Below are positions 1-64,000 of a DNA stretch of 64,000 nucleotides, in pieces. Under the pieces are notes generated by a model. The model made no database searches. It worked only from the letters and a program-made list of their open reading frames with translations, and was not told the origin of the DNA. Position 1 is the first letter of the stretch. Each line of letters begins with the position of its first letter. A program made the translations under genes and the position numbers. Origin of the DNA: Lactobacillus sp. (GTDB taxonomy: Bacteria; Bacillota; Bacilli; Lactobacillales; Lactobacillaceae); contig JAKVKU010000007.1 in NCBI GenBank assembly GCA_022484695.1, positions 124,001 to 188,000 of the forward strand, given 5' to 3'.

Positions 1-8463: not shown

Positions 8464-9662
8464 GTGGACACCTCACTATGCAGCGGGATGGGTTTGTTGC
8501 TGCTGGGGATCTTAAAGAGACAAGTACTGGATCCTAAATTACCCAGGGCCCCAGATTGGTCACTGCCCACTAATTCCACAAAATAGTGGTCGTCTTTTTG
8601 ATAATAAGTCCCCCGTAAAATCCGGTCATAGCCGTTGGTTTTATCATAAGGCTTGGCTAAGGTGGCCGTCACGGCTTGCACCCGGCTGGCTTCATGGCCC
8701 AGCTTGCGCAAGAGGGGTTCAGCAAAGAGATAAAAGCCGGTGAAACAAGCCCCAGGGTTACCAGATAAGGCCATGATTGGGGTGTCCTCAAAAATGAAAC
8801 CAGTGGTGACACTACCTGGGCGCATTTTTAATTTATTAAATAACAATTTTTGGGAAGATTTGGCCGCGATGGCTAAGAAATCAAAATCCCCCACGGAGAC
8901 CCCACCGGTGGTGAGAATTAAATCGCAGTCCTTGGCCATGGTTTTGAGATTTTCTAATAATAAATCGTAGTCATCTTCAATTTGGGTCTGGGCGATGATC
9001 CGGCCGCCGGCTTCTTGGACCAAGCCTTGCAGCAAAGCGCCATTACTGTTGTAGATTTTCCCAGGTTCAGCCGGGGCACCGGGGGCCAGTACTTCCGTCC
9101 CCGTGGTGATAATGCCCACTTGGGGCCGTTGGTAGACCACGACTTCTGGCACATTTAAAGCTGTCAATAAGCTGATGTGGCCGGGATTTAAAACGGTATT
9201 TTCCGGGATCAACGTATCTCCTTGGTGGAATTCAACCCCGATTTCCGTGATATTGTTCACGTCTGGGCTGATCACCAAGTTGATTTCATCAGGATGGCCT
9301 TCAACGGGGCGGCTTTGTTCTAACATGATGACTTTGCCGGCATTGCTAGGCACCGCAGCCCCGGTCATGATCCGGACGGTTTCATGATAGCCTAAAGGCC
9401 GCTTGTAAACGGCGCCGGCTTGGACTTCACCCATGACTTTGAAGGTCTGGGGTAAATCATGGTCATCTTCAGCCCGGATGGCATAGCCATCATAACCGGA
9501 GCGCCGGAAGTTAGGAAATTCATCTGGGGCTAACACGGCTTGGGCTAAGACACGGTGATTGGCCCAGGCAATGGGCAGGGTTTCAGTTTTGTAAGTAAAA
9601 GTCAGCTCAGCTAATTTAGCTTGGGCTTCAGCAATTGAAATGGGTTTACGTCGATCTAACAA
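8439..9662 (-). CDS. moeA: Molybdopterin molybdenumtransferase MoeA
   Basis: [39 protein letters not shown] motifs. Confidence 0.92.
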
Positions 9663-9676
9663 GATAATAGTCTCCT

Positions 9677-10147
9677 TTATTTTGCCCGTTCATGTAGTAA
9701 GTGGGCTAATTCTGGTACGATAATTTTTTCTAGGGCCAATTCATTGGCTTTGGTGGACCCGGGGAGGATAAAGGTCAATTGATCGCGGTGGGTAAAGCCC
9801 GCCGTGGCCCGGGAAGCCAGGGCATGGGTGCCAATATCGGCATAGCTCAATTGGCGAAATAATTCCCCGAAACCGGGGATCTCTTCAGCCAGCAGGGGGG
9901 TCAAGGCTTCTAGCGTCACATCTCTTTTAGCAATACCGGTGCCACCGTTGGTTAAAATGAGATCCACATCCGTTAGGGCCAACGTGGTGAAACCGTGTTG
10001 AATCTCGAGGATATCGTCGGTGACCACTAACCGTTGCTGGACTTGGGCCAGGTCATGGTCGGTTAAATAGTCGGCCAAAAATTGGCCGCTTTTATCCGTA
10101 TTTAAATGACGGGTATCGCTGATGGTTAAGATGGCGGCATTAAGCAT
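9677..10147 (-). CDS. moaB: Molybdenum cofactor biosynthesis protein MoaB/Mog family
   Basis: AAILTISDTRHLNTDKSG, LTNGGTGIAKRDVT; start moved to ATG 10147. Confidence 0.85.
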   Translation of the reverse strand: MLNAAILTISDTRHLNTDKSGQFLADYLTDHDLAQVQQRLVVTDDILEIQHGFTTLALTDVDLILTNGGTGIAKRDVTLEALTPLLAEEIPGFGELFRQLSYADIGTHALASRATAGFTHRDQLTFILPGSTKANELALEKIIVPELAHLLHERAK

Positions 10148-11201
10148 GCGCCGCACCTGCTTTCTTGATTTGAAGTTGGTTGAGCAATTGTTCGTACCCG
10201 CGGTTAGCCGTAGCCTTATCCGGGGCATCGTAGATAAATAACTTGTGGTTTTTAAAATAGGTTAATTGTAATTTTTCAAAAGGAAATTGCACGGAAATGG
10301 CATTGGCCTCATTTTTGATCTGGTGTTGGTCAAGGCGATCGGTCATCTCAGCCAAACTTAAACTGTTATCCAGATAAATGGCGTAGACGTTAGTGCCGCA
10401 CAGGGTTTTGAGCTGGTTGTCAAAATCTGCGCTGATGTGGGTCAAAGGTTGCCCGCAGGCCGGGCAGTGGGGGTCTTTGGTGACCTTGAAACTTTGTTGG
10501 CTCATTTGCCAATTATCAATGGTGATCAGGCGGTCAAAGTCCACCAGTTCTTTATTCACCAAGTATTTCAAAGCCAAGGAGACCTGTAAGCCACTGACCA
10601 AGGGGATGAGGGCCGTGTTGACCCCCAAGAGGTCACAGTCCGTTTGCTTCAAAGCTTCTAAATTGGGGTATAGGCAATGCAAGCAGGGATGGGTTGTGGG
10701 GCTGATGGCCATGACATTGCCACTGACCCCGGCACAGGAGCCGAAGATATAATCAAATTTATATTTTAAAGCCAATTGATTTAATAAATCCCGGACGCCA
10801 TAGTTGTCCGTGCAATCAATGGCTAAATCAAAGGGGGCGACTTTTTGAAAACGACTTTCCGACAGTTCATAAGGATAGGTCGTCACGGTGACGGTATGAT
10901 TGATTTGCGCCAAGCTGGTTTTCACGGCGTCCACTTTAAAGACACCAGCGGCAGCGTCGGCTTCAGTAAATAGCGTTTGACGTTGGAGGTTGGTTAAACT
11001 CACCACATCTGGGTCAAAAATGGTTAATTGACCAATACCGGCCCGGGCTAAGAGTTCGGCACAATAACTACCCAAAGCCCCAGCACCGATAATTAAGATG
11101 TGGGCATGATTGATTTTGCGTTGACCACTGGCGCCGATTTGTTTGACGCGCATCTGGCGGTCATAGCGATTGACTTGGTTTGTAGACGTTTGTAAAGTCA
11201 T
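10140..11201 (-). CDS. moeB: MoeB/ThiF-family adenylyltransferase with C-terminal extension
   Basis: RYDRQMRVKQIGASGQRKI, GAGALGSYCAELLARAG, two zinc-binding CxxC pairs (CLHC, CPAC). Confidence 0.87.
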   Translation of the reverse strand: MTLQTSTNQVNRYDRQMRVKQIGASGQRKINHAHILIIGAGALGSYCAELLARAGIGQLTIFDPDVVSLTNLQRQTLFTEADAAAGVFKVDAVKTSLAQINHTVTVTTYPYELSESRFQKVAPFDLAIDCTDNYGVRDLLNQLALKYKFDYIFGSCAGVSGNVMAISPTTHPCLHCLYPNLEALKQTDCDLLGVNTALIPLVSGLQVSLALKYLVNKELVDFDRLITIDNWQMSQQSFKVTKDPHCPACGQPLTHISADFDNQLKTLCGTNVYAIYLDNSLSLAEMTDRLDQHQIKNEANAISVQFPFEKLQLTYFKNHKLFIYDAPDKATANRGYEQLLNQLQIKKAGAAHA

Positions 11202-11226
11202 GTGATAAACCTCACCATATTTTATT

Positions 11227-11289
11227 TAGGTCATTCCCTAATCGAAGTATATCAGACTGAATGCTATCTTAATATTAGGGAAAAGGCTA
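11227..11289. promoter_or_regulatory. Candidate NreC-binding sites between the divergent moeB and narG operons
   Basis: TAGGTCATTCCCTA (11227-11240; 1 mismatch to TAGGGN4CCCTA) and TAGGGAAAAGGCTA (11276-11289; 2 mismatches). Confidence 0.55.
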
Positions 11290-11412
11290 ACAACGTCACT
11301 AAGATTTAATCTTACATTAATTATTAGCCTTCAAACAACTTCAAATGATAATTTTTTTTAAACCGAAGTAACGCGCTGCAATTGGCGCAACTTTATGTAA
11401 AGGGGCGATTTT

Positions 11413-14400
11413 ATGAAACGTGCGCGTTTTTTCAAGCGTGTTGACAAGTTCAACGGTAACTTCACGCAACTTGAAACAGATTCTAGGCGTTGGGAGAAAT
11501 TGTACCGCCAGCGTTGGAGCCATGACAAAGTCGTTCGCACCACCCACGGTGTGAACTGTACCGGCTCTTGTAGTTGGAATGTCTATGTCAAAGAAGGCAT
11601 CATCACCTGGGAACACCAAGCTGTGGATTATCCCTCCTGTGGCCCCGATTTTCCGGAATACGAACCCCGGGGTTGTCCTAGAGGGGCCAGCTTTTCCTGG
11701 TATGAATATAGTCCCGTGCGGATCAAGTATCCTTATATTCGAGGAAAATTATGGCAACTTTGGACTGCTGCTAAAAAAGAAAATAATGACGATTTAGTCA
11801 AAGCCTGGGCCAGTATCGTCACTGACCCTAACAAAACCCAGCTTTATAAAAAAGCCCGGGGGCAAGGGGGCTTGGTCCGGGTCCACTGGGATGAAGCTCT
11901 GGAATTGATTGCCACTATGGTGCTTTATACCGTGCAGACTGAAGGCCCCGATCGTTTGGCGGGCTTCACGCCAATTCCGGCCATGTCCATGATCAGCTAT
12001 GCCTCCGGTGCCCGCTTCTTATCCTTAGTGGGTGGGGAAATGCTGAGTTTCTATGACTGGTATGCGGACTTACCACCAGCATCCCCCCAAGTTTGGGGTG
12101 AACAAACTGATGTCCCAGAATCCGCTGACTGGTATAACAGCCAGTACTTGATCATGTGGGGCTCTAATGTGCCGCTTACCAGAACACCAGATGCCCATTT
12201 CATGACCGAAGCCCGTTATAAAGGTACTAAAGTTGTGGCGGTCAGCCCTGATTATGCCGAAAATGTGAAATTTGCCGATAACTGGCTGGCCCCGCACCCC
12301 GGCACGGATGCCGCGTTAGCCCAAGGCATGACTTATACAATTTTAGATGAATTCTACCGCCAGAAACAAACCCCTGAATTCAGCCACTACGCGAAACAAT
12401 TCACCGATTTACCGTTCTTGGTGACCTTAGATCAAAGTGATGCGGACACCAGCCACTACACGGCGGGGCGTTTTTTGCGGATCAGCGATATTGAAAAGAC
12501 CCCGGTGGCCAATGGGGATTGGAAGACCTGTGTGATTGATGCCACCACCAACCAGATCGTGGTCCCTAATGGCACCATTGGCCAACGTTGGGAAGACCAT
12601 ACGGACTGGAACCTGCGCTTAAAGGACAAAGCCGGCAATACCATTGATCCTAAGCTTGGCTTGGATACACCAGATACCACGGTGGTCACGGATTTCCCAT
12701 ACTTCAGTGATGCGGGCAGTGCCGTGTTAAGTCGGCATTTGAAGGCCCAGACAGTGACCTTTACCGATGGCAGTGAGCACTTAGTCACCACGGTTTATGA
12801 TTTAATGCTCAGTCAATATGGCTTGCCCCAAACGGCTAACGACGACTTGGCCGCTAAAAACGCCCAAGACGCTGATAGTCCCTTCACCCCGGCTTGGCAA
12901 GAAAAAGTTACGGGCGTGAAGGCTAGTATTTGTGTTCAAATCGCCCAGGAATTTGCCCAAAACGCCATTGATAGCGGGGGTAAATCTATGGTGATCATGG
13001 GCGCTGGGATCAACCATTGGTTCAATAGTGACATGACTTACCGGGCCATCATCAACCTGGTACTCTTGACCGGTTGTGAAGGGGTTTCTGGTGGCGGCTG
13101 GGCCCATTATGTGGGTCAAGAAAAACTGCGGCCCCAAGAAGGCTGGGCCACGGTGGCCTTTGCCAATGACTGGCAAGCCGGTGGCGCCCGCCAACAAAAC
13201 GGCACCTCCTTCTTCTATTTTGCCAGCGACCAGTGGAAGTATGATGAACTGGATAACAAGGCCTTAAAGTCCCCGGTCAAAGCTACCAAACATCGCTATG
13301 ACCACCCGGCGGACTATAACCAAATGGCCGCCCGCTTAGGTTGGCTGCCAAGTTATCCCCAATTTGATCGGAGTTCTTTAAGTTTTGTGAAGGACTACGA
13401 CACCCAAGATTTCGACCAAATCAAGGCTAAAATTATTGCCGAATTAAAACAGGGCAGTTTGAAATTTGCCATTGAAGATCCTGATCGGGCTGAAAACAAC
13501 CCCAAGGGCCTGTTTATTTGGCGCTCTAATTTATTCACCAGTTCCGGCAAGGGTCAAGAATATATGATGAAACATATGCTGGGGACGGAAAATGGCTTAT
13601 TGGCCAAGGCTAACGACCAGTTCAAACCCCAAGACATGGTGTGGCATGAAGATCCTGTGGAAGGCAAGTTGGACTTAGTGGTGGACCTGGATTTCCGGAT
13701 GGTGTCCACGCCAATGTATTCTGATATTGTCCTGCCGGCGGCCACTTGGTATGAAAAAGAAGATTTATCCAGCACGGATATGCATCCCTTCATCCATCCC
13801 TTTAACGCCGCTATTAATCCGCTATGGGAATCTAAGAGTGACTGGGATATCTTCAAGAACCTGGCCAAGAAATTCAGTGCCTTAGCTGAAAAATACTTAC
13901 CTGAGACCCAATATGATGTGAAGACCCAACCCCTAGGCCATGATTCCCCTGCAGAACTGGCCCAGCCCTTTGGGGAGATCAAAGACTGGAAGTACGACAA
14001 AGACGTTGCACCAGTGCCCGGCAAGACCATGCCGCTGTTGCAATTGATCCCAAGAGACTATACCCAGGTCTATGACAAATTTATTGCCTTGGGACCAAAT
14101 GCCGGGGGTAAGGTGGGGGCCGATGGCATCAGCTATTCGGTGGCTGAACAATACGAAAGCCTCAAGGCCATGAATCGCACCTATACTGCTGAAGGCATCA
14201 ATCAAGGCTGTCCTAAGATCGACCAGGCTAAAAAAGTGGCCGATGCCATTTTGACCCTGTCCAGTGCCTCCAATGGGGCCGTGGCCAAAAAGGCCTGGTT
14301 AGCTGAATCTGAACATACCGGCGTTGATTTAAGTGAAATCGCCGCCGGCCGTACCGAGGACAAAATGACCTTCCAGAGTATCACTACGCAACCTAGAGAG

Positions 14401-15090
14401 GCGATTCCAACGCCGATCTTCTCCAGTGCCAAGCACGACGGGGAGCGCTATTCACCATTTACCGTGAACACGGAATTTTTGGTACCCTTTAGAACCTTGA
14501 CCGGCCGCCAACAATTTTATTTGGACCACGAAATTTTCCAAGAATATGGCGAACAACTGACCACCTATAAACCAACTTTGCCCCCACAAGTCATGGGGCC
14601 AAAGGATGTGGTGGTGTCTGACGCCAAAGAAATAACGCTGCGTTATATGACGCCCCATGGGAAATGGAATATCCATACCACCTATCAAGATAATTTGGAG
14701 ATGTTGACCTTATTTAGAGGTGGGCCTAACGTTTGGCTTTCCCCTGAAGATGCCACGGATTTAGGCATCAAGGATAACGATTGGCTGGAAATTTATAACC
14801 GTAATGGTGTGGTCACGGCCAGAGCCGTGGTGAGCCACCGGATGCCAAAGGGCAGCATGTACATGTACCATGCCCAGGATATGGACATTCAAGAACCCCT
14901 GTCCACCATCACCGGCAATCGGGGCGGTAGCCACAATGCCCCCACCCAGATCCATATCAAACCTACCCAAATGGTGGGGGGCTATGCCCAGTTGAGCTAT
15001 GGCTTTAACTATTACGGTCCCATCGGTAACCAACGGGATCTTTACGTGAACGTACGCAAATTAGAGAAGGTGAATTGGCATGAGGATTAA
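11413..15090 (+). CDS. narG: Respiratory nitrate reductase alpha subunit
   Basis: 1225 aa; VVRTTHGVNCTGSCSWNVYVKEG N-terminal FS0 motif. Confidence 0.97.
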   Translation: MKRARFFKRVDKFNGNFTQLETDSRRWEKLYRQRWSHDKVVRTTHGVNCTGSCSWNVYVKEGIITWEHQAVDYPSCGPDFPEYEPRGCPRGASFSWYEYSPVRIKYPYIRGKLWQLWTAAKKENNDDLVKAWASIVTDPNKTQLYKKARGQGGLVRVHWDEALELIATMVLYTVQTEGPDRLAGFTPIPAMSMISYASGARFLSLVGGEMLSFYDWYADLPPASPQVWGEQTDVPESADWYNSQYLIMWGSNVPLTRTPDAHFMTEARYKGTKVVAVSPDYAENVKFADNWLAPHPGTDAALAQGMTYTILDEFYRQKQTPEFSHYAKQFTDLPFLVTLDQSDADTSHYTAGRFLRISDIEKTPVANGDWKTCVIDATTNQIVVPNGTIGQRWEDHTDWNLRLKDKAGNTIDPKLGLDTPDTTVVTDFPYFSDAGSAVLSRHLKAQTVTFTDGSEHLVTTVYDLMLSQYGLPQTANDDLAAKNAQDADSPFTPAWQEKVTGVKASICVQIAQEFAQNAIDSGGKSMVIMGAGINHWFNSDMTYRAIINLVLLTGCEGVSGGGWAHYVGQEKLRPQEGWATVAFANDWQAGGARQQNGTSFFYFASDQWKYDELDNKALKSPVKATKHRYDHPADYNQMAARLGWLPSYPQFDRSSLSFVKDYDTQDFDQIKAKIIAELKQGSLKFAIEDPDRAENNPKGLFIWRSNLFTSSGKGQEYMMKHMLGTENGLLAKANDQFKPQDMVWHEDPVEGKLDLVVDLDFRMVSTPMYSDIVLPAATWYEKEDLSSTDMHPFIHPFNAAINPLWESKSDWDIFKNLAKKFSALAEKYLPETQYDVKTQPLGHDSPAELAQPFGEIKDWKYDKDVAPVPGKTMPLLQLIPRDYTQVYDKFIALGPNAGGKVGADGISYSVAEQYESLKAMNRTYTAEGINQGCPKIDQAKKVADAILTLSSASNGAVAKKAWLAESEHTGVDLSEIAAGRTEDKMTFQSITTQPREAIPTPIFSSAKHDGERYSPFTVNTEFLVPFRTLTGRQQFYLDHEIFQEYGEQLTTYKPTLPPQVMGPKDVVVSDAKEITLRYMTPHGKWNIHTTYQDNLEMLTLFRGGPNVWLSPEDATDLGIKDNDWLEIYNRNGVVTARAVVSHRMPKGSMYMYHAQDMDIQEPLSTITGNRGGSHNAPTQIHIKPTQMVGGYAQLSYGFNYYGPIGNQRDLYVNVRKLEKVNWHED

Positions 15091-16639
15091 AGCGCAAATA
15101 TCAATGGTCTTGAACCTGGACAAGTGTATCGGCTGTCATACCTGTTCCGTCACTTGTAAAAATACCTGGACCAATCGGCCCGGGGCAGAATACATGTGGT
15201 TTAATAACGTGGAAACCAAACCCGGCGTGGGCTACCCCCGGGGCTGGGAAGACGAAGACCATTATCATGGCGGTTGGCATCTAAACGACAAGGGTCATTT
15301 GGAATTAGTGGCCGGCAATAAATTAAATAAAATTGCTTTGGGTAAGATTTTTTACAACCCCGATATGCCGGAGTTAAATGACTATTACGAACCTTGGACC
15401 TACGATTACCAAACCCTATTTAGCCCCGCTAAAAAGCACCAACCCGTGGCCCGGGCTAAGTCCCAGATCACTGGCCAGACCATGGACCTAAAATGGGGCC
15501 CCAACTGGGATGATGACCTTGCCGGTTCCACAGAGACCATGCAAGAAGATCCCAATATCAAGAAAATTGAAACGGAGATCAAAACCAATTTCGAAAATGC
15601 CTTCATGATGTATTTACCCCGCTTATGCGAGCATTGTTTGAACGCCCCTTGTGTGTCCTCTTGTCCCAGTGGCGCCATGTACAAACGGGATGAAGACGGC
15701 ATCGTGTTAGTGGATCAGGAAAAATGCCGGGGCTGGCGTTTTTGCATGACCGGCTGCCCTTATAAAAAGGTATATTTCAACTGGAAAACCAACAAGGCCG
15801 AAAAATGTACCTTCTGTTATCCTAGAATCGAAGAGGGCTTGCCCACGGTTTGTTCTGAAACCTGTGTGGGTCGAATTCGTTACATCGGCGTGATTTTATA
15901 TGACGCGGACCGGGTGAAAGAAGCCGCGGAGGAACCAGATGACACTAAGTTGTATGAACGGCAATTGGACCTGTTTTTAGACCCCAACGACCCCGAAGTG
16001 GTGGCTGAAGCTCAAAAGGCGGGCATCGCTGATGACATGATCGAAGCAGCTCAAAACAGTCCCATCTATAAAATGGCCGTGGAACAAAAAATCGCCTTCC
16101 CATTGCACCCGGAATACCGCACCATGCCTATGGTTTGGTACGTGCCACCCCTATCTCCAATCATGAATTACTTCGAGGGTAAGGACTCCTTGCATAATCC
16201 GGAAATGATTTTCCCAGCCATTGATGAAATGCGGATCCCCGTGGACTATTTGGCCAGCCTGTTAACTGGGGGCAATCAAGAAGTTATCAAAGCCGCCCTG
16301 TATAAATTAGCCATGATGCGCCTGTACATGCGGGCTAAAACTGCGGGCAAGGATTTTGATACCGAAAAATTGGCCCGGGTGAACTTGACGGCAGACTCGG
16401 CCACGGACTTATATCGCCTGTTGGCCATTGCCAAGTATGAAGACCGCTTTGTCATCCCCACGTCCCACAAAGAACAAGTGGTACCTGCCCATGAAGCCCA
16501 AGGCACCGTGGGTTATGAAGGCTGTAAAGGCTGTAGCTTAGCCAGTGCCCATGGCAGTATGTTTGCCGAGGCGAAGGCCGGTAAGACCTCCGAGGAGATT
16601 TATGCAGAAAGCTTTTATGGGGGGATTTGGCGTGATTAA
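15080..16639 (+). CDS. narH: Nitrate reductase beta subunit
   Basis: Multiple Fe-S cysteine motifs (CIGCHTCSVTCKN, CEHCLNAPCVSSCP, CRGWRFCMTGCP). Confidence 0.97.
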   Translation: MRIKAQISMVLNLDKCIGCHTCSVTCKNTWTNRPGAEYMWFNNVETKPGVGYPRGWEDEDHYHGGWHLNDKGHLELVAGNKLNKIALGKIFYNPDMPELNDYYEPWTYDYQTLFSPAKKHQPVARAKSQITGQTMDLKWGPNWDDDLAGSTETMQEDPNIKKIETEIKTNFENAFMMYLPRLCEHCLNAPCVSSCPSGAMYKRDEDGIVLVDQEKCRGWRFCMTGCPYKKVYFNWKTNKAEKCTFCYPRIEEGLPTVCSETCVGRIRYIGVILYDADRVKEAAEEPDDTKLYERQLDLFLDPNDPEVVAEAQKAGIADDMIEAAQNSPIYKMAVEQKIAFPLHPEYRTMPMVWYVPPLSPIMNYFEGKDSLHNPEMIFPAIDEMRIPVDYLASLLTGGNQEVIKAALYKLAMMRLYMRAKTAGKDFDTEKLARVNLTADSATDLYRLLAIAKYEDRFVIPTSHKEQVVPAHEAQGTVGYEGCKGCSLASAHGSMFAEAKAGKTSEEIYAESFYGGIWRD

Positions 16640-17222
16640 TTTTAAAGTGTTGAATCAAACGAAAGGGGATTTTTATTATTTATCCCATTTGTTAGATTAT
16701 CCCCAAGACGAACTGCAAAGCCCGGAATTTTTAGCCAATTTTCAAAAAGAATATAGTGATTCCGCGGCTAAAGCTGAAGTTGGCGCCATTATCCAGCAAT
16801 TTCAACAACAATCCTTAGACGACCTGCGCCTGACCTATAGCGATTTCTTTGAAATGAACAAGCGCTTTACCTTGTACATGACCTTTTATCGCTTTGAAGA
16901 TTCCCGACAACGGGGCCAAGTTTTAGCCAAATTAAAGATGTTGTATGAGATGTTTGGGGTATCCGCCGCCGAACAAGAATTGACGGACTATTTGCCCTTG
17001 ATGTTGGAATTTTTATCCTACGGGGATTGGGCCAATGAGCCGGCAGTGCGCACCCAGGATATGCAGCTGCTGTTTTCCGTGTTAGAAGATGGGACATACC
17101 GGCTGTTGGAAAATGGGGCAATTTATCAAGACGAGCCCTATTTTCGCCTGATCAAAATTAGCCGCCAGGAATTGGCTAAATGTGTGACTGACCGGACGAT
17201 TATTACGAAAACGGAGGTGTAA
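16633..17222 (+). CDS. narJ: Nitrate reductase assembly chaperone (delta)
   Basis: Position between narH and narI; DYPQDEL...; likely GTG start near 16633. Confidence 0.88.
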
Positions 17223-17224
17223 AA

Positions 17225-17914
17225 ATGGCACATCCTGTGGATTGGTTCTTTTGGACTGTCTATCCTTACTTGATGCTAGGTTCATTTTTCTTTGGGACCA
17301 TTATCCGTTTTGCGTTCTATCCCGGGACCATCACGGCCAAATCCAGTGAACTGCTAGAGAAAAAACGCTTGATGATCGGCAGTATTCACTTTCACATCGG
17401 GATTATTTTGGTCTTCTTCGGCCACGTCATGGGGGTTTTGATCCCGAAATCCTGGACGGATGCCTTGGGGATTTCCAATGAACTGTACCATATGTTCGCC
17501 CTGATTGGTGGGGGTGTGGGCGGCCTGTTAGCGTTAGTTGGGATTTTCATCTTGACCTGGCGGCGCTTTTCCGACATCCGGGTGCACCTCACCAGTTCCA
17601 TGAGCGATTTGATCGTGGACGTGGCGTTATTGGTGATCATTATTTTGGGGATGTGGGCTTCTTTTGTGGCCGGTCCGAGAAATCCTGATTTCAATTACCG
17701 CACCAGCTTAGCCATCTGGGCCCGGCAGCTCTTTTACTTCCGGCCCAATTACTTATTGATGGTGGGCGTACCTTTGACCTATAAGATCCATGTGGTTTGT
17801 GGCTTAGCCATCTTTGGCTTCTTCCCATATACCCGCCTGGTCCACGCCTTGGCCTTGCCCTGGCAATACATTTACCGCCGTTATTTAGTTTATCGCCGGC
17901 GGCCAACCATTTAA
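17225..17914 (+). CDS. narI: Nitrate reductase gamma subunit (cytochrome b)
   Basis: Multi-TM protein in narGHJI; FHIGIILVFFGHVMG, YKIHVVCG. Confidence 0.95.
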   Translation: MAHPVDWFFWTVYPYLMLGSFFFGTIIRFAFYPGTITAKSSELLEKKRLMIGSIHFHIGIILVFFGHVMGVLIPKSWTDALGISNELYHMFALIGGGVGGLLALVGIFILTWRRFSDIRVHLTSSMSDLIVDVALLVIIILGMWASFVAGPRNPDFNYRTSLAIWARQLFYFRPNYLLMVGVPLTYKIHVVCGLAIFGFFPYTRLVHALALPWQYIYRRYLVYRRRPTI

Positions 17915-17927
17915 TTAAATAGTTACA

Positions 17928-17980
17928 AAAAATACCTGACTACCGTCAAAAAATGACAGGGTAGTCAGGTATTTTTTATG
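17928..17980 (+). terminator. Rho-independent terminator after narI
   Basis: AAAAATACCTGACTACC...GGTAGTCAGGTATTTTTT. Confidence 0.88.
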
Positions 17981-17997
17981 GATTTTCTGAAAATTAG

Positions 17998-20217
17998 TTA
18001 GGGCTTAACGGCCTTGGCCACAAACAATTGGGCATTGAAGTCGGCGGATTGATTGGCCAGTTTCGCTGGTGTCCTTAAGAAGTAGCCCGCTGACATCAAT
18101 TCATCCCCATAAAGTGGATGGGCTGTGTCGTCGTTGATAACATATTGCTTATTGGCATCTAAGCCCTTGAAATACAGCCGGTCATAAGGGGCATTGGCGG
18201 TATTTAACAATTGATAACGGGCAGCGATGGCCGTATCTTGGGCTTGATCCACCACTTGCCAGGCAATAACGTTGCCGCCATGTTCATAGGGACTTTGCAG
18301 GCGGTAGAAGGTGCCAAATTGGAATAGCTGGCGATATTGTTTATAAAAGGCTACTTGTTGGGTAATTTCAGCTTGGTCGGCTTCAGATAATTGGGTGATG
18401 TCTAACTCGTAGCCCAAGTCCCCGAAGTAGGCCACGGCCCCGCGAGTAGCCAGGGAAGTGATCCGGCCATTTTGGTCGTTAGGGACCGCCGAAACGTGGG
18501 CCCCCATCATGGCTTGGGGATAGCCGAAGGAGGTGCTGTATTGAATATTCAAGCGCTCAACGGCATCGGTATTGTCGCTGGTCCAAGCTTGGGGGGCATA
18601 GTACATCATGCCTAGATCAAAGCGGCCGCCCCCGGAAGCACAGGATTCAAATAAAACATCTGGGAAGGCTTGGGTGAGTTTATCGTAGAGTTGATAGACC
18701 CCCAAGATATAGCGGTGGGGGAATTCCAACTGTTGTTCAGGGGCTAATTTAGCCCCGTACATTTCCGTGATATTACGATTCATATCCCACTTCACGTAGT
18801 CGATGTGGTTGGCGACAATCATTTTCGTCATGGCGTCATACAGATAGTCCACCACGTCGGGGCGGGTCATATCTAAGACAAATTGATGGCGCTCGGGGCT
18901 GCTGGTGCGCCCCGGCGTATGGATCAGCCAATCGGGATGGGCTTTATAAAGTTCGCTGTCTTTTGAAATCATTTCCGGTTCAAACCACAGGCCAAATTTC
19001 AAACCCAGGTCATGGACACTGTCGCTTAAGTGTTTAAAACCTTGGGGGAACTTCTTGGCGTTGACGAACCAATCCCCTAAAGAACTGGTGTCATCGTCCC
19101 GATGGCCGAACCAACCATCGTCTAAAACTAACATTTCGATGCCCATTTTTTTGGCGGATTGGGCAAAGGCCAGTAATTTAGCGGCGGTGAAGTCAAAGGC
19201 AGTGGCTTCCCAGTTATTCACTAGAATGGGCCGTTCTTTGGTCGCAAAGTTTTGGTTCACCAAGTGTTTGGCGTAAAGGTCGCCCAGTTGTTGGCTCAGT
19301 TGATTGGTGCCCTGGTGGCTGTAACTCATGACGGCTTCTGGGGTCTGGAATTGGGTTGCTGGGGCTAAGGTCCAACCAAATTCTTCGGGATTGATGCCCG
19401 ATAAAATCCGGGTGGTGTTATATTGATCCACTTCTACTTGATCCATGAAGTTGCCGGAGTAGACCAAGTTAAAGCCAAAGGCGGCGCCGGCATCCTCAGT
19501 GGTGGTTGGCCGGGTCAATAAGAAGAAAGGATTTTGTTGGTGGCTGGAAGACCCCCGCAGACTGCTGATGCCTTGGGTCCCCGCGTGAATGGGATTTCTA
19601 AATAAGTGGCGTTCTCTAGCCCAGCTGCCGGAAAATTGGATCAGGTCGTACTGGCTATCCGGCAAGTCCAACTGCAGGCTTAAAGCCCGGTTCAACACCA
19701 CCGAATCTTGGCCTTTATTAGCAAAGGTAGCACTGCGGACAATGGCATCTTGATGGGGGAAAACGGCATAGTTTAAGTCTAAGGTTAACTTAGCCCAGGC
19801 ATCGGTCAGATGAATGGTCAAACTGGTGACGTCATCGTCCGTGGCAAAGGTTGAAGGCAACGCACCTAATCTCGCTTTACCGGGGGTGACATCGTAGCCC
19901 GTAACGGCAAACTCGGAAATGCGACTGCCATCGGCCAAGGTGACTTGAAAAGCTGGCTCGCGAAAATCTCCCTTGCCCAAGCTGGCATATTCTTGTTTTA
20001 AGACCCCAGGTTGCAGCGTAGGCTGGTCTTCACTAAAAGCAGCATTGGCATTGCGCCATTCCCGGGCGGCTAAATTGGGATAAGCGGCCTGGTCGTGCAG
20101 GCGGGGGCCGTAGTAAAGCTGGCCCAATTCGCCATTTTCTAAGATATTAAAAATATAACTGGTGTGATTGGTTTGTAGATGAAACAGATTTTTTTCAGGG
20201 TTGATATGAATAGGCAT
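17998..20217 (-). CDS. Alpha-galactosidase (GH36)
   Basis: 739 aa; YVKWDMNRNITE and LFESCASGGGRFD catalytic motifs. Confidence 0.95.
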   Translation of the reverse strand: MPIHINPEKNLFHLQTNHTSYIFNILENGELGQLYYGPRLHDQAAYPNLAAREWRNANAAFSEDQPTLQPGVLKQEYASLGKGDFREPAFQVTLADGSRISEFAVTGYDVTPGKARLGALPSTFATDDDVTSLTIHLTDAWAKLTLDLNYAVFPHQDAIVRSATFANKGQDSVVLNRALSLQLDLPDSQYDLIQFSGSWARERHLFRNPIHAGTQGISSLRGSSSHQQNPFFLLTRPTTTEDAGAAFGFNLVYSGNFMDQVEVDQYNTTRILSGINPEEFGWTLAPATQFQTPEAVMSYSHQGTNQLSQQLGDLYAKHLVNQNFATKERPILVNNWEATAFDFTAAKLLAFAQSAKKMGIEMLVLDDGWFGHRDDDTSSLGDWFVNAKKFPQGFKHLSDSVHDLGLKFGLWFEPEMISKDSELYKAHPDWLIHTPGRTSSPERHQFVLDMTRPDVVDYLYDAMTKMIVANHIDYVKWDMNRNITEMYGAKLAPEQQLEFPHRYILGVYQLYDKLTQAFPDVLFESCASGGGRFDLGMMYYAPQAWTSDNTDAVERLNIQYSTSFGYPQAMMGAHVSAVPNDQNGRITSLATRGAVAYFGDLGYELDITQLSEADQAEITQQVAFYKQYRQLFQFGTFYRLQSPYEHGGNVIAWQVVDQAQDTAIAARYQLLNTANAPYDRLYFKGLDANKQYVINDDTAHPLYGDELMSAGYFLRTPAKLANQSADFNAQLFVAKAVKP

Positions 20218-20231
20218 TAAAATGGTCCTCC

Positions 20232-22202
20232 TTAATTAGGGGCAATAATATCTGGTTGGGATAAGGATAAAGCTAAGTCGCCGGATTGAACATCCCCGGT
20301 TGTCCGGGCATATTCAAATTTTTTCAATGTTTGGTGATTGGTGATCACCACCATGACGGTATCGTCTAGCTGGGCTTTTTTGATGACCCAATCGGAAAAT
20401 TCTAGGAGCTTTTGGCCTTGTTTAACGTGTTCACCAGGTTCTACAAATTGAGTGAAGCCATTGCCGGCTAGGCCCACAGTACCCGTGCCAATGTGGATCA
20501 GGGCTAAAATGCCGTTATCCGACTTTAAGCCAATGGCATGGCGAGTGGGGAAGGTGGCGGCGATGGTGCCGTCAAAAGGCGCCACGATGGTTTGACCGGT
20601 GGGGTGAATGGCAAAGCCTTTGCCCATGGTGCCATCGGCAAATTTTTCATCGGACACTTTGGCCAAGGACAGCAATTCACCGCTGACCGGGATAATGAAA
20701 TTCGTGGTGTGGTCAGCTGCAGTGGCCTGGGCGTCCACACTGGCTTCAATGTCAGCCATGGATTCGCTGCTGTCAGCCAAATGTTGATGCCAAGTTTTTT
20801 CCAGTTCTTCAACGATAACAGCGTGTTTCTTTTCGTCCAAGGTGACTTTTTTATAGAATACTAGGGTGGCGGTCAAGATGAGCACGGCGGGGATGCCAAA
20901 CATCATGAATTTAAAGATCAAGGCGCCCCGGCCCGTGATATCACCTGCCGTGACCCCAGCGGTCATCCCGGCTAAAACAGCGGTCAAACCGGCTACGCCG
21001 TTGGAAACAGCACCGCCTAATTTATCCAATAAAGGCCGAACGGACAAGGTCAAGGATTCATCCCGATGACCAAACTTCAATTGACCATATTCCACAGAAT
21101 CACTGATGATCATTAAGACCACCAAGAAAACTAAGGGTTGCGGGATATAAAACAGTACGGCTGCCGTCAAAACTAATGGCAAGGATGTCCCAGCCAAAGC
21201 AAAGACGATGATGGATAAGAACAACAAGCCGATGGCTAAGAAGAAGACGTTCTTACGACTGAATTTATGGGCTAATGGTGGAAAAGCCAATACGGCGAAG
21301 ATACCGATGACTGTGTTTAAAGCAGCTAAGTAAGTAAATTGGGAAGGTTTACCAATGATGTAGGTGAAATAATACAATTCCAGGGAGTTGGTGATCTGAA
21401 TGCCGGCAGTGTACAAGCCATAGGTCAAGGATAACCACATGAGCTGATCATTGCGACCCAACACCTTGAAAACATCTTTGAAACTTGTTTTTTCGCTATT
21501 CTTCCGCAGATCACTGTCGGATTCTTTAGTACCTACACCCACCACCACGGCGGAAATAAAGGAAATGGCGGCCACGGTGAGCCCAAAGGCAAACCAGCCC
21601 CGCATGTCCCCTTGACCGTGGTTGCTGTTGATGGAAAAGGCCAAGACCAGGGGCATGACGAAGACGCCCACAATATTGGCACCAATGGAGGAACCGACCC
21701 GGGCAAAGGTGGCAGTTTTTTCCCGTTCCTTGGTGTCAAAGGAAATGGCGGGGATCATGGACCAAAAACCAACATCTTTAAAGGAGTAAAAAATATCCAT
21801 GGTGATATATAAAACCGCGAAAATAATGAGATAAAGTAGCGGATTGGAAGTGTTTAGACCACCCATGTTGGAGAACAAGATGGTTAAGGCAATCCCACCA
21901 ATGGCGCCACCCGCTAAGATCCAGGGTTTAAAGTGGCCCCATTTGGTGTTGGTATTGTCGATGGTGTTGCCGATGAAGGGATCAATGGCTAATTCCACGA
22001 ATCGTAACAGGAAAATGATCATGGTGATGTAGCCGATCATGCGGTCATTTTGACCCCCAGCGGATTTATCGAACAGATGGGCAGTGACGAACATGATGAA
22101 ATAAACGGATAAAGTACCATAAAACATATCGTGGCCAAAAGCCCCAAAGGTATAGGACAGCCGCGAAATAATATTGCGCTTGGTGCTGGTTTTTGCTTCC
22201 AT
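20232..22202 (-). CDS. GPH-family galactoside transporter with C-terminal PTS EIIA domain (LacS/RafP-like)
   Basis: N-terminal MFS-like GPH transporter; C-terminal EIIA-Glc-like domain (VVAPFDGTIAATFPTRHAIGLKSDNGILALIHIGTGTVGL). Confidence 0.92.
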   Translation of the reverse strand: MEAKTSTKRNIISRLSYTFGAFGHDMFYGTLSVYFIMFVTAHLFDKSAGGQNDRMIGYITMIIFLLRFVELAIDPFIGNTIDNTNTKWGHFKPWILAGGAIGGIALTILFSNMGGLNTSNPLLYLIIFAVLYITMDIFYSFKDVGFWSMIPAISFDTKEREKTATFARVGSSIGANIVGVFVMPLVLAFSINSNHGQGDMRGWFAFGLTVAAISFISAVVVGVGTKESDSDLRKNSEKTSFKDVFKVLGRNDQLMWLSLTYGLYTAGIQITNSLELYYFTYIIGKPSQFTYLAALNTVIGIFAVLAFPPLAHKFSRKNVFFLAIGLLFLSIIVFALAGTSLPLVLTAAVLFYIPQPLVFLVVLMIISDSVEYGQLKFGHRDESLTLSVRPLLDKLGGAVSNGVAGLTAVLAGMTAGVTAGDITGRGALIFKFMMFGIPAVLILTATLVFYKKVTLDEKKHAVIVEELEKTWHQHLADSSESMADIEASVDAQATAADHTTNFIIPVSGELLSLAKVSDEKFADGTMGKGFAIHPTGQTIVAPFDGTIAATFPTRHAIGLKSDNGILALIHIGTGTVGLAGNGFTQFVEPGEHVKQGQKLLEFSDWVIKKAQLDDTVMVVITNHQTLKKFEYARTTGDVQSGDLALSLSQPDIIAPN

Positions 22203-22253
22203 AACGAACGCTCCTTTGAATGATTGCCGGTTTAATTTTAAGTCACTCTTAAT

Positions 22254-22265
22254 GTAATCGTTTAC
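22254..22265. promoter_or_regulatory. Candidate LacI-family operator or cre site
   Basis: GTAATCGTTTAC in the divergent transporter/regulator intergenic region. Confidence 0.55.
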
Positions 22266-22436
22266 TTAAACAAAGTCAAGATATTTTATTAAACAATATT
22301 TGTTTAATAAACAAAATGTGACAACAAAGCGCTACAAAGGTTGGGGTAGCAACTAGAAAGCTTTGCAATGCAACACGCATGCAGTGTATGATATGTTTAA
22401 AGCAACAACTACTGAATTCAACAAGGAGAAACGCCA

Positions 22437-23504
22437 ATGGCAACGATCAGAGATATTTCCAAGGCCGCCCAAGTATCACCGGGCACCGTCTCCCGGGCCT
22501 TAAATCCCGAACAACAAAGTTCAGTTTCCAAAGCTACCCGGCTTAAAGTTCAAAAAATTGCCCGGGAAATGGCTTACCAATTACCGCAAAAAAAGACTAA
22601 AACATCACCTAAACAAAAAAAATTACCGCCTGCGCGGCATTTTGTGGTGCTCAATACCCATACCCCCGAAGAAGAGGCCAAGGATGAATATTGGCGCTTA
22701 GTGCGTTTAGGCATTTCCGAACAGGCTAAAAAAGAAAATATTGCCATTGACCAGGTCATTGACATGAATAATGGCTTAGACCCGGAAACCATTGCCCCCT
22801 ATGATGCGGTTTTAATTGTGGGTACACCCAGCCTGGATAGTGTCCACCAACTCAAACAAGCCAACCCCAACATTGTGGTGGTTGACGGGGGCAGTTATTT
22901 TGAAAACAGCGTGGACATCGTCAGCGCAAATTTCGATGAACTCACCAAGGCTATTTTAGACACCTTGGCCGCCCATACACCCAAGGATATTGCCCTGATA
23001 AATGGACCGCGGATCGAACTACAGCTGGATGGCAGCCGTTTGGATGGGGCTGAGGATCCCCGGACCCTTGCTTATCGGGAATGGGTGGCACTACACCATA
23101 AAAAACAACTTTTTAAACAGACTGCCTGGTCCAATACGGCGGCCAAACTGGCCTGCGATGAATTATTAGCCCAAAACGGGGCCAATCTAGGAGCAATCGT
23201 AGTGGCTTCGGATTCTTTATTTGTCATTGGCGTCATGAAGAGTTTGGCTGAGCACCACTTAGTTGTGGGCCGGGATATTTTCTTGGTGAGTTATGATGAT
23301 GCTGATTTTGCCCAATTCTTGACCCCGGCGTTGTCCACGGCTTGGTTGCCCAAAGCCGAACTGGGGGCGGCAGCGGTGATCCATGCCAAGACCTTGAGTG
23401 AGACGACTGCCAAGACCTGGACCACGCGGGTCATCTTGCCCGGCAAAATTAAATATCGGGAGACCTTTGATCCCAAGCGCTCGTCAGCAAGCAGCGGGAA
23501 ATAG
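22437..23504 (+). CDS. LacI-family transcriptional regulator
   Basis: MATIRDISKAAQVSPGTVSRALNPE HTH and periplasmic-binding-like C-terminus. Confidence 0.92.
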   Translation: MATIRDISKAAQVSPGTVSRALNPEQQSSVSKATRLKVQKIAREMAYQLPQKKTKTSPKQKKLPPARHFVVLNTHTPEEEAKDEYWRLVRLGISEQAKKENIAIDQVIDMNNGLDPETIAPYDAVLIVGTPSLDSVHQLKQANPNIVVVDGGSYFENSVDIVSANFDELTKAILDTLAAHTPKDIALINGPRIELQLDGSRLDGAEDPRTLAYREWVALHHKKQLFKQTAWSNTAAKLACDELLAQNGANLGAIVVASDSLFVIGVMKSLAEHHLVVGRDIFLVSYDDADFAQFLTPALSTAWLPKAELGAAAVIHAKTLSETTAKTWTTRVILPGKIKYRETFDPKRSSASSGK

Positions 23505-23527
23505 CCCTTTTGCAGCAGAATGTTTTC

Positions 23528-23539
23528 GTAAACGTTTAC
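23528..23539. promoter_or_regulatory. Candidate LacI-family operator or cre site (perfect palindrome)
   Basis: GTAAACGTTTAC upstream of the amidohydrolase. Confidence 0.6.
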
Positions 23540-23600
23540 ATTTCATGCTTTTGTAGGTATGCTTATAATAAGCGCAGTTCACCATAAAGGAGGCATTTTT

Positions 23601-24794
23601 TTGTTAGGTAAACGACTAAAAAATATTCGCCTGGAGACAGGTTACCACACCACCAACGGTTTTACGGACCGCACCGAGACCATCACCAAAGATGTTTGGA
23701 TTCTAGCGGGGAAGGTACAAAAGCTGCTGGACCCCGCGGATTCCCTGCCTGGGGCTGAAATTGTTGACGGCCAGGGTGCCTTATTAGTCCCCCAATTACG
23801 GGAAATGCACTGTCATTTTGATAAAAGTAAACTTGGGGTGCCGTGGTATCCCATTGAGACCGCCGAAAATATCACGGAACGGTTCAATAAAGAATTTGAA
23901 TACCTGGAGAAATTGCCCCAAAGCTTTGCCAGTCGGATGAAAAACTTGATCGACTTGGAGCTCAGCCATGGGGTGACCCGCTTCCGGTCCCATATCGATA
24001 TCCATCCCAAAGTGGGTCAGCGTTATTTAGAACAGGCCCAAGCAGTCTTGGCTGATTATCAAGGCAAACTGGACTACGAATTAGTGGCCTTCCCCCAACA
24101 TGGGTTGTTGTTATCTAAGGCTTATGACGAGATGAAAAAGGCTTTGCAAAATGGGGCCACCATTGTCGGTGGCGTTGATCCCTTGAGTTTGGACCAGGAT
24201 TTAGACCGGTCTCTAGGCCAAACCTTTGACTTAGCCGTTGAATTTGACGCGCCAATTGATATCCATATCCACGAGCGGGGGGATGCGGCCCGGGAGACTT
24301 TCCAAAAGATTTTGGCATTGACCCAAGCTGCTGGCTGGCAAAATAAAGTCACGGTGAGCCATGCTTATGGCTTACGGGACCTGGACCCCGGTGAACGGGC
24401 GGAACTGTTCCCGAAATTAGCTGCCAGTGGCATCACGATTATTTCCAGTGTGCCCTTGGATTTCCACATTCCACCATTAATGGAATTGCGGGACGCGGGG
24501 GTCAACGTGTTCTTAGGTTGTGACAACATTTATGATTGCTGGTCACCTTTTGGGGATGGGGACATTATGACCAAGCTGAATCGCTTTGCCGAGATTTTCC
24601 AACAAACCTCGCAAATCGATTTGACCGAGGCCCTGGATTTGGTCACCGACACACCGGTGATTGATCCTGAAGGCTGGCTGAAACCGGAGATGCCTGCTAG
24701 CTTCACTTTAGTTGACGCCAGTTCCACCGCTGAGTTTGTGGCCCGCCAAAAGCCGGTACAGGCCAGTTATTTACGGGGCCAACGGGTTCATTAA
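23601..24794 (+). CDS. Amidohydrolase (cytosine deaminase-like)
   Basis: REMHCHFDKS, DIHIHERG, VSHAYGL, LGCDNIYDCWSPFGDGD; TTG start after AAAGGAGG. Confidence 0.82.
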   Translation: MLGKRLKNIRLETGYHTTNGFTDRTETITKDVWILAGKVQKLLDPADSLPGAEIVDGQGALLVPQLREMHCHFDKSKLGVPWYPIETAENITERFNKEFEYLEKLPQSFASRMKNLIDLELSHGVTRFRSHIDIHPKVGQRYLEQAQAVLADYQGKLDYELVAFPQHGLLLSKAYDEMKKALQNGATIVGGVDPLSLDQDLDRSLGQTFDLAVEFDAPIDIHIHERGDAARETFQKILALTQAAGWQNKVTVSHAYGLRDLDPGERAELFPKLAASGITIISSVPLDFHIPPLMELRDAGVNVFLGCDNIYDCWSPFGDGDIMTKLNRFAEIFQQTSQIDLTEALDLVTDTPVIDPEGWLKPEMPASFTLVDASSTAEFVARQKPVQASYLRGQRVH

Positions 24795-24920
24795 TAAAAC
24801 TAAGGAATCTTCTGCCCAGGGTAGAAGATTTTTTTGCGTCAGCTGACAATTCTGTTAGTGGCGGTCAGTCAATTGAGCCCGTATAATATGGCTGATATAT
24901 ATAACGGGGGAAGTGTGTAA

Positions 24921-25601
24921 ATGACAAATTCGGGCAGAATTACAATTAGTCCTGTAAAAACCATTGTGGCGCTGTTAGTGCCGCTTTTAGAATTGAGTTT
25001 AGGGTCATTGACCACCAAGATCCCCTCGGACTTGGGCAAGGTCAGTGTGACGGTATTGATCTTTTTAGTGGGGATGTTGACCCTACTTTACTTATATGGC
25101 CATGTCTTAAAAGCCGACTGGCCGGCATTTCGGGCCCACATCTGGCGTAATTTGGGCATCGCTGTACTACTAACAGTGGGGTTATCCGGCGTTTTAGCCT
25201 TGGTGCGCCTGGGCTTGCAGCCTTTCATGCCCGCATCGATCATGCTCAGTGCCCAAAGCACAGCGACCCTGGGGTTGATTGGCAGTGTGACGGCCTTGAT
25301 GGCGCCATTTTCCGAGGAAATCGTCTTTCGGTACGTGTTATTTTACCAATGGCGCAACCGGGGTTTGTTGACCCCAGTGATGTTTTTGGTCTCCGCAGCG
25401 GCTTTTGGCCTGGTCCATTGGAACAATTTCAGCGGTAACGTGATGCAAATGATTCCTTACATGGTCATTGGCGCCGTATTTTCAATCATCTATTGGGTAT
25501 CACAAAATATTTGGCAAAATATTGCCACCCATTTTCTCTTTGATTTCGTGCAGGTTCTTGCCGCCATTGTCATGTTCATTTTGACCTTCGCGACAGCCTA
25601 G
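24921..25601 (+). CDS. CPBP-family intramembrane metalloprotease
   Basis: SEEIVFRYVLF ... FGLVHWNN motifs. Confidence 0.88.
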   Translation: MTNSGRITISPVKTIVALLVPLLELSLGSLTTKIPSDLGKVSVTVLIFLVGMLTLLYLYGHVLKADWPAFRAHIWRNLGIAVLLTVGLSGVLALVRLGLQPFMPASIMLSAQSTATLGLIGSVTALMAPFSEEIVFRYVLFYQWRNRGLLTPVMFLVSAAAFGLVHWNNFSGNVMQMIPYMVIGAVFSIIYWVSQNIWQNIATHFLFDFVQVLAAIVMFILTFATA

Positions 25602-25800
25602 CAGAACTGTGATTTAAGCTTGGCCCGGTACGCTGAAAGGGCGTTAACCGGGCCTTTTTAAAGCGACGGCTAAAAAAAATTCAGCATCACAGCAAATATT
25701 TCTTCAATTAGGGAAATAACTGATAGCAATTCTCAATTAATATGTCATAATAGGGGTATATTATTGTGAAGCTATAAACTTTCGATAGGAGGTGGCGTGC

Positions 25801-26220
25801 TTGGCCTATATCGCATTGACCAAAGAACCCATCGACATTTTAGATTTGAACCAACGCTTGGTTGACGCCCAATATGGTGGTATTGTAACCTTTGTGGGGA
25901 CAGTACGGGAGTGGACGGATGATATCCAGACCCAATCCATCAGCTACTCGGCTTATGAAACCATGGCTCAAAAAGAGCTCAAACGCTTGGCCGATGAAGT
26001 TGAAAACACGGGCAGTCGCGTGGTAATCGTGCACCGCTTGGGTCACTTAGAGCTCACCGAAGCCGCCGTCTTTGTGGGGGTTGCTTCAGCCCATCGTGCA
26101 ACCGCTTTTAAGCAATGTGCGTATCTTATGGATACCATTAAAGAACATGTGCCAATTTGGAAAGAAGAATTCGATACTGACCGGACCCGCTGGGGAGGCA
26201 TCGCTGATGATAAAAATTAA
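25801..26220 (+). CDS. moaE: Molybdopterin synthase catalytic subunit
   Basis: GGIVTFVGTVREWTDD, YSAYETMA, PIWKEEF; probable TTG start. Confidence 0.92.
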   Translation: MAYIALTKEPIDILDLNQRLVDAQYGGIVTFVGTVREWTDDIQTQSISYSAYETMAQKELKRLADEVENTGSRVVIVHRLGHLELTEAAVFVGVASAHRATAFKQCAYLMDTIKEHVPIWKEEFDTDRTRWGGIADDKN

Positions 26221-26458
26221 ATTATTCGCCTATCTACAAGAAATGGTGGACGCCAACGAAATAGAAGTGGCTTTTGCCAACGACACACCCACAACCGCTG
26301 ACTTGAAGCAAGCCGTGGCCGGGGCTTACCCGGTGGTGGCGGCTTACTTACCGCCGGTGCGTTTAGCAGTGGATGAAGCCTTTGTGGGCGAAGAAGCTGT
26401 GTTAGATATCACTGAAACTCATGAATATGCGTTGATCCCACCCGTTAGTGGTGGCTAG
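26207..26458 (+). CDS. moaD: Molybdopterin synthase sulfur carrier subunit
   Basis: Ubiquitin-like, C-terminal PPVSGG; ATG 26207 overlapping moaE. Confidence 0.9.
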
Positions 26459-26472
26459 AAAAGAGGATTTAC

Positions 26473-27528
26473 ATGGAAGTATTACAAGATTCAGTACCAT
26501 TAACAGGTCAAGCTGATGCCAACGAGACTGCTGTGTTAAAGGATAAATTTGGTCGAGTCCATGATTATATCCGCATCTCGGTCACCGATCGCTGTCCTTT
26601 GCGTTGCGTTTACTGTATGCCCAAAGAAGGCCTGCCATTTTTCCCAAGTGACAAGGTTTTGTCCCAAGATGAAATCGTGCAATTGGTGAAGAACTTTGCC
26701 CGCCACGGTATCCACAGTATCCGCCTCACCGGGGGCGAACCCTTAGTGCGCACGGATATTGTGGACATTGTCCGGCGCATCAAAGCCATCGACGGCATTG
26801 ATGACGTAGCCGCCACCACCAATGGGTTATACCTGCCTAAAAAAGCAGCGGCATTAAAGGCGGCTGGCTTAGACCGTTTAAATATTAGCTTAGATACCTT
26901 TAAAGCTGACCGCTACAAGGAAATCACCCGGGGCGGCAATATCAAACAAGTCATGGCGGGGATTCAAACCGCCGCTGACCTGGGCTATAAGGCCATCAAG
27001 TTAAATGTGGTCTTGATCAATGGCGAAAATGATTCTGAAATCATTGATTTCTTAAAATATACTTTAGATCACCGGGTCAACGTCCGGTTCATTGAATATA
27101 TGCCCATTGGCGCTGACAAAGCCGTTTGGAAAAAGGAATACCTGGGCTTAGACCGGGTCTTTGAAGTCTGCAAAGCCGCCGGTTTCAAATATGACCCAAT
27201 TGATTCTTTGACCGGTAACGGCCCTTCCGATAATTACCGCATCAAAGGGGCTAGAGGTAGCTTTGGGCTGATTCACCCCATTAGCTGCAACTTCTGTGAA
27301 AGCTGCAATCGCCTGCGCATCACCGCCGACGGTTACGTGAAGGCTTGTTTGTTCTGGAATGAAGAAATCAATATCCGCAGCGCTATTTTTGATGACCAAG
27401 CCTTTGATCATCTGATTCAAAGAGCATTAGATAACAAACCAGAAAACCACGAAATGGCGTTAAGCCAAGCCGACCAAATTATTCATAAACAGCCTACTTG
27501 GCGTCATATGAGTCAAATTGGAGGTTAA
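26473..27528 (+). CDS. moaA: GTP 3',8-cyclase MoaA (radical SAM)
   Basis: [25 protein letters not shown]-terminal GG. Confidence 0.95.
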
Positions 27529-27536
27529 CATTTTTT

Positions 27537-28721
27537 ATGTCAAAACAAGGTAAAACGGCCGCAACCATGGCCCTGGTCATGGGGACCTTGGCCATGCTGG
27601 TCTCATTTATGGCCTGGTCCTCACTGGCACCTTTAGCCAACCAAATCACCAAGGACTTAGGCCTAACCGTCTCTGAAAAAACCTTTATGATCGCCACCCC
27701 GGTTTTGTTGGGGTCCATCATGCGGATCCCCATGGGTTATTTAAGCGATCGTTTTGGGGGCAAAAAAGTCTATATCGCTTTAATGATTTTTGTCCTGATT
27801 CCGTTATTCTTTATTCCCATGGCTTTAAATGCCAGCTCTTACGGCATGCTGATTTTTCTGGCCTTCTTACTGGGCATGAGTGGCACATCCTTTGCGGTGG
27901 CCATCTCATACATATCCGTCTGGTATCCCCCCGAAAAGCAGGGCCTAGTGTTAGGTCTGGCCGGCATGGGCAACATTGGGAATGCGGTGGCCGCGTTGTC
28001 ACTGCCCAAGATTTCCCAAGGCTTTGGCCTCAGTGGGGTCTATTATTTCCTAATGATCCTCTTGGTCGTTATGATCGTCTTATTTTATCTCCTGTGCCAA
28101 GAAATGCCGGTGAATAAAGACAAGACTTTAGGCCAAGCCTTTGTAGTGGCTAAAGAAGCCAACACTTGGTATTTAGCGTTATTTTATTTCTTAACTTTTG
28201 GCCTATTTGTCTCTTTAAGCAACCTATTGCCCGCCCTATTGGCGGATTCCTTTAAAATCACCCCAGTGAGCGCGGGTTTATGGGCGGCGGCCTTTGCAGC
28301 GGTGGCCACCTTATGCCGGCCCATCGGTGGGGCCTTGGCCGATAAGGTCAATCCCATGAAGTTACTGGAAGGCCTGTTTGGCTTAATGTTCATCTTAAGC
28401 CTGTGTTTGGCCTTGACCATGAGCAGTTTAGCCCTATTTATGACCAGTGTCATTGTCATTGCCCTGTTAACCGGGATTGGCAACGGGGTGGTCTTTAAGA
28501 TGGTGCCCTTTGTCTCTAAAGGCAACACCGGGACCGTCACTGGTTTTGTGGGGGCCATCGGTGGTTTAGGGGGCTATTTCCCGCCACTATTCATGGGGGT
28601 CATCAAGCAACATACCGGCAGTTATCAATCAGGTTTTTATTTCTTGACGGCCATGATCATCGTTTGTCTGGTAGTGTTGTACCTAGCCTTTATTAAATCA
28701 GGCAATTCAGACTTTAATTGA
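27537..28721 (+). CDS. narK: Nitrate/nitrite MFS transporter
   Basis: 12-TM MFS with RIPMGYLSDRFGGKK, after moaA; start ATG 27537. Confidence 0.88.
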   Translation: MSKQGKTAATMALVMGTLAMLVSFMAWSSLAPLANQITKDLGLTVSEKTFMIATPVLLGSIMRIPMGYLSDRFGGKKVYIALMIFVLIPLFFIPMALNASSYGMLIFLAFLLGMSGTSFAVAISYISVWYPPEKQGLVLGLAGMGNIGNAVAALSLPKISQGFGLSGVYYFLMILLVVMIVLFYLLCQEMPVNKDKTLGQAFVVAKEANTWYLALFYFLTFGLFVSLSNLLPALLADSFKITPVSAGLWAAAFAAVATLCRPIGGALADKVNPMKLLEGLFGLMFILSLCLALTMSSLALFMTSVIVIALLTGIGNGVVFKMVPFVSKGNTGTVTGFVGAIGGLGGYFPPLFMGVIKQHTGSYQSGFYFLTAMIIVCLVVLYLAFIKSGNSDFN

Positions 28722-28736
28722 TTTGGGGGTAGTCAC

Positions 28737-29753
28737 TTGGACTATCGCACGCAACAACGTAAATATCACGGTATCATGATCGGGACCCTCGTGGTTCTGA
28801 TCATGATTTTTTTAGGTGCCCTTTGTGCTGGGCGCCTATTGTTGTCTTGGCCGGACATGTGGCAGGCCTTGACCCATCCCATTTGGTTGGCCAAAGCTCC
28901 CACCACCGCCATGACGGTAATCTGGCAATTACGCCTGCCCCGGATTTTAGGGGCTTGTTTAATTGGCTTCGGCCTGAGTTTATCCGGGGGTGCTTATCAA
29001 AGTATTTTCCAAAACCCCTTGGTTTCCCCGGACTTATTAGGGGTCACCACCGGGGCTTCTGTGGGGGCGGCCGTGGCCATTTTAGCCCACGGTAATATCA
29101 TCGCCATTGAAATTTGTGCCTTTGTAGCCGGCATTATCACCGTGTCTTTGACCATGATGGTGCCCGCTTTACTGAAAAGCAGTAACAACTTGACCCTGGT
29201 CTTGGCCGGGATCGTGGTGGGGGGCTTTATGACCGCCATTTTAGGGTTATTAAAGTATTTAGCCGACCCGGAAAGCCAACTGCAAGATATCGTCTACTGG
29301 CAATTGGGGAGTTTGGCCAAGGTGAATTACCAAACCCTGTTGGCCACTTTGCCGGTATTTATCATTGCCGGGGGGATTTTATTGGCCCTGCGTTTTCGGC
29401 TGAATGTGCTGTCCTTGAGCCCTACAGAAGCCTTAGCCACCGGGGTGAATTTGAAATTTGAACGCATGATCGTGATTTTATGTGCCACCCTATTGACCGC
29501 GGCGGCTGTGGCCATTGCCGGCACCATCGGCTGGGTGGGTTTGATCATCCCCCACATCGCCAAATTACTCACCCAACAAAACAACCAACGGGCCCTGCCA
29601 CTCATGGGCCTATTAGGGGCGTTGTTCTTGTTATTGATCGACACCTTAGCCCGGACCCTGTCTCCTGGGGAAATTCCCTTAGGCATTTTAACCGGTTTAT
29701 TGGGGACGCCATTCTTTATTGGCATTTTGTTCAAACAAAGGGGGCGGCTATAG
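28737..29753 (+). CDS. FecCD-family ABC transporter permease
   Basis: LRLPRILGACLIGFGLSLSGGAYQSIFQNPLVSPDLLGVTTGA; probable TTG start. Confidence 0.88.
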   Translation: MDYRTQQRKYHGIMIGTLVVLIMIFLGALCAGRLLLSWPDMWQALTHPIWLAKAPTTAMTVIWQLRLPRILGACLIGFGLSLSGGAYQSIFQNPLVSPDLLGVTTGASVGAAVAILAHGNIIAIEICAFVAGIITVSLTMMVPALLKSSNNLTLVLAGIVVGGFMTAILGLLKYLADPESQLQDIVYWQLGSLAKVNYQTLLATLPVFIIAGGILLALRFRLNVLSLSPTEALATGVNLKFERMIVILCATLLTAAAVAIAGTIGWVGLIIPHIAKLLTQQNNQRALPLMGLLGALFLLLIDTLARTLSPGEIPLGILTGLLGTPFFIGILFKQRGRL

Positions 29754-30533
29754 ATGCCTACACTCGCCACCAAAGCCTTGACCTATGGGTATACCAAGGC
29801 CAAGATGTGTTTAAATGATATCAATCTAACCATCACCCCGGGACAGATCACCACTATCCTGGGCCCCAATGGGGTGGGGAAGTCCACCTTATTGCAACTG
29901 CTATGTGGGCTATTGACCCCGGTGAGCGGCTCGGTTTTACTGGACCAACAAAATGTCAGCCAATTGCCGCCAGCTAAGCGGGCCCAAGCCATTGCCCTGG
30001 TGCCCCAGATGACCAGCATTGGCGCCTTGCCCTATACGGTGCTAGACTATTTATTGTTAGGTAAAACCGCTCAGTTAGGGTTGTTTCAAAAACCCCGGGA
30101 AGCCGATTATGACCAGGCCCAACAGGTTTTGGGGGAATTAAATGCCAGTGACTTGTTAAATCGGGAATGCCAAAGCCTCAGCGGCGGGCAAATGCAACTG
30201 GTGACCATTGGCAAGGCCTTGATGCAGGCCCCACAAATCATGCTGCTGGATGAACCGACAGCAGCCTTGGATTATCGCAACCAGGTTCAAATCCTTAAAC
30301 TATTGCAACAATTGGCTGATCAGGGTCTGGGCATTGTATTGACCTCCCATGACCCCAATCAAGCCGTTTTGTTAAAACATCACGTGGCCTTGGTGGACCG
30401 CACCGGCCATTTGGAAGTGGGTGATATGTCAGACATGATCAACAGTGAGAAACTCACCAAGATTTACGGCACCAATCTGCACGTGGAATATGTGGCCAGC
30501 TGTCAGCGACTGGTTTGCATGATTACCTTATGA
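29754..30533 (+). CDS. ABC transporter ATP-binding protein (FecE-like)
   Basis: GPNGVGKST Walker A, LSGGQ, LLDEPTAALD. Confidence 0.93.
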   Translation: MPTLATKALTYGYTKAKMCLNDINLTITPGQITTILGPNGVGKSTLLQLLCGLLTPVSGSVLLDQQNVSQLPPAKRAQAIALVPQMTSIGALPYTVLDYLLLGKTAQLGLFQKPREADYDQAQQVLGELNASDLLNRECQSLSGGQMQLVTIGKALMQAPQIMLLDEPTAALDYRNQVQILKLLQQLADQGLGIVLTSHDPNQAVLLKHHVALVDRTGHLEVGDMSDMINSEKLTKIYGTNLHVEYVASCQRLVCMITL

Positions 30534-30547
30534 GGAGGAGATTTATT

Positions 30548-31588
30548 GTGAAACTGAAGCAAGCATTAAAATGGGTATTAGCTGTTGGGATGTTGGGCTT
30601 GTTTGCCGCTAATACTGGCAACGTTCAAGCTGCCAAGGCTACCCGGACGGTAACGGATTTAACGGGGGCTAAAGTCACAATTCCCACCAAAGTCAACCGG
30701 GTGGCGGATTTATGGCACGCCAACAACCAAGTGGTCTTATTATTAGGGGGTCAAAAGAAGTTAGTGGCCACCACCCCAATGATTCAAAAGCAACCCTGGT
30801 TTGCCCAAGTTTATCCTGGCATTAAAAATGTAACGGCGCCTTATAATGGTGCGGATCTACAGGTGGAAGAACTAGTTAAGACTAAACCTGACGTGGTTTT
30901 AGCCTCTGATGCCCCAACCGTTGCGAAGGCCAAAGAAGCCAATATCCCAGCGGTCAACGTCATGTACCAAGACTTTAATGGCTTACAAAAATCCGTGACC
31001 ACCACCGCCAAAGTATTGGGTGGCAATGCCCCGAAAGTCGCTGCTAAATATAACAAAGAATTAAAAGGCAACATCAGCCTCGTTCAAAAGAAAGTCGCTA
31101 AAGATAAAAAACCAACCGTCTTACATATTGTGAGTGCAGCTGATTTACTAAAAGTTGATGGGACCCAATCCATCGTTAATGAATGGATCAAAAATGCCGG
31201 GGGCAAGAATGCCTTAACACAAAAGGGCAATATGATCGAAACCACCATGGAACAAGTTGTCAAAGCTAATCCTGATGTGATTATTATTGGCCAAACAACT
31301 ACCGCTGCTGCCCGCCAAGCTTTGAAGAATGATTCTCGCTTTGCCCAATTAAAAGCAGTTAAAAATAACAAAGTTTACGGCAACCCGCAAGGTACCTTCC
31401 CATGGGATCGTTACAGTGCTGAAGAAGCTTTACAAGTTCTTTGGGCTGCTAAATTGCTCCATCCTAAAGCCATGGCCAAAGTCGACATGGTCAAAGAAAC
31501 CAAAGCCTTTTACAATAAGTACTACAATTACAAATTAACCACCACCGAAGCTAAACAAATTTTAGCCGGTGAAAATCCCAAAGCCTAG
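30548..31588 (+). CDS. ABC transporter substrate-binding protein (FecB/BtuF-like)
   Basis: Signal peptide MKLKQALKWVLAVGMLGLFAANTGNVQA; likely GTG start. Confidence 0.85.
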   Translation: MKLKQALKWVLAVGMLGLFAANTGNVQAAKATRTVTDLTGAKVTIPTKVNRVADLWHANNQVVLLLGGQKKLVATTPMIQKQPWFAQVYPGIKNVTAPYNGADLQVEELVKTKPDVVLASDAPTVAKAKEANIPAVNVMYQDFNGLQKSVTTTAKVLGGNAPKVAAKYNKELKGNISLVQKKVAKDKKPTVLHIVSAADLLKVDGTQSIVNEWIKNAGGKNALTQKGNMIETTMEQVVKANPDVIIIGQTTTAAARQALKNDSRFAQLKAVKNNKVYGNPQGTFPWDRYSAEEALQVLWAAKLLHPKAMAKVDMVKETKAFYNKYYNYKLTTTEAKQILAGENPKA

Positions 31589-31599
31589 TGAGGTAAAGT

Positions 31600-32598
31600 A
31601 TGTTAACCGTTAACGCAAAAACCTATGTGAACATCGATTTCGATGAGGTCTCTATTCAAACTTCCGGCATGTACGCGGTGCCCTATGACGACGCTAAAAC
31701 CCGGCAGAAAATCTTTGAAACGCTACAAGCTTTGTTTAAACAAGCCCCTAAAGACGTGGACTTCGCTTTGTCCATCATGACCACTATGGCCGAAATCATC
31801 GTGTCGCCTTTAGGGCTCATGGATTTTGAAGCCGTGAAAGCCTACGGGCCCAATCGGGATTTGGACTACGACCATTTGAACGATGCTGACACCATGGTTT
31901 GGCCGTTAGCGGTGCGCTATATCCCCCATACCAGTGATGCCAAAGTTCAAGATACCATCGTGGCGTCCCAATTGGAATTGAAGCAAGACTTTGCCGAAGC
32001 CTTTGAACCCCTATGGCAAGCCATTAAAGCTGACCTGGCTAAAAGTGACGCCACCATGGCCCAAATGTTAAGCACCTTGATCACGGATAGCCGCCAAGTG
32101 GAAGCCGATTTTCAAAAGCAGTTAAGCACGCTCGATGCCCAGCAACGGGCGGATAAAGTGGGCTTTGAACTGCCGGAAAATGAAGTGGACCAGTTTGCCA
32201 AATACATGAGTGACTCCCACGAAGTGATGAATATTGTCCGTTCGGCGGCTAGTTTTGTGCAAAGTGAATTGGTCCAGGACAAACCCTTCAGCCAAGTCTT
32301 CAGTGATGCCCACTACCGTACCACCTATTACTGGACATTAGATAACACATTTTACGAACTTTATTACTACTATCTGCACAAGTATGGGGATAGCCATCCC
32401 AAGCTCACCAAGTTTTTGAATCATCGCCAAGATCAACTGGTGACCCAAATGCGCCAACGGGCCCTAAAGGACTCCCAACAAATCAGTGAAGACCCCAAGG
32501 CCAACTTAAAGCCGGATATGTCCAAAATCTTTGATCACATTTTCCTGCCATTAAATGAAGAAATCTTAACCATGATTTTTGATTTTGATGTGAAATAA
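31600..32598 (+). CDS. Hypothetical protein, 332 aa, at the end of the moaEDA-narK-ABC operon
   Basis: Intact ORF 11 nt after the substrate-binding gene; no motif recognised. Confidence 0.75.
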   Translation: MLTVNAKTYVNIDFDEVSIQTSGMYAVPYDDAKTRQKIFETLQALFKQAPKDVDFALSIMTTMAEIIVSPLGLMDFEAVKAYGPNRDLDYDHLNDADTMVWPLAVRYIPHTSDAKVQDTIVASQLELKQDFAEAFEPLWQAIKADLAKSDATMAQMLSTLITDSRQVEADFQKQLSTLDAQQRADKVGFELPENEVDQFAKYMSDSHEVMNIVRSAASFVQSELVQDKPFSQVFSDAHYRTTYYWTLDNTFYELYYYYLHKYGDSHPKLTKFLNHRQDQLVTQMRQRALKDSQQISEDPKANLKPDMSKIFDHIFLPLNEEILTMIFDFDVK

Positions 32599-32679
32599 CC
32601 TGATTTCAGCAGTTTTTTCGAACCGCTTTCTAATTTTTTTGTTATAATAAACTCATGTCAAAGCTAGGAGGCTTTTATT

Positions 32680-33603
32680 ATGGCAAGAACAATTGGAATT
32701 ATTGGGTTAGGGCACGTGGGCATTACCACGGCCTTTAACATGATCACGAAGGGCATCGCTGATACCTTAGTGATTTTTGACAAGGATGAGGATTTAGCAG
32801 AGGCCGAAAGTTATGACCTGACGGATGCTTTGGGGGGTCTTGGGACCTATACCAAAATCATTCATAACGATTACGCGGCTTTAAAAGACGCCGATGTGGT
32901 GGTCTTTTGTGCCGGGGATATCAGTGCTATTTTAGGTGGCGACCGGACCAGCGAGATCCGCACCACCAAACAGGCTATTGTGGAGGTATTACCCCAATTA
33001 AAAGCGTCTGGCTTCCACGGGGTGTTGATCGATATCAGCAATCCTTGTGATGTGGCCACCACTTATTGGTCTGAAAACCTAGGGTTGCCCCAAAACCAAA
33101 TTATTGGCACCGGGACAGCCTTAGATACATACCGCATGCGCCGGGCCGTGGCTAAAGTGGTCAACGTCAATGTGGCCGATGTCCGGGGCTTTAACATGGG
33201 TGAACATGGGGAATCCCAATTCACCGCTTGGTCCACGGTTCGGGTGAACAACCAACCCATTACTGAGATCAAAACCTTGGATCTAGATGCCTTATCTGAA
33301 GCCGCCCGGCTGGGGGGCTGGAAGATCTTCAACAAGAAACACTACACCGCCTTTGGCATTGCCACCATCGCCACGGAATTAACCGAGGCCGTTTGCAGCG
33401 ATGCTAAGCGCATCTTCCCAGTGTCTTGTTTTGACCCTGACTATGGCGTTTGCGTAGGCCATCCAGCTACCATCGGCGCCCAAGGTGTGGTGAACAATCC
33501 ACCGATGGCTTTGACGGACGCTGAAAAAGCCAAATACGACGCCACCGCTAAGACCATTCAACATAACTTAGCCACCATGAAGGCGACGGAAGTAAAAGCA
33601 TAA
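32680..33603 (+). CDS. L-lactate / L-2-hydroxyisocaproate dehydrogenase family
   Basis: IGIIGLGHVGITTAFNMITKG, GEHGESQFTAWS. Confidence 0.9.
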   Translation: MARTIGIIGLGHVGITTAFNMITKGIADTLVIFDKDEDLAEAESYDLTDALGGLGTYTKIIHNDYAALKDADVVVFCAGDISAILGGDRTSEIRTTKQAIVEVLPQLKASGFHGVLIDISNPCDVATTYWSENLGLPQNQIIGTGTALDTYRMRRAVAKVVNVNVADVRGFNMGEHGESQFTAWSTVRVNNQPITEIKTLDLDALSEAARLGGWKIFNKKHYTAFGIATIATELTEAVCSDAKRIFPVSCFDPDYGVCVGHPATIGAQGVVNNPPMALTDAEKAKYDATAKTIQHNLATMKATEVKA

Positions 33604-33731
33604 TATGCGCTAGCACTGACTGAAGAGTTAGGCCGTAAAGGGTCTAGCTCTTTTGTTTTGGGGTTAAAAAAACTGCTTTGAAACCAAATTGGGCTGTTTC
33701 AAAGCAGTGCTTATTGATTGGTAATTAAAGG

Positions 33732-35135
33732 CTAAACAGTGGCCTGCCGCTGCTTGCAGTGCAGGGCGATCACGGTGACCACCAAACAGGTTAAACTCAG
33801 CACACTAAGAATGATGAAATCTTTTTGGGCGCCCCAGGCCACGGCAGCCTTGTTGGCTGTGTGTAAACTGGTGGCGGACATGACCGCGGACAACACGCCT
33901 GTCCCTAGGGAGCCGGCGTATTGCTGCAGGGTGTTGAACAAGGAATTCAAGTCCGCCTTGGCGCTGACCGGAACTTGTAGGCTGGCGTCGGACATAATAT
34001 TGCCAAAGCCAAAATTAAAGCCAAAGCGCATGAAGATATAGATCAAGGTGATGCCCACCAGACTCAGGTCGTGGGTGAAGCTGGCAAACAAACAAGCGCC
34101 GATAAACATGGACCCGTTGGCGATAAATAAAGTGATGGCTGCCCCGTGCTCGTCGTAAATATGCCCGGCCACCGGGGACACCAAAGCCCCAATCAAAGAG
34201 CCGGGTAATAGGATCAAGCCGGACATCATGGAGTTGGTCCCCAGGTAGTTTTGCACGAAGACGGGGATGACAAAGGAAATGCCAATGTTCATGAATTGTA
34301 GCAAGAAGAAGTTGATGGCCCGCAATAATACAATCGGGTTGGTCAAAATTTTGAAATTCAAGATTTGATTTTTGCCGTGTTTCACATGGTACAAGAAAAC
34401 CACTAAGAACCCTAGGCTAATGAGCAAGGTCACCCCTAGCGGCCAGCTGATAAAGCCATGGCGGCCACCTTGGGCAAAGACTTCGATGAAGCCAAAGAGG
34501 ACCAGGGCTAACAAGGTGGTGCCCACCAGGTCGAATTTACCATTGGTATGGGCGGCTACCAGGCGAATGTTGCGGTCCCCTAAGAAGAATACTAAGATGA
34601 TCACCGGTAGGATGACGATGAAAATCATCCGCCAACTGAAGTAATAATTTAAGACGCCACCATATGTAGGTCCCAGGGCCGGGGCAAAGGAAGTGATCAT
34701 GCTGGCAAAGCCCATGTACACCCCCAAGCGATTTTCTGGAATCAATGATAAAATAACGTGAAACATCAAGGGCGTAGACAAGCCCGTGGCGATGGCTTGC
34801 AACAGCCGGCCGGCCATTAACAGCCCAAAACTAGGGGCCACACTGGCTAAGCTGGTACCCAACAGCGTGGCGATAATCGCCGTGCGAAAAAGGGCCCGGG
34901 TGTTGAAGGCCTTGATGAGAAAGGCCGTGGTGCTCATGACGATGGTCACCATCAATAAATAACCCGAGGTCAGCCACTGCACCGTGCCCAAGGCCGTGTT
35001 GAACTGTTTAGCCATAGTGGGGAAGGTGACGTTCAGGGAAGTCTCCACTAAAATACCCGTGAAAGATAACAAGCCCGTGGCTAAAATGGCAAGTTTGGTT
35101 TGTAGCGTAATTGGTTTGTCTGCCAATAAGTTCAA
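33732..35135 (-). CDS. MFS transporter, DHA2 drug:H+ antiporter family
   Basis: 14-TM-like; LVETSLNVTFPTMAKQFNT, GRLLQAIATGLSTPL. Confidence 0.88.
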   Translation of the reverse strand: MNLLADKPITLQTKLAILATGLLSFTGILVETSLNVTFPTMAKQFNTALGTVQWLTSGYLLMVTIVMSTTAFLIKAFNTRALFRTAIIATLLGTSLASVAPSFGLLMAGRLLQAIATGLSTPLMFHVILSLIPENRLGVYMGFASMITSFAPALGPTYGGVLNYYFSWRMIFIVILPVIILVFFLGDRNIRLVAAHTNGKFDLVGTTLLALVLFGFIEVFAQGGRHGFISWPLGVTLLISLGFLVVFLYHVKHGKNQILNFKILTNPIVLLRAINFFLLQFMNIGISFVIPVFVQNYLGTNSMMSGLILLPGSLIGALVSPVAGHIYDEHGAAITLFIANGSMFIGACLFASFTHDLSLVGITLIYIFMRFGFNFGFGNIMSDASLQVPVSAKADLNSLFNTLQQYAGSLGTGVLSAVMSATSLHTANKAAVAWGAQKDFIILSVLSLTCLVVTVIALHCKQRQATV

Positions 35136-35344
35136 CTCCTTTTATTTTGATAAGCGCCAAAATATCGTTTCTTTGGAAACTATTTAGGTCTATCGTAGCA
35201 TTGCCGAAACTGAAGTACAATGGTTTTCTGGCTAGGTTATCAACCGATTCTAAGAAGGCCATGAGAAGGCCTTGACGTAGCTGGTCAGCTTTGAGAATAT
35301 ACGGTATAAACACAATTTTATGCACAAATTTGGGAGGGGATTTC

Positions 35345-36517
35345 TTGGCTTCTAAAACAAAGGGGCTATCTTTAAAATGGCTGTTATTGGGGTCTTTAGT
35401 GACCAATACCGGCATTAGTTTCATCTGGCCACTGACGACGATTTACATGCATGAGTATCTTCATGAGTCCCTGACCGCTGCCGGGATTGTCCTGTTCATC
35501 AACTCCATTGTGATGATTATTGGCAATTACGTAGGTGGTTTTTTATTTGACCGCTGGCAGCCTTATCGGACCATTTTGGTGGGGATCACCATTAATGTGA
35601 TTTCCAGTATTATCTTGATATTCTTTCACGGTTGGCCCAGTTATGCGATTTTCTTAATTATCTTGAGTTTTGGTAACGGTATCGTGGGGACCACCATCAA
35701 TGCCTTTGCCACCCTGGTGGAAAGTCGCCCGGCCAGCTACGTCTTCAATGTGCTGTATTTTATGAGTAATTTAGGCCTAGTCATTGGCACTTTGATCGTG
35801 GGCTTTGTCTTGCCTTACGGGATTCAATGGATCTTTGCCTTGGCGGCGTTGTTGTTTGTGATTTTCTTAGGCGTGGCCGCGGTATTCTACCGGGTCACCA
35901 CCACCAAGAAACGCACCAAACGCACCAAGGGCAGCGAGCAATTAGCCCGGGCCAGTGCCCACAAGATTTTAGGCCTGTTGGCGGTCTTTGTGATTTCTTG
36001 GATCGTTTATGAACAATGGCAAAGTAATATCTCGGCGTTTATGGTCAGCCACGGCATGTCCGTGAAGGATTATACCTTTGTCTGGACCTTTAACGCTATC
36101 GTCATCGTGCTCTTCCAGCCGCTGTTGGCTCATTTTGACCGCTGGTTGTCAGACCATATGATGTTACGGCTAAACGTGGGCTTCTTATTGTTTGGCGGCT
36201 CCTTTGGCATTTTACTGTTGGCCAGTCAGTATTGGCATTTTCTACTGGCCATGGGGGTGTTGACCTTAGGGGAAATTTTAGCTTTTCCTGGGGTCTCCAC
36301 TTATGTGGATGGCCTGGTCTTAGATTCCCAGCGGGGCCAATTCCAAGGCATTGTCAGCGGCACGGCTTCCTTTGGCCGAGCCGTGGGACCGTTGATCGGG
36401 GCCCAGGTGATTGAAAGATCCTCCTACCATCTCTTGTTTTTAGGGTGTATCATTGGCTTAATGATTTTCTTAGCAGGTTTTAATCTTTTGAACCGGCGCA
36501 TTGCCGCACACCAATAA
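35345..36517 (+). CDS. MFS transporter
   Basis: 12-TM MFS; probable TTG start at 35345 after GGGAGGGG. Confidence 0.82.
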   Translation: MASKTKGLSLKWLLLGSLVTNTGISFIWPLTTIYMHEYLHESLTAAGIVLFINSIVMIIGNYVGGFLFDRWQPYRTILVGITINVISSIILIFFHGWPSYAIFLIILSFGNGIVGTTINAFATLVESRPASYVFNVLYFMSNLGLVIGTLIVGFVLPYGIQWIFALAALLFVIFLGVAAVFYRVTTTKKRTKRTKGSEQLARASAHKILGLLAVFVISWIVYEQWQSNISAFMVSHGMSVKDYTFVWTFNAIVIVLFQPLLAHFDRWLSDHMMLRLNVGFLLFGGSFGILLLASQYWHFLLAMGVLTLGEILAFPGVSTYVDGLVLDSQRGQFQGIVSGTASFGRAVGPLIGAQVIERSSYHLLFLGCIIGLMIFLAGFNLLNRRIAAHQ

Positions 36518-36539
36518 AAACATTTAGGAGGCATTATCT

Positions 36540-37400
36540 ATGATCGACGGACACACCCGCTTGTATGGTTTTTTCGCCCATCCCGCGGCCCACAGTAAGT
36601 CACCCCTCATGCACAACACCGCTTTTCAGGCTTTAGGCATCAACGCCCGCTATTTAGCCTTTGATGTGGTCCCAGAAACCCTAGCAGCGGCCATTGACGG
36701 CCTGCGGGCCTTTAACATGGGCGGCGTGAATTTATCCATGCCCTTGAAGGAACAAGTGCTGCCCTTGTTGGATGACTTAGATCCAGCTGCGAAACTCATT
36801 GGGGCGGTGAATACCATTGCCAATGACAACGGCCACTTGACGGGGTATAACACCGATGGCTTAGGGTTGTTAAAGGCCTTAGCCGCCGACTTCAACCCCC
36901 AAGGGGCCAAGGTGGTACTCTTAGGGGCCGGTGGGGCCATTAAGTCCGTGGCTGTCCATTGTGCCCTAGCTGGCGCGGCGGAAATCACCATCTTTAACCG
37001 CCACATTGGCCCCGGCAGTCGGGCCCACACTCTGCAGCAGTTATTGACCACTAACACCAACACCGAGGTCCAAGTCTTTGCCCTGGATGACTTAGCCGCT
37101 TTAAAACAAGCCTTAAACCAAGGTGATTTGTTGGTCAATGGCACCGGGGTGGGGATGGGGCAACTCGTGGATCAAAGTCCAATTCCTGACAGCAGCTATT
37201 TTCAAAAGCAGCTCATTGTCTTTGAAATGATTTATGTACCTGAAGAAACTTTATTGTTACAACAAGCCCGAAAAGCTGGCTTGACGCGAACTTATAATGG
37301 CCTAGGAATGCTGATCCATCAAGGCGCGGCGGCCTTTCATATTTGGACGGGTCAGGACATGCCGGTGCCATTGATAGAAAAAACCATCAAAATTAATTGA
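36540..37400 (+). CDS. aroE: Shikimate dehydrogenase
   Basis: GFFAHPAAHSKSPLMHN, NLSMPLKEQV, GAVNTI, GYNTDGLG. Confidence 0.95.
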   Translation: MIDGHTRLYGFFAHPAAHSKSPLMHNTAFQALGINARYLAFDVVPETLAAAIDGLRAFNMGGVNLSMPLKEQVLPLLDDLDPAAKLIGAVNTIANDNGHLTGYNTDGLGLLKALAADFNPQGAKVVLLGAGGAIKSVAVHCALAGAAEITIFNRHIGPGSRAHTLQQLLTTNTNTEVQVFALDDLAALKQALNQGDLLVNGTGVGMGQLVDQSPIPDSSYFQKQLIVFEMIYVPEETLLLQQARKAGLTRTYNGLGMLIHQGAAAFHIWTGQDMPVPLIEKTIKIN

Positions 37401-37408
37401 AGTTTTAT

Positions 37409-37437
37409 TTGACAGATTCTCATAGAGATGTTATATT
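37409..37437 (+). promoter_or_regulatory. Sigma-A promoter of the tkt-aro leader
   Basis: TTGACA, 17-bp spacer, TATATT. Confidence 0.8.
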
Positions 37438-37467
37438 TACAACATCAAATCTAAGGAGTTTTTAATT

Positions 37468-37518
37468 ATGCGAACATCGAATTTAAACCCAACAACTCGA
37501 TATTACTGGTTTAGCTAG
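37468..37518 (+). CDS. Leader peptide MRTSNLNPTTRYYWFS (Tyr-Tyr-Trp-Phe) of the aromatic biosynthesis operon
   Basis: Read by hand; AAGGAG SD, ATG, consecutive TAT TAC TGG TTT codons, stop TAG; followed by overlapping hairpins and terminators before tkt. Confidence 0.88.
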   Translation: MRTSNLNPTTRYYWFS

Positions 37519-37610
37519 CCTGTGGGCGGTCATGGATATGACCTCCTGCGGGGGGATCATATCTATGATGGCTAAACCTAAGTTTTCGTGTCATTAAAAA
37601 CAAAACGGCT

Positions 37611-37653
37611 GCCACATAGATGAAATCAAGTTTTTCAACTATGTGGCTTTTTT
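37611..37653 (+). terminator. Leader terminator 1
   Basis: GCCACATAG...CTATGTGGCTTTTTTG. Confidence 0.85.
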
Positions 37654-37684
37654 GTATCTTAAACCAGCCCTTTAAGGTACCTAG

Positions 37685-37720
37685 AGTCTTGATAGTTGAA
37701 AAACTATCAGGACTTTTTTT
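37685..37720 (+). terminator. Leader terminator 2
   Basis: AGTCTTGATAGTT-GAA-AAACTATCAGGACTTTTTTT. Confidence 0.88.
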
Positions 37721-37771
37721 ATTGGCAGACGGACAAAACCAACCAGGATGATAAAAATGAGGAGTGATTCC

Positions 37772-39826
37772 ATGTTCGATCAAATTGATGAATTAAGTGT
37801 TAACGCTATCCGAATGTTGAGTGTCCAAAGTATCCAAAAGGCTAATTCTGGCCACCCCGGCTTACCCCTGGGGGCTGCCCCAATGGCTTATGTCTTATAC
37901 CGCAATCATTTAAAAGTAAACCCTAAGGATAGTACTTATTTTGATCGGGATCGCTTCGTTTTATCCGCAGGTCATGGCTCGGCCATGCTCTACAGCATCT
38001 TACATTTAGCTGGCTTTGACTTAAGCATTGATGATTTAAAACAATTCCGCCAGTTGCACAGCAAAACTCCCGGCCATCCCGAATACGGCGTGGTTGACGG
38101 GGTGGAAGCCACTACTGGTCCCCTGGGCCAAGGCTTAGGCATGGCCGTGGGTATGGCCATGGCTGAACGCCACCTAGCCGCCCAATACAACGACGGCATC
38201 AACGTGGTGGACCACCATACTTATGTATTAGCCGGGGACGGGGACTTGATGGAAGGTGTTTCCCATGAAGCTGCTAGCTTAGCCGGCCACTTGGGCCTAG
38301 GTAAGTTGGTCATGCTCTATGATTCCAACGATGTTTCCCTAGATGGTCCCAAGGATCGGGCTTTTAACGAAAACATTCAAAAACGCTTCGAAAGTTACGG
38401 CTGGGATTATCAAAGAGTTGAAGATGGCACGGATTTACAAGCCATTGATGATGCTATTAACCAAGCTAAAGCAGAAGTTAATAAGCCTTCTATTATCGAA
38501 GTTCGGACGGTCATTGGTTACGGGGCGTTAAATGCCGGGACCAACAAAGTCCATGGCGCCCCATTAAGCCCTGAAGACATGGCCGCCGTGCGGGAAACTT
38601 TCAACTGGAATTTAGATGATTTCGAAGTCCCTGCGGAAGTTTACGAGCGGTTACATGAAACCTTAGGCCAACGGGGTTGTAAAGCTGAAGTTAAATGGCT
38701 CAACCGCATTGAAGCCCAACATCAAGCTAACCCAGCACTAGCCCAACAATTCCTGTTGGCCCGGGAGAACCGCTTACCGGAAGACTGGCGCGAAGCGTTA
38801 CCAACTTACTTAACCGGCAGCAGCGAAGCCAGCCGGAACACCAGCCATACCGTGATCCAAGCGTTAGGCAAGAAGATTCCTCAATTATGGGGCGGTTCGG
38901 CTGACTTAGCCAGTTCCAATAAAACGAACATGGAATGTGAGACCCTGTTTGAAAAGGATAACTTGAAAGCTCGAAATCTAGGTTTTGGGGTCCGGGAATT
39001 TGCTGAAGCCACCGCCATGAACGGCATGGCTTTACATGGGGGCACCCGAATTTTCGGCAGTACGTTTTTCGTTTTCTCTGATTACATGCGCCCAGCCATT
39101 CGCTTGGCAGCCATCCAACATTTACCGGTGATTTTCGTCTTGACCCATGACTCGGTGGCCGTTGGCGAGGACGGCCCTACCCATGAACCGGTGGAGCACT
39201 TGATGAGTTTCCGCAATATGCCAAATGTCACGGTGTTGCGGCCAGCCGATGCCAATGAAACCGTAGGGGCTTGGGAAACCGCGATGCAACACCAAGATGG
39301 GCCAACCCTATTGGTCTTGTCCCGGCAAAACTTGAACACCCTGCCGAATTCAGCGAAATTTACCCGGCAAAGTGTGGCCAAGGGGGCTTACATCGTCAAA
39401 GATGTGGCAGATCCCAGCCAACAAGATGGGATTTTAATGGCCACGGGTTCTGAAGTGAACTTGGCCTTGGCTGCCCAAGCTAAATTAGCTGCTGAAGATA
39501 TCCAAGTTTCCGTGGTCTCCATGCCTAGCTTTGAATTGTTCCAGCAACAACCTAAGGCTTACCGGGATGCGGTTTTACCGCCCCATATCCATAAACGGGT
39601 ATCCTTAGAAATGGGTAGCACCTTAGGCTGGGAGCGGTTTGTGGGCTATGAAGGCCTGACCTTAGGCATTGACCGCTTCGGGGAAAGTGGTCCGGCAGCA
39701 GACGTCTTAGCCGAATTAGGTTTCACCACTGACCAAGTGGTGGCCCAATACAAGACGTTGACCGTGACCAACAGCCCTTTGCCCAAACCCACTTTAGCAC
39801 CACTGCGGGCTAACAATTCTCTCTAG
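37772..39826 (+). CDS. tkt: Transketolase
   Basis: [48 protein letters not shown]. Confidence 0.96.
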
Positions 39827-39895
39827 TTTCAAAAAATGTTAAGATAGATGTAATAAGATTCTCATACAACGCAAAAATAAGGAGCGCAAAATTTT

Positions 39896-40915
39896 ATGAT
39901 TATTCAATTCAAAGCACCCATCCAAATGGACATCGTCACAGCCTTACAACAAAAATTAGCTGCTTTACCAGCCCAGGTTTTTGTCATTAAAAATCATTTA
40001 GCTGCCATGGGGGTTAAATCCTTTGACTTCACCACCGCTGAAGCGGCGGCCATTGATAGTGTCAGCTTTGACGATCCCAGCTACACGTTAGGCAGTCGCC
40101 AATTCCAACCTGAAGATACCATTATCGGCTTGCCCCATTCCATTATTGGTGGCGATCACTTCACCATGATGGCCGGTCCTTGTTCCGTGGAATCTGAGGA
40201 ACATGTTAAACGCATGGCCAAAGTTGCCAAAGAAGGGGGCGCCACAATTTTACGGGGCGGTGCTTTTAAACCTAGAACATCCCCATACTCTTTCCAAGGG
40301 TTAGGGGAAGATGGGTTGCGTTTCTTAAGAGAAGCCGCTGATGAAAACGACATGGATATGATCACCGAAGTCATGGATGATACCCATGTACAAATGGTGG
40401 CTGATTACACTGATATTTTCCAAATCGGCGCCCGGAATATGCAAAACTTCTCCTTATTAAAAGAAGTTGGTAAAACTGACGTGGCCGTTGGCTTGAAGCG
40501 GGGCATGTCCGCGACCATCGACGATTTACTGAACGCTGCCGAGTACATCGCCAGTGAAGGGAATCAAAACATCTTCTTAATTGAACGGGGCATTCGCACT
40601 TTCGATAACAAATACACCCGCAACACTTTTGATTTAGGCGCTATTCCCGTCTTGCGCAAATTGACCCACTACCCAATCATCGCTGACCCAAGCCATGCCG
40701 TGGGTGAATGGGATCTGGTAACCCCAATGGCTAACGCGGCCGTAGCTGCCGGTGCCCAAGGGGAAATCGTGGAAATCCATGATGATCCTGAACACGCCTT
40801 ATCCGATGGCCCCCAAGCCTTGAAGCCTAAGACTTACTTAGAAATGTGCCGGGAAGTTTACGCCATTCGCAAAGTCATGGATTCATTCAAGGAAGTCAGT
40901 CATGTCAACAGTTAA
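39896..40915 (+). CDS. aroF: 3-deoxy-7-phosphoheptulonate (DAHP) synthase, AroAII/AroF-like with N-terminal FLD domain
   Basis: MAGPCSVES, GGAFKPRTSPYSFQGLGEDG, ADPSHAVG. Confidence 0.95.
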   Translation: MIIQFKAPIQMDIVTALQQKLAALPAQVFVIKNHLAAMGVKSFDFTTAEAAAIDSVSFDDPSYTLGSRQFQPEDTIIGLPHSIIGGDHFTMMAGPCSVESEEHVKRMAKVAKEGGATILRGGAFKPRTSPYSFQGLGEDGLRFLREAADENDMDMITEVMDDTHVQMVADYTDIFQIGARNMQNFSLLKEVGKTDVAVGLKRGMSATIDDLLNAAEYIASEGNQNIFLIERGIRTFDNKYTRNTFDLGAIPVLRKLTHYPIIADPSHAVGEWDLVTPMANAAVAAGAQGEIVEIHDDPEHALSDGPQALKPKTYLEMCREVYAIRKVMDSFKEVSHVNS

Positions 40916-41984
40916 ACTGGAACTCACCGATAAAAAATATGACATTATCATTGAACCCGGTAGTTTAAAGCAAGTGGGCACCGTGGTGGAAAAAGTCTGG
41001 ACAGCGCGCCAAGTGTTACTGGTCTCCGATTCTAATGTGGCCAAGTTATATTTGACCCAGGTCCAAGAAGCTTTAATGGCCAGCGGTTATGTGGTGACCA
41101 CCAGTGTTGTCCCAGCGGGGGAAGCTTCCAAAAGCCTCAATGTGGCCCAGGATCTATACCGGGTCATGTTAGACCAAGCCTTTACCCGAAGTGACGGCGT
41201 CATTGCCTTAGGTGGTGGCGTAGTGGGGGATTTAGCCGGTTTTGTGGCCTCCACTTTCATGCGGGGCATCAGCTTTATCCAGTTACCAACTTCATTATTG
41301 GCCCAAGTGGACAGCTCTGTAGGGGGCAAAACCGCCGTGGACTTTGGCACCGGTAAAAATCTGGTGGGGACTTTCTACCAACCGGATCTGGTGCTGATCG
41401 ATCCCGACACCTTACAGACCCTAACGCCCCGGTATGTGGCGGAGGGCTATGCTGAAGTCATCAAGATGGCCGCCACAGCCGCCGATCCGGCGTTTTGGCC
41501 CTTGATTGAAAGCATTCAAAAACCCGCCGATATCTTAAAACAGGCTACGGCTTTGATTACCCATAGTGTACAGTTCAAAGCCATGGTGGTGATGAACGAT
41601 GAAAAAGAAACCGGGATGCGCCAAATTTTAAACTTTGGCCATACCTTGGGTCACGCCATTGAACTGTTAGCCCAGGGCAAATTAGCCCATGGAGAAGCCG
41701 TAGCCATTGGCATGGTGCAGATTTGTCGTATCTTTGAAGCCAAGGGGTTGACCCCAGCTGGGACCACCGCCAAGATTCAAAAGCAAGTATCGGCAGTGGG
41801 CTTACCGGTGGATTCGCCTTTGTTATTCACCCCGAAATTTTACGATCAATTGCGCTTAGATAAGAAAAATCGTGGGGATCATTTGAACTTTATTTATTTA
41901 AAAGCTCTGGGTCAACCGGCTATTTATCCAGTGGCTAAGGGTGAAATTAAAGATTTTATCGCTTCTGAAGTATCATCTTCTTAA
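40902..41984 (+). CDS. aroB: 3-dehydroquinate synthase
   Basis: GGGVVGDLAGFVASTFMRGISFIQLPTSLLAQVDSSVGGKT, NFGHTLGHAIE. Confidence 0.96.
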   Translation: MSTVKLELTDKKYDIIIEPGSLKQVGTVVEKVWTARQVLLVSDSNVAKLYLTQVQEALMASGYVVTTSVVPAGEASKSLNVAQDLYRVMLDQAFTRSDGVIALGGGVVGDLAGFVASTFMRGISFIQLPTSLLAQVDSSVGGKTAVDFGTGKNLVGTFYQPDLVLIDPDTLQTLTPRYVAEGYAEVIKMAATAADPAFWPLIESIQKPADILKQATALITHSVQFKAMVVMNDEKETGMRQILNFGHTLGHAIELLAQGKLAHGEAVAIGMVQICRIFEAKGLTPAGTTAKIQKQVSAVGLPVDSPLLFTPKFYDQLRLDKKNRGDHLNFIYLKALGQPAIYPVAKGEIKDFIASEVSSS

Positions 41985-42001
41985 CTTAAATTTGATAAAA
42001 C

Positions 42002-42037
42002 GTGCCGCTTCGATTTCCTTGAAGCGGCCGTTTTTTG
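42002..42037 (+). terminator. Intrinsic terminator-like hairpin between aroB and aroD
   Basis: GCCGCTTC...GAAGCGGCCGTTTTTT. Confidence 0.7.
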
Positions 42038-42055
42038 GCGAAAGGCGGCTTATTT

Positions 42056-42823
42056 ATGGCAACAACGTTTAACATCGGCCCTATTACCCTGGGGCCCCAA
42101 GTACCCACCCAGGTGGCCGTGCCCATCACGGCCACAACCTTACCAGAAGTTTTAGAACAGGGCCAAGCTATTAGTAGCAGCACGGCAGATCTGGCGGAAT
42201 GGCGCCTGGATTATTTGCCGGGGGATACTGGGGAAGCCAGCCTTAAGCAAACCGGGACTGACCTGCAGACCGCTTTACACAAGCAACACAAAGGTTTATT
42301 GGTGACCCTGCGGACCAAAGCTCAGGGCGGTAATTTCACTGGCGATGGCGAGGCTTATTTAACCCAGCTGCAATTTTTGCTGCAACAGGGTTTGGGGGAT
42401 GCCCTGGATTTAGAGTGGACCACTGACCCAGAATGGCGTCGGCAAATTTTAAAGGCCAGCGACTTACTAGGCGTGCCCGTGGTCTTAAGCCATCACGACT
42501 TTAAAGCCACCCCCAGTTTAGCTGCGTTGCAGGATCAACTGACTCAAATGGCCACTTTAAAACCAGCCTTGTTAAAAATCGCCGTGATGCCCCAAAGCAC
42601 CGCGGATGTTTTAACTATTTTACAAGTCGCCCAGTGGGCCGCCACTACCTTAGAAGCGCCCTTAGCCATCATGGGCATGGGGACCTTGGGAAAGCTGACT
42701 AGGGTCAGCGGCAACCTTTTCCCATCAGCATTGACCTTCGCCACCCTCGACCAAGCCTCCGCCCCCGGCCAAATCAGCTTGGCCCGTACCCAAGAAATTC
42801 TGGCTTTATTGCAAGGTAGTTAG
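42056..42823 (+). CDS. aroD: 3-dehydroquinate dehydratase, type I
   Basis: ADLAEWRLDYL, VVLSHHDFKATP, LKIAVMPQS, IMGMGTLGKLTRV. Confidence 0.9.
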   Translation: MATTFNIGPITLGPQVPTQVAVPITATTLPEVLEQGQAISSSTADLAEWRLDYLPGDTGEASLKQTGTDLQTALHKQHKGLLVTLRTKAQGGNFTGDGEAYLTQLQFLLQQGLGDALDLEWTTDPEWRRQILKASDLLGVPVVLSHHDFKATPSLAALQDQLTQMATLKPALLKIAVMPQSTADVLTILQVAQWAATTLEAPLAIMGMGTLGKLTRVSGNLFPSALTFATLDQASAPGQISLARTQEILALLQGS

Positions 42824-42964
42824 AATTTACGTCTGGTTTGAACTGCGGTAAAAAAAGGAGAATGCTGATGTAGTAGCATCCTTGCGTCTGATTTGTATTT
42901 GTTTGCGTCTTATTAGACCAACGGGAGGATATATGGCATGATATAGGCGTGAGGGGGGATTTCA

Positions 42965-43228
42965 TTGATTAATAAAATTACAACACCCACTAAGGCTCAA
43001 GCTAATTTATTTAAACTAATCGAAGAAACTAATCGTGATTCACGACCAGTCATCATTGCCGGCAGTGACGATGCTGAAAGTGCCGTATTAATTGGCAAAC
43101 GGGACTATGACGCTTTGCAAGAGACCATGGCACTACTTATGAATGGGCAATTACAGACCGCTAAAACAAGAGAACATGACAAATCTGTTAACATCGATGC
43201 GATGATACACGAGATCGATAATCGGTAA
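42965..43228 (+). CDS. Phd/YefM-family antitoxin, apparently orphan
   Basis: TPTKAQANLFKLIEETNRDSRPVIIAG...AVLIGKRDYDALQET; TTG start. Confidence 0.8.
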   Translation: MINKITTPTKAQANLFKLIEETNRDSRPVIIAGSDDAESAVLIGKRDYDALQETMALLMNGQLQTAKTREHDKSVNIDAMIHEIDNR

Positions 43229-43291
43229 AAACGATGACGAAGCAAACATGAAAATACAGCTACATTATAAAAAGTATTCAGACAAAAAGAA

Positions 43292-43338
43292 CTCGAGACA
43301 AAACTGAGAATAGTTTTGCTTCGAGTTCTTTTCTTATT
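43292..43338. terminator. Terminator between the convergent antitoxin gene and sulfur operon
   Basis: GAACTCGAG(A)CAAAACT...AGTTTTG(CT)TCGAGTTCTTTTCTT. Confidence 0.75.
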
Positions 43339-43351
43339 AGTTCATTTTTAG

Positions 43352-44554
43352 TTACCCAACGACCTTACTAGCCCGCCGTTTCAAACTACTGGTCAGAGCC
43401 TGAGTCACGTCGTGGATGATGTCGTTTTTGTTTTCGATACCCACGGAGAAGCGGACCATGTTGTCGCCCACGCCGATTTTTTCCAAATCATTGCGGGGAT
43501 AAGGTTCATGGGTCATGGTTGCGGGCCGACAGACGAGGCTTTCGACCCCGCCTAAACTAACGGCTAAGTCGATCATTTGTAGGTTGTTGAAGAAGGCCTT
43601 TAAGTCCACGTCTGGGGTGACTTCAAAGGATAAAACGGCACCGTTGCCCCGGGCTTGTTTGGCCTGGATGGCCGCTTCTTCTTCGGAGAAGGAACCTGGG
43701 AAGTAGACTTTGGCCACACCTTCTTGGGTCTGCAAGGCTTCGGTGACAGCTTTGACATTTTCCATCTGGCGATCTAAGCGCAGGCTTAAGGTCTTGGTGC
43801 CTCGAATCAAAGTGTAGCTGTCAAAGGGACTGATGGTGGCCCCCAAGGTGTTTTGATAATCTTGGAATTGTTCCGCCAGGTCTTGGCGGTCGGTGACGAT
43901 GAAGCCGGCACACAGGTCGGCATGGCCCCCGTAATATTTCGTGGCGGAATAAGCTACCACGTCGGCCCCTAATTGGAGGGGTTTTTGCAGGTAACTGGTC
44001 ATGAAGGTGTTGTCCACGATCAAGATAGCCCCATGGTCATGGGCCAACTTGGCGATCCGGGCGATATCCACCACCCGTAAAGTGGGGTTGGCTGGAGATT
44101 CCAGGAAGACCGCCTTGGTATTAGGTTTGAAGTCGCTGGCTTTGAGTTGGTTCAAATCATAATAAAAATCACAATCGATTTTTTTCTTCGGGAAGAAGTC
44201 GGTGAAGTACCGGTAAGTGCCACCATAAATATTGGCAGAACTAATAATATGATCCCCAGGATTAAAGGCTTCAAAAACCGTGGTCAAAGCCGCCATCCCC
44301 GAACTAAAGCCAAAGGCAAACTTGGCCCCTTCTAACGTAGCAATCAAGTTCTCCGCCTTTTGTCGGGTGGGGTTTTGCGTGCGCACATATTCATAAGGCC
44401 CCTGGTTATCAATATCTTCAAACCGATAAGTACTAGATAAGAAAATTGGCGGCATGATACTGCCGTACTCATTTTTCCGAGCAGGAACACCCTGCACTAC
44501 TAAAGAATCAAATTGCAATTTTTGATCATCATGATTTGTACAACCCATATTCAA
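43352..44554 (-). CDS. Trans-sulfuration family PLP enzyme (cystathionine gamma/beta-lyase or synthase)
   Basis: AYSATKYYGGHADLCAG PLP-lysine motif; SLGGVESLVCRPATMTH. Confidence 0.9.
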   Translation of the reverse strand: MNMGCTNHDDQKLQFDSLVVQGVPARKNEYGSIMPPIFLSSTYRFEDIDNQGPYEYVRTQNPTRQKAENLIATLEGAKFAFGFSSGMAALTTVFEAFNPGDHIISSANIYGGTYRYFTDFFPKKKIDCDFYYDLNQLKASDFKPNTKAVFLESPANPTLRVVDIARIAKLAHDHGAILIVDNTFMTSYLQKPLQLGADVVAYSATKYYGGHADLCAGFIVTDRQDLAEQFQDYQNTLGATISPFDSYTLIRGTKTLSLRLDRQMENVKAVTEALQTQEGVAKVYFPGSFSEEEAAIQAKQARGNGAVLSFEVTPDVDLKAFFNNLQMIDLAVSLGGVESLVCRPATMTHEPYPRNDLEKIGVGDNMVRFSVGIENKNDIIHDVTQALTSSLKRRASKVVG

Positions 44555-44558
44555 TCGC

Positions 44559-45770
44559 CTACTTCTTTCTAAATTTTAGTTGTTCGGCCAAGCGGTCCGC
44601 CGCTGTGGCCACATATTTGGGATCTGTTGCTAAATTCAACCGGATATACGTTTTATCTTTGGGCGAGAACCAAGCCCCGTAATCCACCGCTAGGCCACAG
44701 GCTTTTTGGACAAAGTCAGTTAAACCATCGGCTGGGACAATTGGCGCTAAATCCACATAAGCCAGGTAAGTACCTTGTAAGTCGGCCACCTTAACTTCGG
44801 GAATTTCAGCCAAAGTCTCTTTTAAAACACTGTAATTATAAGCAATCACGCCCCGCAACTTGTCAAACCAAGGACCCCCGTGGCGATAGGCGGCTTCAGC
44901 GGCCACCCGGCCCAGCAGACTGCCTTCGGTTTGGTGAATGGTCTTGATGAAGGCGTCGTAGGATTCGCGTTTGTCGGGGTCGGGGATGATCACGTGGGAG
45001 TTCAGTAAAGCGGCTAAGTTGAAGGTCTTGGAAGGGGCAGTCAAGACAATGACATCATCTTGATAAGCGCCATCAGCCACGGTCAACACGGATTTGAATT
45101 GACCCAATTCAGCTTCATAGTCCTGGTGGATTTCATCAGAGACCAACTGTACCCCATATTGCCGGCACAGGGTCAAAATTTTAACCAATTCGGCTTCGGT
45201 CCAGATCCGGCCCACTGGATTGTGGGGAGAACAGAAAATCAATAGCTTAATGGTATGGTGTTTGAAGGTTTTTTCCAGCGCCTCGAAGTCAATTTCCCAA
45301 CCCTTGTCCCCAGATAACAGGTCCACGGATAAGACTTTGCGGTCGTTATCTTTGATGGCGTTGGCAAAGGGGTAATAAACTGGCTGTAAAATCACCACTT
45401 CATCCCCAGGATCCGTCAACCATTTCACCATGGCATATAAGGAATTCACCACACCGGTGTCAAAGCGGACCCAGTCTTTTTGTAAAGTGATACCGTGGCG
45501 TTCTTTTTGCCATTGGAAGAAGGCTTCATAATAGCTATCGGGGGTCAAGGAATAGCCAAATACCCCCTGCTGCACCCGCTCAGTTAAGGCCTGGCGCACT
45601 GCCACGGGCGTTTGGAATTCCATATCCGCCACCCACATGGGCAAGAGGGTAGGATCACCATAACGTTCCTGCAAAGCGTCCCATTTTAACGAATCGGTAT
45701 TGCGTCGATCCACACTATAATTTGCTACAAATTCCTGTAAATCCCGTGATAATTCTGCCACCAAAAACAC
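44559..45770 (-). CDS. PatB/MalY-type aminotransferase / C-S lyase
   Basis: DSLKWDALQERYGDPTLLPMWVADMEFQTP; LTAPSKTFNLAAL. Confidence 0.9.
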   Translation of the reverse strand: MFLVAELSRDLQEFVANYSVDRRNTDSLKWDALQERYGDPTLLPMWVADMEFQTPVAVRQALTERVQQGVFGYSLTPDSYYEAFFQWQKERHGITLQKDWVRFDTGVVNSLYAMVKWLTDPGDEVVILQPVYYPFANAIKDNDRKVLSVDLLSGDKGWEIDFEALEKTFKHHTIKLLIFCSPHNPVGRIWTEAELVKILTLCRQYGVQLVSDEIHQDYEAELGQFKSVLTVADGAYQDDVIVLTAPSKTFNLAALLNSHVIIPDPDKRESYDAFIKTIHQTEGSLLGRVAAEAAYRHGGPWFDKLRGVIAYNYSVLKETLAEIPEVKVADLQGTYLAYVDLAPIVPADGLTDFVQKACGLAVDYGAWFSPKDKTYIRLNLATDPKYVATAADRLAEQLKFRKK

Positions 45771-45808
45771 TCCTTATCGGCTTTTTGCCGCATATTTGCC
45801 GTTTTGGG

Positions 45809-46927
45809 CTAGTCGTCTTGCCAGACACTTTGAGCCACATCACGTACTAAGGAAAGTTTGCCCCATTGGTCATCTGGCGTCAAGCGGTTCCCTTCTTCTG
45901 TGGAGGCAAAGCCACATTGCGACGACAGGCATAAATCAGCTAAAGGATAGTATTGACTGGCTTCTTTGATGCGGGCTTTGAGGTCAGCGGGATCTTCTAG
46001 TTCAGGGAACTTACTGGTAACTAGGCCTAAAACCACCCGTTGGTCCAAGCCGTTGGCGGCAATTTTAGCCAAGGGTTCAAAGCCCCCGGAGCGTTCGTCG
46101 TCATATTCCAGGAAGTAGCCGTCGATGTGTAATTGGGCTAAGTAATCGGCCACGGGATCATAAGCCCCGGCACCGGCCCAAGTGGAATCATAGTTGCCCC
46201 GACACACATGCATGGTTAAGGTCAAATCGTCAGGTTTGTTGTCGGCAATGGCGTTGATGGCCTTCACGGCAGCTTCAGCCAGTGGGACTAAGTCTGGATT
46301 TAAAGTGTCTTTAGAAAAACTGGCCCACATGCCCCAAGAGGTGTCGTCCAGTTGCAGGTAGCGACAGCCTAAATCATAAAAGCGTTGTACAGTGGTTTGA
46401 TAAGCTTGGATCTCGTTAGCTAAGAAGGCTTCAAAGTCACCTTTATAGTAAGTGTCGATGACTTTGGCTTCGTCGTTGGGGAAGAAAACAGAGGGGCTGG
46501 GGATGGTTTGTTTTAAGGTAATGCCGTCTGGCACCAAAGCTTTGGTCCGGGTGAAACCTTCAAAGAAGGGATGTTCAGGATTATAGGCTAATTTGCCGTC
46601 GATCTTGATACCGCCTTTGCGGGTTTCCTCCCCATTGAAGGTATAGCCATGCTCAGGGGTGAAGAAGTGGGCCCCTTGCAGACCAGCAAAGAAATCCAAG
46701 TGCCACCAGCTGCGACGGAATTCACCATCAGTGACCGCTTTATAGCCTAGATCCACTTGTTTGGCGATGATCGTCTTGATTTCTTCATCTTCAATTTCAT
46801 GCAATTGTTTCGGGGTGATCTGCCCATTTTCTAAAGCTGCCCGGGCTTGTTTCAAGTGTGCGGGTCGTAATAGACTGCCCACTAAATCGTAACGATATGG
46901 AAACTTAACTTTGGTTTCAACTGCCAT
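45809..46927 (-). CDS. Cobalamin-independent methionine synthase family (MetE C-terminal/YxjG-like)
   Basis: DLVGSLLRPAHLKQAR, TDGEFRRSWWHLDFF, MHVCRGNYDSTW, SSQCGFASTEEGN. Confidence 0.9.
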   Translation of the reverse strand: MAVETKVKFPYRYDLVGSLLRPAHLKQARAALENGQITPKQLHEIEDEEIKTIIAKQVDLGYKAVTDGEFRRSWWHLDFFAGLQGAHFFTPEHGYTFNGEETRKGGIKIDGKLAYNPEHPFFEGFTRTKALVPDGITLKQTIPSPSVFFPNDEAKVIDTYYKGDFEAFLANEIQAYQTTVQRFYDLGCRYLQLDDTSWGMWASFSKDTLNPDLVPLAEAAVKAINAIADNKPDDLTLTMHVCRGNYDSTWAGAGAYDPVADYLAQLHIDGYFLEYDDERSGGFEPLAKIAANGLDQRVVLGLVTSKFPELEDPADLKARIKEASQYYPLADLCLSSQCGFASTEEGNRLTPDDQWGKLSLVRDVAQSVWQDD

Positions 46928-46967
46928 CTTTTAAAACTCCTTTGTTTATCTATTTGGAATCGCGGGT

Positions 46968-47220
46968 ATAAAAAAACGCCCTCAGCAAAAATTGCTAAGG
47001 GCGACTACATCGCGGTACCACCTTAAATTTTGGCGGTCTTCACAGGCCACCACTTCACCGGTACCCTAAAGGATACCGTAACGCGCTAATGGGCGCACCC
47101 ATTTCAACTTTACCCTAGGGCTCAGCTGAAAAACGCTCAAAGACCATTTTCGTATTCGTAAGGCCATCGACTCACACCAACCGTCGACTCTCTTAGACCT
47201 GTAAAATACTACTTATCTTT
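46968..47220 (-). ncRNA. T-box riboswitch upstream of the sulfur amino acid operon, probably Met (AUG) specifier
   Basis: On the minus strand: AGAGAG, GAAAATGGTCTTTGAGC specifier region, GGTGGTACCGCG T-box, terminator CGCCCTTAGCAATTTTTGCTGAGGGCGTTTTTT. Confidence 0.9.
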
Positions 47221-47280
47221 TCATGGCGTTCTAATAATCTGCTAACTTGTTTGTAAGTATAGGGGGCTTTGGCAGGTTTG

Positions 47281-48072
47281 TCAAGGGGTGGTGTTTGGCA
47301 AATTGGCGGGATTTTGATTTAGTTGCGCTCTCGAATAAATATCATAAAAGGTCCGGGCGAATAAATGGGCATCCCCAGGCCAGCGGGCAGATACGTATTG
47401 GCGGTCTTGGACCACAAAGGCCGGCCTGAAATTCGTGGCGGTGTCCCGACCTAGGGGTAAGGGGCCAGTATGAAATTGTTTGGGGTTATTTAGCGCCGCG
47501 GTGACTTCGGTTTGCACCAGCTTAGGGTAAGTCCGGTAGTACCGACCCAACCACAGGCCCGTCAAGGCATAGGCCGCCAATTCCTGGGTGGCCAATAAGG
47601 CCGTGGTGTTGTAATCGGCTAAGTTAGACTGCCCAGTTTGGGCGTTTTGACTGCGGGCGGCCACAATGGTGCCATGGCAAATGGCCCCGATGGGTTTAGT
47701 GGCTTTGAAGAACGCGGCGACTTTTTGTTGTAAAATACCGCTGCCCAAATAACTTCTCATGCCAGGATCATGTCCCCCAGGTAACAATAAGCCTTGAAAG
47801 TCAGCGGGGTTGATCTGTTGGTAGGGGATGGGATGTTGAAAGCCATCAGATTGGACCATGGTTTCATAGGCGGCAATGGCACTGGGGGCGGCCATGAGGA
47901 CTTTTTTGAAGGGCCCAAAGCCCTTGCCCGTCAACAGCCGGCGGTCGCCTTGGGCCACTTGGCCCCTGGGGGTAGCGAAGACCACCCGGACTTGCTGTTG
48001 GGTTAAAAATTGCCAAGGGATGGCCACTTCCGTAGGGTCAAAGCCATAATTGGGTAAAGGGATTAAAATCAA
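47281..48072 (-). CDS. DJ-1/PfpI-family protein
   Basis: GLLLPGGHDPGMRSYLGS, GAICHGTIVAARS nucleophile elbow. Confidence 0.85.
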   Translation of the reverse strand: MILIPLPNYGFDPTEVAIPWQFLTQQQVRVVFATPRGQVAQGDRRLLTGKGFGPFKKVLMAAPSAIAAYETMVQSDGFQHPIPYQQINPADFQGLLLPGGHDPGMRSYLGSGILQQKVAAFFKATKPIGAICHGTIVAARSQNAQTGQSNLADYNTTALLATQELAAYALTGLWLGRYYRTYPKLVQTEVTAALNNPKQFHTGPLPLGRDTATNFRPAFVVQDRQYVSARWPGDAHLFARTFYDIYSRAQLNQNPANLPNTTP

Positions 48073-48117
48073 AACTATCAGCTCCCAACATTAAACGTGG
48101 TGGGTAATGTAAATTAC

Positions 48118-48615
48118 TTACTGAAAATCGTCGTCGGCAAAATCTGCTGGGGTGTAATTGGCCACCGCTTTACTGAGGTATTCATGGAGCTCTTGGGCCA
48201 GTTTAGTGTCCTCATCCCCGCTGTAGACTTCCCAATTACCAATGAGTTCAATGGTATTCAGTTCGATTTTATCCGGGATCACAAACTCGTTTTGAATGGT
48301 GGTGGCCAAATCTTTGACGACTTCGTTAACCTGATCCAGCGACTCAAACTTATACGGCAGCGTGTCCGGCATATCGAAAACGTCAGCATACTTCTTGGCA
48401 AAAGCTGTCTTGAGTTGGTTGAAAGCCCGCCGATACTTCCGAGCCAGTTGTTTGCGACCCTCTAAATTTTCCGTGAAATAGGGACTGCGGGCATAAAAAC
48501 GAATTTGGAAAAATGGGGCGTCATCCACCATCCCCGAAGCATATTCTCCCTGGTCTAGGGTAATATCGGGATCGTTAAAGATATTAAATTGTTCTAATAC
48601 AATAGAAACAGCCAT
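48118..48615 (-). CDS. Hypothetical protein
   Basis: Intact 165-aa ORF with plausible RBS; no family recognised. Confidence 0.65.
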   Translation of the reverse strand: MAVSIVLEQFNIFNDPDITLDQGEYASGMVDDAPFFQIRFYARSPYFTENLEGRKQLARKYRRAFNQLKTAFAKKYADVFDMPDTLPYKFESLDQVNEVVKDLATTIQNEFVIPDKIELNTIELIGNWEVYSGDEDTKLAQELHEYLSKAVANYTPADFADDDFQ

Positions 48616-48794
48616 TTTGAATTCCCCCTTTGTAAGTTAACTTCATTATACTAAATTATACTCAGAACTACTATCATAAACGCTGCGTTGGGCAAACAAA
48701 TTTTTGTAGAAGGATATTTTTCAGCATTTTAACGCTTAACGTGTTATATTAAACTTGAATTTAAGTCATCTAGCACCCAAAGGAGGGGCAATTT

Positions 48795-49562
48795 ATGGAT
48801 TTAAATGGGCATCACATTTTGATCACCGGTGGCACCACTGGGATTGGGTTAGGCTTGGCGAAGGCGTTTGCGGCACAAAACAATCAGATTTTGATTGTGG
48901 ACGATAGTGCCGAAAGGCTGGCACAAGTGAAGGCGCAATTACCAGATGTATTGATTTACCAGGCTAATTTAAGCAAAGCGGATCAGCGTGAAGATTTGAA
49001 GTATTGGGTCGCGGATAATTTCGCGGATATCGACATGCTGATTAACGATGCGGAGATTCAGCGTTGGGTCAACTTGAAGAATTTACAGCATGACTGGCAT
49101 TGGTATCATCAAGAGCTAAATTTGGATTTTGAAGCGCAGATTCATTTGACTATGTTATTTTTACCGCGAATTTTGAAACAACCCAATGGGGCTATTGTCA
49201 CAGTGTCATCGGGCCTGGTCCTTAATCCTGGGGCTTGGGCGCCCCTATACACCGCCGCCAAAGCTGGGGTGCATGGGTTTACCCAAGCACTACGTTTGCA
49301 GTTGCAAGATACCGACACCAAAGTGTTTGAAATCTTACCCCCAGTGGTGAACGGGGATTTAGAAGATGAGGATGCCCGGACTTATGGGGCGGACTTAGAC
49401 GAATTTATCGCCGCAGTGATCCAACAATTCCAAGAAAACTTCCCAGAAATCACCTTTGACACTTCCTGGGACCAATTGCGGGCCAGTAAAGCGGATAATA
49501 ACGCCGCGGCCCAAGAAAATTGGAACCGATTTAAAGATAACCAACGTTTTCTAAAAGCTTAA
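48795..49562 (+). CDS. Short-chain dehydrogenase/reductase (DltE-like)
   Basis: ILITGGTTGIGLGLAKAFA, YTAAKAGVHGF. Confidence 0.88.
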   Translation: MDLNGHHILITGGTTGIGLGLAKAFAAQNNQILIVDDSAERLAQVKAQLPDVLIYQANLSKADQREDLKYWVADNFADIDMLINDAEIQRWVNLKNLQHDWHWYHQELNLDFEAQIHLTMLFLPRILKQPNGAIVTVSSGLVLNPGAWAPLYTAAKAGVHGFTQALRLQLQDTDTKVFEILPPVVNGDLEDEDARTYGADLDEFIAAVIQQFQENFPEITFDTSWDQLRASKADNNAAAQENWNRFKDNQRFLKA

Positions 49563-49622
49563 ACTAATTAATGAATTCAAAAACCACTCAGCGAAAAATT
49601 GGCTGGGTGGTTTTTTGCGAGC

Positions 49623-50249
49623 TTATGACATAATTTTTAAAATATCCTGGGGCTGGGCCAACTGATAGCGGGCTGTGGGGAAGGTTTGGCCTGGGGCCGC
49701 CCCCCATAAGGCGGCGGCAAAATCAATGCCAGCACTTTGGGCGGCTTGGGCGTCACTTAAGGCATCCCCGATATAAAGTGTCGTTGCAGGGGGCACCTGT
49801 AATTGTGCCGCGGCATGCAACAGGGGTCGGGGGTCGGGTTTGTGATAGGGCAGGCTATCGGCAGTAACCACCACAGCCATGGCATTTAAGAATTCAGTGG
49901 GGTCCATCTGTTGTAAATCAGCGTCATTGCGGGCCGTGACCACGCCTAATTTCACGCCGGTTTGTTGCAGGGCGAACAGCGTAGCGGCTACCCCTGGATA
50001 AAGGGGCTCCAGATATTGTCGGTGCTTGCTTTCGGCGTCATAGGCGGCCAACAAGCGGGCCTTTTGAGCTGGGGCAATATCCAGGGCGGCCATTTCCTGG
50101 GGGACAGCCATTGCAAAAGTTTGGCGTAACTGCTGGGGTGTGGCCTGCCGGTGAAATTGGGGCAAGATGGCTTGCATGATTTGTTGATAGGGGCTGAAAC
50201 TGTCGATCAAGGTGCCATCAATATCGAAGAGCAGCAATTGATAAGTCAT
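49623..50249 (-). CDS. HAD-family hydrolase (phosphoglycolate phosphatase-like)
   Basis: LLFDIDGTLIDSF; TLYIGDALSDAQAAQSAGI. Confidence 0.9.
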   Translation of the reverse strand: MTYQLLLFDIDGTLIDSFSPYQQIMQAILPQFHRQATPQQLRQTFAMAVPQEMAALDIAPAQKARLLAAYDAESKHRQYLEPLYPGVAATLFALQQTGVKLGVVTARNDADLQQMDPTEFLNAMAVVVTADSLPYHKPDPRPLLHAAAQLQVPPATTLYIGDALSDAQAAQSAGIDFAAALWGAAPGQTFPTARYQLAQPQDILKIMS

Positions 50250-50258
50250 GACCTCACC

Positions 50259-50915
50259 TCAAATTGAATAGTCAATGGCGTTCATGGCGGCAACGGTTTG
50301 CGCGATGTCGTGGCTGCGGGCAATCAGAGAAATCACTGCTGCCCCGGCCACCCCCGTTGCCGGTAATTCCTTTAAGTTGGCAGCGTTAATGCCGCCGATG
50401 GCCACAATGGGCCGGTGGCTGATTTGGGTCAGGGCTGTTAACCCCGCCAAGCCAATCACCGGGGCACTTGCCTTAGAGGGACTGGTGTAAATAGCACCAC
50501 TGCCGATATAGCTGATGCCTGGGATGTGATTGGCCGCTTCAACTTGGGCTTTGGTGTGGCAAGACAAGCCAATGAACATTTCTTGGCTGACCTGGGCCAC
50601 AACTTGGGCCGCCGCTGCATCGGTTTGACCCACGTGCACGCCATCGGCATGGAGGCGATGGGCTAAATCCACATCGTTGTCGACGATAAAGGGGATGTGA
50701 TAAGCCCCACAGAGTTTTTGCAGACGTTGGGCCATGGTCAACAGATGCAGGCCTGTCAAGGCATCTGGCCCTTTTTCCCGAAATTGAAAGGCGGTGATGC
50801 CCGCATCTAAAGCTTGCCGTACCACGTCTTCTAAGGTTTCACCTGCTGGAATATCCGGTGTGCCGGCAATAAAATAAGTATGGAGCATGGTTTTGTCAAA
50901 TTTCATCAGGCTCAA
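50259..50915 (-). CDS. thiE: Thiamine phosphate synthase
   Basis: FQFREKG, FIVDNDVDLAHRLHADGVHVGQTD, IGSGAIYTSPSK. Confidence 0.95.
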   Translation of the reverse strand: MSLMKFDKTMLHTYFIAGTPDIPAGETLEDVVRQALDAGITAFQFREKGPDALTGLHLLTMAQRLQKLCGAYHIPFIVDNDVDLAHRLHADGVHVGQTDAAAAQVVAQVSQEMFIGLSCHTKAQVEAANHIPGISYIGSGAIYTSPSKASAPVIGLAGLTALTQISHRPIVAIGGINAANLKELPATGVAGAAVISLIARSHDIAQTVAAMNAIDYSI

Positions 50916-50932
50916 AACTTCCCTTCACGCCG

Positions 50933-51730
50933 CTAATCAAAGCGGATTTGTTTTGCAATGGTCACCACATCGATCCAGCTCAGATCATCGATCAAACTGG
51001 CCGCAAAAGCGCTGGGTTGGGTGGCTTTCACAGTCTTGGCCACCAATTCTCCGGTGGTGCTGAAAATGCCTGTGGCAACTTGGGCCGCTTCAAAGTAGTC
51101 CGTGGTGATGCCACAGAAGCAGCCAATGATGCTGGACAACATGTCCCCAGAGCCCACGTGCAATTTGAATAGATCGGTTTCGTTGTAGACTTTTACCACC
51201 ACACTGCCGTTGGTGATGATATCAGTTTTGCCACTTTCCACCACCACACAATGGCGCTGGTTGGCTAAATCTTTAGCAATGGCCACGGGGTCAGCGCTAC
51301 CTTCACCGGCATCAATGCCCTTGGCCTGCCAGTCGGCCCCAGCTAAGGCAGCAATTTCCCCGGCGTTACCCCGAATAACGGCCACTTGATGGCGGTCTAA
51401 TAGGGCTTCGGCGCGCTTTTTCCGCGCTGGGGAGGCACCCACGGCTACCGGGTCTAAAATGATGGGTTTTTGATACTGGTTGGCAAAGCCCATGATGGTA
51501 TCAATATTGTCGATGCGGGGGTCCACAAAGGCCCCCAAGTTCACTGTCAAGGAACTGCAGATTTTGGTCAAATCTTCGGCTTCTCCGGTTTCTTCCGCAC
51601 CTCCAGCGGCGGCTGGTGAAGCCCCAATGGCGTTGACGGCGTTACAAAGGTCTTGGACCGTGACAAAATTGGCAATATTATAAGCAATGGGATTTTTCGC
51701 CCGTAATTCATCTAATAATGCTAGTTTCAA
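50933..51730 (-). CDS. thiM: Hydroxyethylthiazole kinase
   Basis: NIANFVTVQDLCNAVNAIGASPAAAGGAEE, LDPVAVGASPARK, HVGSGDMLSSIIGCF. Confidence 0.95.
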   Translation of the reverse strand: MKLALLDELRAKNPIAYNIANFVTVQDLCNAVNAIGASPAAAGGAEETGEAEDLTKICSSLTVNLGAFVDPRIDNIDTIMGFANQYQKPIILDPVAVGASPARKKRAEALLDRHQVAVIRGNAGEIAALAGADWQAKGIDAGEGSADPVAIAKDLANQRHCVVVESGKTDIITNGSVVVKVYNETDLFKLHVGSGDMLSSIIGCFCGITTDYFEAAQVATGIFSTTGELVAKTVKATQPSAFAASLIDDLSWIDVVTIAKQIRFD

Positions 51731-51757
51731 TGTAAAATTCCCCCTATAAAAGTAATT

Positions 51758-51917
51758 AAAAAAAGCTCACAAGAAACCAGCTTGTCAGCGCTTTGCAATC
51801 CTAGAGAGATGTTTGAAAGACAGAGCACACATTCCCTACGCAAGCACTAACTTACAGGTTCCAAGGGGCCGAGCCCAACAGGCCCATCTCAGTTGCTCAC
51901 GGCAACATCCCTAGTGT
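51758..51917 (-). ncRNA. TPP riboswitch with downstream terminator
   Basis: Minus strand: ACTAGGGATG...CTGAGATGGG...CCCCTTGGAACCTGTAAGTTAGTGCTTGCGTAGGGAATGTG (thi-box), then GCTGACAAGCTGGTTTCTTGTGAGCTTTTTT; upstream of thiM. Confidence 0.95.
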
Positions 51918-52151
51918 TTTGTTTAACAATAAGGTTGTACCATATAACCGCCAGGCGCGTCAATTTGAGGCGGTGCGGCTTGAACAAGTTGGTAATGTTA
52001 ACCAAAAGCGGCGTTAACAGCCCAGCAGACAGCTAATTTGGCCCTTTGCCCAAGTTTTTTTGGCAAAGTGGGGCTGGTTTTAAGGCCGTTTAAAGTTGTA
52101 GAATGTAACTGTAGTCGTTACAACTGGTTTCTTGGAAAGGGGATTTGTTTT

Positions 52152-53000
52152 TTGAAAACATTGAAAATCGCTGACCGAACCGTCCCAGCCGTGGGTGTGG
52201 GCACTTGGTATATGGGCGAAAACCGGGCCATTCATCAACAAGAAGTTAAGGCCATTCAAGCCGCCGTTCATGCCGGGGCCCGCTTGATCGATACCGCCGA
52301 GATGTATGGCAGTGGTCAAGCAGAGACATTGGTGGGCGAAGCCATTGCACCTTTCAAGCGGCAGGACTTGGTCATTGTGGACAAGGTCTTACCCCAAAAC
52401 GCCAACAAAAAAGCCATGGCTCATAGCTTAGAACAAAGCTTGCGGCGCTTGCAAACCGATTATGTGGACCTTTACTTATATCACTGGCGGGGCAGCACAC
52501 CTTTAGCAGAAACCGTCAGCGAACTACAACGCCTCCAAAAAAGCGGCAAAATTTTACGGTGGGGTGTTTCTAATTTTGATACCGATGACATGCAAGAACT
52601 CGCCCAATTGGCCAGTGCACAAGAAATTGCCACGGATCAGGTTTTGTATAATGTGAACCAACGGGGACCAGAATATGATTTAATCCCTTGGCTGGCCAAA
52701 CAGCAGATTCCCATGATGGCCTATTCCCCAGTGGATCACGGCGGGTTAAAACGCAGTGCCCAATTGAAGAATCCAGCCTTATTAGCCATGGCCCAGGATC
52801 ATCAGGCCAATGTGATGCAAGTTTTATTAGCCTGGGTGATTCAAAAGGACAACATCATCGCGATTCCCAAAACCAGTGTCCCGGAACATGCCCAAGAGAA
52901 TATAGCCGCCGCTGGTATCCAATTAAGCCCGGCAGAATTAAAAACCATTGACGGTATCTTTCCCGCACCAACTCGAAAAGAACCTTTAGCTATCTATTAA
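52152..53000 (+). CDS. Aldo/keto reductase
   Basis: RLIDTAEMYGSGQAETLVGEAI, VDLYLYHWRG; likely TTG start near 52152. Confidence 0.9.
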   Translation: MKTLKIADRTVPAVGVGTWYMGENRAIHQQEVKAIQAAVHAGARLIDTAEMYGSGQAETLVGEAIAPFKRQDLVIVDKVLPQNANKKAMAHSLEQSLRRLQTDYVDLYLYHWRGSTPLAETVSELQRLQKSGKILRWGVSNFDTDDMQELAQLASAQEIATDQVLYNVNQRGPEYDLIPWLAKQQIPMMAYSPVDHGGLKRSAQLKNPALLAMAQDHQANVMQVLLAWVIQKDNIIAIPKTSVPEHAQENIAAAGIQLSPAELKTIDGIFPAPTRKEPLAIY

Positions 53001-53131
53001 TTTCAGACTATCAAAAACGTCGGTCCAGCAACTGTTGTAAGCTGTGGGACCAACGTTTTTTTGATGTGGCTATTGAAGCCCAGGCATGATTAATTTATGA
53101 TTAACTTTAAATCACAAGGGAGCTGATTACC

Positions 53132-53827
53132 GTGCAAAAAGTTGGCATTCTCGGTGGCCTAGGACCAGAGGCCACCATGATTTATTACCAAGACATCATT
53201 AAAGGCTTTCAAAAACGGGTAGGTCGGCAAGATGTTCTGCCCGAGTTGATCATCAATAGCGTCAATATGTACCATTTATTCGAGCTGTTAAATCAGCAGG
53301 ATAATGCCGGGGCTGCGGCTTACCTGGGGAAAGGCATTGCCCAATTAGCCCAAGCCGGGGTGGACTTTGTGGCCATGTGTGGCATGACCCCGCATATTGT
53401 TTTTGATCAACTGCAAGCAGCAGCCACCGTGCCCCTATTAAGCATGGTGCAGACTTCGGTGGCTGCGGCCCAAGCCCAAAACTTTACCAAGTTAGGCTTG
53501 TTCGGGACTAAATTCACCATGAGCCATGATTTTGCCACTAAACCCTTTGAGACCCAGGGCATTACCATGTGTTTACCCAACCAGGCTGACCAGGCCTACA
53601 TCCATGAGAAAATCGAGAAGGAACTGGAAAATGGCATCGTCAAACCAGCCACCAAACAGCAATTGTTAAAAATTGCCAATAACTTGATTCAGACCCAGCA
53701 AATTCAAGGTTTGGTCCTAGGCTGTACGGAACTACCTTTGATCATTCAGCCCAATGATTTGCCGGTACCGGCCTTTGATATTGCCCAAATTCATATCCAG
53801 GCCATTGTGGACCGCATTTTTCAATAA
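53132..53827 (+). CDS. Aspartate/glutamate racemase family protein
   Basis: KVGILGGLGPEATMIYYQDI; GLVLGCTELPLII. Confidence 0.9.
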   Translation: MQKVGILGGLGPEATMIYYQDIIKGFQKRVGRQDVLPELIINSVNMYHLFELLNQQDNAGAAAYLGKGIAQLAQAGVDFVAMCGMTPHIVFDQLQAAATVPLLSMVQTSVAAAQAQNFTKLGLFGTKFTMSHDFATKPFETQGITMCLPNQADQAYIHEKIEKELENGIVKPATKQQLLKIANNLIQTQQIQGLVLGCTELPLIIQPNDLPVPAFDIAQIHIQAIVDRIFQ

Positions 53828-53967
53828 ATAACTGGAACGGCGATTGGAAAGGTGTTAAAGACTCTGCAACCGCTGTCTTCGATTGTGTTATGATTTAAGT
53901 AACGAATGATGGGGATTCAAATTTTGGCTGTACATAGGTTTTACTAAGACAAAAGGAGCGGACAAAA

Positions 53968-54159
53968 ATGTCACAAAGTTTTTTGGGTAATTTAACCACC
54001 GGTATTTTGTTAGCAATTGTCATCGCGTGGTACTACTTCTCAAGAGATAACCCGTCGCTTATCCTAGTTATCCTAGGGGCACTGGCAGCGGCCGTTTTAT
54101 TTGCGGCGGCCATTGCTGAAGTCGTTACTGGGCGGGCGAATATTAAAAAAGATGATTGA
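53968..54159 (+). CDS. Small membrane protein
   Basis: 63 aa, two hydrophobic segments, AAAAGGAG SD. Confidence 0.6.
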   Translation: MSQSFLGNLTTGILLAIVIAWYYFSRDNPSLILVILGALAAAVLFAAAIAEVVTGRANIKKDD

Positions 54160-54267
54160 GTCATTCTCCATATATACACCGGTTAGGTGTAATTAATACT
54201 GAAATAAGCCTGTTTTTGTGTAAATCTTGCTGAATGGGTGTATCATTGTATTATGGAGGTGTATAGA

Positions 54268-54552
54268 ATGGCAACAAAAGATGCAAAAAAGCGGTTAAAT
54301 GTCAATCTGAACGAATCTTTGTATGAGGAAGGCAATGCCATTCTCGATCAGCTGGGTCTCAGTCCATCGACGGTGGTGACAGCACTATATAAGCGGATCG
54401 TCGCTGAACAAGGCATTCCCTTCAAACTAGCGCTCACACCGCGAGAAACAGTGGGCAATGAGTTGGCCCAAACGGTCATGGGCTTACCGGCAAAGCCATT
54501 CAAGAATAAAGAAGAGATTCAGAAATGGCTGGCGGATGATGAAAATTGGTAA
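54268..54552 (+). CDS. RelB/DinJ-family antitoxin
   Basis: RLNVNLNESLYEEGNAILDQLGLSPSTVVTALYKRIVAEQGIPF. Confidence 0.85.
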   Translation: MATKDAKKRLNVNLNESLYEEGNAILDQLGLSPSTVVTALYKRIVAEQGIPFKLALTPRETVGNELAQTVMGLPAKPFKNKEEIQKWLADDENW

Positions 54553-54895
54553 TGGCGATCTCTTTGGTTTATACGTCGCTTACGTGCCCGGCCCTGGTGG
54601 TAAAAGACGCCCAGTAGTCGTCTTTGTTGGCGAGCAACAACAGCTGCGGGTCATGCCGATTACGACCAAGTACACATATAAATCCGACCGGATCAAACGT
54701 CAATACTACACGATTCAACAATGGCAAGCCGCCGGTCTAACAGAACCTTCGTGGATCGACATCCGCGACGTCCGGGCCTTGAACCGGCGTGAATTTTTAG
54801 CATTGCGGCCAAAGCCATTCGGTCAATTGACGATTGATGACCTGCAAGGACTGCTACAATTTATCAAAGAATATTGGTCTCGGACCAATGATTAA
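54536..54895 (+). CDS. Toxin, PemK/MazF-like
   Basis: GDLFGLYVAYVPGPGGKRRPVVVFVGEQQQLRVMPITTKY; start overlaps the antitoxin stop. Confidence 0.7.
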   Translation: MMKIGNGDLFGLYVAYVPGPGGKRRPVVVFVGEQQQLRVMPITTKYTYKSDRIKRQYYTIQQWQAAGLTEPSWIDIRDVRALNRREFLALRPKPFGQLTIDDLQGLLQFIKEYWSRTND

Positions 54896-55038
54896 TACCT
54901 TGAAGCATCGTGGGCGAATGACTGCGGTGCTTTTTACATGGCCTTAAAACAGCCATTTTTCATAGTCATCAAACTTATTATCAAAAAAATTCTAAAAGTG
55001 TAACAGGTGACGTCATAAGGCAAAATACGCCGTTTTTA

Positions 55039-55833
55039 TTATCTGGTGGATGTCTTAGTATGTTGAATTAATTGATATGATAAAAGTAAGAGACAGAGAC
55101 TTTGATCATTTCTTAAATAATTGATATTTAAGTTATTTCGAAAGCGAATTCTATCTAAGGCATCGCAATCTTCCAATATACTTTCATCAGCAGATTCTCG
55201 AGGGATTAGCTCAGGTTTTATTGGTAAATCAATAGGTTTAACGGGTATTGAAAGACTATGGTTTGTAACGATGTTTGTAAGGATAATAACATCATCTTCA
55301 GAAAACCGAATAGGACTATTGCCAAACAAACTCTCATTAATAGCCTGGTTATTAAGCTGTGGGATATTTAGAATCTGGCAGAGAACTTGGATTGATTTAG
55401 CGCCATGGTGTTCGTCGGCTAGGTTGGCCCAGTTTCTGCCAATATCATGTATAAAGGCTGCTAGGATCAAAGTTTCAGTACGAGTTGCGGTAAAATGATT
55501 GATTAAAGATTCAATGGTAACTAGCTTAGCAACTCTGTAGCCGTGATTATAACCATGACCAATTACAGGATTGTCTAATATGGATGAATTGAATATGCGA
55601 AGTTTAAGCAACTTTGCCAAAAGTTGGAATTTGCTATTGTATTTACTGTATTTGGGATAATTTGTGATAGCAGCCTGTGTTAATTGTGGATATTGTTGAA
55701 TTGTTGTGCCAGATCGCATATTTAAGACTGATTGGGGCTGCCTTAGCAAACTATTTAATGCAATATATGGATTATGAGTCCACTGACTAACAACCTTATG
55801 CTCAATATCAGAAATTTGAAAACTTTTTTCCAT
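55039..55833 (-). CDS. HD-domain phosphohydrolase-like protein
   Basis: HGYNHGYRVAKL...LAAFIHDIGRNWANL (H...HD) motif; likely start at MEKSFQISD. Confidence 0.8.
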   Translation of the reverse strand: MEKSFQISDIEHKVVSQWTHNPYIALNSLLRQPQSVLNMRSGTTIQQYPQLTQAAITNYPKYSKYNSKFQLLAKLLKLRIFNSSILDNPVIGHGYNHGYRVAKLVTIESLINHFTATRTETLILAAFIHDIGRNWANLADEHHGAKSIQVLCQILNIPQLNNQAINESLFGNSPIRFSEDDVIILTNIVTNHSLSIPVKPIDLPIKPELIPRESADESILEDCDALDRIRFRNNLNINYLRNDQSLCLLLLSYQLIQHTKTSTR

Positions 55834-55930
55834 GAAAATTCCTCCTTGAAAATAATGAAAATTCAACTATGATGAAATTGCAATATACTTTATTTTCAGT
55901 AACATCATTTTAGATTCTGGAGTGCACTCA

Positions 55931-56347
55931 ATGTCAAGGGGGCAATTAAAAGTGAGTTATGGAATTGGCGAATTTTCAAAAATAGTGGATATTTCTATTG
56001 ATACACTTAGGTACTATGAAAAAGAGAAATTAATTGTGCCAGAACGGGATAAAAGTAACCGACGCTCTTACACTGACCGGGATATAAAATGGCTTAACTT
56101 CATTAAACGGTTAAAGAAGACTGGAATGCCGATAAAAAATATTAAGTATTATGCCAAGCTGCGCTATCAAGGAGATGAAACGATTGATGAGCGTCTTAAG
56201 CTTTTGTATGATCAGCGTCATCGCTTAGAGGCGGATCAAATTGAATTACAAACACACATAAATTTCTTGGATGCAAAAATAGAGACTTATCATCAGATTA
56301 AGCATAATCTGCAAAAGCAGAAAAGTATTGAAGCATCATCAAATTGA
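55931..56347 (+). CDS. MerR-family transcriptional regulator
   Basis: YGIGEFSKIVDISIDTLRYYEKEKLIVPERDKSNRRSYTDRDI. Confidence 0.92.
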   Translation: MSRGQLKVSYGIGEFSKIVDISIDTLRYYEKEKLIVPERDKSNRRSYTDRDIKWLNFIKRLKKTGMPIKNIKYYAKLRYQGDETIDERLKLLYDQRHRLEADQIELQTHINFLDAKIETYHQIKHNLQKQKSIEASSN

Positions 56348-56395
56348 ATAGAAAACAAAAAAAGTTGGCTGTGAGCCAATTTTTTTGTTTTTCGC

Positions 56396-56426
56396 TTGAC
56401 ATGGAGTTCACTCCAGCAATTAAGCT
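56396..56426 (+). promoter_or_regulatory. MerR-type promoter/operator
   Basis: TTGACA-TGGAGTTCACTCCAGCAAT(19 bp)-TAAGCT; palindrome TGGAGTTCACTCCA within the spacer. Confidence 0.8.
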
Positions 56427-56454
56427 GACCTTAATCAAACGAAAGAAGGTTATG

Positions 56455-56829
56455 TCAATGACAACAAGATTAAGTAACGGCCAAGCTACTTTGGCCAAAG
56501 TAGATGATGCTGCAGCCGTCAATGTTATGGATTCCCTTAAAACCATCGCCCCAGATGTGGGTAAGTATATTCTAGAATTCGCCTTCAGCGATATTTATAA
56601 TCGACCGGGGTTAGATTTGAAACAACGGGAGATGATCACCATTACCACACTGTTGACCCAAGGCGATACTGCAGGTCAGCTTAAAGTGCATATTAATGGT
56701 GCGCTAAATGTTGGTCTATCAAGACAAGCAATTGTTGAGACTTTTATCCATTGTATTCCTTACGTCGGATTTCCAAAGGTGTTAAATGCAATCACAGTTG
56801 CTAAAGAGGTTTTTAGTGAACATGATTAA
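56455..56829 (+). CDS. Carboxymuconolactone decarboxylase family protein
   Basis: GLDLKQREMITITTLLTQGDTAGQLKVHINGALNVGLSRQAIVE. Confidence 0.85.
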   Translation, partial: SMTTRLSNGQATLAKVDDAAAVNVMDSLKTIAPDVGKYILEFAFSDIYNRPGLDLKQREMITITTLLTQGDTAGQLKVHINGALNVGLSRQAIVETFIHCIPYVGFPKVLNAITVAKEVFSEHD

Positions 56830-57565
56830 TAAAGCAAAAACTAGGGCCGAACTTCTTGATACTGTTGCCGAGTTACTCAGTAGGTCCACTAATGCAGTAG
56901 CGTTTACCGGCGCTGGAATTTCAACGGAATCAGGTATTCCAGATCTTTCAGAAATTTCTAGGATTTTAAATGCCGATAGACAATTTAACGCTGGTGTATT
57001 TGGTATGTTGAATAGCAGATTTGCAGAAACTAGCCCGGTGACGTTTTACAGACTTTATCGAAAAACTTTTTTTCAACCCAAGGCTCAACCTAATTTTGCA
57101 CATACATTTTTAGCAAATCTGGAATCTCAAGGAAAACTTAACGGTATCGCAACAATGAATATTGACTATTTGCATCAATTAGCTGGAAGCAAAAAAGTTT
57201 TTGAGTATTGGGGCGATATGAGGAAAAATCATTGCATAGGTTGTCATCGCGCCTATGATTGGGACATTATTAAGACACACTCGGTTCCATATTGCCCAGA
57301 ATGTGGGCACTTAATTGTACCGGATTTTGTGATGCGAAACTTGGCCACATATCGGCGTGAAGTTAGCGGCGGCCAGAATTTACTAAGACATGCGGATTTA
57401 TTATTTGTAATTGGAACGCAACGTAGTTCAGAGAGTTTTTCCTATAATATTCCGAAGATTGTCGTTAATGACGAGGTGTCAAATGGGATTGAGAATCAAA
57501 CGGTTAGTATTCATGGGAAGGCTGCCGAAATTTTCAGACAATTAAATGACCTGCTCCAAAATTGA
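56822..57565 (+). CDS. SIR2-family (sirtuin-like) protein with atypical active site
   Basis: AFTGAGISTESGIPD, TMNIDYLHQLAGSKKVFEYWG, zinc ribbon CIGC...CPEC. Confidence 0.85.
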   Translation: MINKAKTRAELLDTVAELLSRSTNAVAFTGAGISTESGIPDLSEISRILNADRQFNAGVFGMLNSRFAETSPVTFYRLYRKTFFQPKAQPNFAHTFLANLESQGKLNGIATMNIDYLHQLAGSKKVFEYWGDMRKNHCIGCHRAYDWDIIKTHSVPYCPECGHLIVPDFVMRNLATYRREVSGGQNLLRHADLLFVIGTQRSSESFSYNIPKIVVNDEVSNGIENQTVSIHGKAAEIFRQLNDLLQN

Positions 57566-57665
57566 ATGTCCATGATGTTAAAATAGTTTTCTTATACTGC
57601 CTGGGAGATTATAATGACAGCAGCAAAAGTCTGACAACCGTTGTTTTGGAAAGTAGCTGATACCT

Positions 57666-57914
57666 GTGTTAGTGGGAAAGATATTAGTCATGCTTTACGG
57701 TGTTCTCTTGATAGTTGTTGCTATAAAGATACCGGATTCGAAGATTCACGAAGGCTTTGATCAGTGGCCAATGGGGGATACCGTATTGGCCATTCTGCTT
57801 TTGGGATGGGTGGTAAAGAAGACCGGGCTAAATCTGCCCTACCGCAAGACTACGTTTATAGTCGGTTTGGGACTGATTATTATCCCGGCAATTGTTATAT
57901 TCTATGAACAATAG
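57666..57914 (+). CDS. Small hydrophobic protein of unknown function
   Basis: 82-aa ORF with TM segments. Confidence 0.45.
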   Translation: MLVGKILVMLYGVLLIVVAIKIPDSKIHEGFDQWPMGDTVLAILLLGWVVKKTGLNLPYRKTTFIVGLGLIIIPAIVIFYEQ

Positions 57915-58018
57915 TCGACGTTGAAATTTTAGTTGGGATTATTAAATAAGACAGCAAAATACCGCAAAAAACGAGGATGCCAGTTCAATGGCTGTCCTCG
58001 TTTTTTGTTAAAACTAAA

Positions 58019-64000: not shown

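Follow-up and report, generated by a model that had tools for sequence, protein, structure and literature searches.

The DNA analysed here (the window, a stretch of 64,000 nucleotides) belongs to a source assembly of 3.34 Mb corresponding to Agrilactobacillus composti, with an aroF gene 100% identical to that of strain DSM 18527. On its forward strand, the operon tkt-aroF-aroB-aroD predicted by the initial annotation was confirmed by Pfam and consists of tkt (transketolase domains, 37772..39826, with a Shine-Dalgarno (SD) sequence AGGAG just upstream), aroF (DAHP synthase, 39896-40915), aroB (3-dehydroquinate synthase, 40902-41984) and aroD (type I dehydroquinase, with a start near 42059 and an end at 42823), tkt being the first gene under the proposed regulation. 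The complementary strand of the window also carries a T-box leader (46994-47233) upstream of a MetE-like gene (45809-46927), and a TPP riboswitch (51815-51922).

Upstream of tkt, a forward-strand promoter (37409..37437) composed of TTGACA (37409-37414), a spacer of 17 nt and TATATT (37432-37437) with an extended -10 TG matches the consensus at 11 of 12 positions and ranks first among the 11 promoter-like sites found in a scan of 6.9 kb (36500-43400). It is followed on the same strand (37453..37518) by an SD sequence AAGGAG (37453-37458) and a leader ORF running from ATG at 37468 to TAG at 37518, which encodes the 16-codon peptide MRTSNLNPTTRYYWFS and terminates in CGA TAT TAC TGG TTT AGC TAG (RYYWFS). 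The control codons Tyr12, Tyr13, Trp14 and Phe15 occupy 37501-37512; both the consensus promoter and the ORF with consecutive Tyr-Tyr-Trp-Phe codons initially described are thus present. No second copy of the leader was found by BLAST in the genome of the window.

Folding of the leader RNA gave a z-score of -8.6, none of 200 shuffled sequences being as stable. Seven segments were defined, with segment 0 just after the stop codon, segments 1 and 2 as the arms of P1, 3 and 4 as the arms of terminator T1, and 5 and 6 as those of terminator T2; they combine into two mutually exclusive sets of forward-strand helices, OFF (1:2, 3:4 and 5:6) and ON (0:1, 2:3 and 4:5). In the OFF set, P1 (37508..37578) pairs 37529-37546 with 37551-37569 and is extended by the control codons, the annotated pairing of the Trp-Phe-Ser codons GGTTTAGC (37508-37515) with GCTAAACC (37571-37578) being reproduced and lengthened by the minimum-energy fold to 37508-37516:37570-37578. 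Tandem terminators had also been proposed, and T1 (37611..37653, stem 37611-37647 plus U-tract) and T2 (37684..37720, stem 37684-37715 plus U-tract) were both detected as such in the window's own copy of the locus (L081). The ON set comprises the 0:1 hairpin directly downstream of the stop codon (37524..37547; 37524-37526:37545-37547 and 37528-37533:37538-37543), the 2:3 antiterminator helix (37560..37622; 37560-37567:37615-37622 and 37569-37572:37611-37614) and the 4:5 relay helix (37629..37705), in which the T1 3' arm pairs with the T2 5' arm (37629-37642:37692-37705). The 0:1 hairpin and the pairing of segment 2 with the T1 5' arm (37560-37572:37611-37622) were absent from the initial annotation, as were the sub-threshold Rfam matches described below.

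Once the 2:3 helix is imposed on the window RNA, the rest folds spontaneously into the 4:5 helix, and the ON state reaches -48.3 kcal/mol compared with -51.1 kcal/mol for OFF, a difference of 2.8 kcal/mol (positions 37555-37724, 2:3 imposed for ON). The perfect complementarity between the two 4:5 arms, already noted as making the two terminators mutually exclusive, stands as an observation, its reading being corrected: it is best read as a relay passing the antitermination decision from T1 to T2. Comparison of the T2 stem (37684-37715) with that of A. composti DSM 18527 (locus L001) displays paired changes, namely A-U to G-C at 37694:37705 and U-G to C-G at 37689:37710.

T-box and TRAP are the usual regulators of aromatic operons in low-GC Gram-positive bacteria, whose aromatic regulation was reportedly the subject of a comparative study in 2003. 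Their involvement at this leader can be practically discounted, since RF00230 does not match it, although a T-box was found elsewhere in the window, and (G/U)AG triplets spaced as for TRAP occur in runs of at most 1, against a criterion of about 11 triplets 2-3 nt apart. The trpX gene of Streptococcus suis is reported to use a T-box (PMC9382623).

Leader peptide and competing helices in related species

Lack of leader peptide conservation had been named beforehand as an observation that would speak against the attenuator. In a comparison set of 80 aroF loci from named, related genomes, an SD-led leader ORF with clustered Tyr/Trp/Phe codons was found upstream of the operon at 66 loci, while these loci, about 1 Mb in all, contained some 15 unrelated ORFs of that type; the leader peptide is conserved. 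The NRFYYYWF type is that of Liquorilactobacillus, Lactiplantibacillus, Levilactobacillus and Lentilactobacillus, other types being NRYYYFGWFR in Sporolactobacillus, NRFSYYW in Secundilactobacillus, YYAWYAFY in Lacticaseibacillus and RYYWFS in Agrilactobacillus. Codon use in the leaders is TAT 133 and TAC 60 for Tyr, and TTT 82 and TTC 15 for Phe. The gene downstream of the aromatic leaders varies (tkt, aroE, aroF or aroC), all of these acting in or feeding the common aromatic pathway.

In Agrilactobacillus yilanensis the leader exists in two copies, one upstream of tkt and the other, a second RYYWFS leader (L002:2410-2454), upstream of aroE; downstream of the latter no terminator was returned by the scan, and one hairpin with a U-tract is seen by eye. 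Companilactobacillus versmoldensis carries a leader SSWYYYFINE upstream of aroC (L080:1658-1732). In Limosilactobacillus caccae, a leader KYYYSNAYFA with two terminators lies upstream of an NhaC-family antiporter gene (L047:1596-1658), whose product is possibly a Tyr-responsive transporter.

The variation among leader types bears on an arrest of the TnaC kind, in which the leader peptide, contacting the exit tunnel together with a free aromatic amino acid, would hold the ribosome, rather than codon starvation doing so. The residues preceding the aromatic cluster (N-R, L-N) are indeed conserved in many leaders, but the order and number of the aromatic residues differ by genus (YYWF, FYYYWF, YYAWYAFY, FSYYW), which fits codon counting better, and a biosynthetic operon should be induced by the lack of its amino acid rather than by excess. 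Such an arrest is consequently very improbable, and codon counting is retained in what follows.

Helix conservation was evaluated in 64 species by comparing own-species pairing energies with those of cross-genus swaps, and by dinucleotide shuffles; these tests replaced column-wise pair counts because MAFFT left the T2 arms unaligned across genera. The competing helices recur and co-vary over 17 genus-level groups. Between the control codons and segment 2, pairing reached -27.6 kcal/mol with the species' own arms and -19.1 kcal/mol after cross-genus swaps, the corresponding values being -15.6 and -12.8 kcal/mol for 2:3, and -19.0 and -12.0 kcal/mol for 4:5 (n = 64 in each case). The 4:5 relay was better than dinucleotide shuffles (z below -2) in 58 of the 64 species, with a mean z of -3.75 across the 17 genus-level groups. 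For 2:3, 31 of 64 species were better than shuffles (mean z -2.1), and this helix is the weakest supported in the swap test, falling individually below 5% in 4/64 only. Equivalents of the 0:1 hairpin, which starts at the stop codon in most leaders, gave a mean z of -2.9 in the 64 aro leaders and of -4.0 in 100 RF04312 leaders.

These results also weigh on the alternative that the leader switches T1 only, T2 being independent and the complementarity between the two a by-product of terminator duplication. The arms of T1 and T2 are alike, as expected of duplicated hairpins; against this, 4:5 is kept with compensating changes in the 17 groups and in the RF02863 relatives. Furthermore, 3:4 is without a U-tract in Secundilactobacillus, Limosilactobacillus and several RF02863 leaders, where T2 is the sole terminator, so that the relay is needed there to link peptide and terminator and is the only visible connection between them. 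Switching of T1 alone is therefore unlikely, and the relay reading is preferred.

Modelled ribosome positions and the proposed mechanism

Folding of the full-length leader at equilibrium with a ribosome footprint gave both terminators at every ribosome position (the ORF start used was 2 nt too far downstream, an effect judged minor). An E. coli trpL control likewise folds with its terminator at equilibrium. Consequently, full-length equilibrium folding is not decisive, and the choice between the two states would need to be made kinetically. In the scan that replaced it, RNA cut before the T1 3' arm was folded with the ribosome placed. On species average, placing the A site on the first four cluster codons then moves the fold toward the 2:3 antiterminator by 5.0-5.4 kcal/mol; with the ribosome at the stop codon the balance is 0.4 kcal/mol unfavourable for the antiterminator, the shift being lost or reversed past the aromatic cluster because the ribosome then covers segment 0. 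Ribosome positions on early codons also shift the species average by about 4 kcal/mol. RF04312 leaders display a similar profile around their Trp codons, with -3.0 kcal/mol at the second codon after the first Trp. For the window alone, the antiterminator lies uphill by 6 kcal/mol when the ribosome sits on Tyr12/Tyr13 and by 10.5 kcal/mol without a ribosome, a shift of about 4 kcal/mol that is equalled or exceeded at early-codon positions. Expected pair counts for 2:3 in the cut RNA were mixed (18/64 for the first aromatic codon), and it was through this result that the 0:1 hairpin came to be recognised. Within the attenuation model, these ribosome-position energetics are the weakest step.

The energy shift with modelled ribosome position is, like the ORF, the helices and their conservation and covariation, a result of computation. 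From this comparative and energetic evidence we infer a conserved attenuator whose mixed-codon leader peptide works through a relay of tandem hairpins, together with the actual ribosome stalling, kinetics and amino-acid response that it would involve. The leader is very probably a ribosome-mediated transcription attenuator that senses Tyr, Trp and Phe supply for tkt-aroF-aroB-aroD. Were any of the three charged tRNAs scarce, the ribosome would stall on Tyr12-Phe15, keeping the control codons from pairing with segment 2 and leaving segment 0 free, whereupon 0:1 would form. Segment 2 would then pair with segment 3, preventing T1, and the freed T1 3' arm (4) would pair with the T2 5' arm (5), preventing T2 and allowing the operon to be read. 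With all three amino acids plentiful, the ribosome would reach the stop codon and cover segment 0; 1:2, T1 (3:4) and T2 (5:6) would form and transcription would stop. In the absence of translation, the control codons would strengthen P1 and keep the operon off.

Two features expected of an attenuator are found at this locus: a short ORF that can be translated and contains codons for the amino acids under regulation, and mutually exclusive terminator and antiterminator helices, 2:3 being the weaker. Control by mixed Tyr/Trp/Phe codons, as put forward in the initial annotation, is supported by leader conservation, helix covariation and a codon content matching the regulated gene; among the related elements, Trp codons go with trpX and trpB, Tyr/Phe codons with aroE and DAHP synthase, and His codons with hisZ.

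Relationship to RF04312 and RF02863

The comparison with Rfam called for initially gave no match to the window's leader at gathering thresholds; below them, it returned RF04312 at 44.3 bits (E 4e-5; gathering 59), which makes the leader a relative and not a member, and RF02863 at 26.3 bits, below its gathering threshold of 61, so that the leader is not a member of that family either. RF04312 matches the aro leaders of Sporolactobacillus and A. yilanensis at the right place and gave no match in the aro leaders of more distant genera; for this reason, homology with RF04312 across the aro branch as a whole is treated as graded rather than proven. This family (SRC-39-1, the trpB ncRNA motif), with more than 900 reported members, was described as a strong riboswitch candidate by authors who left a classic attenuator possible (Narunsky et al. 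2024, PMC11109978). In our sample of Bacilli and Lactobacillales genomes, matches occurred in 20/401 Bacilli and 215/400 Lactobacillales.

Of the 105 RF04312 matches examined, 97 are preceded by an SD-led uORF that has Trp close to its C-terminus and stops 0-35 nt ahead of the motif, compared with 117 of 4523 control anchors (2.6%). The leader peptides read SWQNWRR, NWQSWRK, NRWQSR and the like, and the neighbouring genes, among those checked, encode TrpX (above the NCBIfam cut-off) and TrpB. Outside the order, a QFHHHHRF leader upstream of a HisZ-like gene (L092, strand -, match 1501-1608) has the same scaffold with His codons, and two RF04312 matches carry Tyr/Phe codons. Three matches outside the order and below 44 bits (L098, L099 and L101) are without a uORF and resemble false matches. 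At another locus, L104, matches to a group II intron (1688-2004; 144.6 and 63.9 bits) lie directly downstream of the terminator of an RF04312 element, as though insertion had occurred at the attenuator.

The window's leader shares with RF04312 the P1 core CAUAGAUA...UAUCUAUG, an antiterminator in the P1 3' shoulder, a terminator with a CAUAG 5' arm and the upstream leader ORF found here. It differs in its Tyr-Tyr-Trp-Phe codons, those of RF04312 being Trp and the regulated genes trpX or trpB, and in having two terminators, a leader ORF and a 0:1 hairpin, whereas the published model, as given in the paper's text, has one terminator and neither of the other two. Were the leader a metabolite-binding riboswitch, as proposed for RF04312, the short ORF would be incidental. 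The standing of RF04312 as a strong candidate, its conserved P1 and terminator (PMC11109978) and the window's match to it speak for this reading, but a riboswitch would need no such ORF, let alone one at a fixed distance and so far above the control frequency; nor should a ligand site vary with the codons, and the exceptions carry His codons upstream of hisZ or Tyr/Phe codons; the authors of RF04312 themselves kept the classic attenuator possible. Metabolite binding is thus very improbable, and attenuation by the leader peptide is the explanation retained.

RF02863 (Enterococcus sRNA 2410) was described in E. faecium as an sRNA of 195 nt, validated by Northern blot with two bands (PMC5593968), which is consistent with terminated leaders. 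At all 20 loci (L188-L207), a YYFSYFR or FYFSYFR leader ORF was found, followed by aroE, DAHP synthase or a TrpX-like ABC binding protein falling under the TrpX cut-off. The family resembles the window's leader in its Tyr/Phe codons, in F-S codons UUUAGC pairing with GGCUAAA, in a 4:5 relay between the hairpins 3:4 and 5:6 (-14.3 kcal/mol for own arms, -7.9 kcal/mol after swaps) and in its position upstream of aroE or DAHP synthase; it differs in that its codons are without Trp, in being filed as an sRNA and in a 3:4 hairpin often without a U-tract. Two TrpX relatives under the NCBIfam TrpX cut-off lie behind Tyr/Phe-codon leaders (L195:378-1352 and L095:407-1405, both on strand -), which suggests that they transport Tyr/Phe rather than Trp.

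Taken together, it is likely that RF04312 and RF02863 are fragments of one leader-peptide attenuator superfamily of Lactobacillales and other Bacilli, in which a scaffold would be re-targeted by its control codons (Trp, Tyr/Phe, Tyr-Trp-Phe or His), with the aro branch adding a relay through which one leader peptide is coupled to two hairpins, often both terminators.

Known attenuators and significance

In the enterobacterial his leader (RF00514), segments A-F form a relay of mutually exclusive helices driven by the stalled ribosome. The likeness lies in this six-segment relay and the difference in termination, only the last hairpin terminating there and both 3:4 and 5:6 here. The trp and pheA leaders of E. 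coli carry codons of the regulated amino acid and follow a 1:2, 2:3, 3:4 logic, with a single amino acid and a single terminator, where the window's leader has three amino acids and two terminators. The initial annotation regarded ribosome-mediated attenuation with mixed Y/W/F codons as classically proteobacterial; leader-peptide attenuation is not confined to proteobacteria, as it is described in Firmicutes for his (PMC2965389, PMC9413887) and ilv (PMC5794164). These attenuators share the ribosome-mediated principle and concern other amino acids and genes, with no tie to RF04312 or RF02863 stated in the accessible parts of the sources. Upstream of aroF in Acholeplasma, the uORFC-13-1 motif (24 examples, PMC8632094) similarly combines a uORF having Phe codons with a terminator; it belongs to another clade, has another structure, and is described without a Tyr or Trp cluster. 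A search of the open-access literature turned up no paper describing an aromatic leader peptide in lactic acid bacteria, control of RF04312 by a leader peptide, or the identity of sRNA 2410 as an aro leader; given this scope, priority is not certain.

The finding matters chiefly because it ties together, and probably accounts for, two Rfam families whose function was unknown or wrongly assigned. If true, both would be reclassified: the orphan riboswitch candidate RF04312 would become a testable leader-peptide attenuator, sparing a vain hunt for a ligand, and a Northern-validated enterococcal sRNA would be reread as an aro operon leader cut short by termination. The codon content of the leader suggests, in addition, a rule for the substrate of TrpX-like transporters, Trp or Tyr/Phe. 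For lactic acid bacteria, the attenuator would represent a common strategy, distinct from T-box and TRAP, for aromatic amino acids, in which a single peptide may report three amino acids and a relay would control two terminators.
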